Origin: Ahrensia kielensis DSM 5890
GTDB taxonomy: Bacteria; Pseudomonadota; Alphaproteobacteria; Rhizobiales; Rhizobiaceae
Direction: 5' to 3'
DNA length: 64,000 nt
Assembly (NCBI RefSeq): GCF_000374465.1
Contig: NZ_KB894534.1
Location: forward strand, 1 to 64,000
In this document: in pieces, positions 1-64,000 of the stretch
Numbering within the stretch: position 1 is the stretch's first letter
How the letters are laid out: the number at the start of each line of letters is the position of its first letter
Notes under the pieces: generated by a model
The model's database searches: none
What the model saw: only the letters and a program-made list of their open reading frames with translations
Told to the model about the DNA's origin: nothing
Program-made: the position numbers and the translations under genes

Positions 1-31
1 AAAAGCTAATTGATTGAAATTGCTTGAGAAC

Positions 32-91
32 TGGTGCTGTCGAAGAGATTTGAACTCTCGACCTCTCCCTTACCAAGGGAGTGACCTAGCG
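32..91 (-). tRNA. 3' half of a tRNA-Thr(GGT), probable attachment-site copy
   Basis: On the minus strand the sequence reads as an anticodon arm (5-bp stem 65-69/77-81, loop TTGGTAA, anticodon GGT at 72-74), then a T arm with TTCAAAT loop and 5-bp stem, an acceptor 3' strand and an encoded CCA (32-34 in reverse). The 5' acceptor strand that should pair with the 3' acceptor strand is absent to the right and no proper D arm can be drawn, so this is not a functional tRNA. A tRNA 3' half next to a phage-type integrase gene is the usual appearance of an integration-site duplicate. The right boundary is approximate. Confidence 0.72.
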
Positions 92-230
92 TTTTTCTAC
101 GTCCCTGACGGTGTTGCGCTATCTAGAATTGTATATTATATTCAGTTACTTAATTTCCTTTGTTGTATGCTGACGTTCATCGGTGTGTTTGTGAATACAG
201 CGGTTTCTGTTACCCCACTGTTACCCAGAA

Positions 231-1003
231 ATGAGGCTGGACATGAAGAAGCGGCTAACTGAACTTTCTATCCAGCGCTTATCTGTAAATGCAGGTGAAA
301 GATACGATGTCTTCGATACATTGACGCCTGGATTGGTGCTCAGAGTCGGATCCAAAGGCCGCAAGTCGTGGTCTCTTATGTACAGAATTGCCGGTCGTGG
401 TGAGGATGGTATGCGGGGCAAATTGCAGCGCCTGACACTAGGCCAGTACCCTATCGTTAAGTTGGAAGAGGCCCGTGAAAAAGCACGGATAGCATATCAG
501 CACGCAGAGGAGGGGAATGATCCTTCGGATCTTAAAAAGTTAGAACTCTTGCGGCGTAACGCCTGCCGTTTTGAAGTGGTATGCGAAGAGTTTATCGAGC
601 TTTATGTAAAGCCTCAAACGAAGAAGTGGAAAGATACTGAAAGTCTTCTAAGGCGCTTTGTGATTCCTGAATTTATAGGGCTTCAGATTTCCGAAATCGA
701 TAGAGGTAAATTCTTTCAGTTGCTTGATGCTGTGACCGCTAAGCGTGGTGAAGCTATTGCGCGTGAAGTTAGAAAGCATCTTGTCGCACTTTTGAACTGG
801 TCTGCAGATCGCGAGACATTGCTGTAAACCTGCTGGCGGGTGCTAAAATGCCGAGCCTTGTTTACGACGGTGCGGATCACTTGTTTTCTAGCGCCGCTGG
901 GCACAAGCCAATTTCAGGGTTTTCGAAAGCTAAAACTAGGATCGACCGAATAGTAGGCTTCTCTGATTGGACCTACCACGATATTCGCCGGACTGTTGCT
1001 ACA
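231..1003 (+). pseudogene. decayed tyrosine-type site-specific integrase
   Basis: The first part (start ATG 231 or 243, to the stop at 827) matches the N-terminal DUF4102 arm-binding and core-binding domains of P4-like island integrases, which are normally about 400 residues. Near 810 the frame shifts by one base. The continuation reads DIAVN..AGAKMP, then jumps directly to a PISGFSKAK-type segment and the catalytic box YHDIRRTVAT (965-1003), which ends at a TAG. The stretch that should carry the first catalytic arginine is missing. The gene therefore has at least one frameshift, one internal deletion and one premature stop, and is dead. It lies about 140 bp from the tRNA-Thr fragment, which supports an old integrated island. 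Confidence 0.85.
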
Positions 1004-1095
1004 TAGCTTGCCAGAAGAAAATTACTAAACGAGGCTTCAATCGTTGCTTTGAATATTCTATCTGATCGCTAGCAAACTCTACTGGACAAAGTAGG

Positions 1096-1455
1096 TTAAA
1101 TGATAGTTCCTAACCTGAATTTTTTTAATATATGAAATTTGTCGAGGAAAGTTACATCTGGAAATCTGCTGGCGAATTCAAAACAATCATCATTAATTGA
1201 CGCTGAAATAACATAAAGCCTAGCATCTCCTACGTATTGTTCAATCGTAGGAAGAGTTTCACGAAAGTCGGCAAAAGGTCGTAACCTGTTATCTAGAAAC
1301 ACTGCGCTGTAATCACGTTGAGAAAACATTTCCACGCTTTCTTCCAGTGTCTCTGCAAAATAAAGTTCGTAGGCTCCCGGCGAAAGAAGATCAATATAAG
1401 CATGAAAAAGTTTTGCTTCATTTGGGTCGTCATCGATCAACAAAATATTCTTCAT
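1096..1455 (-). CDS. receiver-only response regulator
   Basis: A 119-residue single REC domain with no output domain. It shows the acidic pocket Asp8-Asp9-Asp10, a phospho-acceptor at Asp55 (FLDNR), a Ser in VISAS (near 84) and a conserved Lys near 107 (FLDKF). Such stand-alone receivers act by protein-protein contact or as phosphate relays or sinks. The gene is transcribed away from the PAS histidine kinase at 1597, and a second orphan receiver lies on the far side of that kinase, so the three probably form one signalling module. Partner specificity is inferred from position only. Confidence 0.85.
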   Translation of the reverse strand: MKNILLIDDDPNEAKLFHAYIDLLSPGAYELYFAETLEESVEMFSQRDYSAVFLDNRLRPFADFRETLPTIEQYVGDARLYVISASINDDCFEFASRFPDVTFLDKFHILKKFRLGTII

Positions 1456-1596
1456 AGACGTCCACCTTTATATAACCATCTAAAAAACTATAGTATCATT
1501 TAATAATTGAAGCCATTTGTCCAATTGGTAAGATGCCGACTTTGGTGCCCTCAATGTGTAACAGTATGCATATGGGCCTTGCGCGAAAGTAGTTTT

Positions 1597-2655
1597 ATGG
1601 AACAAAAAATTCATTTGGTTCTCAAAACAATTGATTTGTACCAAGTTCCTGTTTTTGTGCTTTCAGTAGATAAAGATGAAGTCATTCGTTTCGCTGGCCT
1701 GAACCAATTTCATCAAGATGCTACTGGTGTCAGTCAAGCGACTGTCGCAGGCAAAACCCCTCACGAAGTGTTCCCGGGTCGTACTGCAGATACGTTGATG
1801 CGCAATTACATGCATTGCGTGCGTACAGAGCAGTCTTATAATTATGAAGAAGTGCTGGCATTAGCAAAAGGGGAGCAATGGTGGAGCACAACACTTTCAC
1901 CTATTTTCGAGAATGGTAGAATTACTGGTATAATCGGAGTTGCATGTGATAACACGCCTGCCAGAAAGTCGGAACAAGACTTGGCGGCAGCTGTGCAAGA
2001 AGTCAGTAAAATGAATGTGGATTTGCGAGCTCTTACATCCACCATGGCACACGATTTACGCGGTCCGTTGCGCCAAGCCAAACTTATCATGAGTATGGTA
2101 TATGAAGGTTTTCAGGATTTAGGTGATAATAAAATTCAATTATTAGAAACAGGCAACGATGTAATTGATCGTGCTTTAGACTTCATTGATAGCAAACTTG
2201 GCCAAATCATTGAAAATAATGATCTTGATAACAATTCAATGGAAATTGATCTGGGGCATTGGTGTTCGGATATAATTGCAATACTTGATCCCCTGGCAGA
2301 ATTGCAGATCGATTATCCTAATAATATTATACAATGTGAAAAGTTCATTATAGATATTGCCTTGCGTAATATAATTGAGAACGCAACCAAATATGCAGTC
2401 TCGCAGGTCCGGGTGGATATTAGCGATTGCGAGGGTAAAATTACATTCTCTGTCTCTGATGATGGCGTAGGCTTCAAAAAAGATTACTTTGAATCCTCAA
2501 TGCCTTTGCCTACTAAGCAAAATAAAACAGGTTTCGGCCTGCCATTAACAAAATCATTGATCGAGGCTCGGCAAGGGCGTATTTGGTTAGATGAAGCGAA
2601 GCTAGCTGCAGGAGCGACGGTAAGTTTTTCATTAAAAGGAAAGATATTACGCTGA
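1597..2655 (+). CDS. PAS-domain sensor histidine kinase
   Basis: 352 residues from ATG 1597. The frame stays open back to 1507, but the 30 extra residues are Cys/Trp-rich and unlike protein, so I reject that start. Residues about 10-125 form a PAS_4-like sensor domain, followed by a short helical linker, an H box with His152 (AHDLRGPLR), an N box (NIIENATKYA, Asn258 and Asn262), a G1 box (SDDGVGF, near 288) and a G2 box (GFGLPLTKS, near 312). There is no membrane segment, so it is a cytoplasmic kinase. It lies between two single-domain response regulators on the opposite strand, which are its likely phosphotransfer partners. The ligand is unknown. Confidence 0.86.
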   Translation: MEQKIHLVLKTIDLYQVPVFVLSVDKDEVIRFAGLNQFHQDATGVSQATVAGKTPHEVFPGRTADTLMRNYMHCVRTEQSYNYEEVLALAKGEQWWSTTLSPIFENGRITGIIGVACDNTPARKSEQDLAAAVQEVSKMNVDLRALTSTMAHDLRGPLRQAKLIMSMVYEGFQDLGDNKIQLLETGNDVIDRALDFIDSKLGQIIENNDLDNNSMEIDLGHWCSDIIAILDPLAELQIDYPNNIIQCEKFIIDIALRNIIENATKYAVSQVRVDISDCEGKITFSVSDDGVGFKKDYFESSMPLPTKQNKTGFGLPLTKSLIEARQGRIWLDEAKLAAGATVSFSLKGKILR

Positions 2656-2757
2656 TATGTAGCAGAAAATACTGGCGGACTTTGCCTCAAGAAAGGTTTT
2701 GAAATTTGCCTAAAACATCCTTGTATAAATTATAGGTCGAAGCTGAGGCTTTGGTAT

Positions 2758-3150
2758 TTATAAGGTGTAAAGCAGTTCTTTTGCTAAATTTCTGTAGCTC
2801 GCCATTTCAGAAGGCTTCACTTTGTAGTCGTCGGCACCTAATTGAAGCGATTTAAGCCTGTCATAAGCGTTAGTGGAGCCGGAAAGCATGATAACTCGAC
2901 TTGGAGTCGCTTTCACGATCGGAGCTAATTTCTCTAATACTCGAAAACCGTCGAGATGAGGCATGCTGATGTCAATTAATGTCAGGTCAGGTTCTATCTC
3001 TAGAAATTTAAAAACTGCAATAGTGCTGTCATGCTCCTCAAATACTGCGATATCACTTTCACATGAAAGAATACAGTTTTTGATGATTGAGCTGTCAAAT
3101 GCGTCATCATCAATTATGAGTACGCTTCTTGTAACAGATTTCAGAACCAT
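2758..3150 (-). CDS. receiver-only response regulator
   Basis: 130 residues, a CheY-like REC domain only. Acidic residues Asp14-Asp15-Asp16, phospho-acceptor Asp60 in LIDISMPHLDG, the Ser of MLSGS, and Lys in DDYKVKPSE. No DNA-binding or enzymatic output domain follows. Its 3' end faces the 3' end of the histidine kinase, 102 bp away. Its 5' end is about 20 bp from the left terminus of an IS6-type remnant, so its native promoter may have been displaced. It shares only the general fold with the other receiver at 1096. Confidence 0.86.
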   Translation of the reverse strand: MVLKSVTRSVLIIDDDAFDSSIIKNCILSCESDIAVFEEHDSTIAVFKFLEIEPDLTLIDISMPHLDGFRVLEKLAPIVKATPSRVIMLSGSTNAYDRLKSLQLGADDYKVKPSEMASYRNLAKELLYTL

Positions 3151-3168
3151 TTCTTCTCTTTAGCATAA

Positions 3169-3645
3169 AGGTGATGTCAGAGGAACTTGCCTTGATTTGT
3201 AATGCACCATAATTTTCAGCCATGACAACGAGAAACCCTTTCAAGTATTTTAAAATTTCGCCTGAAATCATCAAATTAGCGGTGATGAATTATGTTCGTT
3301 TTCCACTCAGTATGCGGCAAGTGGAAGATGTTTTGAACGAATGCAGAATCGACAATTGTCATGAAATAGTGTGATCTTGGTGGAACCGTTTTGGTCCATT
3401 GTTTGCCAAAGAAGTTGGGGAGCATAGGGCAGGGCGTCACTCAAATAGGCGTTGGCACATTGACGAGGTTTTTGTAAAAAAATCAGTGGTAAAAAATATT
3501 ACCTCTGACGTGCCGTTGATCACGAAGGCACTTTGTTGGAAAGCTATATTTCAAAGCGTCGAGATCGTCGCGCGGCATCGAAAGTGTTGAGAAAATTGCT
3601 TTTTAACTACGGGTGTCCTGCTGATATCGTTGCGGATTAGTGATC
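3169..3645 (+). mobile_element. truncated IS6-family insertion sequence (left part)
   Basis: The left terminus (about 3169-3190, GGTGATGTCAGAGGAAC) and the following 100 bp align with the left end of the fuller copy at 27285. The element then contains a broken transposase gene and stops being recognisable after about 3642. No right terminus is seen. The remainder up to the DUF3008 gene (3646-3880) holds nothing I can recognise. Confidence 0.75.
3222..3642 (+). pseudogene. IS6-family transposase, broken and 3'-truncated
   Basis: It starts with ATG 3222 (MTTRNPFKYFK...) and continues SPEIIKLAVMNYVRFPLS, the helix-turn-helix region of IS6 transposases. At 3372 an arginine codon expected in VRSWWNRFGP has become TGA. 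The reading continues through the first DDE aspartate (WHIDEVFVK). It then shifts frame into AVDHEGTLLESY..SKRRDRR and ends at a TAG right after the IVAD segment that carries the second catalytic Asp. The third catalytic region is absent. It is a clear paralogue of the copy at 27340. Confidence 0.85.
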
Positions 3646-3901
3646 CTCTTTCATTTCGCAAATACTCTTTACCGACTTAGATTATCGCCCGCGCGATTTG
3701 CCCGCAATTCAGCTTCCATTTTGCCTGAGCTACGTCGAATAAATTCTATTGGAGCTACGATTGTGGTTTTCAAAGGGGCCGCTCACCGTTGCTTATCGAC
3801 ATTCTCGATGCATTTTGCGCTCAATTACAGCAACATTTTCTAACTTCGTGCGTTTCTATGATGTTCAACTCAAAAGCCCAATCATAACACCGGAGGTTTT
3901 T

Positions 3902-4096
3902 ATGCCTGCAAAATCCAAATCACAGCAAAAGGCAGCTGGTGCAGCTCTTTCGGCAAAGCGTGGCGAAACCAAAGTCTCTGAGCTGAAAGGCGCATCAAAA
4001 GAAATGTATGATTCAATGAAAGAGCAAGAGCTGGAAGACTTAGCGTCGACTGATCATGATGATTTGCCAGAAACTGTAAATAATGAGGATAATTGA
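3902..4096 (+). CDS. DUF3008 family small protein
   Basis: 64 residues beginning MPAKSKSQQKAAGAALSAK, the diagnostic start of the DUF3008 family, with an internal ELKGASKEMYDSM block and an acidic tail. A good ribosome-binding site (GGAGG at about 3892) precedes the ATG, whereas the longer open frame upstream has no such signal. The protein is highly charged, soluble and of unknown function. Homologues are common in Rhizobiales. It is followed closely by the ExoD gene, possibly co-transcribed. Confidence 0.85.
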   Translation: MPAKSKSQQKAAGAALSAKRGETKVSELKGASKEMYDSMKEQELEDLASTDHDDLPETVNNEDN

Positions 4097-4119
4097 GATG
4101 GAAACGGAGCAATGTACGT

Positions 4120-4710
4120 ATGTGCGATGATAAAGCGAGTGGCAAACCAGGTCGCCTCAGCCGGATAGTGGATGAGGTAAAGTCGGGCTGCGAGGACGCA
4201 ACCGACAAAATTAAAGTAACGGACTTGCTTTCAATTATCGGCGATAAAAGCCTGTTGCCTGCTATGTTGTTGCCCGCACTCATTGTTGCAACCCCGCTTT
4301 CGGGCATTCCTGGCGTTTCTTCTGTGGGCGGCCTGATTATAGCGCTATTTTCTTTTGAGCTTATATTTAATTTCCGAGAAATCTATCTCCCAAAAAAGCT
4401 GCGGTCGCATTCAATTGATCCGGATAAGCTTAGTCGTTCTATTGATAGAATTACGCCAATAATAAAGTGGATCGACAAGCACTCTCGGTCGCGAATACAA
4501 TTTCTATTTCATCGACCGTTTATCTGGATTCCGCAATTGGTGTGCCTATTAACAGGGCTTTCAATGCCTTTTTTGGAATTTGTTCCTTTCTCCTCCTCAA
4601 TCGCGGCGATAGGCGTGACGCTGCTTGTTATCTCTATGTTGACCGAGGATGGATTGTTTTTTCTCCTTGCGGTCTTGCCTTATGTTTTTGGTATTTATCT
4701 CATTGTGTAG
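4120..4710 (+). CDS. ExoD family membrane protein
   Basis: 196 residues from ATG 4120. A TTG at 4093 in the same frame, overlapping the previous gene, would add nine residues, but GGAGC near 4105 favours the ATG. After a charged N terminus the protein has a conserved LPAMLLPALIVATPLSGIPG segment (near 50-70), then hydrophobic helices, a loop containing HSRSRIQFLFHRPF, and two C-terminal membrane spans. This matches the ExoD family, whose founding member in rhizobia affects exopolysaccharide production and alkali tolerance. The biochemical role of the family is not settled. Confidence 0.82.
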   Translation: MCDDKASGKPGRLSRIVDEVKSGCEDATDKIKVTDLLSIIGDKSLLPAMLLPALIVATPLSGIPGVSSVGGLIIALFSFELIFNFREIYLPKKLRSHSIDPDKLSRSIDRITPIIKWIDKHSRSRIQFLFHRPFIWIPQLVCLLTGLSMPFLEFVPFSSSIAAIGVTLLVISMLTEDGLFFLLAVLPYVFGIYLIV

Positions 4711-4846
4711 AAGAACCAAGCTGAGAAGCTAATAAGTGACAGTGTGAGACAATCGCCTTGATGCTTGGGTGCCCCAAAAGCAATTATTTTCAGCAACTTT
4801 TTTCATGTCTGAGCATTGGTTTTAATAACAGCGAAGGGAGATGAAA

Positions 4847-5065
4847 ATGACAAAAACTGAAAGATCTAATACCAATATCAAGGAAGTGGACTTGGCTCAG
4901 GACAAAATGGGCGACAATGACCTTCAGGCTAATGACCAACGCAATGTGCGCAACCAGCGCGAAGCGGTGCCGGATGTGAAGAAAGAGGCAGACGGTGTGG
5001 TAGAAAGTTTTGAGAAAATGGACAAAGACGTTCGCGCTAAGCGTGATCTCCATAAGAAGGCATAA
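4847..5065 (+). CDS. small highly charged protein, unknown function
   Basis: 72 residues from ATG 4847. An ATG six bases earlier (4841) is also possible, but GGGAG (about 4836-4840) is better spaced for 4847. The protein is very hydrophilic, rich in Lys, Asp, Glu, Asn and Gln, with no hydrophobic segment, and is probably extended or helical. I do not recognise the family. It sits among stress-type small proteins and is followed by a strong terminator, so it is a real single-gene or last-gene transcript. Confidence 0.6.
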   Translation: MTKTERSNTNIKEVDLAQDKMGDNDLQANDQRNVRNQREAVPDVKKEADGVVESFEKMDKDVRAKRDLHKKA

Positions 5066-5074
5066 GCTTAAATT

Positions 5075-5106
5075 AGCTGCAGTTGGTAGGCTGCAGCTTT
5101 TTTTTC
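5075..5106 (+). terminator. rho-independent terminator
   Basis: Perfect 8-bp stem AGCTGCAG (5075-5082) / CTGCAGCT (5091-5098) with an 8-nt loop, followed by a run of T to 5106. It lies 9 bp after the small charged-protein gene. The next stretch (5107-5317) holds no gene. Confidence 0.85.
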
Positions 5107-5317
5107 GAGAAAAACGTCACATTAAGAAGTTAATCTTTTAGAGTTGTTTTCCAGCATTCCAGCGTTCATAATTTTATTATCTTCCCTTTCAGAAATATGA
5201 CGCTTATCGCGTTAGAAGTTTCCGAAGATACTTTAGCTGTTCAGTTCTGCCTTTTGGTTTAATTCGGAACAACGGATCCTAGTATTCGCACCGATCACCA
5301 ATTCGAAGATTTGCATG

Positions 5318-5342
5318 GGAACTTTACGCATATTTTGCCGTT
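5318..5342 (+). promoter_or_regulatory. EcfG-type (general stress) promoter upstream of the MgtC/SapB gene
   Basis: GGAAC at 5318-5322 and CGTT at 5339-5342, separated by exactly 16 bp, the consensus of the alphaproteobacterial general stress sigma factor EcfG. It lies 30 bp before the ATG at 5373. A second GGAAC at 5266 is followed 16 bp later by CGCA, a poorer match. Confidence 0.65.
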
Positions 5343-5372
5343 TGGTTTTTAAATAAAAACTGGCGAGGTGAA

Positions 5373-5858
5373 ATGTTCGAACAACTGAAAAGTGAATTTT
5401 CAACAATCAGCGATCCATCAATTCTTATCATCACAGTGCGGTTAATAGGTGCAGCCATTCTTTGCGGATTGATCGGTTATGAACGTGAGGTGCATAAAAA
5501 TACCGCTGGTCTTCGCACAAATATGCTTGTTGGCGCCGCTGCCGCTTGTTTCGCAATAATTACGCTAACGATGTTGAATTCGCCCTTAGCTGGTGAAGAT
5601 GTTCAAGCTGACCCAATAAGGCTTGTGGAAGCTGTTACAAACGGAGTCGCTTTTCTAGCTGCTGGAATCGTTGTCTTCACTCAGGGTAAAGTGAAGGGTC
5701 TTACAACTGGTGCCAGCATGTGGATTAGTGCTGCAATTGGATTGGCGGCAGGGCTTGGCTATTGGCCTATTGCGCTGATCACAACACTGCTTGGTGTTAT
5801 TGTGTTAGCTTTTTTAAGACGTGTACAGTTTGCCGTTGGCATGAAAGATAAAAGCTAG
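5373..5858 (+). CDS. MgtC/SapB family membrane protein
   Basis: 161 residues with about four membrane segments. The family signature is clear: IRLIGAAILCGLIGYERE, then NTAGLRTNMLVGAAAACF, GVAFLAAGIVV and GLTTGASMWISAAIGLAAGLGYW. This is the short SapB-like form without the C-terminal ACT-like domain of full MgtC. Relatives affect virulence, Mg2+ stress or membrane ATP synthase activity, but the role of short forms is not defined. GAGG precedes the ATG and an EcfG-type promoter lies immediately upstream, so stress induction is likely. Confidence 0.87.
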   Translation: MFEQLKSEFSTISDPSILIITVRLIGAAILCGLIGYEREVHKNTAGLRTNMLVGAAAACFAIITLTMLNSPLAGEDVQADPIRLVEAVTNGVAFLAAGIVVFTQGKVKGLTTGASMWISAAIGLAAGLGYWPIALITTLLGVIVLAFLRRVQFAVGMKDKS

Positions 5859-6144
5859 CAATTTATATTATTAAGCCTCACTGCACTTGATTTAAACATG
5901 GAGTAGCAATGTGCAAGCGCTGAAATATTATCAGCAAGAACAAGCCGACACTGATCCATCGATCATCGATATCTAACAGCTATGATTTCCCCAGATAAAA
6001 TTGATAATTCAAATCAATTCGATTGATAAGGCTCTGTTTTTAATTATCTTATTGAAGACCTCGTCATGCCGTGCATGAAAAGGATACCAACAATGGTAAA
6101 TCTATTTGAGCATTCAATAAATTTGTATCGCTGCGAGGCAATAA

Positions 6145-7803
6145 ATGAAGAGGTTTTCAATATCTGTTTGGCTAACAGCATTATTGTTTTTGCTATTTCT
6201 GCCACTTTTTTTGTTTTTCTTATTTCTGGTTGCGCAATTAAAAATATCTGAAGATGCAGCACTTGAGCGACGCACATTGAGGACGGCGGTTTCCGTTTCC
6301 CAAGGTACTCAACATATTATAGAGAGTATGACGCAAACCTTGAATGTAGTTTCCTCTGCTCAGGAATTAGCCGAAGGAAACCTACAAGATTTTCATGCGA
6401 AAACACGATTTGCACTTAAGGATACCGCAAATTTTATCATTGTTGTTCGTGAGGACGGCCAACAGCTATTAAACACGCGCGTTCCATACAACACGGAACT
6501 AGGTGCTATATCTGACTTAGCAGGTCTTGCCACTGTACTATCCCGTGATGATATTCACGTTTCCGGCATATTTAAGGGAAGGACGAGTGATCAATGGGTG
6601 TTTAACGTCACTAAAGCCCTGCCTCCTCGAAGTGAAACCACGGCAAGAGCGATCATAACCACACGCAATGCCCAAGAATTGGAAAGTGTTTTTCAGACAA
6701 TATCACTGCCTAAATCTTGGATTGCTTCAATTGTGGACGGATCGGGACGCGTTGTGGTGTCATCAGACAGAACTAAAAAAAGCCCAGGTGATTTAGTTGG
6801 TGTTCCTGATAATGTCGATTTAGCAAGAGTGCTCTCTGACATTCAGCAAAATGAGTTCATGAGAGAAAAAGGAGATGTTTTAACAGTTGTAAAAGTGCGA
6901 GGATCAGATTGGAAGGTCATCGTTCAAGGACCAGTGGCTACGGCGCAAGAGTCGGTATATGACGCTTGGAAAATCTTGATTTTTGGAAGTCTATTCTTTG
7001 CAATTCTATCGGCCGTAGTTTTCTATCTTTTTTCATTTTACCTGCGAAAATCTATTCGCGGTATTGCTCGTATGGCGAAGCAATTAGGTACTGGGGAAAT
7101 TGTATCCCCACTTGCCTCACGTATTTCTGAAATCGACACAGTGGCTAAAGCACTTTCCGATGCATCATTTGACCGTAGCCAACGCGAAGATACGATTACT
7201 CTGGTCATGCGCGAACTTGCCCATCGAACTAAAAATCTCATCGCTGTCGTCATTTCGATGGTTAGGCAAAGTTCCCGTCGCGCTAATTCAACTGAAGAAA
7301 TGACAAAAACCCTAATTGACCGTGTCATGGGATTGGGTTTTTCCATTGACTTGCTGACTGCACGTGAGTGGGGCGGGGTGCCAATAAGTGACTTACTTGA
7401 AAAGCAATTATCAAATTTTGGTAATATAGGTCAAAATATCTGCCTTGAGGGGCCCGACATCAGTTTGCGTGCAGAAGCCGTACAGCATCTTGGTATGGCA
7501 ATTCATGAGCTAGCAACAAATGCTGGTAAGCATGGAAGCTTGAGAGATGCTAACGGTCGCGTTGATGTCTCATGGAAAACATTCGATGTCGATGGTATCC
7601 AGAAATTAGAATTTCTTTGGCAAGAGCGAGGTGGACGAAAAGTAAAAATACCAAAAGACAAAGGCTTTGGCTCGCAAATATTAGAACGGTTTGCGGCGAT
7701 GGCTCTTAATGGCGTAAGTACAATTACTTATGAACCCGCAGGATTGATATGGTCACTAACGGTTCCACTGGAGACGCTAACGGACCACCCGTCAAATTCG
7801 TAG
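6145..7803 (+). CDS. membrane-bound HWE-family sensor histidine kinase
   Basis: 552 residues. TM1 is at about 8-32, then a periplasmic Cache-like sensor region of about 240 residues, TM2 at about 275-298 and a HAMP-like linker. The kinase core has the H box RELAHRTKNL with His360, followed by an ATPase domain with HELATNAGKHG and the W-x-E motif (Trp492-Gln493-Glu494), which together define the HWE family. Such kinases are abundant in Rhizobiales and several feed the PhyR/EcfG stress pathway. No response regulator is adjacent. GCGAGG about 10 bp upstream supports the ATG. The upstream 286 bp (5859-6144) contain no gene. Confidence 0.9.
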   Translation: MKRFSISVWLTALLFLLFLPLFLFFLFLVAQLKISEDAALERRTLRTAVSVSQGTQHIIESMTQTLNVVSSAQELAEGNLQDFHAKTRFALKDTANFIIVVREDGQQLLNTRVPYNTELGAISDLAGLATVLSRDDIHVSGIFKGRTSDQWVFNVTKALPPRSETTARAIITTRNAQELESVFQTISLPKSWIASIVDGSGRVVVSSDRTKKSPGDLVGVPDNVDLARVLSDIQQNEFMREKGDVLTVVKVRGSDWKVIVQGPVATAQESVYDAWKILIFGSLFFAILSAVVFYLFSFYLRKSIRGIARMAKQLGTGEIVSPLASRISEIDTVAKALSDASFDRSQREDTITLVMRELAHRTKNLIAVVISMVRQSSRRANSTEEMTKTLIDRVMGLGFSIDLLTAREWGGVPISDLLEKQLSNFGNIGQNICLEGPDISLRAEAVQHLGMAIHELATNAGKHGSLRDANGRVDVSWKTFDVDGIQKLEFLWQERGGRKVKIPKDKGFGSQILERFAAMALNGVSTITYEPAGLIWSLTVPLETLTDHPSNS

Positions 7804-7843
7804 AAGCGGTATCAACGGGTTATAAGCAAAATGTAGACCATTA

Positions 7844-7869
7844 GGAACACGCCAATTTTTGCATTCGTG
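7844..7869 (+). promoter_or_regulatory. possible EcfG-type promoter upstream of the EEP gene
   Basis: GGAAC (7844-7848), 17-bp spacer, CGTG (7866-7869). One mismatch in the -10 element, and about 170 bp from the start codon at 8040, so this is weaker than the matches at 5318 and 21174. Confidence 0.3.
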
Positions 7870-8039
7870 GTTTTGGTCAAAAAGCTAATAGGAATTAGCG
7901 AATCTTTGCAACTAAGCAGGCCTCCTAAGAGTTAGACTGGAGCGGGTTCTGTAGTTTGTCTGCCCGCTTTCAGATATGAAGTACTATGGCCGAGTTTAGC
8001 TGTGCTTACCGCTAGATCGGGAGTAAGGGTGTAAAGTTC

Positions 8040-9122
8040 GTGATCTGGTTTTTAGGTTCTATTGCAGTGGTTTGCTTGCTAGCTAGCACTGTACCTTTAT
8101 TGCCATTTGGACATGGCGCGGTGCGGGCCTTTGATTTCCCGCGGCTACAAATTGCAACACTCTCCGGCGTTACCTTCCTAATTGCTTTAATTGTTTTGCC
8201 TTATACGTTTAGTTCTGGGAGCGTTTTTTTGTTGCTGGTAGCGGCCTTAGCTTTGCAGCTCACAAAAATTGCAAAATTTAGTCCTTTATGGAAGCGTGTT
8301 GTTTGCACATTTGATGGGAATGAAGCCGACGTTTCGACCGTAAACTTGATGGTTTCCAACGTCAAAATGGGAAACCGTGAGTACGGCAGACTTATTCATT
8401 TGATCAAGCAACGCAATCCGGATATCGCGTTGTTGATTGAGGTTGATAATGCATGGATGGAAGCTCTTAGCGATATTGTTCAGGAGTATAAATATAATGT
8501 TTCCTGCCCAAGCGAAACAAGCTACGGAATGCTTATCGTCTCGAAATTTCCGCTCATATCGAGCCAAATAAACTATCTTTTGAAAAGTGAAGTTCCATCA
8601 TTTGATATTGTCATGGAGCACGATAGTGGCGATCAGTTCCGATTAATTGCATTGCATCCTGAGCCTCCTGTCTTGACTAAAGACACCGTTGGTCGGGACG
8701 GCGAAATATCTATAGTTGCAAAAAAAGTGCGAGATTATGACGATCCTCTCATCGTTGCTGGCGATCTCAATGATGTCGCATGGTCGAGAACCACCCGCCG
8801 GTTCATGAGAGTTTCAAGGCTTTTAGATCCGCGAGAAGGACGCGGGATGTATAATACTTTTGATGCGCGATACATTTTTATCAGGTGGCCACTGGACCAT
8901 ATTTTTCATTCTGGTCACTTTAAAATAATACAAATGGAACGCATGCCAAAGATTGGCTCTGACCATTTCCCTATGTTCTATAAATTGGCGTTGGATGCAA
9001 AAAAAGCGCAATCTACAGAGATTAGTGATGCCGATAATAAAGATATCGATGAGACAGATGATGTTATTGAGGAAGCCAAAGATAAAGACGATGATGCCGT
9101 GGGTACTGATTGGGAGAAGTGA
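8040..9122 (+). CDS. membrane-anchored endonuclease/exonuclease/phosphatase family protein
   Basis: 360 residues from GTG 8040. The N-terminal 80 residues have about three membrane spans. The remainder is an EEP-fold domain with the metal and catalytic landmarks NLMVSNVKMGN, DIALLIEVD (metal-binding Glu), VAGDLNDVAW (Asp/Asn), LDHIFHS and GSDHFPMFYKL (terminal Asp-His pair). A very acidic tail of about 45 residues follows (DIDETDDVIEEAKDKDDD). Relatives with this membrane-plus-EEP layout are often annotated YafD-like. Substrate unknown, and the active site probably faces the periplasm. The preceding 236 bp hold only the possible stress promoter. Confidence 0.82.
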   Translation: MIWFLGSIAVVCLLASTVPLLPFGHGAVRAFDFPRLQIATLSGVTFLIALIVLPYTFSSGSVFLLLVAALALQLTKIAKFSPLWKRVVCTFDGNEADVSTVNLMVSNVKMGNREYGRLIHLIKQRNPDIALLIEVDNAWMEALSDIVQEYKYNVSCPSETSYGMLIVSKFPLISSQINYLLKSEVPSFDIVMEHDSGDQFRLIALHPEPPVLTKDTVGRDGEISIVAKKVRDYDDPLIVAGDLNDVAWSRTTRRFMRVSRLLDPREGRGMYNTFDARYIFIRWPLDHIFHSGHFKIIQMERMPKIGSDHFPMFYKLALDAKKAQSTEISDADNKDIDETDDVIEEAKDKDDDAVGTDWEK

Positions 9123-9344
9123 ACGCGACAAATGTGGTCATTATTAAGAGAATAAATAGCTAGATTTTTGACATCTCATGAAATGAAACTAGGCCAATTA
9201 GTTTTGTGAAGCCGTTTAAAGGTATAGATCCGCGCACTCGGAAATGTACATACATACTATAATCCAGAAAATTCCAGGATTTGATCTGAGGCAATTGGAA
9301 CTTTGGTTGCGTATACCGCGTTAATGACTTGGAGGTTCCTAGTC

Positions 9345-11609
9345 ATGAATAGTTTGCGCGTGAAGATACTTACAAGACCAATTCACAGATGGGCGAAGAA
9401 GGCTCTGCCCGCACTGTCACAGACAGAAAGTGAAGCACTCACAGCTGGTGAAGTCTGGTGGGAAGCTGAACTGTTTTCTGGCAACCCGGATTGGTCTAAA
9501 TTGCTGGATGTGAAGACGCCGCAATTGAGCGTTGAAGAACAACAATTCTTTGATGGTCCATGCCAAGAACTCTGCAGCATGATTGATGATTGGAAAATCA
9601 ATCAAATTGACGGCGATTTGCCCGCAGAAGTCTGGCAATTCTTACGCGACAATAAGTTCTTTGGCATGATAATTCCCAAATCACATGGCGGGTTAGGATT
9701 TTCTGCTTTCGCTCACTCAGAGATAGTGCGTTACATTTCCACTCGTTCCGTTGCTGCTGCGGTTACTGTGATGGTGCCCAATTCGCTCGGCCCCGGTGAA
9801 TTGCTTCACCAGTTTGGTACTGACGAGCAAAAAGACTACTGGCTCCCACGCTTGGCTGATGGGCGTGAATTACCTGCATTTGGCTTAACAAGCGCTGAGG
9901 CTGGTTCGGATGCGTCGGCAATGGTGGATGAAGGCGTTATCTGTAAAGGCCATTGGGACGGTGAGGAAGTGCTCGGTATTCGCCTCAACTGGGCCAAGCG
10001 GTACATCACGCTCTCACCCGTTTGTACCGTTTTGGGGTTGGCTTTTAAGCTCCGCGATCCTGATGCTTTTCTAGGTGATGAGGAAGAATTAGGCATTACG
10101 TGCGCATTGGTACCCACTGATCTTGATGGTGTTGAAACGGGTCGTCGCCACCTGCCATCATCGACAATGTTCATGAATGGACCCACGACAGGTAAAGATG
10201 TTTTCATACCGCTTGATTATATTATCGGAGGTCCTGAATTTACGGGCAAGGGCTGGATGATGCTAATGAGCGCACTTGCTGCAGGGCGGGGTATTTCACT
10301 ACCGTCAATGGGGTGTGCGGCGATTGCTTATAGTGCTCATACGACAGGAGCTTATGCGCGTATTCGCGAACAGTTTAACCTTCCCATTGGTAAATTTGGT
10401 GGGGTTCAAGCTCGTATGGGACGCCTTGCGGCTGATGCGTATGCAATGGATGCTGCTCGACATTTAACATGTGCAGGTCTTGATGAAGGACGCGCTCTAT
10501 CCGTTATATCAGCTATCATGAAGGCTCATGCTACGTTCAAGATGCGTGAAGCTATCAATGACGCAATGGATGTTCATTCTGGTAAGGCTGTAATTGATGG
10601 GCCTTCAAACTATCTCTTGCCACTCTATCGCGCTGTACCAATTGGAATTACGGTGGAAGGCGCAAATATCGTTACGCGCAGTTTGATAATTTTTGGGCAG
10701 GGGTCAATTCGTGCGCACCCCCATATGCTCGACAATATCTTGGCATTGCAGGAGAATGATCCACATAAATCACTTGAAATGTTTGATATATCATTTTGGG
10801 CGCATGTCGGCCACACAACCATGACTTTGTTTCGCGCTTGGGGCAGGGCATGGACAGGCGGACGATTTGCGCCTGCGCCTGATGCCGGAAAAGCAACGCC
10901 CATTTATCGACAGTTGGCGCGGTGGTCGGCTGCTTATGCGCTAACTGCTGATTTTGCATTTCTAACACTCGGCGGTGAACTCAAACGCAAAGAGATGATT
11001 TCTGGCCGTATGGGCGATATCCTATCAGAAATGTATATTCTATCGGCTGCTCTTAAACGGTGGGAAGACGAGGGGCGACAAGACGCAGATCTTCCCGTCT
11101 TAGAATATGCTGCAGCGGCAGGTTTGAAACGTGTTCAAGCGGCCTTGGATGAAGTGATAGATAATCTACCGGCCCGTTGGGCTGCTTGGATATTGAAGTT
11201 ATTCACATTGCCTGGCGCAACGGTTGCCGGACCAAGCGATCAACTTGCAGCAATATGTAGTGACCTGATTTTTGAACCTTCTGCCACGCGCAACCGCATT
11301 ACGGGGCAATTATTTAAAGGTGCCAATGGTGATGCTTTGCAGGTGCTCAACGATTGCTACGCTAAAGTGATAGATATGGCGCCAGTGATGAAGCGCTTGC
11401 GCGATGCGAAAAAATCACCTGAGGAAGCACTCGAAGCTGGATTGCTCGATGATGCGGAATGGGCAAATCTCAAAGAGATGAAGTCGCTTGTTGATAAGGT
11501 TGTTGCTGTCGATGAATATTCGCCGGACGAGTTTGCAGATTTATATCGCAACCCAACTGCAAAAGATAATCAATCTTCGGATGAGCGAGCGATAGAGGCT
11601 GCAGAATGA
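9345..11609 (+). CDS. fadE: acyl-CoA dehydrogenase, FadE type
   Basis: 754 residues from ATG 9345, with GGAGG at 9331-9335. An in-frame TTG at 9303 lacks such support. It catalyses the first step of beta-oxidation, acyl-CoA to trans-2-enoyl-CoA with FAD. Full-length similarity to E. coli FadE is visible: TAGEVWWEAELFSGNPDW, PNSLGPGELLHQFGTDEQKDYWLPRLADG, FGLTSAEAGSDA, NWAKRYITL, AITVEGANI-like VEGANIVTRSLIIFGQGSIRAHP, and the long C-terminal DUF1974 region. The E. coli protein has an N-terminal membrane part that is reduced here. It is first in a four-gene operon and overlaps fadI by 4 bp. The intergenic region 9123-9344 presumably carries the promoter. Confidence 0.93.
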   Translation: MNSLRVKILTRPIHRWAKKALPALSQTESEALTAGEVWWEAELFSGNPDWSKLLDVKTPQLSVEEQQFFDGPCQELCSMIDDWKINQIDGDLPAEVWQFLRDNKFFGMIIPKSHGGLGFSAFAHSEIVRYISTRSVAAAVTVMVPNSLGPGELLHQFGTDEQKDYWLPRLADGRELPAFGLTSAEAGSDASAMVDEGVICKGHWDGEEVLGIRLNWAKRYITLSPVCTVLGLAFKLRDPDAFLGDEEELGITCALVPTDLDGVETGRRHLPSSTMFMNGPTTGKDVFIPLDYIIGGPEFTGKGWMMLMSALAAGRGISLPSMGCAAIAYSAHTTGAYARIREQFNLPIGKFGGVQARMGRLAADAYAMDAARHLTCAGLDEGRALSVISAIMKAHATFKMREAINDAMDVHSGKAVIDGPSNYLLPLYRAVPIGITVEGANIVTRSLIIFGQGSIRAHPHMLDNILALQENDPHKSLEMFDISFWAHVGHTTMTLFRAWGRAWTGGRFAPAPDAGKATPIYRQLARWSAAYALTADFAFLTLGGELKRKEMISGRMGDILSEMYILSAALKRWEDEGRQDADLPVLEYAAAAGLKRVQAALDEVIDNLPARWAAWILKLFTLPGATVAGPSDQLAAICSDLIFEPSATRNRITGQLFKGANGDALQVLNDCYAKVIDMAPVMKRLRDAKKSPEEALEAGLLDDAEWANLKEMKSLVDKVVAVDEYSPDEFADLYRNPTAKDNQSSDERAIEAAE

Positions 11610-12901
11610 AAAAACATCAAAAGCAACGAGTGTTTCTTGTCGATGGCGCTCGAACACCTTTTTTAAAAGCACGCGGTGGTCCGGGGCCTTTTACTCCCGT
11701 TGATCTTGCTGTGCAGTGTGGGCGCCCTTTGCTGGCACGGCAATATTTTGACCGTAAAGTTTTTGATCTGGTTATCCTTGGCTGTGTCAATGTTATTGCA
11801 GATGAAATGAATCCTGCACGTGTGGCCGCGCTGCGTCTTGGACTTGGCGAACAGATGGTCGCGTTCACAATGCAGATCAATTGCGGCTCCGGTATGCAGA
11901 GTATTGATACAGCTTACCGCTATATACGTGATGGATCGCACCAAATGATTTTGGCTGGCGGCGCAGAAGCGCTCAGTCATTCTCCGTTGGTACTGCGCAA
12001 TTCAGCAGTAGAATGGTTTGGCAGAATGAACGCTGCAAAAGGACCGCTGGAACAAGCGCGCGCAATGGCGGGAGTAAGGCCAGAGTTTCTCAAACCAGTA
12101 ATTGGTCTGGAGCGCGGTCTGACAGACCCGATTACAGAGTTAAATATGGGACAGACAGCAGAAGTGCTCGCGCACCGTTTTAATATTGATCGTGAAAAGG
12201 CTGACACTTATTCCATGCAGAGTCATCACCGCTTAGCTAAAGCGCAAAATGACGGGACTTTGAACGGCGAAGTGATACCTGCCTTTGACCGAGACGGGGC
12301 GGTGTATGATCATGATGATGGCGTGCGCCCCGATAGCGATATGGCAGGGCTGGCAAAACTCAAACCGGTTTTTGAGAAACCTTATGGCAAGGTAACTGCT
12401 GGTAACTCAAGCCAGATCACAGATGGTGCAAGCTGGGTCATTCTGGCATCGCAAAAGGCTGTCGATGAGCATGGCTTGGAGCCGCTCGCCGAGATTACAG
12501 ACAGCGAATGGGCAGCTTTGGACCCATCAATTATGGGCCTTGGGCCCGTCATGTCTGTGTCGCCGATCGTGCAGAGGCATAAGTTAAAACTTGAAGATAT
12601 TGATGTATGGGAACTCAACGAGGCTTTCGCAGCACAATTGCTGGCCTGTCTAGCGGCTTGGGAAGATGTTGATTTTTGCCGTGAATTACTGGGCATGGAC
12701 AATGCCTTTGGGCGCATAGACCGTGATCGGTTGAATGTTGATGGCGGAGCGATTTCATTGGGCCACCCTGTTGGCACCAGCGGCAACAGGATTGTGTTGC
12801 ATTTGGCCAACGCTATGAAAAAGCGCGGTGCCAAACGCGGTATCGCAACCGAATGTATCGGCGGCGGCCTCGGCGGTGCAATGCTATTGGAGGCAGTTTA
12901 A
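11606..12901 (+). CDS. fadI: acetyl-CoA C-acyltransferase (3-ketoacyl-CoA thiolase), FadI-like
   Basis: 431 residues, the length of FadI. It performs thiolytic cleavage of 3-ketoacyl-CoA to acetyl-CoA and a shortened acyl-CoA. The nucleophile is Cys93 (INCGSGMQS), with His387 in ISLGHPVGTSG and Cys417 in ATECIGGGLGG, the complete thiolase triad. It starts at ATG 11606 inside the end of fadE (ATGA overlap) and its stop shares a base with the fadJ start, so translation is coupled along the operon. Confidence 0.93.
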   Translation: MKKHQKQRVFLVDGARTPFLKARGGPGPFTPVDLAVQCGRPLLARQYFDRKVFDLVILGCVNVIADEMNPARVAALRLGLGEQMVAFTMQINCGSGMQSIDTAYRYIRDGSHQMILAGGAEALSHSPLVLRNSAVEWFGRMNAAKGPLEQARAMAGVRPEFLKPVIGLERGLTDPITELNMGQTAEVLAHRFNIDREKADTYSMQSHHRLAKAQNDGTLNGEVIPAFDRDGAVYDHDDGVRPDSDMAGLAKLKPVFEKPYGKVTAGNSSQITDGASWVILASQKAVDEHGLEPLAEITDSEWAALDPSIMGLGPVMSVSPIVQRHKLKLEDIDVWELNEAFAAQLLACLAAWEDVDFCRELLGMDNAFGRIDRDRLNVDGGAISLGHPVGTSGNRIVLHLANAMKKRGAKRGIATECIGGGLGGAMLLEAV

Positions 12902-14973
12902 TGACGGGCGAAGTTCTCACATTTTTAAGCGAAAAAAAATTGGAATTGGGTCCGGCAGGCGCGCATATTGGTAATTGGCGCTCGGGCCGTGACGAAGCCG
13001 GTATTTTATGGCTTGTGCTCGACAAGGCGGACACAAATACCAATACGATTTCAGAAGATGTAATCCGTGAATTGGATGCGCATATCAGATCTGCAGAATC
13101 TGACCTGCCCAAAGCACTGGTTATCCGTTCGGCCAAAAAAACAGGTTTTGCAGCGGGCGCTGATATTACAAGTTTCGAAGCAATGTCGGGCAGCGGTGCA
13201 GCCGAATTGCTCCAGCAGGGCCATGATGTGCTGGACCGGATTGAGGCATTAAGCTGCCCAACGATTTGTATTGTGCATGGTCCAGCGCTTGGCGCAGGCT
13301 TTGAATTGGCGCTGGCATGCGATTACCGCATCGCGGTGGATGGTGCGACCTTTGCCTTTCCTGAAGTTCAACTGGGTTTGCACCCAGGGCTTGGTGGTAC
13401 TTTCCGACTTCCGTCGTTGATTGATCCTACGGAAGCGATGACAATGATGCTGACCGGAAAAAAGGCATACACCAAGCGCGCGAAAACACTGGGTATTGCC
13501 GAACTTGTCGTGGAAGAGCGTCATGTCGCCAGTGCAGTTTGCGATGTTGCCGACGGTAATGTTGAAAAAACCAGACAAGGGCTAAAAGCCCGTGCGCTTG
13601 AATTTGATCAGGCGCGCAGTCTGGTGGCGCGTACCATGCGCAAAGAAACAGAAAAGAAGGCGCCCAAAGAGCATTACCCTGCGCCCTATGCTTTAGTTGA
13701 TCTTTGGGAAGAGCATGGCACCGATGAGAAGAAAATGCAGGTAGCGGAAATCAGCTCTTTTGCAGATTTACTTAAAACAGACACGTCTAAAAATCTCAGA
13801 CGCGTATTTTTCCTTCGTCAATCTCTGAAGGATGCTGCGCGCGGCGACGATCATATTGCACATGTGCATGTAATCGGGGCAGGGGCGATGGGCGCGGAAA
13901 TTGCAACGGTCTGCGCTATCAAGGGTAAACAGGTCACGTTAAGCGATCTGGAAATCAATGCTCTTGGTAATGCCATTAAATTGGCAGCAAAAATCTGTAA
14001 AGCAAAGCATTTAAGCGATATCGAGACCCGTGATGCACTGGACCGTCTTATGCCGGACCCGAACGGCTATGGCATTGCGCAAGCTGATTTGATTATCGAG
14101 GCAGCGCCAGAACGCGTGGATATTAAGGAAGAAATTTATGCTGGACTTAAAGGTAAAATGAAGAAGGACGCTATATTAGCGTCCAATACATCCAGCCTTT
14201 CAGTTGATTTGCTTGCTACCTATGCACCACTGAATTCCTCTTTTGCTGGTTTGCACTTTTTCAATCCGGTGTCGAAAATTGACGTTGTGGAGGTTATCAA
14301 AGGAAAGGCGACAGATTCGCAAACCGCAAAACGCTTGGCTGCTTTTTGTGGTACGATTGGAAAATTACCCGCACAGGTGCGTGATTATCCTGGATTTCTC
14401 GTCAACCGCGCGCTCACACCGTACCTTATGGAAGCAATGGTGCTCATGGATGAAGGGGTTTCGAAGGAAGTTATAGATACTGCCGCGCTGCGCTTTGGCA
14501 TGCCGATGGGGCCTGTAACATTAGCCGATCAAGTAGGCCTTGATATCGGCCTGCATGTGGCCGAGTCGCTTGCGGATAATCTCGACAAACCAATGGCGAA
14601 AATATCCGAAACGTTATGCCGTAAAGTTGAAAGCGGCGAAGTTGGCAAAAAATCTGGTAAAGGATTTTATGATTGGTCCGAAGGCACACCGCATCCGAAA
14701 TTCGATGGAGAACTGCCGGCGGATTTGACTGACCGCCTGATTTTGCCGATGATTAATGCGTGTGTTGAAGTGCTACGCAAAGGTATCGCTGAGAGTGAAA
14801 ATCAAGTGGATGGGACGATGATATTTGCAACCGGATGGGCACCGTTTCGCGGCGGTCCTATGCATTACGCTCATAGCCGTGGAGTATCAGAAATCGTCAC
14901 AAGATTGAAGGAGTTGGAAGCCGCGCACGGCCCTCGTTTTGCACCGGATGACGGTTGGAACACCATTGGTTAA
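12901..14973 (+). CDS. fadJ: multifunctional enoyl-CoA hydratase / 3-hydroxyacyl-CoA dehydrogenase, FadJ-like
   Basis: 690 residues from ATG 12901, which overlaps the fadI stop as TAATG. The N-terminal 190 residues form a crotonase domain (GFAAGADI, GAGFELALACDY, FPEVQLGLHPGLGGTFRLP). The central part is an NAD-binding Rossmann domain with GAGAMG (326-331), followed by the 3-hydroxyacyl-CoA dehydrogenase domain with His452 in LHFFNPVSKI and two C-terminal helical repeats. It converts enoyl-CoA to 3-ketoacyl-CoA and feeds the FadI-like thiolase. The order fadE-fadI-fadJ makes a self-contained soluble beta-oxidation unit. No FadR-like regulator is adjacent. Confidence 0.92.
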   Translation: MTGEVLTFLSEKKLELGPAGAHIGNWRSGRDEAGILWLVLDKADTNTNTISEDVIRELDAHIRSAESDLPKALVIRSAKKTGFAAGADITSFEAMSGSGAAELLQQGHDVLDRIEALSCPTICIVHGPALGAGFELALACDYRIAVDGATFAFPEVQLGLHPGLGGTFRLPSLIDPTEAMTMMLTGKKAYTKRAKTLGIAELVVEERHVASAVCDVADGNVEKTRQGLKARALEFDQARSLVARTMRKETEKKAPKEHYPAPYALVDLWEEHGTDEKKMQVAEISSFADLLKTDTSKNLRRVFFLRQSLKDAARGDDHIAHVHVIGAGAMGAEIATVCAIKGKQVTLSDLEINALGNAIKLAAKICKAKHLSDIETRDALDRLMPDPNGYGIAQADLIIEAAPERVDIKEEIYAGLKGKMKKDAILASNTSSLSVDLLATYAPLNSSFAGLHFFNPVSKIDVVEVIKGKATDSQTAKRLAAFCGTIGKLPAQVRDYPGFLVNRALTPYLMEAMVLMDEGVSKEVIDTAALRFGMPMGPVTLADQVGLDIGLHVAESLADNLDKPMAKISETLCRKVESGEVGKKSGKGFYDWSEGTPHPKFDGELPADLTDRLILPMINACVEVLRKGIAESENQVDGTMIFATGWAPFRGGPMHYAHSRGVSEIVTRLKELEAAHGPRFAPDDGWNTIG

Positions 14974-16810
14974 GCGGCCAAGTATTTATACTAATGCTGA
15001 CAGGATGGCGCGGGCGCTGTTTGAACGTTTGGGTGATCATATTCGCCTTGCTTTGCCTTTGGGTTTAGGAAAGCCTGTAACGCTTGTGAACGCATTGACA
15101 CGGCTCGCCGTTGCCGATCCTGATCTTAAATTGTCGATATTTACTGCGCTTACGCTGCAACGGCCCAAAACTGGATCGGACATAGAAAAACGCTTTTTAG
15201 AACCGGCTATGGAGCGTCTCTTTGGTCGATACCCGTCTTTGCTTTATGCAGATTTAATTGCTGCGAATAAATTGCCAAACAATATCGAAGTGTCAGAGTT
15301 TTTCTTTCAAGCCGCAACTTGGCTGGGCAATAGCTACGCTCAACGTCACTATATTTCCGCTAACTACACCCATGCCCGTGATGTGTTGATTGCACAAAAT
15401 CCCAATTTGCTATCGCAACTTGTACCTCGCGATGGAAATCGCATCAGTCTTTCATGCAATACGGATATTTCGGCTGATCTGTTTGAAATGCGAAAGCAAG
15501 GGAAAATGGATTTCCTTGCTGTTGGTGAGTTGTGTGACGCGCTGCCATTTATGGACGGACCCGCGGCACTGCCTGAAAATGAACTGGAAATGATGCTGCA
15601 GCCGGCCGAGCAAATTGATTTGTTCTCGGCTGTGCGGCGACCTGTTTCAGACGCGCAGTATGCAATGGGGCTGCATGTGTCGCGAATGATTGTTGATGGC
15701 GGCACATTACAGATCGGTATCGGGGCGATTGGTGATGCTGTTGCCCATGCGCTGATGCTTCGCGATAAAGCGGCTCTGGGTGATGTTTGGAAAACGTCGC
15801 CCTTTGTGCTGAGTGGCGGCGAAATAGCACCTTTCAAAACGGGACTTTATGCGGTCAGCGAAATGCTGGTTGGCGGTCTTCTAGCTCTGTTTGAAAGCGG
15901 TATCATACGGCGCGAAGTTGATGGCGTTTCAATTCATGCCGGATTTTTCGTCGAAGCGCGCGACATGTATAAACAACTGCGTGCGATGGCCCCCTCTAAA
16001 CGCGCAAAAATCGCGATGATGCCAGTCAGCTTTACCAATGCGCTTTACGGCGATGAGGAGGCTAAGCGCACTGCGCGTGTAGACGCACGGTTTATCAACA
16101 GTGCGATGAAAGTCAGCATTTTAGGCGATGCCATGTCGGATGCGGCCGAAACGGGGGCGGTTGTAAGCGGTATAGGTGGCCAATTTAACTTTTTTGAACA
16201 AGCATTTGCGCTGGATGATGGCCGCGCAATCCTAACTGTGCCAGCAACACGATTCAGTGGTGGCAAAACCACATCCAATATTGTGTGGCAATTGTCCGTC
16301 ACATCAGTACCGCGCCATATGCGCGATATCGTCATCACAGAATATGGTGCAGCCGACTTGAGAGGGCAAACAGATGAAGAGGTCATCAAGCGCATGATCG
16401 CTATCACTGATAGTCGATTTCAGACTGCTCTCGTAAAAAAGGCAAAGAACTGCGGTAAGCTTTCGGAGAACTATCAGATACCAGAAGAGTTTAGAAACAA
16501 CACGCCGCAAGCGCTTGAAAACTGGTTAACGCCTTATCGAGATGTGTTTTTGCCAGATTTTCCATTGGGTAGCGATTTTGAAGAGATTGAACGGGTTCTC
16601 TTGCCTGCGTTATCGCGCTTGTCACAAGCGACCACTAGTAAAATGGATTTGGTGAGATTGATTTGGTCTTCAGTTTTTGAAAGCGCCCATCCGAGCGAAG
16701 AGGATGCAATGGAAAGAATGGGCTTTGATCGTAAAAAACATTTTTTTGAAAGCCCTCAGGCGCGCGCGTTGCGAGGTGCATTGCGTCGAGTTAGCAAAAA
16801 TAATTTTTGA
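14948..16810 (+). CDS. acetyl-CoA hydrolase/transferase family protein
   Basis: About 620 residues. The start is uncertain: ATG 14948 overlaps the end of fadJ by 26 bp, and TTG 14966 and ATG 15005 are alternatives. The N-terminal region (LALPLGLGKPVTLVNAL) and the C-terminal acetyl-CoA hydrolase domain (GIGAIGDAVAHAL, VVSGIGGQFNFF, ITEYGAADLRG) place it in the acetyl-CoA hydrolase / CoA-transferase superfamily. As the last gene of the fad operon it probably recycles CoA from acetyl- or short-chain acyl-CoA, or transfers CoA between acids. Which of the two reactions it performs cannot be decided from the sequence. Confidence 0.8.
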   Translation: MTVGTPLVKRPSIYTNADRMARALFERLGDHIRLALPLGLGKPVTLVNALTRLAVADPDLKLSIFTALTLQRPKTGSDIEKRFLEPAMERLFGRYPSLLYADLIAANKLPNNIEVSEFFFQAATWLGNSYAQRHYISANYTHARDVLIAQNPNLLSQLVPRDGNRISLSCNTDISADLFEMRKQGKMDFLAVGELCDALPFMDGPAALPENELEMMLQPAEQIDLFSAVRRPVSDAQYAMGLHVSRMIVDGGTLQIGIGAIGDAVAHALMLRDKAALGDVWKTSPFVLSGGEIAPFKTGLYAVSEMLVGGLLALFESGIIRREVDGVSIHAGFFVEARDMYKQLRAMAPSKRAKIAMMPVSFTNALYGDEEAKRTARVDARFINSAMKVSILGDAMSDAAETGAVVSGIGGQFNFFEQAFALDDGRAILTVPATRFSGGKTTSNIVWQLSVTSVPRHMRDIVITEYGAADLRGQTDEEVIKRMIAITDSRFQTALVKKAKNCGKLSENYQIPEEFRNNTPQALENWLTPYRDVFLPDFPLGSDFEEIERVLLPALSRLSQATTSKMDLVRLIWSSVFESAHPSEEDAMERMGFDRKKHFFESPQARALRGALRRVSKNNF

Positions 16811-16815
16811 TTGTA

Positions 16816-16833
16816 GATGGTCATACGACCATC
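16816..16833. promoter_or_regulatory. inverted repeat, possible operator
   Basis: GATGGTC-ATAC-GACCATC is a perfect 7-bp inverted repeat with a 4-bp centre, just after the fad operon and 65 bp before the next gene. No T run follows, so it is not a standard terminator. The outer TGGTC..GACCA resembles a GntR-type operator. Function inferred only. Confidence 0.3.
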
Positions 16834-16898
16834 CCGTGAGACAATTAACTGGCAAAATTACATGAGCCCTAAAATCCCACAGTAGGAGTACTTTTATT

Positions 16899-17657
16899 AT
16901 GACCTTGAATGAAACCCAATCAAAGTTGTGCGATGATAATCAAACTGACTTTTCGGACCTGAAAGCTGTCATTTTCAACACAAGCTTAAAGCGAGAAAAA
17001 GAGAAATCGCACACTAAATTGTTGCTCTCTGTGGCTGGCGAAATCATGTCACGTAACAGGGTTAGCGTGGAACATATTCATGCAGCTTCCCATCAAATCG
17101 CTTATGGGGTTTATCCAGATATGACCGACCATGGTTGGGACCGCGATGATTGGCCCGCGCTTTGGGAGAAAGTTGCCGATGCCGACATCTTGATCATAGG
17201 GACACCAATTTGGTTGGGCGAGGAGAGTTCCCTCTGCCGTGTTTTGATCGAACGATTATATGGTATGTCGGGGATGTTAAACGATAAAGGGCAAAGTGTT
17301 TTCTACGGCAAAACTGGAAGTGCGGTCATCACCGGCAATGAGGACGGGATCAAGCATTGCGCGATGACAATCCTATATGCGCTTGGACATCTAGGCTATA
17401 TGATTCCACCGCAGGCCGATTGTGGTTGGATCGGTGAGGCTGGTCCTGGTCCATCATATGGTGATGACATTGAAGGAGGGCCTGCAGGCTTTAATAATGA
17501 TTTTACGCAGCGCAATGCAACGATCATGACATGGAACCTTATGCACACGGCGCGGATGCTCAAAGACGCCGGTGGATTGCCTAATCACGGTAACGACCGT
17601 AACGCTTGGAAGGCCGGTTGCCGGTTCGATTATGAAAATCCAGAGCACCGAAGATGA
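16899..17657 (+). CDS. flavodoxin-fold NAD(P)H-dependent oxidoreductase
   Basis: 252 residues. The first beta strand KAVIFNTSLKREKEKSHT contains the phosphate-binding loop of the FMN-reductase/flavodoxin-like family. DADILIIGTPIWLGEESSLCRVLIERL and AVITGNEDGIKHC are the flavin ring-contact segments. It is likely an FMN-dependent quinone or nitro reductase. The C-terminal 50 residues (GPGPSYGDDIEGGPAGF, NDFTQRNATIMTWNL) are typical of a bacterial subgroup near WrbA/NADPH-FMN reductases. A good RBS (AGGAG) precedes the ATG. It appears monocistronic. Confidence 0.8.
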   Translation: MTLNETQSKLCDDNQTDFSDLKAVIFNTSLKREKEKSHTKLLLSVAGEIMSRNRVSVEHIHAASHQIAYGVYPDMTDHGWDRDDWPALWEKVADADILIIGTPIWLGEESSLCRVLIERLYGMSGMLNDKGQSVFYGKTGSAVITGNEDGIKHCAMTILYALGHLGYMIPPQADCGWIGEAGPGPSYGDDIEGGPAGFNNDFTQRNATIMTWNLMHTARMLKDAGGLPNHGNDRNAWKAGCRFDYENPEHRR

Positions 17658-17734
17658 ACAAATTTATCGTATAAAAAAGCCATAAAGGCGTGTGGCGAGG
17701 ATAACTTGACGATAAAATGGTCTTATATGAACAG

Positions 17735-18352
17735 TCACTTGTTTAAATAGCGAAGTAGTTTATTTTTTAGTTGATATCGACCCCACCAACCTCGAATTTG
17801 AGTTGCGTAAAGCGTTGTCGGTCTAATCCGATATTCGTTATTATCGCATCTTAAGACAAATTTGCGATATGCCGCAACGATATTGGTACTTGCAGCTGTA
17901 ATTGCGGCTACCTTAATTTCGATGCCCTCGAAATTATTGATATCGTATCCTTCGTAAGTGTTATGCTTCACGCGTTGTAGTATGTTTTCCACACTTCCTA
18001 TGTCGACAAACTCGCCGCTATTGAGCGGACCTTGAAGAGTGGTTGCACTGGGCGATTTTAATTCTTCAACGGTGACTTCTGTGCGATTAGCAATGGAGGT
18101 TTCGTGAGTACCATCCTTTGTATGTACGGTTAAAATAATTTCCAAAATATAGATCGGTTCAAATCCAAGATTGCTGACAAACACCCGAGCATTCAAATTT
18201 TGACTGCCACCTAAATGTATGAGAATTTCTGTGCGGCGCTGTCTTCTAAGGCCGGAGACAAGTATCTGTAAGTAAAACAGCCATACAAAAGCTGTGAGAA
18301 TAGCCATGACAGTTTGAATTGCCGCGCTATTATCTAGCAGCCATTGCCACAT
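17735..18352 (-). CDS. hypothetical single-pass membrane protein
   Basis: 205 residues. One N-terminal membrane span at about 12-34 (TVMAILTAFVWLFYLQILVSGL), followed by a basic stop-transfer (RRQRRTE) and a beta-rich soluble domain that contains FVSNLGFEPIYILEI. I do not recognise the family, though small N-terminally anchored proteins like this are common in Rhizobiales stress regions. It is 115 bp downstream of the PRC-barrel gene on the same strand, with a hairpin between them. Confidence 0.6.
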   Translation of the reverse strand: MWQWLLDNSAAIQTVMAILTAFVWLFYLQILVSGLRRQRRTEILIHLGGSQNLNARVFVSNLGFEPIYILEIILTVHTKDGTHETSIANRTEVTVEELKSPSATTLQGPLNSGEFVDIGSVENILQRVKHNTYEGYDINNFEGIEIKVAAITAASTNIVAAYRKFVLRCDNNEYRIRPTTLYATQIRGWWGRYQLKNKLLRYLNK

Positions 18353-18422
18353 GTTAGTCTTCCCAAAATGTTGAGTTATTTATTATGATGTGACTTGAAG
18401 TAATTTCGTTATAGATAAATGG

Positions 18423-18455
18423 AACCCGTAATCAAACATTGGATGATTACGGGTT
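18423..18455 (-). terminator. hairpin downstream of the PRC-barrel gene
   Basis: A perfect 11-bp stem (18423-18433 / 18445-18455, AACCCGTAATC and its complement) with an 11-nt loop, immediately 3' of the PRC-barrel gene on the minus strand. The T tract is weak (CCATTTATC), so it is a probable but not canonical terminator. Confidence 0.5.
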
Positions 18456-18467
18456 AGATCTAGATAT

Positions 18468-18827
18468 TTAGAATGCGCCCCAATACGGCGTTACGGCATA
18501 ATATTCATGCGTTCTTTTTTCCCAGTCCGGATCATCTTGCCAGTTTTCGGTGCGTGAGGGCGAACCTTTTAGCTGCTCTTCAGTAATGTCAGTGATGTAA
18601 CCTTCCTTCGCGGTATCATAACGAAGTTTTGCCCAAGGTATGGCGTGCGATTCTTCGCCCATGCCGAGAAAACCACCAAAGTGCATTACAGCGTACGCTA
18701 CATGGCCTGATTTTTTATCTATCATGAGGTGATCGATATGTCCGACGTTGTCTCCGTCGTTACCATAGACTTCAGTTCCATTTACGTCTTTTGAGGAAAT
18801 GATATTCGATTTTTTGCTTGTAGTCAT
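18468..18827 (-). CDS. PRC-barrel domain protein
   Basis: 119 residues from the ATG at 18827, which has AAGGA at the right distance. An in-frame start 9 codons earlier is less likely. The protein is one PRC-barrel domain: SSKDVNGTEVYGNDGDNVGHIDHLMIDKKSG and AVMHFGGFLGMGEESHAIPWAKL. Stand-alone PRC-barrel proteins of this type are stress-induced and of unclear function. A GGAAC element lies on the minus strand at 18881-18885, but the matching -10 is poor. Confidence 0.85.
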   Translation of the reverse strand: MTTSKKSNIISSKDVNGTEVYGNDGDNVGHIDHLMIDKKSGHVAYAVMHFGGFLGMGEESHAIPWAKLRYDTAKEGYITDITEEQLKGSPSRTENWQDDPDWEKRTHEYYAVTPYWGAF

Positions 18828-19289
18828 TATCGTATCCTTATCTTGCCAGTTCACATAATAAATAAAAATAGGGTCAGATTGTTCCTCGTTTTAGAGGTAA
18901 AATCTGAATACGATTTAGAACTTTTCGTGAATTATCGATCTACCAAATCCGTACTTTCGAAGCGATTCCAAGCATCAATTTGAGAAGGGAATCTAGAAAA
19001 TGCACAACTCAAGGGAGGGGATTTAAGTCACATACTGAAAGAATGAAAATCTGATGCATCGCTCGCCAAAGTTATCACTTAGGTTTCTAGAAGGAAATTC
19101 ACGTGAACTTAGGTAGGTTAATATTTCTGTTCACAGATAACATGGAATGTCACTGCCGTTTACTTTAGCAAATACGAAAAAATTTAAAACACTGTGATAT
19201 ACCAGTTTGAAGTCATCAGCTCTGTCGCTTCGGATTTTGAAGGTCACTCCTTTCACGATGCGCATCAGCTAATGAGAACGATAGCTTTA
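18828..19289. other. intergenic region without a recognisable gene
   Basis: About 460 bp of AT-rich sequence between the PRC-barrel and BON genes. Only short features are visible: a 10-bp palindrome TTCACGTGAA at 19098-19107 and the GGAAC element noted for the PRC gene. Small open frames here have no RBS and no protein-like composition. Confidence 0.6.
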
Positions 19290-19574
19290 TTACTCCGGCA
19301 CAATGTTGCTAACACGGATAGAAATATGGCTTTGCACATTCTCTACCCCATTTACAGCGGAGGCAATATCGAGGCACCTTTGAACTTCCGTGGCTTGTGA
19401 CAAATATCCACTCAATATTACATGTCCACCAGATGTCACTGTAACCTCTACATCGACGGCATCGACCCTGCCATCGACAGCTAAAGCTTCTGCGATTTGT
19501 GCTTCAAGCTTAGCTTCATAGCCTTTTGCAGCGCCGGCAGGTTCGCCGAAAAATTCGGGTTCTTTGTAAACCAT
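19290..19574 (-). CDS. BON domain protein
   Basis: 94 residues with no signal peptide. Residues about 22-90 form a BON domain (LEAQIAEALAVDGRVDAVDVEVTV, GGHVILSGYLSQATEVQRCLDIA, NGVENVQSHI), a lipid- or ligand-binding fold found in OsmY and related stress proteins. The N-terminal 20 residues (MVYKEPEFFGEPAGAAKGYE) resemble cytoplasmic BON proteins of Rhizobiales. A probable EcfG-type promoter lies 67 bp upstream. Confidence 0.83.
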   Translation of the reverse strand: MVYKEPEFFGEPAGAAKGYEAKLEAQIAEALAVDGRVDAVDVEVTVTSGGHVILSGYLSQATEVQRCLDIASAVNGVENVQSHISIRVSNIVPE

Positions 19575-19640
19575 TTGTGCTCGCTTTCCATAGTTCGAAG
19601 AAATTTCATTTTATATTTCTTATAGAGGGATTTACTCGCC

Positions 19641-19665
19641 AACTAACGTTGAAGTCTTTTGTTCC
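19641..19665 (-). promoter_or_regulatory. probable EcfG-type promoter for the BON-domain gene
   Basis: On the minus strand GGAAC (19661-19665), 16-bp spacer, AGTT (19641-19644). One mismatch from GGAAC-N16-CGTT. Position and orientation fit the BON gene. Confidence 0.4.
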
Positions 19666-19767
19666 AAAAAAAGAATTTATCAGAGCGGCACGATACGTAA
19701 GTTCTGCGCTGAGAAAACTGCATGTACCCATGTCGGGATTCATCCAAGTCAGTGAAAGGAGATAGAA

Positions 19768-20349
19768 TTAATCGAATTTGCGAACACCTAAAAGCAATTG
19801 CGTTTGTAGTTTTTCACCATGAAGAACCGAAATGTCGCCTGTAGTTTCTAAAATAACAGCACGCACTTGTGCGAAGTCGAGGACGTTTGCCTCTCGTAGC
19901 TTTGCTACTACATCTTCTTCAGCAACACGTGTGGCCTTCAATGCATCGTGTAAAAATTCACCATTCCTCATAAGTAAGACTGGTTGATTTTCAACGGTCG
20001 ACTTAAATATAGCTGAAGCCTTTCGCAAACGGGCAGCAGCATATTGAATTCCTAGAAGACTTGAAATAGCGACGCAGGGCTGCAGAAATGCCACCCAGTT
20101 CGAGGCTTGGCTTGCCCCCGCTAAGAGGGATCCAGTTGCCACAGTTACCACGAAATCGAATGGTGTCATTTTTGAAAAAGAACGTAAGCCAATAATTCGA
20201 ACCACGAATATGATCCAAACAATTGCCAAGATTGATAAGAGCACTGCTCTTATAATCGTGTCATAAGGTTCAATCGATAAAAACATGTTCAGCGCCTTTG
20301 GGTGTGGGTCGATTGTACCTTCAGTGATGGTGGTGTCTCTGGTTTCCAT
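19768..20349 (-). CDS. DUF421 (YetF-like) membrane protein
   Basis: 193 residues. After a hydrophilic N terminus there are about three membrane spans (VLLSILAIVWIIFVVRIIG, DFVVTVATGSLLAG, AFLQPCVAISSLLGIQYAAA), then the cytoplasmic YetF domain (NQPVLLMRNGEFLHDALKATR, VVAKLREANVLDFAQVRAVILETTGDISVL). An internal ATG at 20286 has the better RBS (AAAGGCG) and would remove 21 residues, so the start is uncertain. Function unknown. The family is often linked to stress or spore membranes. Confidence 0.83.
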   Translation of the reverse strand: METRDTTITEGTIDPHPKALNMFLSIEPYDTIIRAVLLSILAIVWIIFVVRIIGLRSFSKMTPFDFVVTVATGSLLAGASQASNWVAFLQPCVAISSLLGIQYAAARLRKASAIFKSTVENQPVLLMRNGEFLHDALKATRVAEEDVVAKLREANVLDFAQVRAVILETTGDISVLHGEKLQTQLLLGVRKFD

Positions 20350-20658
20350 TTAATCAATGTAATTAGAGGTATCAGACTGCTGGATATTAAATTAATCAAA
20401 GCTCAAGCGGTACATTATTAAGTCGGTCATTGAAAACACAGTGAGCAATCGTAGGCAGCTTTATGAGGGCGGGCGTATTAGAAGCCCATCGGAACTGTTA
20501 ACTAGTTCGTTGCGATCTATGACTTTTACCTTTGCCTTATGATCGGCAAATTACTACCTTGATATTGCTGCACGCCAATAGAGCTATTGGCGTGCAAAAA
20601 AGTACGAGGCAACGCGATTATGGTAAATTCCCATTTTCGCCACTATTGATTTAATGCT
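20350..20658. other. intergenic region with one strong palindrome
   Basis: No gene is visible. The region contains the long inverted repeat at 20570-20595 and a GGAAC on the plus strand at about 20500 that is not followed by a plus-strand gene. Confidence 0.6.
20570..20595. repeat. 12-bp inverted repeat
   Basis: GCACGCCAATAG (20570-20581), 2-bp centre, CTATTGGCGTGC (20584-20595), a perfect repeat. On the plus strand six A follow. On the minus strand it lies about 65 bp beyond the DUF892 stop without a T tract after it. It may end the DUF892 transcript or be a protein-binding palindrome. Confidence 0.6.
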
Positions 20659-21135
20659 TTAATCAGCTTGATTGATGCTCGATACAGCGAGATTAGTAAG
20701 TTTACTATTAGCTGCCTTTTCTTGGTCCAATATACTAGTAAGCAATTCATGAGCTTCCGTATGTCCTAGCACTTTTGCCCATTCACGCAGTGTTCCATAT
20801 CGCGCTATTTCGTAGTGCTCGACAGCCTGACACGCGGCCAGAAGCCCTGCGTTTTTTGCCTCCCCAGTCGCTTCATCCATGAGCCCTTCAGCTTCTTTGA
20901 TCAGGCCTTCTATAGCGTCGCACTTTTCACCAGATGCGCTTTTACCTATGGATTTGAAAACTTTTTCAAGTGTTTTTATTTGACCTTTTGTTTCCTCTAA
21001 ATGCTCTTCAATTGCTGTCTTAAGTTTTTTACCGTTTGCAGCGTCGTGCACCTTAGGTAGAGCTTTGATCAAGGCATTTTCTGCATAATAAACATCTTGT
21101 AAAGTGTGTTCGAAAATATCTGATAGCGTTTTCAT
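20659..21135 (-). CDS. DUF892 (YciF-like) ferritin-fold stress protein
   Basis: 158 residues from the ATG at 21135 (AAGGGA just upstream). An upstream in-frame start is unsupported. The protein is an all-helical four-helix bundle with LSDIFEHTLQDVYYAENALIKALPK at the N terminus, EEHLEETKGQIKTLEKVF in helix 2, and AVEHYEIARYGTLREWAK in helix 3. These carry the conserved Glu/His metal-ligand pattern of the YciE/YciF family. The family is induced by osmotic and general stress. A textbook EcfG promoter lies 39 bp upstream. Confidence 0.9.
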   Translation of the reverse strand: MKTLSDIFEHTLQDVYYAENALIKALPKVHDAANGKKLKTAIEEHLEETKGQIKTLEKVFKSIGKSASGEKCDAIEGLIKEAEGLMDEATGEAKNAGLLAACQAVEHYEIARYGTLREWAKVLGHTEAHELLTSILDQEKAANSKLTNLAVSSINQAD

Positions 21136-21173
21136 TTTTGATCCCTTCTGTGTTTCTACTTGAAGAACTGTAG

Positions 21174-21198
21174 AACGATGGGTCACAACAAAAGTTCC
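21174..21198 (-). promoter_or_regulatory. EcfG-type (general stress) promoter of the DUF892 gene
   Basis: On the minus strand GGAAC (21194-21198), a 16-bp spacer and CGTT (21174-21177), an exact match to the EcfG consensus. An 8-bp inverted repeat (CCGCACCG at 21197-21204 and its complement at 21216-21223) abuts the -35 element. Confidence 0.7.
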
Positions 21199-21495
21199 GC
21201 ACCGATGACGTTTAACGGTGCGGATTACTGCTTAAAGATAAACCTCAACAATGTAATTATGATGTTGATCTGATGGAGATTACATTATGCAGTAAGTCCT
21301 TTTCTCTTGCATGTTATGAGTCTTCACAGCGGTAAGCTTATTCACGATATACGTGTTTATTTTGCCCTGATCTGGGCGCACAACCCACATCGCTCAGAAT
21401 GAATTACTCGGGAAACACACCAGATGAACGCTTTAAAGTTTAGAAGCAGATCTGGCCCGCAATGACCAGCGCTATACTGACTCACCCCCATCAAC
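21199..21495. other. intergenic region without a recognisable gene
   Basis: Beyond the inverted repeat at 21197-21223, nothing is recognisable between the DUF892 promoter and the 3' end of the NhaC gene. A 60-codon open frame on the minus strand that overlaps the NhaC terminus has no RBS and unusual composition. Confidence 0.5.
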
Positions 21496-22989
21496 TTAGG
21501 TAACTGCAGTCTCATCATAAGCAAGTTCGTGATCACCAAGATCCATTATCTCTTCGTTCTGCTTTGCCCATTCTGAACGGTCCTTTTCGGTTGCCATAGG
21601 CGAAAACAAGTTGGTCAACGCATAGAATATACCGATCAGCGGAGCAGTCCAGCAGGCAAAAGCGAGAGGAATATAAAGTAGATTAGTCATGTTGCCATCC
21701 ATAACGCCCAAACTAAGTGCTGAGATCACGAAAGCGCCGCCTGCGTTCCATGGGATCAGTGGGCTCATCATCGTTCCGCCTTCTTCAACCGCCCGACTAA
21801 GGTTTAATGTTGAATACCCCATGCCGCGGTAAAGAGGTGCAAACATCCGACCTGGTAAGGCGATAGAGATGTAGGGATCTCCTGCAACCATATTAGTCGC
21901 AAACGCGGTACCAATTGCCGACGTTTGCACAGCGGCAAAGCTTTTCACGCGGCTGATGATCGCCATAATAATAGCTTCCAAGCAACCGGTCCGCTCCAAA
22001 GCGCCGCCAAACCCAAGCGCAATCAGCATCAGAGAGATGGTCCACATCATAGATTGAATACCACCTGCATTGAGAAGAGTATCAATATCCGCGATACCCG
22101 TTTCGATAGAATAACCTGATTGTGCGAACGTGAACACATCATGAAGGCCAACACCCTGCCAGAAGATTGCGACAATGGCACCTGCAATCACACCTGCAAA
22201 AAGAGATGGCAGCGGTGGTTTTTTCATGAGTGCCAGCCCTACCACAATTACTGCTGGAATTAGCGGTACAAAACCAAGATTAAACCGCTCTGTTAGTCCA
22301 GATGTAATCTGATTGATGCTGGTGACATCGCCAACGGTTTCACCAATCAGCAAAAATCCAGCAGCAATGTAAATCGTCAGTGCAATCAGCATCGCCGGTA
22401 CTGTTGTTGGTAACATGTTCTTAATATGGTCGAAAACATTTGTGCCAGTGACCGCCGGAGCCAGATTGGTGGTATCGGACAATGGCGACACTTTATCGCC
22501 GAAAAAAGCCCCCGAAACAACAGCACCTGCAGTCCAATAAGCAGGAATGCCGAAGCCTGCACCGATGCCCATCAGAGCCAAGCCAATCGTACCAACTGTC
22601 CCCCAGCTCGTTCCCAGCGAAAGCGAAACAACAGCACAAAGAATCATTGCAGCAGCCAGAAAAATAGAAGGTGTAAGCAACGTGAGGCCGTAGTAAATTA
22701 ACGTAGGCACAGTACCCGATGCTATCCAGACACCGATAATCATTCCAACAACGATCAATACGGCCAGAGAGGGCATCGAAACATGTATTACGTGGAAAAC
22801 ACCTTCTCGGATATCCATCCAACCTTGTCCGCGCAGCACACCTAGCAAAGAAGTAATGGCTAAGCCCAAAATTAAGGGGATGTGAGGCGTAAAATCACCA
22901 TAGTAGAACAGCTGAAGTGCAAGTAAACCAAGTGTCAATACAACTGGTAAAAGCGCCAGAGGTAGAGATGGCAGGTTATTTTTATCCAT
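21496..22989 (-). CDS. nhaC: NhaC-family Na+/H+ antiporter
   Basis: 497 residues with about 11-12 membrane spans. The family landmarks are SLGTSWGTVGTIGLALMGIG, GAVVSGAFFGDKVSPLSDTTNLAPAVTGTNVFDHI (the conserved GD-S-SDTTN block), FATNMVAGDPYISIALPGRM, and EEGGTMMSPLIPWNAGGAF. It should exchange cytoplasmic Na+ (or an organic solute) for H+ at the inner membrane. It is transcribed alone. NhaC-superfamily members include malate-lactate antiporters, so the exact substrate is uncertain. Confidence 0.9.
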   Translation of the reverse strand: MDKNNLPSLPLALLPVVLTLGLLALQLFYYGDFTPHIPLILGLAITSLLGVLRGQGWMDIREGVFHVIHVSMPSLAVLIVVGMIIGVWIASGTVPTLIYYGLTLLTPSIFLAAAMILCAVVSLSLGTSWGTVGTIGLALMGIGAGFGIPAYWTAGAVVSGAFFGDKVSPLSDTTNLAPAVTGTNVFDHIKNMLPTTVPAMLIALTIYIAAGFLLIGETVGDVTSINQITSGLTERFNLGFVPLIPAVIVVGLALMKKPPLPSLFAGVIAGAIVAIFWQGVGLHDVFTFAQSGYSIETGIADIDTLLNAGGIQSMMWTISLMLIALGFGGALERTGCLEAIIMAIISRVKSFAAVQTSAIGTAFATNMVAGDPYISIALPGRMFAPLYRGMGYSTLNLSRAVEEGGTMMSPLIPWNAGGAFVISALSLGVMDGNMTNLLYIPLAFACWTAPLIGIFYALTNLFSPMATEKDRSEWAKQNEEIMDLGDHELAYDETAVT

Positions 22990-23289
22990 TTTATCTGTTT
23001 CCCTAATTACTATTGTTATGCCGTGATATGCATACTTATAGTTTCTTACTTATTGCAGGAATGAAAAATGGAAAGGCCAGACTTTTCAGTAACAAAGTTT
23101 ATTCATACTGCTTGCGCGATTTATTCCATATTTTAGGGCTCTTAAATCATGCTCCTATATTGCACATGATCCGTAGTCTTAAGCATATCAGGCTTCGGTG
23201 ACTGAGCGTGGAATGTGATGTTGGTTGAGTTTGCACCATTGCTGATTTGCGACCGATAAATAGGGCTATTTACTGGGGGGCAGATCACG
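22990..23289. other. intergenic region without a recognisable gene
   Basis: About 300 bp upstream of NhaC, reaching an IS end fragment at 23290. It must hold the NhaC promoter. The last 50 bp may belong to the IS remnant. A 62-codon open frame here shows no coding character. Confidence 0.5.
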
Positions 23290-23347
23290 GCATAATGATT
23301 TCTTGTGTGGTCTTTTGCGTCCGTTTAAGGTTCCGCTGACAACACCG
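23290..23347 (+). mobile_element. right-end fragment of an IS6-family element
   Basis: The sequence CATAATGATT..CTTGTGTGG..CTTTT aligns with the right end of the copy at 27285-28130 (28073-28130). It finishes with GGTTCCGCTGACAACACCG, the near-perfect inverse of that copy's left terminus (CGGTGTTGTCAGGGGAAC). It stops 7 bp from the 3' end of the GntR gene. Confidence 0.7.
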
Positions 23348-23354
23348 TCTTAAT

Positions 23355-24080
23355 TCAGTGAGATATATCGTTGATAATCTGAATTGTATGCTCAGGCAGT
23401 GATCTATCTTCAAAAATATCCGGATTAACCTCTGCAAGGTGAGGTAAGGCCAATAGGATTTCGCGCAAATGTTCGCGCATCGCTTTGTCAGCTGCGTCTG
23501 GTTCGCCAGAGCGAATAGCAGATACAATATTCCTATGCTGTTCAATGAGCCGTTTCATGGGAGTCGCGATACCTAGACTCAAATAACGGACCCGATCGAT
23601 TTCGTTGCGTGCACCTTCAACTGTTTTAAGGGCGTAATCGCACTGAACTATATTCGCGATTGCACGGTGGAAAAAGTTATCACTGCGGTTGAACCGATTA
23701 AAGTTATCTTCACTGAAGGCTTGGTCTTGCTCTTCAAGCAATTCATCAAGAAAATCAATATCTTTTGGCTTTGCTAAACGAGTAGCATTGCGCACCAACG
23801 AACATTCGACGGCTTCTCGTACTAATCTTGCGTCAGCGACCCTACGGACTGATATTTTGCTAACATATGTTCCGCGGCTTGGACGTATTTCTACCAAGCC
23901 AGCTTCTGATAGTTTAATGAAAGCCTCGCGAACGGGCTGGCGACTAACGCCATACTTAAGGGATATTTCCTTCTCCGATAGGGCTTCGCCTGGATTGAAG
24001 CGCATTTCAATAATAGCCATTCGCAGCTCAAAAAACAGTTGCGGCGCTATAGGTTGATCAAGCCGAAGAGGATTTATCAT
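23355..24080 (-). CDS. GntR-family (FadR/FCD) transcriptional regulator
   Basis: 241 residues. The N-terminal winged helix (GEALSEKEISLKYGVSRQPVREAFIKLSEAGLV, then RGTYVSKIS) is followed by an FCD ligand domain with the metal-type residues in DNFFHRAI, EQHRNIVSAI and MREHLREIL. It is divergent from the TRAP operon at 24205 and a perfect 16-bp palindrome lies in the shared control region, so it is very likely the local repressor responding to the transported organic acid. Its 3' end lies next to an IS remnant. Confidence 0.9.
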   Translation of the reverse strand: MINPLRLDQPIAPQLFFELRMAIIEMRFNPGEALSEKEISLKYGVSRQPVREAFIKLSEAGLVEIRPSRGTYVSKISVRRVADARLVREAVECSLVRNATRLAKPKDIDFLDELLEEQDQAFSEDNFNRFNRSDNFFHRAIANIVQCDYALKTVEGARNEIDRVRYLSLGIATPMKRLIEQHRNIVSAIRSGEPDAADKAMREHLREILLALPHLAEVNPDIFEDRSLPEHTIQIINDISH

Positions 24081-24092
24081 CTAATTTCCATT

Positions 24093-24120
24093 TTGCATTT
24101 TACGTTTTGCATATTATACA
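24093..24120 (+). promoter_or_regulatory. putative sigma-70 type promoter of the TRAP operon
   Basis: TTGCAT (24093-24098), 16-bp spacer, TATACA (24115-24120), directed at the TRAP genes. The -10 is immediately followed by the palindrome at 24123. Confidence 0.4.
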
Positions 24121-24122
24121 CT

Positions 24123-24138
24123 ACCATACCGGTATGGT
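24123..24138. promoter_or_regulatory. perfect 16-bp palindrome, probable GntR operator
   Basis: ACCATACC/GGTATGGT is fully symmetric and sits between the divergent GntR and TRAP genes, directly downstream of a putative -10 element. A bound dimer would block transcription of the TRAP operon and could autoregulate gntR. Confidence 0.6.
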
Positions 24139-24204
24139 GAAGATGTATTTTCTGGAGGGAGAACGTCACCAGCTTATTTGAAACATTTAAGGGAGGGTAC
24201 TAAC

Positions 24205-25239
24205 ATGAATGACAAATCTAACAAAAGATTCTCAATTAACAGGCGTCAGCTAATTGGGGGCGGAGTTGCGACGCTTGCAATGCCTGCATTGATTTCCAAC
24301 GCATTCAGTCAGGAAAAATTTGTTTGTAAAATTGCTCACTCTGAAGCAATTGGATCACCTTTTACAAACGCATTTGATAAATGGGCAAAAATATTAAACG
24401 AACGCAGTGAGGGGCGCATTGATGCTCAGCATTTCCCTGCTAGCCAGCTTGGTGGTCTAGCACAGTTGCTGGAGATGAGCCGTATTGGTACTGTTCAGGT
24501 TACAGCCGCAGGCCCTGATAGTGAAGAAGCTATAGCGCCTGAGATTGCAGCTACGGCTGGTGCACCTGGCTTTATATATAAAAATGAAGCGCATGTTGAT
24601 GCGGTTCTGCAGGGCGATATTGGTGACGAAATCAGCAAAATTGCACGTGAAAAAACGGGCGTTGAGTTCATTGCTTATGGTGAAGTTGGCTTCAGACATT
24701 TGCTGACCAAAGAACCGGTCACAGGTCTTGCTAGCCTTCAAGGTGTTAAGCTGCGCGTTCCAGAGGTCAATATATGGGTAGAGTTTTGGAAGGCCTTGGG
24801 CGCTAACCCAACACCATTGCCGTATTCTGAGCAGTATTCTGCACTTTCAACTGGCATCATTGATGGGCTTGATTCAGACTATTTCTCTGTGCTCGGCTTT
24901 AAATGGCATGAGCAGGCTAAAAATATCACGCCTACATATCACTGGTTCTTGCCAAAGGCTATTCGCATGAATGCTGCATGGCTTGATTCATTACCTGCTG
25001 ATTTGCAGGAACTATGCCGCACCTCTGCGAAAGAAGTGTTTGGTGAACAACGCACAATTAACCGCGCAGGTGCTGACAAAGCACTTGAAGACCTCAAAGC
25101 GGTTGGCTGTACAGTTCAACCATTCCCTGCTGAAGAACGTGCAAAATGGGAAGAGAAAACGGACTTCCTATTTGAAAAAATGGGTGAAGCAAGCCCAGAA
25201 ACAGCTGAAATGATCGCTAAGATTCGCGCTTTAGGCTGA
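24205..25239 (+). CDS. TRAP transporter substrate-binding protein (DctP family)
   Basis: 344 residues from ATG 24205 (AAGGGAGGG upstream). An in-frame start at 24178 precedes that RBS and is rejected. It has a Tat-type signal (NRRQLIGGGVATLAMPAL) cleaved near SNAFSQ, so it is a periplasmic protein. DctP features are GSPFTNAFDKWAKIL, FPASQLGG, and LRVPEVNIWVEFWKALGANPTPLPYSEQYSALSTGIIDG, which includes the carboxylate-binding Arg. The ligand is probably a carboxylic acid. It is divergent from a GntR regulator and followed by a terminator-like hairpin and the fused permease. Confidence 0.92.
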   Translation: MNDKSNKRFSINRRQLIGGGVATLAMPALISNAFSQEKFVCKIAHSEAIGSPFTNAFDKWAKILNERSEGRIDAQHFPASQLGGLAQLLEMSRIGTVQVTAAGPDSEEAIAPEIAATAGAPGFIYKNEAHVDAVLQGDIGDEISKIAREKTGVEFIAYGEVGFRHLLTKEPVTGLASLQGVKLRVPEVNIWVEFWKALGANPTPLPYSEQYSALSTGIIDGLDSDYFSVLGFKWHEQAKNITPTYHWFLPKAIRMNAAWLDSLPADLQELCRTSAKEVFGEQRTINRAGADKALEDLKAVGCTVQPFPAEERAKWEEKTDFLFEKMGEASPETAEMIAKIRALG

Positions 25240-25255
25240 TCCTCCCAACAACTTA

Positions 25256-25282
25256 CCCGCCCTAAAACTGGGCGGGTTTTTT
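25256..25282 (+). terminator. intercistronic terminator/attenuator
   Basis: CCCGCCC (25256-25262), 7-nt loop, GGGCGGG (25270-25276) and six T. It lies between the TRAP binding-protein gene and the permease gene of the same operon, so it probably lowers permease expression relative to the binding protein. Confidence 0.8.
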
Positions 25283-25307
25283 ACGACTTTGATTACGGGG
25301 AAATTAG

Positions 25308-27167
25308 ATGATCGAGACACATCACAAAGCAGCCAACCCATCGGTTGCCAGCTTGGGATTTGCTTGGCTAGACCGAACCTTAGAAGCACTTTCGGTCGCG
25401 ACCATTTTGATGGCAACTGGAGCTGCCATTTTGCAGGTCTTTTGCCGCTATGTTCTTAATGCATCCCTGCCTTGGCCAGAGGAGTTAGCACAATTTCTCT
25501 TTGTCTGGTCTATTTTCCTCGGCATGGCGGTTTTGGTACACCGCGATAGACATATTGCAATTTCGCTGTTTGTGAAAATGTTACCGCAAAAAGCGCAATA
25601 TGGCCAAACTATCTTCTTGCGAATTGTTACAGTGACAGCATGCTATTTGATGGTCGTGCATGGTATCGATTTCGCACAGCGCTCCATGCAAGTTACACCT
25701 GCACTTCAAATCCCGTTGAAATATATGTTTATGGCCGTACCAACAGGTAGCTTGATGGGGCTCATTTTCCTAGCAAGGCCTATTGCTGGCTCAACTTGGT
25801 GGTCAGGTTTAGCAACGCTGGTGGCAGGTATTGGATTGTATTACATATTGCGTCATACGGGCAGCAATGTGTGGGGAAATTTGAGTATTTCCTCAATATT
25901 GATGATCGTCGGCTTGCTTTTGATTTTTCTTGAAGTGCCAATAATGTTTGCACTTGTGCTTGGTTCCTTTGCTGCCATGTCAACGCAACCAGCTTCAATG
26001 CTCGTGATCATCACACAGAACATGTCCGGCTCACTTAACTCTTTTACACTGCTGGCAATTCCATTTTTCATAATGGCAGCAGCGGTCATGAATGCTGGCG
26101 GTATTACAGTTCGTATTGTTGATCTTGCTTCACACTTGGTCGGTCACTTCAAGGGCGGTCTAGGTCAGGCCAATGTTGTTACCAATGTTATGCTTGCAGG
26201 CGTTTCAGGTTCATCAACAGCCGATGCTTCAGCAACCGCCAAACTGCTCGTTCCGCAAATGGAAAAACATGGCTATGACCGTGCATTTAGCTGCGCTCTA
26301 ACGGCTGCGGCCTCAACGCTTGCGAACATGATTCCGCCCGGCCTTGGGTTGATTATATATGCAGCCCTGGCATCTGTATCCGTCGGTGCCATTTTTGTCG
26401 GCACCATTGTGCCAGGACTGATGGTCGCGCTTGCACTATCGGTGGTAGTTTATATTGTTTCCACTGTCAAAGGGTATGGCGGAGACCGTGCCCGCTCGAC
26501 AGGAACAGAACGTTGGCGTGCTTTTAGACTTGCCGTGCCTGCACTCTTGTTACCTGTCTTTATTGTCGGGGGCGTTCGGTTTGGCATTTTTACCGCAACC
26601 GAAGCTGGTGCAATGGCGTTTCTATTTGCGCTGTTTTGCGGGGCCTTTATTTATCGTGCTTTAACCGCTGCCAATCTTGTAGGTGCACTGCGCGAAGCCG
26701 TAGAAGATACAGTCGCTGTTGCAGTCATTATTGCTGCAGCATCTCCATTTGCTTGGATTTTAACATTCGAACAAGCACCGCAAAAAATTGCAGCATGGCT
26801 TGGTTCATTAAGCTCTGACCCAATACTTTTGTTGCTGTTGATTAACGTGTTCCTTTTGTTCGTCGGTCTGTTTATCGAAATGATTGCAGCGCTAGTTATT
26901 TTGGTGCCAATATTGGTTCCTGTGGTCGTTGCTGCAGGTGTTGATCCGCTGCACTTCGGTGTTGTGATGGTTATCAATCTTGTGATCGGTGCACTAACCC
27001 CGCCACTCGGTGTACTTGTCTTCACGACAGCACGGGTAGGTCGCGCCGATTCAAGCGCAGTGTTCAAAGCAATATTGCCATTCGTGGCTGCGCAACTTGT
27101 CATTCTTGTACTCATCACGTTGGTGCCTCAGATAACGATGCTTCCTATAAAATGGTTTGGACCATAA
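25308..27167 (+). CDS. TRAP transporter fused permease (DctQM)
   Basis: 619 residues. Residues 1-160 form the four-helix DctQ unit (VFCRYVLNASLPWPEELAQFLFVWSIFLG). The rest is the DctM unit of about 12 spans (LLAIPFFIMAAAVMNAGGITVRIVDLA, GVSGSSTADASATAKLLVPQM, ASTLANMIPPGLGLIIYA, FIEMIAALVILVPILVP, LTPPLGVLVF). Fused QM permeases are known from sialic-acid TRAP systems. The two other TRAP systems in this window have separate Q and M genes, so this one has a different ancestry. It couples uptake to a Na+ gradient. The NhaC gene nearby could help maintain that gradient, but the link is only positional. Confidence 0.92.
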   Translation: MIETHHKAANPSVASLGFAWLDRTLEALSVATILMATGAAILQVFCRYVLNASLPWPEELAQFLFVWSIFLGMAVLVHRDRHIAISLFVKMLPQKAQYGQTIFLRIVTVTACYLMVVHGIDFAQRSMQVTPALQIPLKYMFMAVPTGSLMGLIFLARPIAGSTWWSGLATLVAGIGLYYILRHTGSNVWGNLSISSILMIVGLLLIFLEVPIMFALVLGSFAAMSTQPASMLVIITQNMSGSLNSFTLLAIPFFIMAAAVMNAGGITVRIVDLASHLVGHFKGGLGQANVVTNVMLAGVSGSSTADASATAKLLVPQMEKHGYDRAFSCALTAAASTLANMIPPGLGLIIYAALASVSVGAIFVGTIVPGLMVALALSVVVYIVSTVKGYGGDRARSTGTERWRAFRLAVPALLLPVFIVGGVRFGIFTATEAGAMAFLFALFCGAFIYRALTAANLVGALREAVEDTVAVAVIIAAASPFAWILTFEQAPQKIAAWLGSLSSDPILLLLLINVFLLFVGLFIEMIAALVILVPILVPVVVAAGVDPLHFGVVMVINLVIGALTPPLGVLVFTTARVGRADSSAVFKAILPFVAAQLVILVLITLVPQITMLPIKWFGP

Positions 27168-27284
27168 TGAGAAGATCAATGTTCCTTATTGTCATCTAGC
27201 TCGCATCCAAGAAGGGTACTGGATATGAAGCGAAGGTGATGATTTTTACGGTCGCCTTTATGAAAGAGCTACTTTATGCTTTGA

Positions 27285-28130
27285 GGCGGTGTTGTCAGGG
27301 GAACTTTCCGCTATTTGAAAACCGCGGTAATTTTCGAACATGAAAACGAAAAATATTTTTAAGTATTTTAAACTTCGCCTGAAATCATCAAACTAGCGGT
27401 GATGTATTATGTTCGGTTTCCACTCAGTTTACGGCAGGTGGTGGATATTCTGCACGAACGCGGAATCGACATTTGCCACGAAACAGTGCGTTCTTGGTGG
27501 AACCGTTTTGGGCCGATGTTGGCAAATGAAGTTAGGCAGCATCGGGCAGGGAAACACTCAAATTGTCGCTGGCACATTGATGAAGTTTTCGTCAAAATCA
27601 ATGGTGAGAAACTATATCCGTTGACCGGCAGGTGAATGCGAAGCAATCACCGAGAGGTTTTGGCGCGCCATTGATCATGAGGGCACTATGTTGGACAGCT
27701 ATGTTTCAAAGCGTCGAGATCGTCGTGTTGTATTGAAGGTATTAAGGAAATTGCTTTCCAGATACGGTTCTCTTGCTGAAATAGACACGGGTAAACTTGG
27801 CTCCTATAGCGCAGCTTTAAGAAACCTTGGTATCCGTCATCGCCACAAAATTGGGCAATATAAGAATAACCAAATTGGGATTTTACATCTTCATTTTAGG
27901 CGACGAGAACGAGCTATGGGACGTTTCCGATCCATAGCAAGTTTGCAAAAAATTCTCGTCCATTCATGCTACCATTTTCTACCAATTTAACCACCAACTT
28001 CATTTCCTAAGCCGCCCCAATTTTTAATATTTACGAGATCAGTCGTTAAACGATTGGCGTATTTTGTGCGCGGTATAATGATTGTTTGTGTGGCTTTTCA
28101 CGCGAGCTTAAAGATACTCTGATAAGATCG
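27285..28130 (+). mobile_element. degenerate full-length IS6-family insertion sequence
   Basis: About 845 bp, the usual size of IS6 elements. Left terminus CGGTGTTGTCAGGGGAAC at 27287-27304. The right terminus is degraded (AGATACTCTGATAAGATCG, ending near 28130) and was recognised by alignment with the better-preserved right end at 23290-23347. It contains one transposase gene with several lesions. It is the best copy from which the others in the window can be interpreted. Confidence 0.75.
27340..28010 (+). pseudogene. IS6-family transposase, inactivated
   Basis: It begins with ATG 27340 (MKTKNIFKYFK). A one-base loss near 27374 shifts the frame into SPEIIKLAVMYYVRFPLSLRQVVDIL. The helix-turn-helix and the first catalytic Asp (WHIDEVFVK) are intact, but the frame ends at 27635. 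It resumes in another frame as FWRAIDHEGTMLDSYVSKRRDRR through to RRRERAMGRFRS. In the third motif the glutamate expected in NNRAENSH is replaced (NNQIGILH), so the DDE triad is lost even if the frameshifts are repaired. Confidence 0.85.
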
Positions 28131-28225
28131 GTTGTCAGAGGTACTTGCCACGTTCCCAGTGCATGCAAATTTCAGAGCATAACAACGAAAGCCCTTTCTG
28201 CTATTGCAAAAATCACCAAAATTCT
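28129..28225 (+). mobile_element. left-end fragment of a third IS6-family copy
   Basis: CGGTTGTCAGAGGTACTTGCC followed by TTTCAGAGCATAACAACGAAAGCCCTTTC aligns with the left 90 bp of the copies at 3169 and 27285. No transposase follows. It directly abuts the right end of the copy at 27285, so one element appears to have landed beside another. Confidence 0.6.
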
Positions 28226-28250
28226 TGCATTAAGTGGTCGAGTAATAGGT

Positions 28251-29867
28251 TCATTTGTCTATAATCAAGTCCGCACAACGGTCACCAATCATCATAGCAG
28301 GGGCATTTGTGTTACCAGCATTGATGTTCGGCACTGCGGACATGTCGCAGACCCTTAAGTTCTGAATCCCGCGCACACGCAATTTTGCATCGAGCACGGC
28401 CATTGGGTCGCCATCGGCGCCCATCCTTGCAGTGCTCGACGGGTGATAATTTGTTTTCACAAACCGTTTGCAATGCGCTTTTAATGCGTCATCGGATAAA
28501 TCATCTTGGGGCGGGATTGCGATCCGTTCAAGGTGTTCAGCAAGCGGTGAAGCTTTAAGCGCATTTATGAAGAAGCGCTGCCCTGCCACCATCTCGCGCA
28601 TATCATCGGGATGTTTTAACAGGTTGGGTGAGACGGCAGGCATATCGGATGGATTGGCCGATTTTAACCGCACTTCGCCGCGTGATTTCGGTTTCACAAC
28701 GACGGTCGTAATGGTCAGCCCATGTCCATCGTTTACAAGGCCAACGCTATCGCGATCTAGGTAAACTATGGGCACACAAAATGCCTGAATTGTTGGCAGT
28801 GCGTCCGGTGAAATGGGGTTTACAAAAGCGCCTGCCTCGACGCCTGCAGATGTGATGGGGCCGGAGCCAAAGAGTTTGAATTGGATGCCGTTTTTCAGCA
28901 TGCGCCAACCTTCACCCTGTTTGTAATAACCGTATGGTCCATTTGCCAATGCTGTTGTCGGCACTTCAGGGTGGTCGATTAAATTTTGGCCAACGCCCGG
29001 CAAATCAATTTGTACGTCGATGCCATGTTCTTGAAGGTGCTCTGCAGGGCCAATTCCAGAAAGCATCAACAGTTTAGGTGTAATCAGCGCGCCTGCGGCA
29101 ACAATAATTTCACCATCGGCATAGACGGTTTTAATTTCCCCTTTGCGGTCGCGATAGATTACGCCCTTGGCGCATCCATTTTCAATCACGATACGCATTA
29201 CTTCAGCGTTTAGCCGAACGTTCAGGTTTGGATTGTTTTTTTGTGGTTCAATATAAGCGTAGGCTGCCGAGCTGCGTTTACCGTGACGATTCATAAATTG
29301 ATAAAAGCCAACGCCGCGCTGTGTTTGCCCGTTGAAATCTGGATTGAATGGTTCGCCAATTGCTTGCACCGCTTGCACAAACCAACGCGACATTTCATCG
29401 ATGTGGCCGGGGTCAGAGACCAGCATCGGCCCATTTGTTCCATGCAGGTCATTGTTAAGGCGGTTGTTTGCTTCCATCCTGCGATAGTGAGGTAGAACGT
29501 CCCTCCAGCCCCAGCCAATGCTGTCATTATTGCCGCGCAGGATTTCTTGCCACTCATCGTAATCAGATGGTCTTCCGCGCATGTAAACCTGTGCGTTGAC
29601 GGATGATCCGCCGCCCAATACGTGCCCTTGAGGGATTTCGTGAACACGGCCGTCTAAGTGCTCTTGCGGTATCGTTTTATGATAGCGCATAAATTTCGAG
29701 CCGTTTATCATTTTGAAAATGCCCGGCGGCATATCGAGCAAAGGGTGTCTGTTTGAATGTCCAGCTTCGAGTAGAAGAACTCTGGCATTGCCATCAGAGC
29801 TAAGCCTTGCGGCGGCTACACAGCCAGATGAGCCGCCGCCAATAACAATATGATCGAAGCTTTCCAT
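28251..29867 (-). CDS. GMC-family FAD-dependent alcohol dehydrogenase
   Basis: 538 residues. N-terminal FAD loop (IVIGGGSSGCVAAARLS), GMC signature 1 (HVLGGGSSVNAQVYMRGRPSDYDEW), signature 2 (GALITPKLLMLSGIGP) and the C-terminal catalytic His475 (NYHPSSTARMG) with the Asn pair in NAGNTNAPAM. It oxidises a primary alcohol to an aldehyde, as choline dehydrogenase does. No betaine genes are adjacent. It starts 1 bp after the end of the GntR gene, so the two are one operon, divergent from an aldehyde dehydrogenase that could use its product. Confidence 0.88.
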   Translation of the reverse strand: MESFDHIVIGGGSSGCVAAARLSSDGNARVLLLEAGHSNRHPLLDMPPGIFKMINGSKFMRYHKTIPQEHLDGRVHEIPQGHVLGGGSSVNAQVYMRGRPSDYDEWQEILRGNNDSIGWGWRDVLPHYRRMEANNRLNNDLHGTNGPMLVSDPGHIDEMSRWFVQAVQAIGEPFNPDFNGQTQRGVGFYQFMNRHGKRSSAAYAYIEPQKNNPNLNVRLNAEVMRIVIENGCAKGVIYRDRKGEIKTVYADGEIIVAAGALITPKLLMLSGIGPAEHLQEHGIDVQIDLPGVGQNLIDHPEVPTTALANGPYGYYKQGEGWRMLKNGIQFKLFGSGPITSAGVEAGAFVNPISPDALPTIQAFCVPIVYLDRDSVGLVNDGHGLTITTVVVKPKSRGEVRLKSANPSDMPAVSPNLLKHPDDMREMVAGQRFFINALKASPLAEHLERIAIPPQDDLSDDALKAHCKRFVKTNYHPSSTARMGADGDPMAVLDAKLRVRGIQNLRVCDMSAVPNINAGNTNAPAMMIGDRCADLIIDK

Positions 29868-30578
29868 CTAGTCGGCTTCCATGTCGAATGTAACGCGCAC
29901 ATATTCCCATGCAGCTTTCAAGTGAACGTTCAAGGCTTCTTCAGCCGCGTCTGCGTCTCGTTCTAAAATGGCATCAAGTATAGCTTTGTGTGCCTCGTAA
30001 TTGGCCAAGTTTCGTTCAGGTAGGCGCTTCATCTGCGCCCATTGTGGGGCAAGCCACGATGTGTAACCCTCATGAACGGCGGGGAAGATTGGGTTTTTCG
30101 GTATCTGGTAGAGAACACCATGAAAAGCGTTGTCGGTTCTATAAAATTCTTCGGAATCGTTTATCGCATTTTTGTTAGCTTCTAAGGCGGCCTTTAGATC
30201 ACTTATGTCTGTTTTTGTCGCAGATATAGCTGCCTGCCTCACCAATCCACATTCCATAAAGACGCGGCTTTGATACAGGTTCTTAACGCCGCCCGGTTCG
30301 TTAAGAAGGTGCCTGACCACATTTCCAGTCGCGCTCAACACGGTCGCGTAATCGGGCTTGCTGACGATTGGACGAAACCGAGGTTTGCTCTCAACAAGGC
30401 CGCGATTTGAAAGCGTTGATATCGCTTCTCTGACAACCGTCCTGCTGGTTCCGAATTGCTCCATTAATTCACGTTCAGCAGGCAATGGGCTTTTGTTTCT
30501 TAAGCGGCCAGATGCAATTTGAGATTCAAGTTCTGCCACAATCGCATCGGCTGCACGGATGTTCGTATCTAAAGACAT
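29868..30578 (-). CDS. GntR-family (FadR/FCD) transcriptional regulator
   Basis: 236 residues from the ATG at 30578. A start 19 codons earlier encodes an unlikely hydrophobic leader. Winged helix LPAERELMEQFGTSRTVVREAISTLSNRGLVESKPRFRPIV, then an FCD domain with DNAFHGVLY, YEAHKAILDAI and ALNVHLKAAW. It is divergent from the aldA-led sugar-acid operon. Two adjacent TNGTNNNACNA-type half-palindromes lie just before that operon's first gene, so it is the likely repressor of the block. Confidence 0.9.
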   Translation of the reverse strand: MSLDTNIRAADAIVAELESQIASGRLRNKSPLPAERELMEQFGTSRTVVREAISTLSNRGLVESKPRFRPIVSKPDYATVLSATGNVVRHLLNEPGGVKNLYQSRVFMECGLVRQAAISATKTDISDLKAALEANKNAINDSEEFYRTDNAFHGVLYQIPKNPIFPAVHEGYTSWLAPQWAQMKRLPERNLANYEAHKAILDAILERDADAAEEALNVHLKAAWEYVRVTFDMEAD

Positions 30579-30749
30579 ATGCAAATATGGTCCTACTAAA
30601 ATTAGTCTTTGAAAAGCAATATGACAAATATGCAAGCTTAATGCAAACGCTATGATAAGCCATTTCAGTGCGATAATTGCTCTTATTGACAGTATTTTTT
30701 ATATGTAAAAGCGAAATTGCAGTGTTGACAAACCCGAACTATATATATT

Positions 30750-30774
30750 TGGTAGAACCATATTGGTCATACCA
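30750..30774. promoter_or_regulatory. tandem GntR/FadR-type operator sites
   Basis: TGGTAGAACCA (30750-30760) and TGGTCATACCA (30764-30774) both fit the FadR-subfamily consensus TNGTNNNACNA and are spaced 3 bp apart. They lie 14 bp before the GTG start of the aldehyde dehydrogenase gene, in the region shared with the divergent gntR gene. Confidence 0.6.
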
Positions 30775-30787
30775 AACTGGATAAGCT

Positions 30788-32257
30788 GTGTTCGATTTAA
30801 CTTTTACAAGCTCTAAGCCTGCTACCATCGGCATGTATGTTGATGGCAAATGGACGAATCCAACCGGACGAGAGCTGATTGAGGTTGAGAACCCAGCGAA
30901 TGAGACTGTTATTGCTTCCATCGTTGATGGTTCAGCAGGAGATGCTGCAATGGCTGTTGAAGCGGCGCATAAGGCCTCTGCCTTATGGGCAGCTAGACCT
31001 GCGATTGAGCGCGCAAGACTTGTCGCTGCGCTGGCGGGTGAAGTGCAAACCAACCATGAAGCTTTGGCTCACATCATAACGTTGGAGCAAGGCAAACCAA
31101 TCGCGCAAGCGCGCGGCGAAATCGATGCTGTTATCACCTTCCTGACATATGCAGCAGAAAGCGCGCGGCGCATTGAGGGCGATATTGTTGCCTCTGATAA
31201 CTTAAATGAAGAAATTCAAATTCGTCGCCATCCTTATGGTGTGGTTGTTGGTTTAACGTCTTGGAATTATCCAGCTGCACTTGCTGCACGTAAATTGGGG
31301 CCAGCATTGGTTGCGGGCAACACCTTTGTGTTGATGGCTCATGAGAACACGCCATTGTCTGGTTTGGCGCTTGCGCAACTTGCCCATGATGTTGGTTTTC
31401 CAGCAGGGGTGTTTAACTCAATTACGGGCAGGGGTCGTGTTGCTGGTCAAGCGATGGTCGAGCATCCTTTAACGGGTATGGTCACGATGACCGGTAGCAC
31501 GCGGGCTGGTAAAGAAATTTTCCGTGCTGCTGCAGATACAGTCAAAACTGTTCGTCTTGAGCTTGGCGGCAAAGCGCCGTTTATCGTGATGGACGATGCG
31601 AATATAGATGCCGCAGTCGCAGCAGCGGTGACGGCGCGTTATACAAATTGCGGACAGATTTGCACCTGCAATGAGCGCATGTATTTGCATAGCGCTATTG
31701 CAAACGAGTTCATGGACAAATTTGTTGCGGCCTCCCAAGCGCTTACAATTGGTGATCCAATGGGCAATGTGGATTTGGGCCCTAAAGTCAGCCGTTTTGA
31801 GCGTGATAAAGTTGCTGATGTTATTGCAGCAAGCGTCAAAGCCGGTGCTGACGTGCTGCTTGAAGGCGGTGTTTTGGAAAACGACCAATACGCTCGGGGC
31901 CATTGGATGGCACCAACCGTATTATCGGTAAAAGACAATCATATTCCAGCCATTCGCAATGAGGTTTTTGGTCCTGTTGCTGTTGCCATGAATGTTGGGT
32001 CTTTTGACGAAGCGGTCGCGCTCGCCAATGACACGCAATATGGGCTGTCGGCTTATCTGTTCACGAAAAATCTTAAGCACATTCAACGTGCTCCGCACGT
32101 TTTGAAGTTCGGTGAGCTCTATCTCAACCGAAGCAATGGCGAGGCTGTTCAAGGATTTCATACTGGCTGGGGAATGTCAGGACTTGGCGGTGAAGACGGC
32201 AAATACGGGTTCGATGGCTATATGCGCAAGCAGACCAGCTATTTGAATTGGGATTAA
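30788..32257 (+). CDS. AldA-like NAD-dependent aldehyde dehydrogenase
   Basis: 489 residues from GTG 30788. ATG 30833 is a possible shorter start. The general base is Glu258 in ELGGKAPFIV and the nucleophile is Cys292 in GQICTCNERMY. The C-terminal QGFHTGWGMSGLGGEDGKYGF region is very similar to E. coli lactaldehyde/glycolaldehyde dehydrogenase AldA. The cofactor loop that usually reads KPSE or KTHE reads MAHE here, so the NAD(P)-contacting lysine is Met183. It is the first gene of the ABC/enolase operon and probably oxidises a hydroxyaldehyde to the acid. Confidence 0.87.
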   Translation: MFDLTFTSSKPATIGMYVDGKWTNPTGRELIEVENPANETVIASIVDGSAGDAAMAVEAAHKASALWAARPAIERARLVAALAGEVQTNHEALAHIITLEQGKPIAQARGEIDAVITFLTYAAESARRIEGDIVASDNLNEEIQIRRHPYGVVVGLTSWNYPAALAARKLGPALVAGNTFVLMAHENTPLSGLALAQLAHDVGFPAGVFNSITGRGRVAGQAMVEHPLTGMVTMTGSTRAGKEIFRAAADTVKTVRLELGGKAPFIVMDDANIDAAVAAAVTARYTNCGQICTCNERMYLHSAIANEFMDKFVAASQALTIGDPMGNVDLGPKVSRFERDKVADVIAASVKAGADVLLEGGVLENDQYARGHWMAPTVLSVKDNHIPAIRNEVFGPVAVAMNVGSFDEAVALANDTQYGLSAYLFTKNLKHIQRAPHVLKFGELYLNRSNGEAVQGFHTGWGMSGLGGEDGKYGFDGYMRKQTSYLNWD

Positions 32258-32307
32258 CCCAAACAGCGGTCACGAGGAATATGGCCGCACAATGAGGAGG
32301 AACTATA

Positions 32308-33279
32308 ATGAAACGTAGAACAATTTTGGGCGCTTCTTTTCTAGCGCTTGCAATGTCAACAGTGGCGATCGCTCAAAGCTTGCCGCCGCTTGAACAAAAA
32401 GAACGCTACAAGGTTGGTTTTCCGCAAATGGAATCGAACAACCCTTGGCGTATTGCAGAATCGAAGTCATTTGTTGACACAGCCGAAGCATGTAACTGGG
32501 ATCTCATCAGCACGGATGCAGGCGGTTCTGCTGCCAAGCAAGTGGCCGATGTGGATAGTATGATTGCACAAGGTATTGACGTTCTATTCTTGCCGCCACG
32601 TGAAGAAAAACCACTTATTCCAGCTGTTAAAAAAGCTGCAGCTGCAGGCATTCCGACATTTCTTGTTGATCGCTCGGTTGATCCAAATAATGCCAAAGCG
32701 GGTGTCGATTATGTTTCCTTCCTAGGTTCAGACTTTATTGACCAAGGCCGCCGTGTTGCCGAATGGACTATCGAGAATTTCAAAGGCGATAAAGCTGTTG
32801 TTGTTCAGCTTGAAGGCACGACAGGTTCATCACCTGCTAATGACCGCAAAAAAGGCTTTGACGATGCAATCGCTAAAGATCCGCGATTTACAATTGTCGC
32901 TTCTCAGACAGGTGACTTTGCACGCGATAAAGGCCGCCAAGTCATGGAAACTGTGCTTCAAGCCCATCCCGATGTTGATGTCGTTTATGCGCATAATGAT
33001 GAAATGGCGATTGGTGCAATTCAAGCTTTGGAACTTGCAGGGCGCAAGCCGGGCGAGGATGTTTTGATCGTCTCTATCGATGGCACACGCGATGCACTTC
33101 AAGCGATCATTGACGGCAAAATGGGCGTAACTGTTGAAAGCTCTCCTTTCTTTGGTCCTTTGGCCTGCGAAACGATGAAGCGTTATGCTGCCGGTGAAGA
33201 AATTGAACCTTGGGTTCAGGTGAAAGACCGGATCTTCACGCAAGCGAACGCAGCAGAAAACATCAAGGACGCTTACTAA
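32308..33279 (+). CDS. sugar ABC transporter periplasmic binding protein (ribose type)
   Basis: 323 residues with a cleavable signal peptide (MKRRTILGASFLALAMSTVAIAQS) and a periplasmic-binding-protein fold of the RbsB/Peripla_BP_4 family. Features include KVGFPQMESNNPWRIAESKSF, the hinge segment IDVLFLPPREEKPLIPAVKKA, VVQLEGTTGSSPANDRKKGF and VYAHNDEMAIGAIQAL. The family binds sugars, polyols and similar compounds. Good RBS (GAGGAGG). It is followed by a stable hairpin and then the ATPase and two permease genes. Confidence 0.9.
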   Translation: MKRRTILGASFLALAMSTVAIAQSLPPLEQKERYKVGFPQMESNNPWRIAESKSFVDTAEACNWDLISTDAGGSAAKQVADVDSMIAQGIDVLFLPPREEKPLIPAVKKAAAAGIPTFLVDRSVDPNNAKAGVDYVSFLGSDFIDQGRRVAEWTIENFKGDKAVVVQLEGTTGSSPANDRKKGFDDAIAKDPRFTIVASQTGDFARDKGRQVMETVLQAHPDVDVVYAHNDEMAIGAIQALELAGRKPGEDVLIVSIDGTRDALQAIIDGKMGVTVESSPFFGPLACETMKRYAAGEEIEPWVQVKDRIFTQANAAENIKDAY

Positions 33280-33297
33280 CGGCCTCCCTGCCGAAGA

Positions 33298-33321
33298 GGA
33301 GGCGCACTCGATTGCGCCTCC
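33298..33321 (+). terminator. intercistronic hairpin after the ABC binding-protein gene
   Basis: Perfect 9-bp stem GGAGGCGCA / TGCGCCTCC with a 6-nt loop and no T tract. It is probably an mRNA-stabilising or processing hairpin that protects the binding-protein message rather than a true terminator. Confidence 0.6.
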
Positions 33322-33350
33322 TTGACTAATTGAGGAGCTTGGGGGGATAA

Positions 33351-34871
33351 TTGACACAATTATTAAAAATGGACGCAGTGCAGAAAGCGTTTAACGGCGT
33401 GGTTGCGCTCGACGGCGCATCGCTCGATATTGAAAAGGGCGAAGTTCATGCGCTGATTGGCCAAAACGGTGCAGGTAAGTCCACACTGATCAAAATATTG
33501 ACGGGCGTTTACCACAGTGATGGTGGTCATGTGCACTTTGATGGCGCTGAAAGTTTTATCAGCAGCCCGAGGGAAGCACAAAGCGCTGGTATTGCGACGA
33601 TCTACCAAGAGTTAAACCTTGTTCCGTTGCGCTCTGTTACCGAAAATATTGTCATGGGCTATGAGCCCAAACGAATGGGCGTATTCATCGATTGGGATGA
33701 AGCCCATAAGCGCGCACGTGAAATATTGCAGCGCTTTGGCATCGACATTGATGTGACCGCACGCTTGGGCAGTTTTTCAACGGCCATTCAGCAGCTTGTT
33801 GCGATTGCACGCGCTGTTTCTCTTGATGCCAAACTCGTCATCATGGATGAGCCGACTTCATCGCTCGATGTTTCGGAAGTTAAAGTTTTGTTTGGTGTCG
33901 TTCGCGGTCTGCGCGATGCAGGCGTTTCAGTCCTTTACGTTTCTCATTTTCTTGATGAGCTTTTCGAGATTTGCGACCGCGTCACGACTATGCGCGACGG
34001 GCGAACAGTAGATTGCCGAAAGATGAAAGGTGTCACTAAGCTTGACCTTATCTCAGGCATGCTGGGCCGCGCTTCAAGTGAGATCGCTGAAGCAGGCATG
34101 ACGGAATTTTCGGGCGGGGAAGCCAAGCATGGTGAAGTGCTTTTGTGCGCTGAAAACATTGCAACAGGTCCGCGCTTAACCAAGCTCGACATCACCGTTC
34201 ACCGCGGTGAAATTGTCGGTCTTGGAGGCCTTTTAGGCTCCGGTAGAACTGAAGCTGCGCGTGCACTTTTTGGCATAGACGCACTAACGGGTGGTGCCGT
34301 TTCTTTGAAGGGGGCAAGCGCTCGTTTAGAAACACCAGCCGCAGCAATTAAAGCCGGCATTGCTCTTTTGACCGAAGATCGCAAAGCCGAGGGCATTATT
34401 CCTGATATGAGTGTGCGCGAGAATTTGACATTGGCACTTTTGCCAAAACTAACGCGCAATGGGCAAATCGATAGAGCTAGAGAACGCGAAATCGTCCAAA
34501 GTTTTATTGATGCGTTGGGCATTAAAACGGCAGGCATGGAGCAGCCGATACGTGAACTTTCAGGCGGCAACCAACAAAAGGTTTTGCTCGCTCGATGGTT
34601 GGCTGTTGAGCCGGAACTTCTCATTCTTGATGAGCCAACGCGCGGTGTCGATGTCGGTGCAAAGCGTGAAATTCAAGCCATCATTCGTGATTATGTCAGC
34701 AAGGGATTTGGCGTGGTGTTGATAAGTTCCGAGTTCGAGGAGCTTGTTGAGGGCGCAGACCGGATCGTTGTTCTCAATGAAGGGCGGTCAATAAAAGAGC
34801 TCAAAAATCCTGGCATTACCGAAGATATTCTTGTGCGCGCATTGGCACATACAGGCGAGGAAGCGGCATGA
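33351..34871 (+). CDS. sugar ABC transporter ATPase (RbsA type, two ATPase domains)
   Basis: 506 residues from TTG 33351 (GGGGGG RBS). The first domain has Walker A GQNGAGKSTL (37-46) and Walker B LVIMDEPTSSL. The second has a degenerate Walker A (GLLGSGRTEA), the canonical signature LSGGNQQKVLLARWL and LLILDEPTRGVDVGA. This tandem arrangement with one degenerate site is the norm for ribose-type importers. It overlaps the first permease gene by 4 bp. Confidence 0.92.
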   Translation: MTQLLKMDAVQKAFNGVVALDGASLDIEKGEVHALIGQNGAGKSTLIKILTGVYHSDGGHVHFDGAESFISSPREAQSAGIATIYQELNLVPLRSVTENIVMGYEPKRMGVFIDWDEAHKRAREILQRFGIDIDVTARLGSFSTAIQQLVAIARAVSLDAKLVIMDEPTSSLDVSEVKVLFGVVRGLRDAGVSVLYVSHFLDELFEICDRVTTMRDGRTVDCRKMKGVTKLDLISGMLGRASSEIAEAGMTEFSGGEAKHGEVLLCAENIATGPRLTKLDITVHRGEIVGLGGLLGSGRTEAARALFGIDALTGGAVSLKGASARLETPAAAIKAGIALLTEDRKAEGIIPDMSVRENLTLALLPKLTRNGQIDRAREREIVQSFIDALGIKTAGMEQPIRELSGGNQQKVLLARWLAVEPELLILDEPTRGVDVGAKREIQAIIRDYVSKGFGVVLISSEFEELVEGADRIVVLNEGRSIKELKNPGITEDILVRALAHTGEEAA

Positions 34872-35860
34872 GTACTCAAAGTTATGTCAGCGGATCTTCG
34901 CAGCCGATATTTAACTGGAAAAAGGTTTTGAAAAACCATGGCGGCCTTGTTGCTCTGGTCGTGATCCTTGGATTCAATATTTTAGTAACGCCGAACTTTT
35001 TGCAGTTACAAACGCTGTTTGTGAATATTAGCCAGGTTGCAACCATCGCTATCGTTGCAATGGGTATGACTTTGGTTATTGCAACGGGGGGCATTGATCT
35101 TTCTGTTGGTGCGATCATGGCTTTGGCCGGTGCTATTGCGCCGCTGATTTTCCAATCTGAGTTTGGGCAAATGTACCCAGCCCTTGGCGTTGCCTTGGCT
35201 ATTGGTTTTCCGCTGCTGGTTGCAATGGCGTGCGGTCTTTTCAATGGTGTTTTGGTTTCGGTGCTCAAAGTGCAGCCGATCATTGCCACGCTTATCCTGT
35301 TTATATCAGGGCGCGGCATTGCTCAGGTGCTCACAAACGGCAATTTGCAAACGTTTAAAAATCCAAACTTTAGTTATCTTGGTACTGGAAAAATCCTCGG
35401 CTTGCCGTTTCAGGGTTGGCTCGCAATAGCCATTGCTTGTGTTCTTTTTTGGATTATTAGCCGTACAATTTTTGGCCGTTATGTGCTTGCTATTGGCGGT
35501 AATGAACGCGCGGCGACCTTGTCTGGTGGCCCCGTGCGGCGCGTAAAAATTGCGGTCTATATCATTTGTGGTGCCTTGTCAGGTTTGGCTGGATTGATCG
35601 TTGTTGCCATTAACTCGGCTTCGGATGCTGCGCGTAACGGCGACCTTATGGAGCTTGATGCTATTGCGGCAGCCGTTGTTGGCGGCGCGCTTCTACAAGG
35701 CGGCCGAGCGCCGATATTCGGAGCCATTTTGGGCGCCGTCATAATTCAACTCGTAAAATATACGCTGCTGGCAAATGGGGTTGAAGATGAAGTGGCCTTG
35801 ATTGCCAAGGCTCTCATCATTGTCGCAGCCGTTTATATTCAGCAAGCGCGTAAGGAGTAA
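34868..35860 (+). CDS. sugar ABC transporter permease (RbsC type)
   Basis: 330 residues, about 8-10 membrane spans, BPD_transp_2 family. Landmarks: [25 protein letters not shown] and ALIIVAAVYIQ. ATGA overlap with the ATPase gene. It forms the membrane channel with the second permease at 35866, so the system uses a heterodimeric permease. Confidence 0.9.
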   Translation: MSTQSYVSGSSQPIFNWKKVLKNHGGLVALVVILGFNILVTPNFLQLQTLFVNISQVATIAIVAMGMTLVIATGGIDLSVGAIMALAGAIAPLIFQSEFGQMYPALGVALAIGFPLLVAMACGLFNGVLVSVLKVQPIIATLILFISGRGIAQVLTNGNLQTFKNPNFSYLGTGKILGLPFQGWLAIAIACVLFWIISRTIFGRYVLAIGGNERAATLSGGPVRRVKIAVYIICGALSGLAGLIVVAINSASDAARNGDLMELDAIAAAVVGGALLQGGRAPIFGAILGAVIIQLVKYTLLANGVEDEVALIAKALIIVAAVYIQQARKE

Positions 35861-35865
35861 TAGCT

Positions 35866-36867
35866 ATGTTAGATTCCAACGCTTTTGATTTGCGTAAGTA
35901 TATATCCAGAAATCCTCAGTCGATGGCCGTGTGGGTAGCACTTGCAACGCTCATCCTATTTGGATTGCTCCGATATGATAATTTTAGCGGTGCCTACAAC
36001 ATATCCTCATTTTTGAACTACAATTCGATGTTCATCATCATCTCGGTTGGAATGAGCTTTGTCATTATGACAGGCGGAATTGATCTGTCTGTTGGTTCTG
36101 TTGCAGCTTTTACTTCGGTGATTGCCGCTTATCTTTCACCGCACGGTATTGAGATTGCTTTGCCATTGGCTGTGCTGGCGGGAGTGGCATTTGGCGGGTT
36201 GAATGCGTTCTTTATTATCGTTCTTCGCATCCCGCCTTTCATCGCCACTCTAGCAACTATGCTCGGCGCTAAAGGCGGCGCGCTTGTTATTTCCGGTGCC
36301 AACACGATTGCGGTAGATTGGGGATCAAACTTCACCAAGATGGGTATGGAAAAAATATACAATATTTTGCCTTGGTCCATTGTGGTTGTGGGTATCGTCG
36401 TCATTGCATTGTGGTTTCTGCTTGAGAAAACATCGCTGGGCCGTACAGTTTTGGCGATTGGCGGCGGCGAAGACGCATCAATGTTGATGGGCTTGAAAGT
36501 TAACCGCGCGAAGGCATTCGTCTATCTTCTGTCAGGCGGCTGTGCAGGATTAGCCGGCGTTATTCTCGCATCTGGTTTTGGTGCGGGCCAACCCCTTGAA
36601 GGCATAGGTTGGGAGTTAACTGCAATCGCTTCTGTCGTTGTCGGCGGCACGTTGCTGACGGGCGGTTTGGGTTCGGTTCCTGCAACGGTTGCCGGAGCGC
36701 TGTTGCTTGGCCTTGTTTTCAATATTCTCAATTTTGAAAACGGACTGGGTACCATCACGATTAGTGCCTATTGGCAGATGGTTATCCGGGGCGGCTTCCT
36801 CTTTGCTGTAATTCTCTTCCAAGCGCGTGTGATGTCACGCAACAAAAGAAAAGGCCGTGTCGCATGA
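35866..36867 (+). CDS. sugar ABC transporter permease (RbsC type), second subunit
   Basis: 333 residues of the same family as the preceding gene ([49 protein letters not shown]), diverged from it in sequence. It starts 5 bp after the first permease stop and overlaps the enolase gene by 4 bp. Confidence 0.9.
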
Positions 36868-37961
36868 GTATAATTAAGTCAATCGATGCGCGCTTATTTC
36901 ACATTCCTCTCGCCGAGGTTCTTGTCGATGCTAAGCATGGCGATCATCATTTCTTCGAACTGGTTACAGTTACAATTACACTTGAAAACGGCAGCACAGG
37001 TACGGGGTACACCTATACTGGCGGCAAGGGTGGACACTCAATCCTAGCGATGGTTGAGCATGATCTTGCGCCAACTTTGATTGGCAAAAACGCAAGCGAA
37101 ATCGAAGCTCTTTACGACGCGATGCAATGGCATGTTCATTATGTTGCGCGCGGCGGCATCGCCTCCTTTGCAATTTCTGCAATTGATATTGCCTTGTGGG
37201 ATTTGCGCGGAAAACAACGCGGTGAACCACTTTGGAAAATGGCAGGTGGTGCAGGTCAATCCTGTAAAGCCTATTGCGGCGGTATTGATCTCAACTTCCC
37301 ATTGCCGAAACTATTGGCAGGCATAAACGAGCATCTTAAACGCGGCTTTAATGGCGTAAAAATCAAAATCGGGCAGCCAACATTGGCTGAGGATATTCAA
37401 CGCATCGCTGCTGTTCGTGATCTTGTCGGTCCAGATGTCGCATTCATGGTGGATGCCAATTATTCGATGTCTGTTGATCAAGCAATTGCGGCTTGCGAAG
37501 CGTTCAAACCGTTTGATCTCTTGTGGTTTGAAGAGCCGACTATTCCTGATGACTATTTCGGTTTCGCGAAGATTGCAGATACTGCAAACATGCCGCTTGC
37601 AATGGGTGAAAACCTACACACAATTCATGAATTTGAACTGGCGTTCAATCATGCCAAGCTTTCCTTCATCCAGCCTGATGCTTCCAACTGTGGTGGCATA
37701 ACCGGATTTTTGCAGGTCGCCGAACTTGCAAGAAAACATGCTGTTCCGATTTGCAGCCATGGCATGCAGGAATTGCACGTCAGCTTGCTTTCCGGATTGC
37801 CCGATAGTGGCTGGCTGGAAGTTCACTCATTCCCGATCGATGAATACACAAAGCGTCCACTGGTCATCGAAAATGCACGCGCCATTGCGCCCGACACGCC
37901 GGGTGTTGGTGTGACGTTTGATTGGGAAAAACTAAACACTGCTAACATTCTTAAAAAGTGA
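36864..37961 (+). CDS. enolase-superfamily enzyme, mandelate racemase subgroup (acid-sugar dehydratase candidate)
   Basis: 365 residues from ATG 36864, overlapping the permease. An upstream in-frame start lies inside the permease gene. All catalytic residues of mandelate racemase are present at a constant offset of two: Lys166 and Lys168 (VKIKIG), metal ligands Asp197, Glu223 and Glu249, the dyad Asp272-His299 ([16 protein letters not shown]) and Glu319. The family abstracts the alpha proton of a carboxylate. In operons with sugar importers and dehydrogenases it usually dehydrates an aldonic or aldaric acid to a 2-keto-3-deoxy acid. The substrate cannot be read from the sequence, and racemase or cycloisomerase activity is an alternative. 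Confidence 0.88.
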
Positions 37962-37968
37962 GAAATTT

Positions 37969-39000
37969 ATGTCCATAAAGGCAGCCACTTATCGCGGCAA
38001 TAAAACGTTCACCGTTGACAATAAATCAATTGCACCGCCCAGCGCAGGTGAAGTGCAAATTGATGTGGCTTATTGCGGTATATGCGGCACTGACCTTCAT
38101 ATTTACCTTGGCCATATGGACCCGCGCGTTGGTTTTGAACGCACGATTGGTCATGAAATGTCGGGCGTTATCGCCGCCATTGGTGATAATGTTGAGGGAC
38201 TAGAAATCGGCCAGCATATTGTTGTGCGCCCACTTGATCATTGTGGTGATTGTCCGGCATGTGATGCAGGTCACGAGCATATTTGTCATAATTTGAAATT
38301 CATCGGTATTGATACCGAGGGTGCATTTCAACAAAAATGGAATGTCGCTGCGCACACCATACATGTGCTTCCCGATGATCTCGACTTGTCTCATGCAGCA
38401 TTAATCGAACCATTGGCGGTTGCGTGTCATGATGTTGATCGCGGTAAAGTTTCTCAAGGTGAAGACGTTCTGGTTATTGGCGGTGGGCCAATTGGAATGT
38501 TGATCGCACTTGTTGCGCGCCATGCGGGCGGCAATGTGACTATTTCTGAGATCAATGAAAACCGGCTCGCCTATGCTGAAAAGCTTGGGTTCAAGACACT
38601 CAATCCGAAAAATGTTGATGTTGCCAAATCCATTCAAGAACAAACTGGTGGCAAAGGTGCTGATGTTGTTTTTGAAGTTTCGGGCACACAGCCCGGCGTT
38701 GATTTGATGACAGAAGCTGCATCGGTACGCGGCCGGATCGTTATGGTTGCTATTCATGCGAGCAAACCGCAGATCGATATGTTTAGGTTCTTCTGGCGCG
38801 AGCTCGAATTGATTGGTGCCCGCGTTTATCTCAAATCCGACTATGAGCAGGCAATGAAATTACTTTCCGAAGGCGTGGTTGATTGCGATAGTTTTATCAC
38901 GGACATCAAGTCACTTGATGAAATTCAAAGAGCTTTTGAGGCGCTTACATCTAACCCGAACGCCATGAAATCCATGATTAAAATTAAGCAGGATGCATAA
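37969..39000 (+). CDS. zinc-dependent alcohol dehydrogenase (MDR family)
   Basis: 343 residues. Catalytic zinc ligands Cys39, His62-Glu63 and Glu147, structural zinc cysteines 92, 95, 98 and 106, and NAD loop GGGPIG (171-176). The overall pattern resembles sorbitol, L-threonine or galactitol dehydrogenases and enzymes acting on sugar acids. It lies between the enolase and an SDR, so it likely oxidises a secondary hydroxyl in the same pathway. Its stop shares bases with the SDR start (TAATG). Confidence 0.88.
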   Translation: MSIKAATYRGNKTFTVDNKSIAPPSAGEVQIDVAYCGICGTDLHIYLGHMDPRVGFERTIGHEMSGVIAAIGDNVEGLEIGQHIVVRPLDHCGDCPACDAGHEHICHNLKFIGIDTEGAFQQKWNVAAHTIHVLPDDLDLSHAALIEPLAVACHDVDRGKVSQGEDVLVIGGGPIGMLIALVARHAGGNVTISEINENRLAYAEKLGFKTLNPKNVDVAKSIQEQTGGKGADVVFEVSGTQPGVDLMTEAASVRGRIVMVAIHASKPQIDMFRFFWRELELIGARVYLKSDYEQAMKLLSEGVVDCDSFITDIKSLDEIQRAFEALTSNPNAMKSMIKIKQDA

Positions 39001-39770
39001 TGAATATTCTCAAATCATTTGACCTATCAGGTAAAACCGCGCTCGTAACAGGTGCAAAGCGCGGTATCGGACGGGGAATGGCCGAAGCGCTTGCAAGTGC
39101 TGGCGCAGATATCATTGGTGTTAGCGCAACACTGGAAGAAGATGGGGGCGAAGTGGGCCGTTCGGTACGTGCGCTTGGCCGTAAATTCTCTTCCTATCAA
39201 TGCGACTTTTCTGACCGTGCAGCCTTGCGGAAGTTTGCAGATCAGGTGCTTGCAGATCACCCCGCGATTGACATTTTAATAAACAATGCAGGCACCATCA
39301 AACGTAAGCCTGCTGCTGAACATGATGATGAATTGTGGGATGAAGTTATTGAAACCAATCTTTCAGCGCAATTTGTTTTGACGCGGCAAATCGGGGCGCA
39401 CATGATTGCGCGTGGAAGCGGAAAAATAATTTTTACCGCATCTCTTTTGACATTTCAGGGCGGGATTACAGTTCCCGGTTATGCTGCATCTAAGGGCGGT
39501 GTTGGCCAATTGACCAAAGCTTTGGCCAATGAATGGGCAGGCAAAGGCGTGAATGTGAATGCCATTGCCCCTGGTTATATCGCGACTGACAATACGCAAG
39601 CATTGCAAGCCGATGCTGCGCGCTCAAAATCTATCCTTGAACGTATTCCAGCTGGCCGCTGGGGTACACCAGAAGACTTTGCCGGTCCTGTGGTGTTTTT
39701 GGCCTCCTCTGCTTCTGACTATGTAAGCGGAGAGATTCTAACGGTTGATGGCGGGTGGATGGGCCGGTGA
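39000..39770 (+). CDS. short-chain dehydrogenase, KduD-like
   Basis: 256 residues. Cofactor motif TGAKRGIG (17-24), NNAG (95-98), catalytic Ser148, Tyr161 and Lys165. Similar to 2-deoxy-D-gluconate 3-dehydrogenase/KduD and gluconate 5-dehydrogenase (FDLSGKTALVTGAKRGIGRG, PAGRWGTPEDFAGPVVFLAS, VDGGWMGR). It probably interconverts a keto and hydroxy group on a (deoxy) sugar acid, in line with the dehydratase-type enolase two genes upstream. Confidence 0.87.
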   Translation: MNILKSFDLSGKTALVTGAKRGIGRGMAEALASAGADIIGVSATLEEDGGEVGRSVRALGRKFSSYQCDFSDRAALRKFADQVLADHPAIDILINNAGTIKRKPAAEHDDELWDEVIETNLSAQFVLTRQIGAHMIARGSGKIIFTASLLTFQGGITVPGYAASKGGVGQLTKALANEWAGKGVNVNAIAPGYIATDNTQALQADAARSKSILERIPAGRWGTPEDFAGPVVFLASSASDYVSGEILTVDGGWMGR

Positions 39771-39826
39771 AAACCGGCTTAAGATGCCATCAAAATTAAA
39801 CTTTAAACTTAATGGGAGTGACGTTT

Positions 39827-40816
39827 ATGAAGTTATCTAAAATACTTAGTGGTGTAGCCATTACGGCTGCAGTTTCATTTGCAGCATCAGCATCTTGGGC
39901 AGCCGATATACTCAAATTTGCTCATGTTTATGAGGTGTCTCATCCGCTGCATACGGCAGCGTTGGCCGCAGCAGAGCAAATAGAAAGCGCGACTGACGGA
40001 CGTGTTAAAGTCGAAGTTTTTCCAGCGTCAGCACTTGGAAAAGAAGATGCGATCAACGAAGGTTTGAGCCTTGGAACGGTTGATATTATTTATACAGGTG
40101 CTGGCTTTGCAGGCACATCTTACGGTCCAATTTCAATCACAGACTTTCCATTCACTTTGCGTGATTTAGACCATTGGAAACTCTACAGAGATAGCGACCT
40201 TTTTAAAGAGCTGGCTCAAGGGTATAAAGAAGCAACAGGCGGTAACGAGATTGTCGCGATCAGCTATTATGGCTCTCGCCATGTGACGGCGAATAAACCG
40301 ATCTTAACGCCAGAAGATATGAAGGGCTTGAAAATTCGGGTGCCGAATGCGCCAGCCTATGTTCTCTTTCCAAAAGCACTGGGCGCAAACCCAACGCCAA
40401 TGGCATTCTCAGAAGTTTATCTTGGTTTGCAACAAGGTGTTGTTGACGCTCAGGAAAACCCTCTGACTACAATTCAAGCTAAAAAGTTCTATGAAGTTCA
40501 ATCCAATATCAACTTGACGGGCCACATCAATAATTCAATTTTGACCGTCACGACAAGCAGCGTGTTGGAACGTTTGAGCGAAGAGGATCGCTCGGCCGTC
40601 GTCACTGCACTTATAGAAACTGCAGAAACTGCGGGCGATGAAATCGAACAGGCCGAAAAGGAATTGGTGGCTTGGTTTGAGGAGAAGAACATTACGGTGA
40701 ACACAGTTGACCGCGAGCCTTTCATAGCGGCCGTTAAACCAGCTCTTACCGCTGGCGATCTTCCATTTTCGCCAGAGCTGTATGGAAGACTTCAAGCACT
40801 GACTGGCAGTAATTAA
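39827..40816 (+). CDS. TRAP transporter substrate-binding protein (DctP family)
   Basis: 329 residues from ATG 39827. A start five codons earlier overlaps the RBS. It has a Sec signal peptide (AITAAVSFAASASWAAD). DctP hallmarks: HPLHTAALAAAEQIE, FPASALGKEDAINEG, KIRVPNAPAYVLFPKALGANPTPMAFSEVYLGLQQGVVDAQENP. This subgroup commonly binds sugar acids such as uronates and gluconate. It gives the block a second importer beside the ABC system. Confidence 0.92.
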   Translation: MKLSKILSGVAITAAVSFAASASWAADILKFAHVYEVSHPLHTAALAAAEQIESATDGRVKVEVFPASALGKEDAINEGLSLGTVDIIYTGAGFAGTSYGPISITDFPFTLRDLDHWKLYRDSDLFKELAQGYKEATGGNEIVAISYYGSRHVTANKPILTPEDMKGLKIRVPNAPAYVLFPKALGANPTPMAFSEVYLGLQQGVVDAQENPLTTIQAKKFYEVQSNINLTGHINNSILTVTTSSVLERLSEEDRSAVVTALIETAETAGDEIEQAEKELVAWFEEKNITVNTVDREPFIAAVKPALTAGDLPFSPELYGRLQALTGSN

Positions 40817-40829
40817 ACTATTACTTTGT

Positions 40830-40857
40830 GGCGCGCCCTTAATTGCTTGGGCGCGTC
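40830..40857 (+). terminator. intercistronic hairpin after the TRAP binding-protein gene
   Basis: GGCGCGCCC (40830-40838) pairs with GGGCGCGTC (40849-40857) with one G-T pair and a 10-nt loop. There is no T tract. It lies between dctP and dctQ. Confidence 0.55.
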
Positions 40858-40875
40858 CATTGGGGAGGGGCGTTG

Positions 40876-41421
40876 ATGGACATTGAAAAAGAGCAGGCTG
40901 AATTGCCTGACGTTTTAGAGATAACGGATGATATCTCGGATATAAGCTGGATGGATTATCCAGTGATTGCTATTTTTGTTGCTTTGATTGGCCTTGTCGC
41001 GGCCCAGTTTTTTACGCGCTACGTTCTCAATGATAGTCTTGGTTGGACCGAAGAGGTTTCACGCTATTTTCTCGTCCTGCTTTGTTTTGTGGGCTCGATT
41101 ACTTGTGTGCGCAAAGGGTCGCATATTTACCTCGAATTTTTCTATCTTTTTTTACCACGCTGGATGATTAAGCCCGTTGCGGTAAGCGCCGAATTTATTA
41201 CAGCATTTTTCTTCGGATGGCTTGGCTTTTTGGGAATGGAATTGGCTTATAAAACCAAGGCGCAATATATGGCCTCGGTGCCGCTTCCGAAATCGCTCAT
41301 CTATTACACGGTCACCGCATCCTGCTTTTTAATGGCGGCGATTGCATTCGTTCGAATTATCCAATTACTTCGCCGCGATGCGCATGTCATTGCCGCCGAG
41401 AAGCTCGATAATTTCGGCTAA
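40876..41421 (+). CDS. TRAP transporter small permease (DctQ)
   Basis: 181 residues from ATG 40876 (GGGGAGGGG RBS). The longer frame upstream covers the RBS and is rejected. Four membrane spans with the DctQ motif FFTRYVLNDSLGWTEEVSRYFLVLLCFVGS. An acidic N-terminal cytoplasmic segment precedes TM1. Confidence 0.9.
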   Translation: MDIEKEQAELPDVLEITDDISDISWMDYPVIAIFVALIGLVAAQFFTRYVLNDSLGWTEEVSRYFLVLLCFVGSITCVRKGSHIYLEFFYLFLPRWMIKPVAVSAEFITAFFFGWLGFLGMELAYKTKAQYMASVPLPKSLIYYTVTASCFLMAAIAFVRIIQLLRRDAHVIAAEKLDNFG

Positions 41422-41433
41422 GAAAGAAATATC

Positions 41434-42711
41434 ATGGCTCTTGCATTACTTTTCGTCTTTCTTGTTCTGTTTCTGATTATGGGGGTGCCCGTCGCCGTCT
41501 CGCTCGGTGCCGCATCCCTTATCTATGTTTTAATCGCAGGCATTCCTGATGTTGTAGTCCTGCATAATATGGTTGCTGGCGTGGATAGTTTTCCGCTGCT
41601 TGCAATTCCATTTTTTATCCTCGCAGGCCACTTGATGAATACTGGCGGCATCACCGCTAAGATATTCACTTTTGCACGTTCTCTTGTGGGCTGGCTGCCG
41701 GGCGGTCTTGGCCATGTGAATGTTGGCGCAAGTGTCATTTTTGCAGGCATGTCAGGTGCTGCCGTTGCTGATGCTGGCGGGCTTGGTAATGTGGAAATCA
41801 AGGCAATGCGCGATGCTGGTTATGACAGTGATTTTGCCGTTGGCGTGACCGCCGCATCTTCGACCATTGGGCCGATTATTCCACCTTCATTGCCGCTAGT
41901 GATTTACGGGGTTATGGCATCTGTATCTATTGGTGAATTGTTCGCTGCTGGACTTGTGCCTGGGCTCGTGATGGCGGTGGCGTTAATGATCATGGTTGCG
42001 TGGTATTCCATACGGCGTAACTATCCCAAAGATGGTGGTTTCGAGCTGTGTACTTTGTGGCACACTTTTCGCGCGGCATTTTTGCCGTTACTGACGCCTG
42101 TTATCATTGTGGGCGGTATTGCAACGGGTGCATTTACGCCAACTGAAGCTGCTGTCGCAGCCGTGTTCTATGCATTGTTTCTGGGGCTCGCCATATATCG
42201 CACATTGAACTGGAAGCACTTGATGCGTGTTTCAATGGATACGATCGAAACATCTGCTGCGATTTTGATGATTGTGGCTGCTGCTGCGATCTTTGCTTGG
42301 ATTTTAACTGCGAATCAGGCCGCGGTTGTTCTAGGCGATGCAATGCTAGGCATCACAGATAGTAAGATGGGTGTTCTTTTCATGATGATGATATTGGTGT
42401 TGCTCATCGGTATGTTCATGGAGACAATTGCGGCAATCACGATACTTGTTCCTGTTCTGATTCCGATTGCAAACACTGTTGGCATCGATCCAATTCATTT
42501 GGGGATTTTAGTGGTTTTGAACCTCATGATCGGGCTTTTAACGCCGCCAATTGGGATGGTTCTTTATGTACTCGCTGAGGTCGCCAATGTGCGATTCGAA
42601 GATTGCGTGCGTGCGACCATGCCGTTTCTGATCCCGCTATTGGCCGTCCTATTTCTCATTATGGTCTTTCCGCAGATCGCTCTGTGGTTGCCAGAAGTGC
42701 TCTATCATTGA
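41434..42711 (+). CDS. TRAP transporter large permease (DctM)
   Basis: 425 residues, about 12 spans. LLAIPFFILAGHLMNTGGITAKIF, GMSGAAVADAGGLGNVEIKAM, ASSTIGPIIPPSLPLVIYG, FMETIAAITILVPVLIPI and LTPPIGMVLYVLAEV are the conserved DctM segments. It is the last gene of the rightward sugar-acid block and converges on pta. Confidence 0.92.
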   Translation: MALALLFVFLVLFLIMGVPVAVSLGAASLIYVLIAGIPDVVVLHNMVAGVDSFPLLAIPFFILAGHLMNTGGITAKIFTFARSLVGWLPGGLGHVNVGASVIFAGMSGAAVADAGGLGNVEIKAMRDAGYDSDFAVGVTAASSTIGPIIPPSLPLVIYGVMASVSIGELFAAGLVPGLVMAVALMIMVAWYSIRRNYPKDGGFELCTLWHTFRAAFLPLLTPVIIVGGIATGAFTPTEAAVAAVFYALFLGLAIYRTLNWKHLMRVSMDTIETSAAILMIVAAAAIFAWILTANQAAVVLGDAMLGITDSKMGVLFMMMILVLLIGMFMETIAAITILVPVLIPIANTVGIDPIHLGILVVLNLMIGLLTPPIGMVLYVLAEVANVRFEDCVRATMPFLIPLLAVLFLIMVFPQIALWLPEVLYH

Positions 42712-42824
42712 AAAATGAACTTTCGAGCTTTTTGTTGCTCATGCCGTCATCTCTCTGGTTTAACTAAGAGGCTGTTATCCTTATATTGCGGAGCTTAGGG
42801 GCGAATAAAGAACTTGTAGCGAGC

Positions 42825-43856
42825 TTAATGGCAAGCTTGGTCTTTAGAATGGCTCCGCAATTGACCCGCCTGTGCTGTTGTTACAGCTATGATGTGTAGA
42901 ATATCTTCAGCTGTGCACCCGCGCGATAGATCATTGGCGGGTTTAGCAAGCCCCTGCAATATTGGTCCGATCGCGACTGCCCCGCCGATGCGCTGTGCGA
43001 CTTTATAAGCGATGTTTCCCGATTCTAAATTGGGGAAGATAAAGACATTTGCAGCCCCTGCGAGAGGCGAATCTGGGGATTTTGATTTGGCCACATCAGG
43101 CACAAAAGCAGCGTCAAACTGAATCTCACCGTCTACGATCATGTCTGGAGCCATCTCGCGAACCAGTTGGGTGGCCTCTACAACCTTTGTTACTTTTACA
43201 TGGCTTGCGCTGCCTCGGGTGGAGAATGACAGCATTGCCACCCGAGGAGTATCGCCCACGAGCTGTTTTAGCGATGATGCTGATGCACAAGCGATTTCGG
43301 CCATCTCGCGGGCATTAGGTTCAATGACAAGACCAGCATCTGCAAAAATATGTGCGCCTTTGGTTTCGTGATGATCCTTGCAGAACAACATCAGGAAAAA
43401 GCTGGATACTAATCGCGCATTGGGAGCCGTGCCAATGATTTGGATTGCTGTGCGCACAATCTCGGCCGTAGGGGTCGCGGCTCCTCCGACAGTGCCATCG
43501 GCAAGTCCCATACGAACGAGTAAGGCGGCAAAGACATGAGGGTTTTGAACGGCAGCTGCGGCTGCTTCTGATGTTGCGCCCTTGTGCTTGCGTAACTCAA
43601 GATAAATGCCTGCCATTTGTTCGGCTAAGGGTGTGTCTGTTGGATCGTGAATTTCGATACCGTCTAACGCACCGCCACCGGCTGCGGCTAGTTTGCAGCA
43701 GATTTCAGCAGCATTTCCCACGAGCACAATTCGTGCGACTTTTTGCTTTCGAGCCATGATCGCAGCCTCAATCACGCGTGGATCGCTCCCCTCGCTGAGC
43801 GCGATCTTGTGATCTGACTTGGCGGCGTTGGCCAACAGGATTTGTAGAGGCTTCAT
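42825..43856 (-). CDS. pta: phosphate acetyltransferase
   Basis: 343 residues, the short single-domain Pta. Features: KIALSEGSDPRVIEAA, MGLADGTVGGAATPTAEIVRTAIQIIG, FADAGLVIEPNAREMAEIA, VAMLSFSTRGSA, DGEIQFDAAFVP, and NVFIFPNLESGNIAYKVAQR. It converts acetyl phosphate to acetyl-CoA. As the last gene of the leftward iseJ-xsc operon it consumes the acetyl phosphate released by Xsc, the standard arrangement in sulfonate degraders. Confidence 0.93.
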   Translation of the reverse strand: MKPLQILLANAAKSDHKIALSEGSDPRVIEAAIMARKQKVARIVLVGNAAEICCKLAAAGGGALDGIEIHDPTDTPLAEQMAGIYLELRKHKGATSEAAAAAVQNPHVFAALLVRMGLADGTVGGAATPTAEIVRTAIQIIGTAPNARLVSSFFLMLFCKDHHETKGAHIFADAGLVIEPNAREMAEIACASASSLKQLVGDTPRVAMLSFSTRGSASHVKVTKVVEATQLVREMAPDMIVDGEIQFDAAFVPDVAKSKSPDSPLAGAANVFIFPNLESGNIAYKVAQRIGGAVAIGPILQGLAKPANDLSRGCTAEDILHIIAVTTAQAGQLRSHSKDQACH

Positions 43857-43894
43857 AATAAGGCTCCGTCGATTTCAGGAATAGGAAAGGGGGA

Positions 43895-44935
43895 TTATCC
43901 AGCCAGCCACTTGATGCCGAACAGAATGAATCCTGCGATAAATATTGTTTCGGCCACAATGAGTATGATGGCATGCCCGCCAACATCGAGAATGGTTTTG
44001 AGCGACGTTTTCATTCCCACGGCTGCAATCGAGATCAGCAACGCCCAACGGGACAGATCGCTGAGGGCGGTCTGCATAATGGCCGGGATCAGGCCAAAAG
44101 AATTGATCGCGGCGAGTAGCAGGAACATTAGGACAAAAAACGGGATCAGCGGCGGGCGCTTGCCGCCATCATTGGCCGCGTCGTCGGCAAAGCTGCGTAT
44201 CACCAACGAGAATACCAGTACCACGGGTGCTAACATGGTGACGCGGATCAGCTTGACTAATGTTGCGGTTTCACCAGTTTGTTCGGATACCGAGAAGCCT
44301 GCGCCGACCACCTGCGCTACATCGTGAATGGTGCCGCCAAGAAACACACCAGTTTGCAGCTCATCCAACTGCAGTGTTTGAGTGATGAGCGGGTAAGCGA
44401 TCATCGCCACGGTACTCAGAACTGTGACACTGAGCACAGTAAAGATCAGGTTGCGCTCGGAATGTTCGTTCTTGGGAAGCACAGCGGCAATTGCCATAGC
44501 AGCAGATGCACCGCAAATTGCCACGGAGCCTCCGGTTAAAAGTGCAATCCGCCAGCCTCGCCCTAACATTTTAGCAGCTAACAGGGCGAACAAAATCGTT
44601 AAGATAACGCCAAGAACAACCAGTGCAATTAAACTTGGACCGAGCCCAACGAGTAATTCGACACTAATGCGCGTACCAAGAAGAGCCACGCCGATACGCA
44701 AAACCGTACGCGAAGTAAATGCGATACCCGGCACGCAACGACCCTCTTCAGCGAGAAAATGAAAAGCAATGCCCAAAAGTAGGGCCATCAACATAGCCGG
44801 TGCACCATAGTGCTCTGAAAGGAATTGTGCCGTTATAGCAATGATAACAGACACCAAAAATCCCGGCGCATTGTTCGCCATGAACTCAGAAATACGCGCA
44901 TTTAGCTTTTGGTTCGAGGCAATTGCTCCGGCCAT
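43895..44935 (-). CDS. YeiH/CuyZ-type putative sulfite or sulfate exporter
   Basis: 346 residues, about 10 membrane spans, UPF0324/YeiH family: RIGVALLGTRIS, GGSVAICGASAAMAIAAVLP, GVFLGGTIHDVAQVVGAGFSVS and AAVGMKTSLKTILDVGG. Members of this family in sulfonate operons (CuyZ) are proposed sulfite exporters. Its place between xsc, which releases sulfite, and pta supports export of sulfite or sulfate here. Direct biochemical proof for the family is limited. Confidence 0.87.
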   Translation of the reverse strand: MAGAIASNQKLNARISEFMANNAPGFLVSVIIAITAQFLSEHYGAPAMLMALLLGIAFHFLAEEGRCVPGIAFTSRTVLRIGVALLGTRISVELLVGLGPSLIALVVLGVILTILFALLAAKMLGRGWRIALLTGGSVAICGASAAMAIAAVLPKNEHSERNLIFTVLSVTVLSTVAMIAYPLITQTLQLDELQTGVFLGGTIHDVAQVVGAGFSVSEQTGETATLVKLIRVTMLAPVVLVFSLVIRSFADDAANDGGKRPPLIPFFVLMFLLLAAINSFGLIPAIMQTALSDLSRWALLISIAAVGMKTSLKTILDVGGHAIILIVAETIFIAGFILFGIKWLAG

Positions 44936-44999
44936 TTAACAAGTCTCCAACGGCTTTAGAAATAGGTAAGGGGCGGAAAGGACCGCCCCCTTGATTAAG

Positions 45000-46781
45000 T
45001 TAATTGATGAGCTGTTGGCACATGTCTGATTTGTTGATGCCAGCTACAGTTACCGGTTTCTTCATGGCGTCACGGCGGAAAGGTTCGCCAAGCTCTTGGT
45101 TCAGAACAACTTCGATGAAGGTTGTGACGTTGTCGTTCATCTGCTCCTTAACGGCGGTGCTCAAGACATCTGTCAATTGCTCCATTGTTGTTACCTGAAC
45201 ACCCTTTAGTCCGCACCCCTCTGCTATCCTTGCATAGTTCACATTCAAGTCCAGTTCAGTGCCAACAAAATTGTCATCGAACCACAGGGTTGTGTTGCGT
45301 TTTTCGGCACCCCACTGGTAGTTGCGGAAGATGATCATGGTTATTGGTGGCCAGTCGCCACGACCACAAGCTGTCATCTCGTTCATTGAAATGCCGAACG
45401 CGCCGTCGCCCGCAAAACCAACTACCGGTACATCTGGACAACCGATCTTGGCGCCAAGGATTGCAGGTAGGCCATATCCACAAGGACCAAACAGACCTGG
45501 TGCTAAATATTTGCGACCAGCTTCGAATGACGGATAGGCGTTACCGATTGCACAGTTGTTGCCAATATCAGAACTGACGATCGCGTCTTTAGGCATCGCC
45601 GACATGATCGCGCGCCAAGCTTGACGTGGTGACAAGTGGTCAGGTTGGCGATTTCGCGCGCGTTCGTTCCATGTGATGCCTTCGTCGTTATCATCCTCAT
45701 GATCCATTGAGCTGAGTTCTTGCGCCCAGCGTGATTTAGTAAACGCAATCAACTCTTTGCGATCTTGGCGACCTTTGTCGCCCGCACCGTCCTTTAGTTG
45801 TTCGAGTAGTTGTTCGGCTACTCGTTTTGCATCGCCTTGAATTGCGACATCTACTTTCTTGGTCAAGCCAATCCGGTCGGAATTGATATCAACTTGAATG
45901 ATCTTGGCGTTTTTCGGCCAATAATTGATACCGTAGCCCGGTAGTGTTGAAAATGGGTTCAAGCGGTTGCCAAGGGCTAGCACAACGTCAGCTTTTTGGA
46001 TTAACTCCATCGCGGCCTTGCTACCGTTATAACCCAGTGGGCCAACAGCTAACGGATGGCTACCAGGAAAAGCATCGTTGTGTTGATAACCACACGCTAC
46101 GGGAGCATCCAGCGCCTCAGCCAGCTTCGCGCTGGCGTCAATCGCACCTGCTAGAATGACACCCGCTCCGTTCAATATCACCGGAAACTCGGCTTCGGAG
46201 AGTAATTTTGCAGCTTCGGCTACAGCCTGCGCACCGCCAGCGGGGCGTTCCAGACGAATAATCTGGGGAAGCTCGATATCGATTACTTGTGTCCAATAAT
46301 CGCGCGGGATGTTGATTTGCGCTGGAGCAGATCCGCGCCATGCCTTCTCAATCACACGGTTCAAAACCTCAGCGATACGGCTAGGGTCGCGCACCTCTTC
46401 TTGATAGCAAACCATGTCCTCGAACAGTTTCATCTGTTCAATCTCTTGGAACCCACCTTGTCCGATGGTTTTGTTGGCGGCTTGTGGTGTCACCAGCAAC
46501 ATAGGGGTGTGGTTCCAGTACGCCGTTTTGATTGGCGTGACGAAGTTTGTAATGCCAGGGCCGTTTTGCGCAATGGCCATGCTCATTTTTCCGCTGGCGC
46601 GGGTATAGCCATCAGCGATCATTCCGCCTGAAGTTTCATGAGCGCAATCCCAAAACTTAATGCCTGCGGCTGGGAACAGATCAGAAATTGGCATCATTGC
46701 GGACCCGATAATGCCAAAGGCATTGTCGATACCGTGCATCTGTAAAACCTTAACAAAGGCCTCTTCGGTGGTCATCTTCAT
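45000..46781 (-). CDS. xsc: sulfoacetaldehyde acetyltransferase
   Basis: 593 residues, ThDP-dependent. It cleaves sulfoacetaldehyde with phosphate into acetyl phosphate and sulfite. Xsc-specific features are FGIIGSAMMPISDLFP, CAHETSGGMIADGYTRASG (activating Glu49), NGPGITNFVTPIKTAYWNHTP, INIPRDYWTQVIDIELPQ and the ThDP/Mg site GDGAFGISMNE followed by NYQWGAEKRNTTLW. AGGAGA precedes the ATG. It is flanked by iseJ upstream and by the exporter and pta downstream, giving a complete route from sulfoacetaldehyde to acetyl-CoA. Confidence 0.95.
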   Translation of the reverse strand: MKMTTEEAFVKVLQMHGIDNAFGIIGSAMMPISDLFPAAGIKFWDCAHETSGGMIADGYTRASGKMSMAIAQNGPGITNFVTPIKTAYWNHTPMLLVTPQAANKTIGQGGFQEIEQMKLFEDMVCYQEEVRDPSRIAEVLNRVIEKAWRGSAPAQINIPRDYWTQVIDIELPQIIRLERPAGGAQAVAEAAKLLSEAEFPVILNGAGVILAGAIDASAKLAEALDAPVACGYQHNDAFPGSHPLAVGPLGYNGSKAAMELIQKADVVLALGNRLNPFSTLPGYGINYWPKNAKIIQVDINSDRIGLTKKVDVAIQGDAKRVAEQLLEQLKDGAGDKGRQDRKELIAFTKSRWAQELSSMDHEDDNDEGITWNERARNRQPDHLSPRQAWRAIMSAMPKDAIVSSDIGNNCAIGNAYPSFEAGRKYLAPGLFGPCGYGLPAILGAKIGCPDVPVVGFAGDGAFGISMNEMTACGRGDWPPITMIIFRNYQWGAEKRNTTLWFDDNFVGTELDLNVNYARIAEGCGLKGVQVTTMEQLTDVLSTAVKEQMNDNVTTFIEVVLNQELGEPFRRDAMKKPVTVAGINKSDMCQQLIN

Positions 46782-46829
46782 TGGTTGTCTCCTCTAGAAA
46801 ATAAAAGATGTGTCGTGGGGGTGATGCTG

Positions 46830-48446
46830 TCAGATCGAATTGTTTTGGTCGGCGATGATCATATCGCTGGCCTTTTCACCGATCATTATGGCGGGGGCGT
46901 TTGTGTTGCCCGAAACGATTTCCGGCATGATCGAGCAATCTGCTACACGCAAACCGCGAATGCCGTGTACGCGCAAACGTTCGTCGACGACTGCGTCTAT
47001 GCCCTGACCCATTTTACAGGTACCTGTCGGGTGATAGATCGAGGCGGTGTTGTTGCGCGTCCAATCGAGAGTTGCGTCATAGTCGTTCATGTCGAGATCG
47101 GGGTGAGGGCGGAATTCCTCTGAAATCTTGTTATCTAATGGTGCATGACGAGCAATGCTTCGGGCGATATTCACACCAGCGACGATGGTGCGGCAGTCGG
47201 TTTCGGTGGACAAGTAATTTGGGATGATCTTCGGATAAGCGCGGGCATCGTTGCTGGCCAAGCGGATCTCTCCACGGCTTTCCGGGCGTAATTGACAGAC
47301 CGACATGGTGAAGGCGGAAAACTTGTCAGCTCCCTTGCCTGGGTTTTCGGCAGACAGAGGTTGAACGTGAAATTGAATGTCGGGCGTTTCGACTTCTTCT
47401 CGTGTTTTTAAAAAACCTGTTGCTAGGCTAGCTGCCATAGTCATGGGGCCAGATCTGAATAATAGATACTTCAACCCGATTCTGGCTTGCCCCAATAGCG
47501 AGGAGACTTCGTCATTCAACGTAGGTTCATTGCATTTGTAAACTAGCCTAGCCTGTAAATGATCCTGCAAACCTTTGCCAACGCCGCGTAAATCTTGCTG
47601 CACCTCTATGCCGTGTTCTGCTAATTGTTCAGGCTCGCCGATGCCTGATAACATCAATAATTGCGGCGAATTGATCGCGCCGCCTGACAAGACAATCTCT
47701 CTGTTGGCTTTTACGGTTTGAAGTGTTCCATTGCGATCCGTGTAGGTGACGGCAACAGCACGTTTGTTTTCAATTACGATCTTTTCGACCTGCGCATGGG
47801 TGATTATTTGCAGGTTGTCGCGTGAACGGACCGGGTTCAGATAGGCCACGGCCGCGCTGCATCGCCGACCTTTGCGTGTGGTCAGTTGGAAAAAACCGAC
47901 GCCTTCTTGATCGGCGCCGTTGTAATCGGGGTTGTACTTATATCCTGCTGCCTGCGCTGCGGCGACCCAAGCATCGGTGATTGGACGTTGGATGCGCATG
48001 TTCGATACGGACAACGGTCCTTGATCGCCGTGAAATTCATCAGCACCGCGCTCGTTACATTCAGCGCGTTTGAACAGTGGTAATACGTCATCCCAGCCCC
48101 AGCCCGTATTGCCCATCTGACGCCAGCGGTCATAGTCCTGTGCCTGTCCGCGTACATATAGAAGTCCATTTAGTGAGGATGATCCGCCTAAAACTTTGCC
48201 GCGCGGCCATTCGATAGATCGTCCGTTTAAACCAGGATCGGGTTCAGTTTTATAGCACCAATCGACATTGGAATTATGGATGGTTTTGAAATAACCGACA
48301 GGGATATGAATCCAAGGGTTCCAGTCACGGCCGCCAGCTTCAAGCAGGACAACTTTAACCGACGGTTCGGCGCTCAGGCGATTCGCCAGTACACATCCAG
48401 CAGAGCCTGCGCCCACGACTATGTAGTCTGCCTCAATAATTCCCAT
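46830..48446 (-). CDS. iseJ: GMC-family dehydrogenase, probable isethionate dehydrogenase
   Basis: 538 residues. FAD loop VGAGSAGCVLANRLS (12-17), GMC signatures KVLGGSSSLNGLLYVRGQAQDYDRW and GGAINSPQLLMLSGIG, and catalytic His472 (YHPTGTCKMG) with the Asn pair in SGNTNAPA. Many GMC enzymes look alike. The assignment to isethionate rests on its position directly upstream of xsc and divergent from a TRAP system plus IclR regulator, the layout of known iseJ-iseKLM-iseR clusters. It would oxidise isethionate to sulfoacetaldehyde at the inner membrane. AAGGAG precedes the start. Confidence 0.82.
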   Translation of the reverse strand: MGIIEADYIVVGAGSAGCVLANRLSAEPSVKVVLLEAGGRDWNPWIHIPVGYFKTIHNSNVDWCYKTEPDPGLNGRSIEWPRGKVLGGSSSLNGLLYVRGQAQDYDRWRQMGNTGWGWDDVLPLFKRAECNERGADEFHGDQGPLSVSNMRIQRPITDAWVAAAQAAGYKYNPDYNGADQEGVGFFQLTTRKGRRCSAAVAYLNPVRSRDNLQIITHAQVEKIVIENKRAVAVTYTDRNGTLQTVKANREIVLSGGAINSPQLLMLSGIGEPEQLAEHGIEVQQDLRGVGKGLQDHLQARLVYKCNEPTLNDEVSSLLGQARIGLKYLLFRSGPMTMAASLATGFLKTREEVETPDIQFHVQPLSAENPGKGADKFSAFTMSVCQLRPESRGEIRLASNDARAYPKIIPNYLSTETDCRTIVAGVNIARSIARHAPLDNKISEEFRPHPDLDMNDYDATLDWTRNNTASIYHPTGTCKMGQGIDAVVDERLRVHGIRGLRVADCSIMPEIVSGNTNAPAIMIGEKASDMIIADQNNSI

Positions 48447-48513
48447 CGCATTCTCCTTCTGAAAAAGGGCCTTTAGCGGCGAATCTTTTCCCTTGCGTAG
48501 CTTTCAATATGTG

Positions 48514-48543
48514 ATTATTAATGAGACTGCAAGTATCAATAAT
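48514..48543. promoter_or_regulatory. imperfect inverted repeat between iseJ and iseK
   Basis: ATTATTAAT (48514-48522), 12-bp spacer, ATCAATAAT (48535-48543), 8 of 9 positions symmetric. It lies 27 bp before the iseK start in the 123-bp divergent control region and could bind the IclR regulator. Low confidence because the sequence is AT-rich. Confidence 0.3.
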
Positions 48544-48569
48544 GCAATCACCATTTAGGGAGGAACCAC

Positions 48570-49802
48570 ATGGGCGTTGGAGATAAACTGAGCCAGATCA
48601 GCAGACGCGATCTGTTTAAACTGGCAGGACAATACGGAATGAGTTCAACATTGTTGGCCGCCGGAACCTTTGGCGGCGCGATGAGTATCGGCAATCTGGC
48701 GCGTGCCGCTGAGTCGACTTATGAGCGTCGTTTTTCAAAGCCAGCCAAGCACACACTCAAGTTCGGTGCATCTGGTTTCAATGCCCGTAACCTTTTAATA
48801 GAACGTATGGGAGCACTGGAGTTCGCACGCGATCTTGAGGCCCGCACTGATGGCGAAATCCGCATTGAATTTATTGGCGACAACCAGATTTGCGGTCAGA
48901 CGAGCTGTGTCGAAAAAACCCAGTTGGGAATTGTAGACATCTATGCTGCATCGACCCAGAACTCGGCAGGGGCGGCACCATATCTAAACGTTCTTGACTA
49001 TGCTTACATGTTCCCAACTCGGGCGTCGCAATATCACTTCCTTTATAGTCCCGAATCACAGCGCATCTTACGTGATCCATTGGAAGAACGGCACGGCTTG
49101 AAGTTTCTGTTCTCGCATTGCGAATTGCGGGGTCTTCAACTGGGTTTGAAATGGGAGGATCAGCCCACTGTAACCAAATTGGAGCAATTATTTGGCACCA
49201 AAAATCGCGTGACAGGCACTCAGCTGGGCCGCATCGCGATGGAAGCGCTGAACCTCAACCCAGTACCTGTTGCTTGGGAGGAAACTCTCGACGGTCTTCG
49301 TCAGGGGTTGATTGATGGTGCGGAAACTTGGGCCTCTGCTGTAGCCTATGCCGGAATGACACCGGTTGTATCGCAATCTGTGGATTTGAAATTCTTCTGC
49401 GGTACTGAACATACATCTATGTCGAGCAAGGTTTTCAATGGTCTTGAAGAATATCTACAAGACGCTGTCATGGAATCAGCCTACTGGGCACAAGTTCACG
49501 TACAAGGTGCAAACGAAGCTGCGCTGGTCAATACGGTTGGCTTCTCAGACCCGCAATTGCCAGAAACGATGTTTGTGAAGGACAATGTGCGTTGCGCCTT
49601 CTTGCCGGACAGCGAGATCAAGATGGCCGAGGAAATGTGCTCTCCGGAGTTCCAACCTCAGTTGTGGGAACAGTGGCGCGAGCGTCTTAATAATTGGGCT
49701 GGCGGCATCGACACCTACCAAGAGATTTACAATATTGCGCGTGAAATTCCTGCCGACATGAGAGCGGAGAATGTCGAGCCACGCCGATGGTGGAAAGGCT
49801 AA
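48570..49802 (+). CDS. iseK: TRAP transporter substrate-binding protein, probable isethionate binder
   Basis: 410 residues, longer than the other two DctP proteins here. A Tat-type leader (SRRDLFKLAGQYGMSSTLLAAG) with cleavage near ARAAES gives a periplasmic protein. DctP core: IRIEFIGDNQICGQTSCVEKTQLGIVDIYAAS and NPVPVAWEETLDGLRQGLIDGAETW. It is divergent from iseJ/xsc and first in iseKLM-iseR. GGGAGGA RBS. Confidence 0.83.
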   Translation: MGVGDKLSQISRRDLFKLAGQYGMSSTLLAAGTFGGAMSIGNLARAAESTYERRFSKPAKHTLKFGASGFNARNLLIERMGALEFARDLEARTDGEIRIEFIGDNQICGQTSCVEKTQLGIVDIYAASTQNSAGAAPYLNVLDYAYMFPTRASQYHFLYSPESQRILRDPLEERHGLKFLFSHCELRGLQLGLKWEDQPTVTKLEQLFGTKNRVTGTQLGRIAMEALNLNPVPVAWEETLDGLRQGLIDGAETWASAVAYAGMTPVVSQSVDLKFFCGTEHTSMSSKVFNGLEEYLQDAVMESAYWAQVHVQGANEAALVNTVGFSDPQLPETMFVKDNVRCAFLPDSEIKMAEEMCSPEFQPQLWEQWRERLNNWAGGIDTYQEIYNIAREIPADMRAENVEPRRWWKG

Positions 49803-49824
49803 CAAGCAACCGATAAAAACTTGG

Positions 49825-49844
49825 CTGCCCCTAATCTGGGGCAG
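49825..49844 (+). terminator. intercistronic hairpin after iseK
   Basis: CTGCCCC / GGGGCAG 7-bp stem with a 6-nt loop, extendable by G-T pairs, followed by TTGGCATTTT. It is the fourth such hairpin directly after a substrate-binding-protein gene in this window. Confidence 0.6.
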
Positions 49845-49913
49845 TTGGCATTTTAAACACATTGGCCAGAGGGTTCTCGCACGCGGGGTGGCCAATTCAG
49901 GGAGGAGACGACA

Positions 49914-50579
49914 ATGTCCTTATGGTCAGATGTCATGGAAATTCTGTCTGCTCTAGGCAGCGGCGATTCTTGGACAATCAGCAAATCGTTAAGCAGTCAG
50001 GGCATATGGGTCGTCGGCACATTTGCCACCGTGTTAGGCGGTTTGATCGTAACGATACTATACAAAAAGTTCCCGCTGATCAGTCGGCATTTTGAACGCA
50101 GCGTGATGGTCTATACATACTTGGCCATTGCTATCATCATCTTTGTTGAGGTGATCCGGCGGTTCGTTTTTTCAGTTCAAGCACCTTGGTCGACGACATT
50201 TCCGCCGGTCCTGTTCTTGGTGATGACTTGGTTTGGATGTTCTTACAATATCCGCCTTCGTACGCATCTTGGCTTTGCCGAGTTTCGCAGCGTGATGTCG
50301 CGTAGGCTGCAGATGGGATGCCTGACGCTGGACATGATTTTATGGATTGGTTTTTGCGTCATCGTCGTGGTCACCGCGACACGCGTTACAGCCAACTCCG
50401 CAGCGAATTTCCAAATTTTGGCGGGCACCGATAATTTCATGCAGTGGTGGTATCTTATCACGGTTCCCATCGCCTTTATCCTTATGGCTGGGCGTGTATT
50501 GGAAAACTGGTTCGAGGATATTGCCAACTTTCGCAGTGGCGAAGTGTTGATAAAACCAACCGTGATCGGAGCGGATTAA
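49914..50579 (+). CDS. iseL: TRAP transporter small permease
   Basis: 221 residues. A 60-residue N-terminal extension with its own hydrophobic segment (GIWVVGTFATVLGGLIVTIL) precedes the DctQ four-helix unit (YTYLAIAIIIFVEVIRRFVFSVQAPWSTTFPPVLFLVMTW). The pattern CxYNIRLRTHLGFAEF is the usual loop after TM2. GGAGGAG RBS. The extended Q subunit distinguishes it from the one at 40876. Confidence 0.82.
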   Translation: MSLWSDVMEILSALGSGDSWTISKSLSSQGIWVVGTFATVLGGLIVTILYKKFPLISRHFERSVMVYTYLAIAIIIFVEVIRRFVFSVQAPWSTTFPPVLFLVMTWFGCSYNIRLRTHLGFAEFRSVMSRRLQMGCLTLDMILWIGFCVIVVVTATRVTANSAANFQILAGTDNFMQWWYLITVPIAFILMAGRVLENWFEDIANFRSGEVLIKPTVIGAD

Positions 50580-50581
50580 TC

Positions 50582-51940
50582 ATGGCTGACAGTACTATAA
50601 TTACTATCATTTCACTGGGCGTCACATTTTTATTCATGCTGGGCGTCCCTGTCTTTTTGATCATAGCTTATTGGGTGGTCGGCACCACCTTTGTTTTGGG
50701 GCAGTCACTGGACAACATTGGCTCAGCTTTGTCAGATGTGTTTACCGATGGCTTTGCACTCTTGGCTATGCCGTTATTTATTTTGACAGGAGATCTAATC
50801 AACAAGTCCGGCATCGCCAAACGCTTGTCTGATTTTGCTTATTCTTGTCTGGGCTGGCTGCGCGGCGGTCTGGCGATGGCCGCGATCGGCGCCTGTGGTT
50901 TGTTCGCTGCGATATCAGGTTCGAACTCGGCCACGACCGCCACAATTGGATCGATGCTTCATCCAGAAATGGTCAAGGGCGGTTATGACGAACGGTTCTC
51001 GGCTGCAACGGCTGCAGCGGGCGGAACGGTGGGCATCATCATTCCTCCGTCGATCATATTTATTGTCTATGGTTATCTGATGAACCTGTCGATCTCCGAT
51101 CTGTTCATCGCTGGTATCGTTCCTGGCGTGTTGATGGTGTTCGCTATGCAATTCGTCTGCTGGATCATCTGCCGCATTAATGGTTGGGGACACCTCATAC
51201 CGCTGAACATCAATCGCATTTTGAAAACCGGCTTTGGTGCTTGGCTTGGCTTTTTTGCTATTGGTCTTGTGCTGTGGGGCATTTACACAGGAAAATTCTC
51301 TCCTACAGAGGCTGCGGCAGTGACCGTTGGATTCTGTTTGATCGTTGGTATAATTTGCTATCCGCTGAATAAGATGATGAAAAATGATGCGGAGACACCG
51401 GTTCAGGATAAAACCTATGCTGATATGCTGGTGGTTGAAGGTTTCAAATTAACTGAAGTTCCTTCAGTTGTTGTGAGGTCCGCGCAGATTACGGGCATTC
51501 TCGCTCCACTGATCGGCGTTTCAGTGGTAATGCAACAAAACCTGTCATTGCTAGGCGCACAGCAGATCATTGGCGATTTTGTCACGGGCATGGGCGGCTA
51601 TTATGCGGTTCTATTGACAAGTATGGCGATTGTTTTTGTTGCAGGCATGGTTTTGGAATCGCTTCCGGTGACCATCATTCTCGCTCCAATCTTGGCGCCG
51701 ATTGCAGCCTCTGTGGGTATAGATCCAGTCCATTTTTCAGTGATATTTCTTGTCGGCGCGTCAATCGGATTTGTCACACCGCCCTATGGTCTGAATCTCT
51801 ATGTCGCATCTGGCGTAACTGGGGTTCCATACTTTCGGTTGCTGAAATATACATTACCGTATTTAGTGGCTTTGCTCACTACATGGTTCCTTGTAGCACT
51901 GATACCGCAATTGGCGCTGGTGCTGGTGCCGAAAATATAG
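50582..51940 (+). CDS. iseM: TRAP transporter large permease
   Basis: 452 residues from ATG 50582, 2 bp after the small-permease stop. The open frame extends far upstream inside that gene but lacks an RBS there. DctM segments: LLAMPLFILTGDLINKSGIAKRLSDF, AAISGSNSATTATIGSMLHPEMVKGGYDERFS, GGTVGIIIPPSIIFIVYG, VLESLPVTIILAPILAPIAAS and FVTPPYGLNLYVASGV. Confidence 0.88.
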   Translation: MADSTIITIISLGVTFLFMLGVPVFLIIAYWVVGTTFVLGQSLDNIGSALSDVFTDGFALLAMPLFILTGDLINKSGIAKRLSDFAYSCLGWLRGGLAMAAIGACGLFAAISGSNSATTATIGSMLHPEMVKGGYDERFSAATAAAGGTVGIIIPPSIIFIVYGYLMNLSISDLFIAGIVPGVLMVFAMQFVCWIICRINGWGHLIPLNINRILKTGFGAWLGFFAIGLVLWGIYTGKFSPTEAAAVTVGFCLIVGIICYPLNKMMKNDAETPVQDKTYADMLVVEGFKLTEVPSVVVRSAQITGILAPLIGVSVVMQQNLSLLGAQQIIGDFVTGMGGYYAVLLTSMAIVFVAGMVLESLPVTIILAPILAPIAASVGIDPVHFSVIFLVGASIGFVTPPYGLNLYVASGVTGVPYFRLLKYTLPYLVALLTTWFLVALIPQLALVLVPKI

Positions 51941-51949
51941 AGAATTTAA

Positions 51950-52726
51950 ATGATCGAACCTGGAAATACCAATGAAGATGGGGTCATCCCGACCAATCTT
52001 CGTCTATTGATGGTTCTTGAAGAAATGGCTTCGGTCGGTGTTCCCATAACACCGACCGAAGTCAACCAAGTTCTGGGCTTACCTAAACCCACTATTCATC
52101 GACTGTTCGCCACGTTGGAAGCCGAAGGCTTTATCCAACGTGATATAGACGGACGCAGCTATTCACCTGGACAGCGGATGCGGGCTCTTTCATCTGGTAT
52201 TCTGTCGTCATTACGTATTCGAACTGCACGATTGGCGATATTGACTAGGCTTGGCGAAGAAATCGGGGAGACCTTGAATGTAGCGCTGCCTGAACGAGAC
52301 GGTATGATATATATTGACCGTGTTGAAACAAAGTGGCCCTTACGGATACAGCTGCCGATTGGAACGCGAGTCCCATTTTACTGTACCGCAAGTGGAAAAC
52401 TGTATCTTAGCTCGCTCAGTCCTCGGCACTTGGATAATTATGTCCACGCCACCATACTAAAACAACATACCAAACGAACTTTGACCAATCCGGATAAGCT
52501 AATCCTAGAAATTGAGGGCGTGCGCGAAAAAGGCTATTCCATAGATGAGGAAGAGTTCATGGATGGTATGATCGCCGTTGGCGTTCCCATCACCGAAGCA
52601 AATGGTCGACTGGTATCAACGCTCTCTTTCCACGCACCGGTGCAACGTCTGTCTATGAAGGGCGCGCTACAGCATATTGACGCGCTGAAACAGGCCGCTG
52701 CGCACTTATCGTCTTTGTTAGTCTAA
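51950..52726 (+). CDS. iseR: IclR-family transcriptional regulator
   Basis: 258 residues. Winged helix at about 15-75 (LMVLEEMASVGVPITPTEVNQVLGLPKPTIHRLFATLEAEGFIQRD), then the IclR effector domain (PIGTRVPFYCTASGKLYLSSL, GYSIDEEEFMDGMIAVGVPI). It is the last gene of the iseKLM operon, 9 bp after the permease, so it is co-transcribed. It probably controls the divergent iseK and iseJ promoters in response to isethionate. The ise name is by context. Confidence 0.87.
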   Translation: MIEPGNTNEDGVIPTNLRLLMVLEEMASVGVPITPTEVNQVLGLPKPTIHRLFATLEAEGFIQRDIDGRSYSPGQRMRALSSGILSSLRIRTARLAILTRLGEEIGETLNVALPERDGMIYIDRVETKWPLRIQLPIGTRVPFYCTASGKLYLSSLSPRHLDNYVHATILKQHTKRTLTNPDKLILEIEGVREKGYSIDEEEFMDGMIAVGVPITEANGRLVSTLSFHAPVQRLSMKGALQHIDALKQAAAHLSSLLV

Positions 52727-53029
52727 CTGTTTAATCCCACAAGTAATCGTGTGCTGTAGGTGAAGCGTTTGGTAAGTATAGAGAAAAGAGCACTTTAATT
52801 GATGTTCTATTCTACGTTGCCCCTTCCAAAGTAAGGGGGCAGGCCACCAGTTCTAAATGCAGGTTGCAATGAGAGGCGGGATATTTCTTGAAATGATTTG
52901 CCATTTACGTTGCTGGAAATTGAAGCTCAAACTTCATTAGAGGTATAATAATATCAAGCCTCGCGGTTATTCTGTGGCAGTAAATTTTCTGTACTGGAAT
53001 TAGATGCAACTCATTGATATTCTCCTATA
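52727..53029. other. convergent intergenic region with a weak hairpin
   Basis: About 300 bp between the 3' ends of iseR and a LysR gene. An imperfect hairpin (TGCCCCTT 52818-52825 / AAGGGGGCA 52833-52841) may end one or both transcripts. There is no T tract. Nothing else is visible. Confidence 0.4.
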
Positions 53030-53938
53030 TCAACTATCGATACGCGCTTTTTCTGCACGTCTTAGCATTTCAATAAAGGCAGTGACCTTCCCAGCGCGGA
53101 ATTTTGATGCAGGGAGGACCGCGGAGATGTCGCCTTCTGGGAGCTGCCAATCTGGTAAAACCTGTATTAGTTTTCCTTCGATTAGGTCTTTTTGAACAAG
53201 ATAGTCTGGCAGTATAGCAAGGCCAGCACCATTTTTGACTGCCTCTTTGATCGCAGGCGCGCTATTAATCGATAGATTACTTTTTAGTTTTACCGATATT
53301 CGTTTATTGCCAGTCGTTTTGAACTGCCACTGCAAGGGATCTGATATTGCGGTGTTTGCTATGAAATCGATGCCAACTAAATCATTGGGATGCTTGATGT
53401 GAGATAGCAGAGCGAATTTATCCGCAGGGCCGACTAGAAGTTGTTTAAATACTCCCAATTTGCGTGCAAGTAATCCTGAATCGCGAAGCCAACCAACACG
53501 TATTGCTAGATCAAGGTTCCCAGCCATGAGGTCGCTATGATTGTCCCCCAAATATAGCTCAACCTGGCAATCGGGATAGTTGCGCCGGAAGGCTGCAACT
53601 AACGGTGTAACTATGGCCTTCCCGTAGTCATTGGGTGCTGTAACTCGCAATGTTCCTATTGGGTTTTCAGTCAGTTGCGAAAGTGCGCTGAATGCTTCTT
53701 CTGCCTCATTTAAAATCGATGCGCAGTGCTCGTAAAAAATTTTGCCAACTTCGGTTGTGCTAACTTTTCGAGTGTTGCGAACCAGAAGCGTTGCCTGAAG
53801 CTCTTGTTCGAGCTGTGACACCTGACTACTGACTACAGCTTTAGTCACGCTTAGGCGTTCGGCAGCATTGGTAAAAGACCCAGTTTCGACTACGGCTGCA
53901 AAATATGAAAGTCTATTTAGATTGTGAGCTTTGGACAT
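53030..53938 (-). CDS. LysR-family transcriptional regulator
   Basis: 302 residues from the ATG at 53938. A longer frame runs into the divergent DsbA gene's leader and is rejected. N-terminal helix-turn-helix (NRLSYFAAVVETGSFTNAAERLSVTKAVVSSQVSQLEQELQATLLVRNTRKVSTTEVG) and the LysR substrate domain (GTLRVTAPNDYGKAIVTPLVAAFRRNYPDCQVELYLGD, GAGLAILPDYLV). Divergent from the DsbA/MBL pair, which is its likely target. Confidence 0.88.
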   Translation of the reverse strand: MSKAHNLNRLSYFAAVVETGSFTNAAERLSVTKAVVSSQVSQLEQELQATLLVRNTRKVSTTEVGKIFYEHCASILNEAEEAFSALSQLTENPIGTLRVTAPNDYGKAIVTPLVAAFRRNYPDCQVELYLGDNHSDLMAGNLDLAIRVGWLRDSGLLARKLGVFKQLLVGPADKFALLSHIKHPNDLVGIDFIANTAISDPLQWQFKTTGNKRISVKLKSNLSINSAPAIKEAVKNGAGLAILPDYLVQKDLIEGKLIQVLPDWQLPEGDISAVLPASKFRAGKVTAFIEMLRRAEKARIDS

Positions 53939-54033
53939 GAATGATTGTAAGCTTTTAGCATACAGCTTGTCAAAAACGTTTATCTTATCATGACTTGTTC
54001 CAGCCTCTATATCTCCGATTAAGGAGACAATAT

Positions 54034-54675
54034 ATGACCCCGACAATCAATTTGCATTACCTTTTTGATCCCCTATGTGGGTGGTGCTACGGCGCCTCAG
54101 ACACAATAGTTGCACTTGGACAACATCCATCGATTAATCTGAACCCATTGGTGACAGGGTTATTTTCATACAATGGCGCACGCCCGATCAAAAGCTTTGC
54201 AGCAAAAGCATGGGCTAATGATCAGCGTATTGCCGCCTTGAGTGGAAAAGAATTTAGCGAATTTTACCGTCGTGACGTATTGGGATCTGAGGTTGCGTTG
54301 CTCGATTCTACTGTCGCCACACAAGCGGTCACTGCGGTGGCTAACACTACTCCCGATCGCGTTGTCGAAGCGCTCGTGACCATCCAAACGGCACGCTATG
54401 TTCATGGCAAGGATGTGACATCACCTGTTGTTGTCGCTTTGCTTCTTGAAGATCTAGGCCTCCTTAATGCGGCTGCACGCATTAAGGCGCCTGATAAATC
54501 TCTATTACAACTGGTGCGTGAGAGCATCGTAACCGCACGGCAGATGATGTCGACATTCAATCTGCAAGGGGTCCCAGCTCTGATAGCAGGCGCGGGCGGC
54601 GAAAACCGCGTTCTAAACGCAGACGTACTCTATTCTGGAACAGATGCTGTTCTGACTTCACTCGATCTAGCTTAA
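54034..54675 (+). CDS. DsbA-family thioredoxin-fold protein
   Basis: 213 residues from ATG 54034 (AAGGAGA RBS). The redox motif Cys-Gly-Trp-Cys lies in LFDPLCGWCYGASD, followed by an all-helical insertion and the cis-Pro region FNLQGVPALIAG. There is no signal peptide, so it is a cytoplasmic FrnE/HCCA-isomerase-like member rather than a periplasmic oxidase. It is transcribed with the MBL-fold gene 22 bp downstream and is divergent from LysR. Substrate unknown. Arsenate, quinone or thiol stress are possibilities from relatives. Confidence 0.83.
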   Translation: MTPTINLHYLFDPLCGWCYGASDTIVALGQHPSINLNPLVTGLFSYNGARPIKSFAAKAWANDQRIAALSGKEFSEFYRRDVLGSEVALLDSTVATQAVTAVANTTPDRVVEALVTIQTARYVHGKDVTSPVVVALLLEDLGLLNAAARIKAPDKSLLQLVRESIVTARQMMSTFNLQGVPALIAGAGGENRVLNADVLYSGTDAVLTSLDLA

Positions 54676-54697
54676 CCCCTCATCTCATAAGGACTTA

Positions 54698-55594
54698 ATG
54701 ATGAATCGTAGAACTATTTTAAAACTTACAGGCACAGCGAGCTTAGCCGCCATAATATCACCCAACATTTCATTTGCAGAATCGCAAGGACTAAAATGGG
54801 TTCATTTTCCGGCAGGAGAAAACGGCTTCAACCGTGCACCGGTTTTTGTGTACGGCGAGAATGAAGGCGTTTTGATTGATGGCGGATTTACCCTGAAGGA
54901 TGGTCTTGCTGTTGCCAATGAAATTAAGGCTATGGGCGTTAGGTTGTCAACGATCTATGTTAGCCAAAGCGATCCTGATTTCTATTTCAGCTTGCGACCA
55001 ATTGTTGAAGCATTCCCCAATGTCCGCATCATTGCGGCAAAAGAAACAGTTGATGCAATCAATGCTAATGTTGCAAAGAAAGTTGAGACTTGGAGTTCTC
55101 AACTCGGAGAAAATGGCCCGCAATCTGTTAGTGACATTATCATTCCTGTGATTGATGACAGCAGAACGCTCAACGTCGACGGCCATATAATCGATGTTAT
55201 CCCTTCTGAAGGATTGGCCAATCGTCGCTATCTGTGGGTTGATGACCTGAAAGCTGTGTTTGGAGGTGTACTGGTATTCTCTGGCACGCATGTGTGGACA
55301 GCAGATACGCCAACTAAAGAACAGCGACGTGCATGGGTTGATACTCTGGATTCAATAATTGCTCTAAATCCTCAGATTATTATTCCAGGCCACATGACGA
55401 TTGGCGCGCCATTGGGAATTGCAGCCGCGCAATTTACCAAGGATTATCTTTTAGCCATAGAAGAAGAATTAGAGAAAACAAACTCATCAGCAGAACTAAT
55501 TGAAGCAATGACAACACGCTTTCCTGAACTGGGAATGGGCGTTGCATTAAGTGTTGGTGCAAAGGTTTTAACTGGCGAAATGAAGTGGGGATAG
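54698..55594 (+). CDS. exported metallo-beta-lactamase-fold protein lacking metal ligands
   Basis: 298 residues. A Tat-type leader (NRRTILKLTGTASLAAII) with cleavage near SFAES gives a periplasmic location. The fold is MBL (GVLIDGGFTLKDGLAVANEI, FGGVLVFSGTHVWTADTPTKEQ, IIIPGHMT). The HxHxDH metal motif expected after the second strand reads Gln90-Ser-Asp92-Pro-Asp94-Phe95, so three of the histidines are missing. It is either non-catalytic or uses another metal site. The partner DsbA-fold gene is immediately upstream and a terminator follows. Confidence 0.8.
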   Translation: MMNRRTILKLTGTASLAAIISPNISFAESQGLKWVHFPAGENGFNRAPVFVYGENEGVLIDGGFTLKDGLAVANEIKAMGVRLSTIYVSQSDPDFYFSLRPIVEAFPNVRIIAAKETVDAINANVAKKVETWSSQLGENGPQSVSDIIIPVIDDSRTLNVDGHIIDVIPSEGLANRRYLWVDDLKAVFGGVLVFSGTHVWTADTPTKEQRRAWVDTLDSIIALNPQIIIPGHMTIGAPLGIAAAQFTKDYLLAIEEELEKTNSSAELIEAMTTRFPELGMGVALSVGAKVLTGEMKWG

Positions 55595-55641
55595 TTTAGC
55601 CCATTTTGACTAGGGTATCATTCGATCTTTGAGTAAACGTA

Positions 55642-55679
55642 AGAGGAAAACGGCCAATCTGTTAGGGCGTTTTCCTTTT
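55642..55679 (+). terminator. rho-independent terminator
   Basis: AGGAAAACG (55644-55652) pairs with CGTTTTCCT (55668-55676), followed by TTT. The outer A-T pairs extend the stem. It ends the DsbA/MBL transcript. Confidence 0.75.
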
Positions 55680-56015
55680 ATATTGTGATCGAAGGCGCAA
55701 GTGTTGTCAGTATTCACCGTGGCATGAAGTGGTGAAGTATACGTAATTTATGTTAAATCGCGTCTCGATCTCTGTTCGCGAATGTTTCTCGTTTTAAAAT
55801 TATGAGCTCATTAAAACTGTTTCGTGAGCAACCAGAACTTTACAATACCAATTGTTAACAGAACTGTGGCGCTACTTTTACAGCGCTTCATGAAGTTTCT
55901 TTGCCAGTCTCCATGATTAAGTGAATTGCAAAATTTTTAGCAGAGGCTCTAATATCATTTACTGACATTACTTAGCTACTATTAAAAAAATAGTGTTTTT
56001 TTCATAGATTGCAGG
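55680..56015. other. intergenic region without a recognisable gene
   Basis: AT-rich sequence between the terminator and the 3' end of the LysR gene at 56016. No open frame with an RBS, no repeat and no RNA gene is recognisable. Confidence 0.6.
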
Positions 56016-56921
56016 TCATGAGTCCATTCGAATTGCCCTAAAGGTTTTTGCGATTTCGTTACAAAGTAGATGCTTTACTGGTGCGAAATTCACTTTCGAT
56101 GATACAAGCACTGCAATCTTTAAGCTGTTTAGTTCGGCAATATCAAGCGGTATAAACCGCACAGTCTCAGCTTCTATCTCATCCAAGAAGCCAAGCTTGG
56201 TATACATTCCAATGCCAGAATTTTGCAAAATCATCTCTTTGGCTAACGGCAAAGAGTTTGTGAACGTACGTGTGCCCAGTGATGGTGCCAGATTATCAAA
56301 GATTCGATCGAGTAAAGAGTGACCGCCGCGCGCATCAATAGTACGGATCAGCGGGTAGCCTTTCAAATCTTCAATAGATAATTTGTTGCGTTCTGCCAGT
56401 GCATGATTACGCACCATAACGGCACCGATTGGGCAAGATTTTTCAGTAAGAGTACGAACTCCTGGTTGATCCTCGAACCAGAATGATAAACCAATATCCG
56501 CATCACCATTTGCAATGGCCTTTACCACATCGTCTGGCTGTGCCGTTTTTACTGAATAAGTAACCTGCGGGTAGTTCTTTGAGAACTGGCTGAGGACACG
56601 CGGCAGTATACCTAATGTAATTGAGTCTAGAGATAAAATCTCCATATGCCCCGTACGCATGTCACGAATATCTTCAATTAAGACACTCATTCGATCATAC
56701 TCGAACAATGTCTTTCGGCAATGTTCTAGGACAATACTGCCCGCGCTGGTCAACTTCACGCCGCCAGGATTTCTGTGGAAAAGTTTTATGCCTAATTCTT
56801 TCTCCGTGCTGATGATTTTTCTGTTGACCGTTGTTGATGACATATTAAGCACGGCTGCTGCTTTTCTAATCGAACCCTGACGCGCAACCTCATCAAAATA
56901 CCTAAGAAATGTGCTGTGCAT
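56016..56921 (-). CDS. LysR-family transcriptional regulator
   Basis: 301 residues from the ATG at 56921. A GTG three codons earlier is possible. Helix-turn-helix FLRYFDEVARQGSIRKAAAVLNMSSTTVNRKIISTEKELGIKLFHRNPGGVKLTSAG, then a substrate domain (GHMEILSLDSITLGILPRVLSQFSKNYPQVTYSV, ANGDADIGLSFWFEDQPGV). It is divergent from the ABC/FAD/CoA-transferase operon at 57080 and is the likely activator of it. The 158-bp gap contains no perfect palindrome. Confidence 0.88.
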   Translation of the reverse strand: MHSTFLRYFDEVARQGSIRKAAAVLNMSSTTVNRKIISTEKELGIKLFHRNPGGVKLTSAGSIVLEHCRKTLFEYDRMSVLIEDIRDMRTGHMEILSLDSITLGILPRVLSQFSKNYPQVTYSVKTAQPDDVVKAIANGDADIGLSFWFEDQPGVRTLTEKSCPIGAVMVRNHALAERNKLSIEDLKGYPLIRTIDARGGHSLLDRIFDNLAPSLGTRTFTNSLPLAKEMILQNSGIGMYTKLGFLDEIEAETVRFIPLDIAELNSLKIAVLVSSKVNFAPVKHLLCNEIAKTFRAIRMDS

Positions 56922-57079
56922 GATTATCACTGCCTATTGTTTATGCCGGTGCAAAAAATGCCTCACGGTTAGCATCATATAGCACTATCAGCATTGCAAA
57001 TTCTATTGTTAGCTTCAAATCAGAGGTTTTCAGTTTCGTTTGTTTCCGACAATCCCCCCTCAATAAAGGAGTAAGTAAC

Positions 57080-58126
57080 ATGAAAAACGACCCCGCTTTG
57101 TCCATAGGACGCAGAACCCTTCTAAAGGGGGTTGGTGCGGCTGCAGGGCTTGCTAGCGCTGGTTCGCTGCTCTCAGTTGTCCCTGGTCGCGCTCAAGATC
57201 TTTATAAAATTAAATTGCAACTTGGTTGGCTTGCTTCAAATGGTGTTCTTGGTGAAGTGGTTGCTGCTGGCCGTGGTTTCTTTGAAGAAGAAGGCCTCGA
57301 ATTAGAGATTGTCGCCGGTGGTCCAAATATTGATGGTGTTGCATCTGTTGCATCAGGTGCCAATAATTTGGGGTCAATTTCATCCAGCCCTTCGCTAATG
57401 TTGGCGCGCTCTGCTGGACTTCCAATTAAATGTATTGCCGCTGGTTACCAGCAACACCCATTCACTTACTTTTCGCTTAGCGACAAGGGTAATGTTAAAG
57501 TTCCGCAAGATCTGATTGGTAAGAAAGTCGCTACGCAGGGTACCGCGCGCATTTTAATCAGAGCACTTCTGGCTAAAAATGGTATTTCTGAAGACGATGT
57601 AGAAGTCTCAGTTATGGGTGGTGATATGTCTCCGCTAATGACCGGGCAGGTCGATGTTGCTACGGGTTGGGATACTAATGTAGGAGCGCTATCCGTACTT
57701 GGCGATAAACGCGTTGATATGAGCCTGTGGGACACAGGCATAGAGCTTTACGCTAACCCTTATTATACTACGGATAAAATGCTTACTGAGCACGGCGACA
57801 AAGTTGCCGGCGCGATCCGCGCGATTTCTCGTGGTTGGGGGTGGGCTTATGAAAATGTCGAAGCGGCTGTCGATATGCTCGTCGAGCGCTATCCGAACCT
57901 AGATAAGGCGAGCGAGATGATCGCTGTACCGATGGTGCTGGCTTATTCCTTCAATGAGAAAACAGCAGCTAAAGGCTGGGGTACCATGACAAAGGAAAAC
58001 TGGCAAAACCAGATCGATATTTATGATAGCCTGGAACAATTTACGAATGAGACGCCAGAGGTTGATGATATTATGACGCTGGACGTTCTTGAAGCAACTG
58101 CAGACACACGCCCGACATTCGGATGA
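57080..58126 (+). CDS. NMT1/SsuA-type ABC transporter substrate-binding protein
   Basis: 348 residues with a Tat-type leader (GRRTLLKGVGAAAGLASAG) cleaved near PGRAQD. The NMT1 fold reads KIKLQLGWLASNGVLGEVVAAGRGFFEEEGLELEIVAGGPNIDGVASVASGANNLGSIS and LIGKKVATQGTARILIRALLAKNGI. The family binds pyrimidines, taurine, nitrate, phthalate and other compounds. The ligand here is not recognisable. It is first in the operon, overlaps the ATPase gene by 4 bp and, unlike the other binding-protein genes in this window, is not followed by a hairpin. Confidence 0.88.
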   Translation: MKNDPALSIGRRTLLKGVGAAAGLASAGSLLSVVPGRAQDLYKIKLQLGWLASNGVLGEVVAAGRGFFEEEGLELEIVAGGPNIDGVASVASGANNLGSISSSPSLMLARSAGLPIKCIAAGYQQHPFTYFSLSDKGNVKVPQDLIGKKVATQGTARILIRALLAKNGISEDDVEVSVMGGDMSPLMTGQVDVATGWDTNVGALSVLGDKRVDMSLWDTGIELYANPYYTTDKMLTEHGDKVAGAIRAISRGWGWAYENVEAAVDMLVERYPNLDKASEMIAVPMVLAYSFNEKTAAKGWGTMTKENWQNQIDIYDSLEQFTNETPEVDDIMTLDVLEATADTRPTFG

Positions 58127-58929
58127 GTGCTATGTTGAACCAGGAATTGAATCCATCAACACCTAACAGCATGATGGCCGCCACATTGAAGGAGGCGTCC
58201 GTCAAATTTGGAAACTTTACGGCGCTTCAAGATATCAGTCTGGATATACCGGAAGGGGACTTTTGGACAATCCTAGGTCCCTCCGGTTGTGGTAAATCGA
58301 CTATGTTGCGACTGGTATCTGATTTGATACCAGCGGCAAGTGGTGAGGTTTCTGTACTAGGGAAGTCAACACAAGAAGCTCGTCTTGCAAGAGAGTTTGC
58401 TTTTGTCTTTCAAGATGCAACTTTGTTAAATTGGCGTTCGGCTTTGAAAAATGTGGAACTGCCACTCGAAATTGGACGTAAGCGTGGCATTGATATCCCT
58501 AAAGGTAATCGGACGCCGCGAGAACTTCTGAAATTGGTTGGATTGGAAGGCAGAGAAAATGCGCTGCCGCATGAATTATCTGGCGGTATGCGTCAACGTG
58601 TGGCGATCGCTCGTGCATTAGTTTGCCAACCAAAATTATTGCTCATGGATGAACCTTTTGGTGCCCTAGATGAAATGACACGTGACCATCTAAATTTACA
58701 GTTGCTGGAAATTTGGAAGGAAACAGGCACGACAATCCTTTTTGTAACGCACTCGATCGCTGAAGCCGTATTTTTGGGTCAGAAAGTATTGATGCTTCAG
58801 GCTCACCCTGGGCGTGTGAAGGAGCTGGTTGATATCGATTTGCCTGAACCACGCGCCGTTAAGGTTCGCGATACCGCACAGTTCACTGCTTATTGCAGTC
58901 GGCTGCGTGAATTGCTGGAGGAGTGCTAA
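58123..58929 (+). CDS. ABC transporter ATPase (SsuB/TauB type)
   Basis: 268 residues. Walker A GPSGCGKST (52-60), Q-loop FVFQDATLLNW, signature ELSGGMRQRVAIARAL, Walker B LLLMDEPFGALDEMT, switch His in FVTHSIAEAVFL. Energises the NMT1-type importer. It overlaps both neighbours (ATGA at its start, TAATG at its end). Confidence 0.92.
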   Translation: MSAMLNQELNPSTPNSMMAATLKEASVKFGNFTALQDISLDIPEGDFWTILGPSGCGKSTMLRLVSDLIPAASGEVSVLGKSTQEARLAREFAFVFQDATLLNWRSALKNVELPLEIGRKRGIDIPKGNRTPRELLKLVGLEGRENALPHELSGGMRQRVAIARALVCQPKLLLMDEPFGALDEMTRDHLNLQLLEIWKETGTTILFVTHSIAEAVFLGQKVLMLQAHPGRVKELVDIDLPEPRAVKVRDTAQFTAYCSRLRELLEEC

Positions 58930-59741
58930 TGACCGCGATTGTTCAAAACGGTAATGCAGCAGATGCAAATAACGAAGTGGCTGATAGACCATCACGAAAT
59001 TATAAAAATTTAAGCAACTTCGCTGTGCCGTTGGGTACTGCGATCAGCTTAATCGCCATTTGGCAATTGGGTGTACGGTTGTTCGATGTGCCGACTTACA
59101 TTGCACCAGCGCCGAGCGATGTAGCTTTTACTTTTGTCAATGAATTTTCGCTTCTTGCACGTAATTTTTGGCCGACGTTTATAGAAAGTGTAAGTGGCTT
59201 CATTGTAGGGAATCTTGCTGCGATATTGATAGCTATTGCATTCGTTCACAGCCGTACGGTTGAACGTGCTTTCTTTCCTATTGCCGTATTCATCAACACT
59301 ATTCCCATTTTGGCAATCGCACCAATATTAGTTTTGATTTTTGGGTCCGGCATGACAGCTAAAATCGTCATCGCAGCGTTAATTTGTTTCTTTCCAACAT
59401 TGGTAAATATGGTTCGAGGTCTACAAGCCGTAAGGCCAGAGACATTGGAATTAACACGCATTTTGTCGGCATCGAAGTCAGAGGTTTTCTGGAAAATCCG
59501 ACTGCCATCATCGCTACCGTTCTTGTTTTCAGCGCTCAAAATTGCAGCAACTACCTGTGTCATAGGCGCGATTGTGGGTGAGTGGATTGGTGCCGATGTT
59601 GGGCTTGGTGCTTTGATTATCGACAGCACCTTCAATTTTAGATCGCCGCTGCTCTACGCCACGGTTTTCGTTTCATCAGGTTTATCAGTGCTCATGTTCG
59701 TGCTGGTCGTCATCACAGAAAAGCTTGTCGTGCGCTGGTAA
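58929..59741 (+). CDS. ABC transporter permease (SsuC/TauC type)
   Basis: 270 residues from ATG 58929, which shares a base with the ATPase stop. A GTG two codons earlier is possible. About six spans, with the EAA-like loop LTRILSASKSEVFWKIRLPSSLPFLFSALKIAATTCVIGAIVGEWIG, typical of BPD_transp_1. It completes the importer. Confidence 0.9.
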   Translation: MTAIVQNGNAADANNEVADRPSRNYKNLSNFAVPLGTAISLIAIWQLGVRLFDVPTYIAPAPSDVAFTFVNEFSLLARNFWPTFIESVSGFIVGNLAAILIAIAFVHSRTVERAFFPIAVFINTIPILAIAPILVLIFGSGMTAKIVIAALICFFPTLVNMVRGLQAVRPETLELTRILSASKSEVFWKIRLPSSLPFLFSALKIAATTCVIGAIVGEWIGADVGLGALIIDSTFNFRSPLLYATVFVSSGLSVLMFVLVVITEKLVVRW

Positions 59742-59781
59742 GACACCGCGCCTCATTCGCTAAAATTTATTGGAGGAAATT

Positions 59782-61149
59782 ATGTCAGAACGTCAGACAA
59801 CCCATGTGCGCGTCGAAGGCGCGGAATTACCAGTAGTCGCTGATTGTGATGTCGTTGTTGTCGGTGCGGGGCCAGCTGGCCACGCAGCAGCCGTCTCAGC
59901 AGCACGCAACGGCATGAATGTGACTTTGCTGGAGCGTTATCACCATCTCGGTGGCATGGCATCTGGTGGTATGGTCCTTGTGCTGGATGATATGGTCAAT
60001 GAAGGTAACGAGATTGTCACTACTGGCATTGTCGATGAATTTGTTGAACGTATGAAACGTCAAGACGGTGCTGTGTATCCACCGAAGGAAGAATGTCTAA
60101 CCAATTGGGAGATGTGGCAAAAATGGTCCCGTTGGGGCTGTATCGATTTTCATAAGTCAGTTTCACCTCAACCGATTATTCATGCGGTCGCTTTTGATCC
60201 AGACGCTTGGAAACGTGCCAGCTTGGATATGGTTCGTGATGCTAAAGTAAATCTACGGACACATTCATGGTTCTCTGACGTACTGATGGAAAATGGTCGG
60301 ATCACAGGCGTAATAGCGCAAACCAAACTTGGGCGCCAAGTCATCCGCGCCAAGATGGTCGTTGATGGTACAGGAGATCTAGATGTCGGTGTTGCTGCCG
60401 GTGCAGATTATACTGATGGTCAATATATTGTGACGACGGTGTTTCGATTATGCGACGTGGATACAGCTAAGGCCGAAGCGTTCGAATACAACAATCCTGA
60501 AGAGTACAAGAAGATTGACCGCGAAGCGCGCCGAGTCATTGGTGGTGCTTGGGGTATGTGGTGGCTGAAAACACCATTGCCCGGTATCGTTTGGTGTAAT
60601 TGCCCACACATGCCTGGCTATGACGGTTTGTCACCGGAAGACATGGTCGCTTCGGAATATGAAGGCCGTGAGCGTATGATGAAACTTTTGGATTATGCAC
60701 GCAAAAACATCCCTGGGTTTGAGAATGCTAAAATGCTGGGTGCTGCGGAGCAAATGGGTGTTCGCCAGACACGCCTTCTGCAAGGGGAGTATGTGGTAAA
60801 TAAAGATGATGTTAAATCACGTCGATATTTCCAAGACACAGTTTGTCGTGGGCGCGATTATTACACACCTTACCGCGCACTTTTGCCGAAGGGCATTGAT
60901 AATTTGATTGTTGCTGGACGTCATTATTCAGTCGACAGCGATGCGCAAAAACTCTCTCGTGAAATTCCACCTTGTATGGCGCAGGGAGAAGCTGCCGGTG
61001 TCGCGGTTTCCATTGCGATCAAAGAAGGCAAAGCTCTTCGTGATGTTGATCACCGAGCAATTCAAAAACAGATGCGCGCACAGGGTGCTGACCCAGGTGA
61101 TGTTCCGTCAGCAAATGCGCTGATCGAAGATACCGTCGCAGCCGAATAA
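59782..61149 (+). CDS. FAD-dependent oxidoreductase (FAD_oxidored family)
   Basis: 455 residues from ATG 59782 (GGAGGA RBS). A TTG in frame at 59770 covers the RBS. FAD loop DVVVVGAGPAGHAAAVSAARNG (28-33), the family hallmark HLGGMASGGMVLVL, a substrate-domain insertion rich in Trp (NWEMWQKWSRWGCID, GGAWGMWWLKTPLPGIVWCN), VDGTGDLDVGVAAGADY and the C-terminal FAD contact LIVAGRHYSVDSDA..MAQGEAAGVAV. No flavin-linked histidine is obvious. It likely oxidises or reduces a carbon-carbon or carbon-hydroxyl bond of the imported compound, possibly exchanging electrons with the ferredoxin three genes downstream. Confidence 0.85.
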   Translation: MSERQTTHVRVEGAELPVVADCDVVVVGAGPAGHAAAVSAARNGMNVTLLERYHHLGGMASGGMVLVLDDMVNEGNEIVTTGIVDEFVERMKRQDGAVYPPKEECLTNWEMWQKWSRWGCIDFHKSVSPQPIIHAVAFDPDAWKRASLDMVRDAKVNLRTHSWFSDVLMENGRITGVIAQTKLGRQVIRAKMVVDGTGDLDVGVAAGADYTDGQYIVTTVFRLCDVDTAKAEAFEYNNPEEYKKIDREARRVIGGAWGMWWLKTPLPGIVWCNCPHMPGYDGLSPEDMVASEYEGRERMMKLLDYARKNIPGFENAKMLGAAEQMGVRQTRLLQGEYVVNKDDVKSRRYFQDTVCRGRDYYTPYRALLPKGIDNLIVAGRHYSVDSDAQKLSREIPPCMAQGEAAGVAVSIAIKEGKALRDVDHRAIQKQMRAQGADPGDVPSANALIEDTVAAE

Positions 61150-61160
61150 GGAATAATATT

Positions 61161-62330
61161 ATGTCAGAACAAGTTACTCCGCTTGGCGGAACCCGTGTGC
61201 TCGACTTCACACAAGTTATGATGGGGCCATGTGCAACACAAACCCTTGGTGATTTTGGTGCTGATGTTATCAAAATCGAGCGCCCTATAGCTGGCGATTT
61301 ATCCCGTAATTTCTTCGGCGTACCAACCGAGGAAGCTATGAATAATGCGGTCTTTGCATCACTAAACCGTAATAAACGGTCGGTCGTGATCGACACTAAG
61401 TCAGAAGAAGGTCGTAATGCTGTTTTTGAACTGGTGAAAACAGCAGATGTGGTAGTAGATAATTTCCGCGCTGGTGTCATGGAACGTTTGGGCTTTGGCT
61501 ATGAAGCGCTTGCGAAGATTAATCCGCGTATCATCTGTGCATCGGGAACCGGTTATGGCCCGAAAGGACCTTATGCCCACAAGGGCGGACAGGACGTTTT
61601 GGCGCAGGCAATGAGTGGTGTGATGGATAAAACCCAAGATCCATCTATTCCCAAATCTATCTACCCAACAACACTTTGTGATTATTCTGCTGGCATGCAT
61701 TTGGTTCAAGGTATTCTTGCTGCACTATTGATGCGAGAGAAAACAGGCCGCGGACAGCAAATCAATGTTTCGCTCTATGACAGCATGATCGCCATGCAGA
61801 TGCAGGAAGCTGCGCAGTGGTCAAAGCACAATGAAGTGCTGAATTGGGCTGCAATGCCGCTAACGGGTGTGTTTGAAACAACAGACGGCGCAGTTGTTGT
61901 CGTCGGGGCATTCAAAGCCAATCCTCTTCACGATATCTGCAACGCCTTGGAAATAGATGACTTGTCACCGCAATATCCTGACCTTCCAATGCAGCGTCAA
62001 CATAAGCCGTTTATTCAAGAAGTCTTTGCTAAAGCATTTGCAACCAACACCAATGCTTACTGGTTAACGCGACTTGAAGCTGAAGATCTGTTGTGCGCTC
62101 CCGTTAGATCTCTTGGGGAAGCGCTGGACGATCCACAAACTGCAATCAATGATATGCTTCATCGGATTGATCATCCTGTGTTGGGAGACATCACGCTTGT
62201 GGGATCGCCCGTACATTTGAGCGAGGTGCCAATGAAAGTGCACCGGATGCCACCCAAGCTCGGTGAGCACACCGATGAAGTGCTCGGCGAAATTGCAGAG
62301 GCAAAAAATGCTGCGAGGCGAGTAGGGTGA
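61161..62330 (+). CDS. class III (CaiB/BaiF) CoA-transferase
   Basis: 389 residues. CaiB/BaiF family: GTRVLDFTQVMMGPCATQTLGDFGADVIKIE, SLNRNKRSVVIDTKSEEG, the catalytic Asp174 in YPTTLCDYSAGMHL, and LYDSMIAMQMQEAA. It transfers CoA from one carboxylic acid thioester to another, so the operon activates a carboxylate to a CoA ester. It overlaps the crotonase gene by 4 bp (GTGA). Confidence 0.92.
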   Translation: MSEQVTPLGGTRVLDFTQVMMGPCATQTLGDFGADVIKIERPIAGDLSRNFFGVPTEEAMNNAVFASLNRNKRSVVIDTKSEEGRNAVFELVKTADVVVDNFRAGVMERLGFGYEALAKINPRIICASGTGYGPKGPYAHKGGQDVLAQAMSGVMDKTQDPSIPKSIYPTTLCDYSAGMHLVQGILAALLMREKTGRGQQINVSLYDSMIAMQMQEAAQWSKHNEVLNWAAMPLTGVFETTDGAVVVVGAFKANPLHDICNALEIDDLSPQYPDLPMQRQHKPFIQEVFAKAFATNTNAYWLTRLEAEDLLCAPVRSLGEALDDPQTAINDMLHRIDHPVLGDITLVGSPVHLSEVPMKVHRMPPKLGEHTDEVLGEIAEAKNAARRVG

Positions 62331-63100
62331 GCATTCTCTTTAACATTGAAGGCCAAGTTGCTCGCATTACCATCGATCGGCCAGATCGTATGAATGCTGT
62401 TGATCGCGAGGCGCACAAACGGCTCGTTGAGATATGGGATGAGATCGACACTAACCCTAATATTCGCTGTGCAGTTCTAACTGGATCAGGGGAACGTGCT
62501 TTTTGCGCCGGTGCTGATTTGAAGGACGATAGTGGTTTGTCTGGCGTTGAATATTGGGAGCAATTAGGGGCAGATTTCGGAGGTATTTCTTTGAGAAAAA
62601 GCCTGTCAAAACCTGTGATTGCTCGCGTTAACGGGCTGGCTTTAGGTGGTGGATTTGAAATGGTGTTGGGTTGCGACATCATTGTTGCCGCTGACAACGC
62701 TCGTTTTGGTTTGCCTGAAGCCAAAGTTGGTCGGCTGCCGCTTGATGGCGGAATGGTGACTTTGCCACGCCTTATGCCGCGTAATATCGCTGTTGGCATG
62801 ATGATGACGGGACGAATGGTTCCTGCGCTACAAATGGCTCAGTATGGATTGCTAAATGCAGTGGTGAAATTTGATGATCTTGACGCTGAGGTCGACCGTT
62901 GGGTGAGCGATATTTTAGCTGCTGCACCACTCAGTGTGCAGGCGATTAAAGCAACGGTACGTCGCACAGCACATCTAGATACGCAGGCTGCTTATAACAC
63001 GCGTCTCCCTGAACTGATTGCAGCGTTGGAATCTGTTGATGCCGAAGAAGGCGTTCTTGCATTTCGTGAAAAGCGGGCGCCGGTTTGGAAAGGTCAGTAA
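62327..63100 (+). CDS. enoyl-CoA hydratase/isomerase (crotonase) family protein
   Basis: 257 residues from GTG 62327, translationally coupled to the CoA-transferase gene. Oxyanion-hole segments FCAGADLKD and LALGGGFEMVLGCDI. Both Glu positions used by true hydratases are occupied (GGGFE and FGLPEAKVG), so hydratase or dehydratase activity is plausible. The pair CoA-transferase plus crotonase resembles carnitine-type (CaiB/CaiD) chemistry, in which an acid is CoA-activated, hydrated or dehydrated, then released. Confidence 0.9.
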   Translation: MSILFNIEGQVARITIDRPDRMNAVDREAHKRLVEIWDEIDTNPNIRCAVLTGSGERAFCAGADLKDDSGLSGVEYWEQLGADFGGISLRKSLSKPVIARVNGLALGGGFEMVLGCDIIVAADNARFGLPEAKVGRLPLDGGMVTLPRLMPRNIAVGMMMTGRMVPALQMAQYGLLNAVVKFDDLDAEVDRWVSDILAAAPLSVQAIKATVRRTAHLDTQAAYNTRLPELIAALESVDAEEGVLAFREKRAPVWKGQ

Positions 63101-63103
63101 TCT

Positions 63104-63430
63104 ATGGCCTTGGTGATCATCAGCCCCTGTCTCGACATTAAGGACGGTATTTGCACCACGTCATGTCCTGTCGATTGCATCTATGAGGGGGAACGAATGT
63201 TTTACATTCACCCTACAGAATGCATCGAATGCGGCATGTGCGAAACGATCTGTCCTGTTGATGCTATTCGTTATGATGATGAAGTGCCACAGGGTGAAGA
63301 GGAATTTGCAGCGCTAAACGACACGGTTTTCCGTGGAGTTGACGGTTCACTCAATGAACCTGGCGGATGGAAAAAGGGTCAGAAGCCCTTAAGCGATCCG
63401 CAAAAATTAAAATCACTGACCGAGAAATAA
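63104..63430 (+). CDS. 7Fe-type ferredoxin
   Basis: 108 residues. Cysteines 9, 17, 21, 25 and 40, 43, 46, 50 match the [3Fe-4S][4Fe-4S] ferredoxin pattern (FdxA/Azotobacter FdI type): Cys9, Cys17 and Cys50 for the 3Fe cluster, Cys21, 40, 43 and 46 for the 4Fe cluster. The non-ligand Cys at position 12 of FdxA is absent. The C-terminal extension of 50 residues (NEPGGWKKGQKPLSDP) is as in FdxA. It lies 3 bp after the crotonase gene, so it is a dedicated electron carrier of this operon, probably for the FAD oxidoreductase. Confidence 0.88.
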   Translation: MALVIISPCLDIKDGICTTSCPVDCIYEGERMFYIHPTECIECGMCETICPVDAIRYDDEVPQGEEEFAALNDTVFRGVDGSLNEPGGWKKGQKPLSDPQKLKSLTEK

Positions 63431-63450
63431 TAAAATTGAGGAGGAAACTT

Positions 63451-64000
63451 ATGCAGGGTGTAATCGCTGCTGTTCCAACAGCTATTGACGCAAGCGGCGT
63501 GCCGCAACGCGTGCCATTTATTGAGCATTGCCAGTGGGCCCTCGATAATGGTTGTGACGGTCTCAACATTCTTGGATCGACGGGGGAGGCCAACTCCATT
63601 TCCAATGATAATCGGAAAACCATAATGGAATGGGCAGCTGCTGATCTTGACGTATCACGGCTGATGGTTGGCACCGGCACGCCGTCGCTTGAAGATACAA
63701 TTACGTTGACTAAACATGCAGATGACTTGGGTTACGGTATAGCACTGGTGTTGCCGCCATATTACTACAAGCCTGTTAGCGACGAAGGTCTGTTTGCTTG
63801 GTACGCTGCTCTAGAACAAGCTTTGTCCGGTCGGAAAATAGAAATTTATTTCTATAATTTTCCTCAGATGACGGGAATTGAAATTCCCGTGTCGGTTATT
63901 GCAGCACTTGCTGAGAGTAGCCCCAAACGGTTTACTGGAATCAAGGATTCTTCTGGTAATCTTGAATATTGCCGCGCGGTACTTACCGTCGCACCAGCTC
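63451..64000 (+). CDS. dihydrodipicolinate synthase (DapA) family lyase, cut by the window end
   Basis: 183 residues are visible from ATG 63451 (GAGGAGG RBS), and the frame is open to the last base. Class I aldolase fold: NILGSTGEANS (the GTTGE motif), LVLPPYYYKPVSDEGL, Tyr135 in YFYNFPQMTG and the Schiff-base Lys165 in GIKDSSG. Family members cleave or condense 2-keto acids (lysine biosynthesis, keto-deoxy sugar acids, hydroxy-oxoglutarate, neuraminate). In this catabolic operon a retro-aldol or dehydration step on a 2-oxo acid is more likely than lysine biosynthesis. Confidence 0.88.
   Translation, partial: MQGVIAAVPTAIDASGVPQRVPFIEHCQWALDNGCDGLNILGSTGEANSISNDNRKTIMEWAAADLDVSRLMVGTGTPSLEDTITLTKHADDLGYGIALVLPPYYYKPVSDEGLFAWYAALEQALSGRKIEIYFYNFPQMTGIEIPVSVIAALAESSPKRFTGIKDSSGNLEYCRAVLTVAPA

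Follow-up and report, generated by a model that had tools for sequence, protein, structure and literature searches.

Near the end of the analysed stretch of Ahrensia kielensis DNA lies a group of genes for an importer, a flavoprotein with its own ferredoxin, a CoA-transferase and a crotonase, which raises the question of which compound they serve to take up and break down. The window is the whole stretch, 64,000 bases of contig C7 (G000:C7:1-64000; the contig has 69,086 bases). Gene families and positions given in the initial annotation were confirmed by the ORF list and by profile matches, as was the LysR gene divergent from the operon (Table 1). The eight genes described there do form a conserved catabolic operon; the number had to be corrected. 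To the right of position 64,000, where a look had been advised, the contig holds the end of the DapA gene and adds genes for an aldehyde dehydrogenase (ALDH) and a CDA-fold deaminase, so that the operon comprises ten genes. These last two had been missed because the window ended first, and they are the best clues to the end of the route and to its substrate. From the binding protein (SBP) to DapA, all genes lie on one strand with overlaps or gaps of at most 28 bp in the ORF list, and this spacing suggests a single transcript reaching from SBP to deaminase. The DapA ORF probably starts in truth at Met29 (63451). The operon is real.

Table 1. Features of the operon and its regulator; positions are those of the window, or of contig C7 where so marked.
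Feature	Position	Strand	Profile match or remark
LysR-family regulator	56016..56930	-	PF03466 + PF00126; divergent from operon
Operator-like dyad	56946..56966		CCGGTGC-N7-GCCTCAC, degenerate, placed by eye
NMT1/THI5-like periplasmic binding protein (SBP), Tat-like signal	57080..58126	+	PF09084
ABC transporter ATP-binding protein	58123..58929	+	PF00005
ABC transporter permease	58923..59741	+	PF00528
FAD-dependent oxidoreductase, FixC/GGR-like fold, core enzyme	59770..61149	+	PF12831, 289.8 bits
Class III (Frc-type) CoA-transferase, core enzyme	61161..62330	+	PF02515, 371.9 bits
Crotonase-family enoyl-CoA hydratase, core enzyme	62327..63100	+	PF00378, 182.8 bits
FdxA-type 7Fe ferredoxin, core electron carrier	63104..63430	+	FdxA_Actino 115.9 bits, below cut-off 125
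DapA/NAL-superfamily lyase	63367..64000 in window, end C7:64320	+	PF00701
ALDH	C7:64333-65769, outside window		downstream of DapA
CDA-fold, CMP/dCMP-type deaminase	C7:65766-66239, outside window		PF00383, 75.7 bits

Conservation of the gene set and of the operator-like dyad

The FAD enzyme was found in 127 loci, 109 of which extend at least 6.5 kb to either side of its gene. CoA-transferase and crotonase are kept in 109/109 of these neighbourhoods, ferredoxin in 105/109 and the NMT1 binding protein in 101/109, which bears out the conserved catabolic set proposed initially. DapA is present in 70/109 loci, ALDH in 47/109, and a deaminase or TRZ/ATZ amidohydrolase in 72/109. The initial annotation had considered that its six enzyme genes might rarely occur together; this does not hold for FAD enzyme, transferase, crotonase and ferredoxin, and holds in part for DapA. 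FAD enzyme, CoA-transferase, crotonase and ferredoxin form the core; the six enzymes are no obligate unit. When the FAD enzymes are divided into lineages at 75% identity, six lineages show the same partners, and the gene set is therefore far above chance. Bacteria with the core include Alphaproteobacteria from sea and soil as well as certain Gamma- and Betaproteobacteria, and actinobacterial plasmids carry it too; actinobacteria have a distant DHDPS-family protein where the others have DapA. Searches of one open-access library brought up no paper that seemed to describe this gene set, in agreement with the initial impression that it matches no described pathway.

With the identity threshold set loosely, at 28%, a LysR match lies at most 11 kb from the FAD gene in 101/109 loci. 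The dyad sits between the LysR and importer genes. Searched as a strict regular expression, its family form GYGRTGC-N7-GCAYCRC was present in 53 of 74 LysR-SBP intergenic regions against an expectation of 0.2 (never more than 2 across 200 Markov resamples), and a loose form with the 7-base spacer in 58 of 74. When 16 genomes were scanned, the pattern marked the operon in 13 and missed it in three, including the window's own genome, where the copy has two mismatches to the family form. The spacer has at least 6 A/T of 7 in all 13 operon copies versus 0/25 matches elsewhere in these genomes. Control of the operon by LysR is the best reading.

Relatives and active sites of the encoded proteins

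Across the loci, catalytic residues are invariant at all covered positions. The crotonase has Glu111 and Glu131, which we take to be catalytic, in 124/124 covered loci. Lys193, Tyr163, Thr72 and Tyr133 of DapA are found in 77/77, Lys193 presumably forming the Schiff base and tyrosine being catalytic. All eight cysteines of the ferredoxin are kept in 118/118; their assignment to a [3Fe-4S] and a [4Fe-4S] cluster is assumed from A. vinelandii FdI. In the deaminase, His76 and Glu78 of the zinc site (HAE...PCxxC) occur in 64/64 loci and Cys104 and Cys107 in 63/64, the remaining locus not being covered. The CoA-transferase, whose best NCBIfam models are Frc, mesaconate and glutarate CoA-transferases, all under cut-off, has Asp174 in 126/127 loci (one not covered); a catalytic role of Asp169 in a class III CoA-transferase is given in PMC10057887.

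The SBP scored 168.6 bits on PF09084 (gathering cut-off 20.5), and its twin-arginine pair R11-R12 is invariant in 16/16 sequences. Its model is nearest to the thiamin-binding structure 4nmy (Z 30.9, rmsd 3.3, 289 aligned), followed by ThiY 3ix1 (Z 30.4, rmsd 3.5, 290 aligned); the thiamin/aminopyrimidine binders exceed SsuA (Z 24.4) by 6.5 Z units. SBP, ThiY and 4nmy belong to the same fold clade, but identity is 21-22%, and the SBP stands in a catabolic operon and has a Tat-like signal. By this nearness of fold, the ligand may be aminopyrimidine-like.

For the FAD enzyme, compared with FixC in the initial annotation, a second structural alignment of the predicted model (pLDDT 79) ranks FixC first (7koe_C, FixC/EtfC; Z 18.8, rmsd 5.1, 317 aligned), although other FAD families follow closely and Foldseek TM is about 0.45, and only 0.46 for its best match. 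A sequence search of the PDB gave matches only in the Rossmann region of other proteins. The electron-bifurcating FixABCX/EtfABCX system (7koe) likewise encodes a flavoprotein, of apparently similar fold, with its own ferredoxin. However, it includes FixA/FixB, which the ten-gene operon lacks, and the ferredoxin here is of the 7Fe FdxA type.

The nearest solved relative of the window's DapA is 3b4u, deposited as dihydrodipicolinate synthase. Neither HypD nor a KDA dehydratase is among its best 60 solved relatives listed, and it is not especially close to a 2,5-dioxovalerate-forming enzyme. By contrast, the DHDPS protein of Rhodococcus is nearest to 3dz1 and then to the L-KDA dehydratases 3fkk and 7c0c. 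The operon's ALDH fits 2,5-dioxovalerate (alpha-ketoglutarate semialdehyde) dehydrogenase best, with 510.2 bits (below the curated cut-off of 750) and 85 bits over the next family of other activity. The three main-type ALDHs tested, this one included, all scored best on this family (510, 510 and 481 bits, against 425, 410 and 327 for the next other activity), none reaching 750. A different ALDH, at least 51% identical to that of locus L088 and present in six loci, scored ~100 bits about equally on several families.

A proposed CoA-dependent route and its alternatives

We tentatively propose, at somewhat below an even chance, that this LysR-controlled operon is self-contained and allows one small molecule, an amino-N-heterocyclic acid or something nucleoside-like, to be taken up and degraded with the help of CoA; within this reading a 4-aminopyrimidine type is favoured. 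The SBP, ThiY-like in fold and with a Tat-like signal, would import the compound together with its ABC transporter. The CMP/dCMP-type deaminase, elsewhere a TRZ/ATZ amidohydrolase, would remove its exocyclic amine; both assignments go by family. FixC-like flavoprotein and dedicated ferredoxin might then carry out a single two-electron reaction on a C=C or C-N bond. The Frc-type transferase would form a CoA thioester, to which the crotonase may add or from which it may remove water, CoA being handed from product to next substrate. The DapA-class Schiff-base lyase could cleave or dehydrate the resulting 4-hydroxy-2-oxo acid, and ALDH would oxidise a 2-oxo-semialdehyde-like product, judging from family scores most simply 2,5-dioxovalerate to 2-oxoglutarate. 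The more specific claim is doubtful: an undescribed, widespread CoA-dependent route that breaks down an aminopyrimidine- or nucleoside-type compound and in which the flavoprotein, with the 7Fe ferredoxin as its only partner and without FixAB, reduces or dehydrogenates a heterocyclic acid before transferase, crotonase, DapA and ALDH lead to 2-oxoglutarate. Two other routes that end in 2-oxoglutarate, from hydroxyproline (HypD/HypH) and from L-arabinonate, likewise place a 2,5-dioxovalerate-type dehydrogenase after a DHDPS-superfamily enzyme; they are not known to use a CoA-transferase, crotonase or ferredoxin.

The deaminase is the best clue to the substrate, with the CMP/dCMP deaminases 7fh4 and 2w4l as nearest structures. 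Neither deaminase type was found in 37/109 loci with the queries used, actinobacteria and Burkholderiaceae among them, which means that the core substrate may lack the amine. Nor does the core set contain a known ring-opening hydrolase. The genes xdhA and xdhB adjoin the deaminase in five related loci, 5'-nucleotidase-family genes occur in four gamma loci and an adenosine-deaminase-family gene in one; these purine/nucleotide neighbours are confined to few lineages and may be due to chance.

Loci free of deaminase, such as Paracoccus L031 with DapA and ALDH, are accounted for by a benzoyl-CoA-like reductive dearomatisation of a small heteroaromatic acid, e.g. pyrrole-2-carboxylate, which we consider unlikely. 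The transferase would activate the acid, flavoprotein and ferredoxin reduce the ring, the crotonase hydrate it, a DapA-class enzyme open a cyclic imine like HypD and ALDH yield 2-oxoglutarate, the deaminase being an optional extra for amino-substituted precursors. Every core enzyme is used, the retention of ferredoxin beside the flavoprotein and the 2,5-dioxovalerate-type ALDH fit, and the subfamily that a Rhodococcus MFS protein matches best is that of metabolite/H+ symporters (276 bits against a cut-off of 443). However, reduction of a heteroaromatic ring by a flavin without bifurcating partner or ATP would be unusual, simple enoyl-CoA hydration places the hydroxyl at C3 and not C4, and HypD is missing from the 60 best DapA relatives listed.

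Rather improbable is a substrate that is a C5 sugar acid or the pentose moiety of a nucleoside, with transferase and crotonase acting as CoA-dependent sugar-acid dehydratase to a 2-oxo-3-deoxy acid, DHDPS-family enzyme and ALDH ending a Weimberg-like route, and deaminases taking the base. The ALDH family, the 5'-nucleotidase-family neighbours and the L-KDA dehydratases beside Rhodococcus DHDPS agree with it, as do Ensifer-type loci (L032, L042, L139) with a Rhodococcus-like SDR (43-44%) and DHDPS (33-34%), separated from the FAD gene by 6 to 7.6 kb. Yet a sugar kinase, a phosphorylase and any known sugar-acid dehydratase are absent from the ten genes, and no sugar-oxidase family is among the matches listed for the FAD enzyme. 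Importers of the class encoded here are not known to take up nucleosides.

Hydratase-aldolase breakdown of an aromatic ring-cleavage product is very improbable. In tetralin degradation, pimelic semialdehyde and pyruvate are formed, followed by CaiB-type CoA activation and beta-oxidation, and PMC6563040 describes a similar series of hydratase, aldolase, ALDH, CaiB-type transferase and enoyl-CoA hydratase; its aldolase, however, is class II and not DHDPS. The tetralin (thn) and isoprene (iso) clusters also combine a CaiB/Frc-type CoA-transferase and ALDH with genes for a hydratase, an aldolase or a dehydrogenase, but they open with an oxygenase, and the available parts of the sources mention no NMT1 importer, deaminase or FixC-like protein with 7Fe ferredoxin. 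In Paracoccus L031, a gene about 11 kb away from that of the FAD enzyme carries the annotation ring-hydroxylating dioxygenase alpha subunit, whereas the ten genes here include neither oxygenase nor ring-cleavage enzyme, and a ThiY-like importer and a deaminase are out of place in such a route. The carnitine or betaine pathway (CaiB, CaiD, FixC/FixX-like), to which transferase and crotonase had been compared initially, is hardly credible: the broad enzyme types and the FixC match are alike, but CaiB (104.5 bits, cut-off 413) and CaiD (189.5, cut-off 500) fail on sequence, no FixA/FixB or CaiA is among the ten genes, and the cai operon, which together with the fix genes likewise has an Frc-superfamily CoA-transferase, a crotonase and a FixC-like protein, is not known to include importer, DapA, ALDH or deaminase.

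If the flavoprotein-ferredoxin pair works as proposed, without its usual partners, it would be a new redox device. A compound that merits about ten genes across so many habitats is probably common, and its identity would therefore supply a missing piece in the cycling of nitrogen and carbon.

Operon structure and conservation of the gene set

The ORF list and family matches confirmed the positions of the eight operon genes and of the divergent LysR gene described in the initial annotation. The window covers bases 1-64,000 of contig C7, which is 69,086 bases long and belongs to a 3.36-Mb genome. The DapA gene ends past the window and is followed by genes for an aldehyde dehydrogenase (ALDH) and a zinc deaminase. 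No Pfam match was obtained for one of the two short ORFs that lie beyond them and resemble transposase pieces. In a replicon check, comparison of window positions 1-25000 with plasmids gave short matches only, among the matches listed.

Coordinates of features on contig C7 and in the collected loci carrying the FAD enzyme (L-numbers)
Feature	Position	Remark
Copy of the operator-like dyad	Window 56946-56966	Two mismatches to the family form
End of DapA gene	C7:64320	
ALDH gene	C7:64333-65769	12-bp gap after the DapA gene
Zinc deaminase gene	C7:65766-66239	157 aa; 4-bp overlap with the ALDH gene
Two adjoining short ORFs	C7:66322-67065 (= L003:10823-11566)	Immediately 3' of the operon and close to the end of the contig; IS transposase pieces by eye
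Annotated aromatic ring-hydroxylating dioxygenase alpha subunit	L031:1-1091	Paracoccus sp. MA plasmid; ~11 kb upstream of the FAD gene
Two NMT1 binding-protein copies	L040:4806-5840 and 6376-7410	Ahead of one transporter; also in L049
Beta-keto acid cleavage enzyme	L043:14292-15089	PF05853 (tested on L043); adjoining ferredoxin and DapA; also in L044 and L045
Amidohydrolase-like protein	L128:7764-9434	Gammaproteobacterial operon; lipoprotein-like N-terminus by eye
Amidohydrolase-like protein	L134:10985-11869	As in L128; cut by the contig end
SDR, RraA-like and second DHDPS-family genes	L139:4610-8880	Ensifer; beside ALDH; L-arabinonate dehydratase adjoining

The FAD enzyme is uncommon, but it is accompanied by its partners where it is found. 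With the own genome counted, it occurs in 26/199 genomes from the family (E<=1e-60), and in 9/249 genomes of the order and 2/398 of the phylum (both E<=1e-100). The loci come from searches with the FAD enzyme through a set in which each species has a single genome (the best 80 of 500 confirmed relatives), through plasmid records (some without annotation) and through further relatives; this selection by FAD similarity weights the sample to close relatives. Laboratory strains with the operon include Paracoccus versutus DSM 582, Roseibium aggregatum IAM 12614 and Rhizobium johnstonii 3841. The 127 loci fall into 58 clusters at 90% FAD identity and 6 at 75%. Three contigs are duplicated in the sample (L036/L091, L037/L086 and L127/L146), and two MAG loci matching at 78-80%, L097 (labelled Solirubrobacteraceae) and L099 (Kiritimatiellae), may be mis-binned. 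Gene content was counted in the 109 FAD-positive loci in which 6.5 kb or more of sequence lies on both sides of the FAD midpoint, with 18 shorter loci excluded.

Four of the six enzymes first proposed as a set stood as a core: the FAD enzyme, CoA-transferase and crotonase are kept in 109/109 loci, the latter two in all six FAD lineages (75% identity), and the ferredoxin is present in 105/109. The full set is not obligate, as DapA was detected in 70/109 loci and ALDH in 47/109, by identity thresholds that miss divergent actinobacterial DapA. A deaminase and/or amidohydrolase, that is, a deaminase of either of two unrelated folds, lies near the core in 72/109 loci. DapA, ALDH and deaminase are thus frequent partners of the core. 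The NMT1 binding protein (SBP) was found in 101/109 loci, and so was LysR, at a loose threshold that may include unrelated LysR genes. Four Rhodococcus/Arthrobacter plasmids carry cupin/XRE, MFS, FAD, CoA-transferase, crotonase, DHDPS-family, SDR and ALDH genes, with the ferredoxin on three of them. The beta-keto acid cleavage enzyme, found in three close Rhizobiaceae loci, and an AptA-type omega-aminotransferase (cut-off passed) beside L145 and L097 are too few to weigh.

Active-site residues were kept wherever they were covered: both crotonase Glu (124/124 loci), the CoA-transferase Asp (126/127, one not covered), all eight ferredoxin Cys (118/118), DapA Lys and Tyr (77/77), deaminase His and Glu (64/64) and the ALDH Cys (52/53, one not covered). 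This invariance is a sign that the encoded enzymes are probably functional.

Operator-like dyad between LysR and the binding protein

LysR-SBP intergenic regions were picked by identity of LysR (>40%) and SBP (>55%), giving 74 mutually related regions (73 distinct). The strict dyad is present in 53/74 of them, compared with 0.2 expected from a first-order Markov resample, which is not an exact shuffle. The loose dyad was found in 64/74 regions, a figure that includes a chance match in the window, and with a 7-base spacer in 58/74. Scanning 16 genomes with GYGRTGC-N7-GCAYCRC gave 38 places. Of these, 13 lie at the operon, each in a different genome, and the other 25 outside it; a backward-read control pattern matched at 13 forward-strand places. 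In three genomes, G164, G814 and the window's own, the operon lacks an exact match. The pattern alone is not unique. However, in the genomes scanned the form with an A/T-rich spacer was seen at the operon alone, since six or seven spacer positions are A/T in 13/13 operon sites and at most five in all 25 other places. This restriction suggests a predicted local regulator with a single target.

Importer, deaminases and candidate substrate

The twin-arginine motif of the SBP is kept in 16/16 sequences. Its model (pLDDT 76) is nearest to the thiamin-bound protein 4nmy (Z 30.9, rmsd 3.3, 289 aligned), followed by the aminopyrimidine binder ThiY, 3ix1 (Z 30.4, rmsd 3.5, 290 aligned); the comparisons with Thi5 and the sulfonate binder SsuA gave Z 28.0 and 24.4, respectively. 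The doubled binding proteins of L040 and L049 possibly represent two ligand variants. The FAD enzyme belongs to PF12831, and its model (pLDDT 79) comes closest to FixC from 7koe (Z 18.8, rmsd 5.1, 317 aligned), with a geranylgeranyl-reductase-like protein next (Z 17.3). The Foldseek TM, however, is only ~0.45, and Foldseek puts the geranylgeranyl-reductase-like protein first. Searched by sequence against the PDB, the FAD enzyme matched in the Rossmann region only.

The nearest solved relatives of the deaminase are 7fh4 (CMP/dCMP-type) and the deoxycytidylate deaminase 2w4l. This type occurs mostly in the large FAD lineage (59 of the 64 found), and TRZ/ATZ amidohydrolases occur in Rhizobiaceae and some other loci. 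Five amidohydrolases tested (L046, L052, L123, L128 and L150) matched N-ethylammeline, 5'-deoxyadenosine and TRZ/ATZ types best, all below cut-off. Both deaminase types were scored in L106, L107, L110, L111 and L115, where the amidohydrolase matches are weak and four lie near neighbouring purine genes. In five Silicimonas/Boseongicola loci (L107, L110, L111, L115 and L116) xdhA and xdhB are situated 3' of the deaminase gene; those of L116, the locus tested, pass the xanthine-dehydrogenase equivalog cut-offs. The ORFs that follow resemble xdhC and guanine deaminase by eye. A 5'-nucleotidase-family gene is found in four gammaproteobacterial loci, with a second copy in three of these, and an adenosine-deaminase-family gene in one other locus. 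The lipoprotein-like N-terminus in L128 and L134 suggests that substrate may be processed outside the cytoplasm.

Taken together, the ThiY-like binder, the deaminases and the purine and nucleotide neighbour genes point to an amino-N-heterocycle as substrate. Two observations count against this: 37/109 loci showed neither deaminase type with the queries used, and the core set contains no ring-opening hydrolase.

End of the route and alternative routes

The window ALDH scored best on 2,5-dioxovalerate dehydrogenase (510 bits, next family of other activity 425), as did those of Woeseiaceae L132 (510 vs 410) and Rhodococcus L136 (481 vs 327); none of these three main-type ALDHs reached the curated cut-off of 750 bits. 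Six loci (L059, L080, L088, L101, L103 and L112) have another ALDH type, of which that of L088 scored ~100 bits on several families without a 2,5-dioxovalerate preference. For the DHDPS protein of Rhodococcus, 3dz1 is the closest match, and the L-2-keto-3-deoxyarabonate dehydratases 3fkk and 7c0c come next. Such dehydratases form the semialdehyde 2,5-dioxovalerate. The window DapA, nearest to 3b4u, is of another subfamily, as is that of L054. Because two DHDPS subfamilies occupy the same slot ahead of a similar ALDH, we infer a 4-hydroxy-2-oxo-acid intermediate, with an exit that would lead towards 2-oxoglutarate. The SDR and DHDPS proteins of Ensifer L139 resemble those of the Rhodococcus operon.

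The main rivals to an amino-heterocycle route are a pyrrole-type dearomatisation and a pentose or nucleoside-sugar catabolism. Catabolism of the thiamin pyrimidine (HMP) fits the importer and the deaminase and has no place for DapA; HMP was therefore kept within the preferred reading as a substrate class only. Routes for nicotinate, picolinate, trigonelline, ectoine and thymine/uracil were dropped, because none is known to combine DapA with CoA-transferase and crotonase. The carnitine route was rejected on family scores: the CoA-transferase, an enzyme of Frc type, scores closest to the formyl-, mesaconate- and glutarate-CoA-transferases and far from CaiB.

Full-text searches of one open-access library, judged mostly by titles and the starts of abstracts and in part liable to miss hyphenated spellings of CoA-transferase, found no description of this gene set. 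A CoA-dependent amino-heterocycle route is our tentative reading of the operon, somewhat short of an even chance. The operon itself is a genuine, conserved catabolic unit made of known families, and apparently one so far undescribed.
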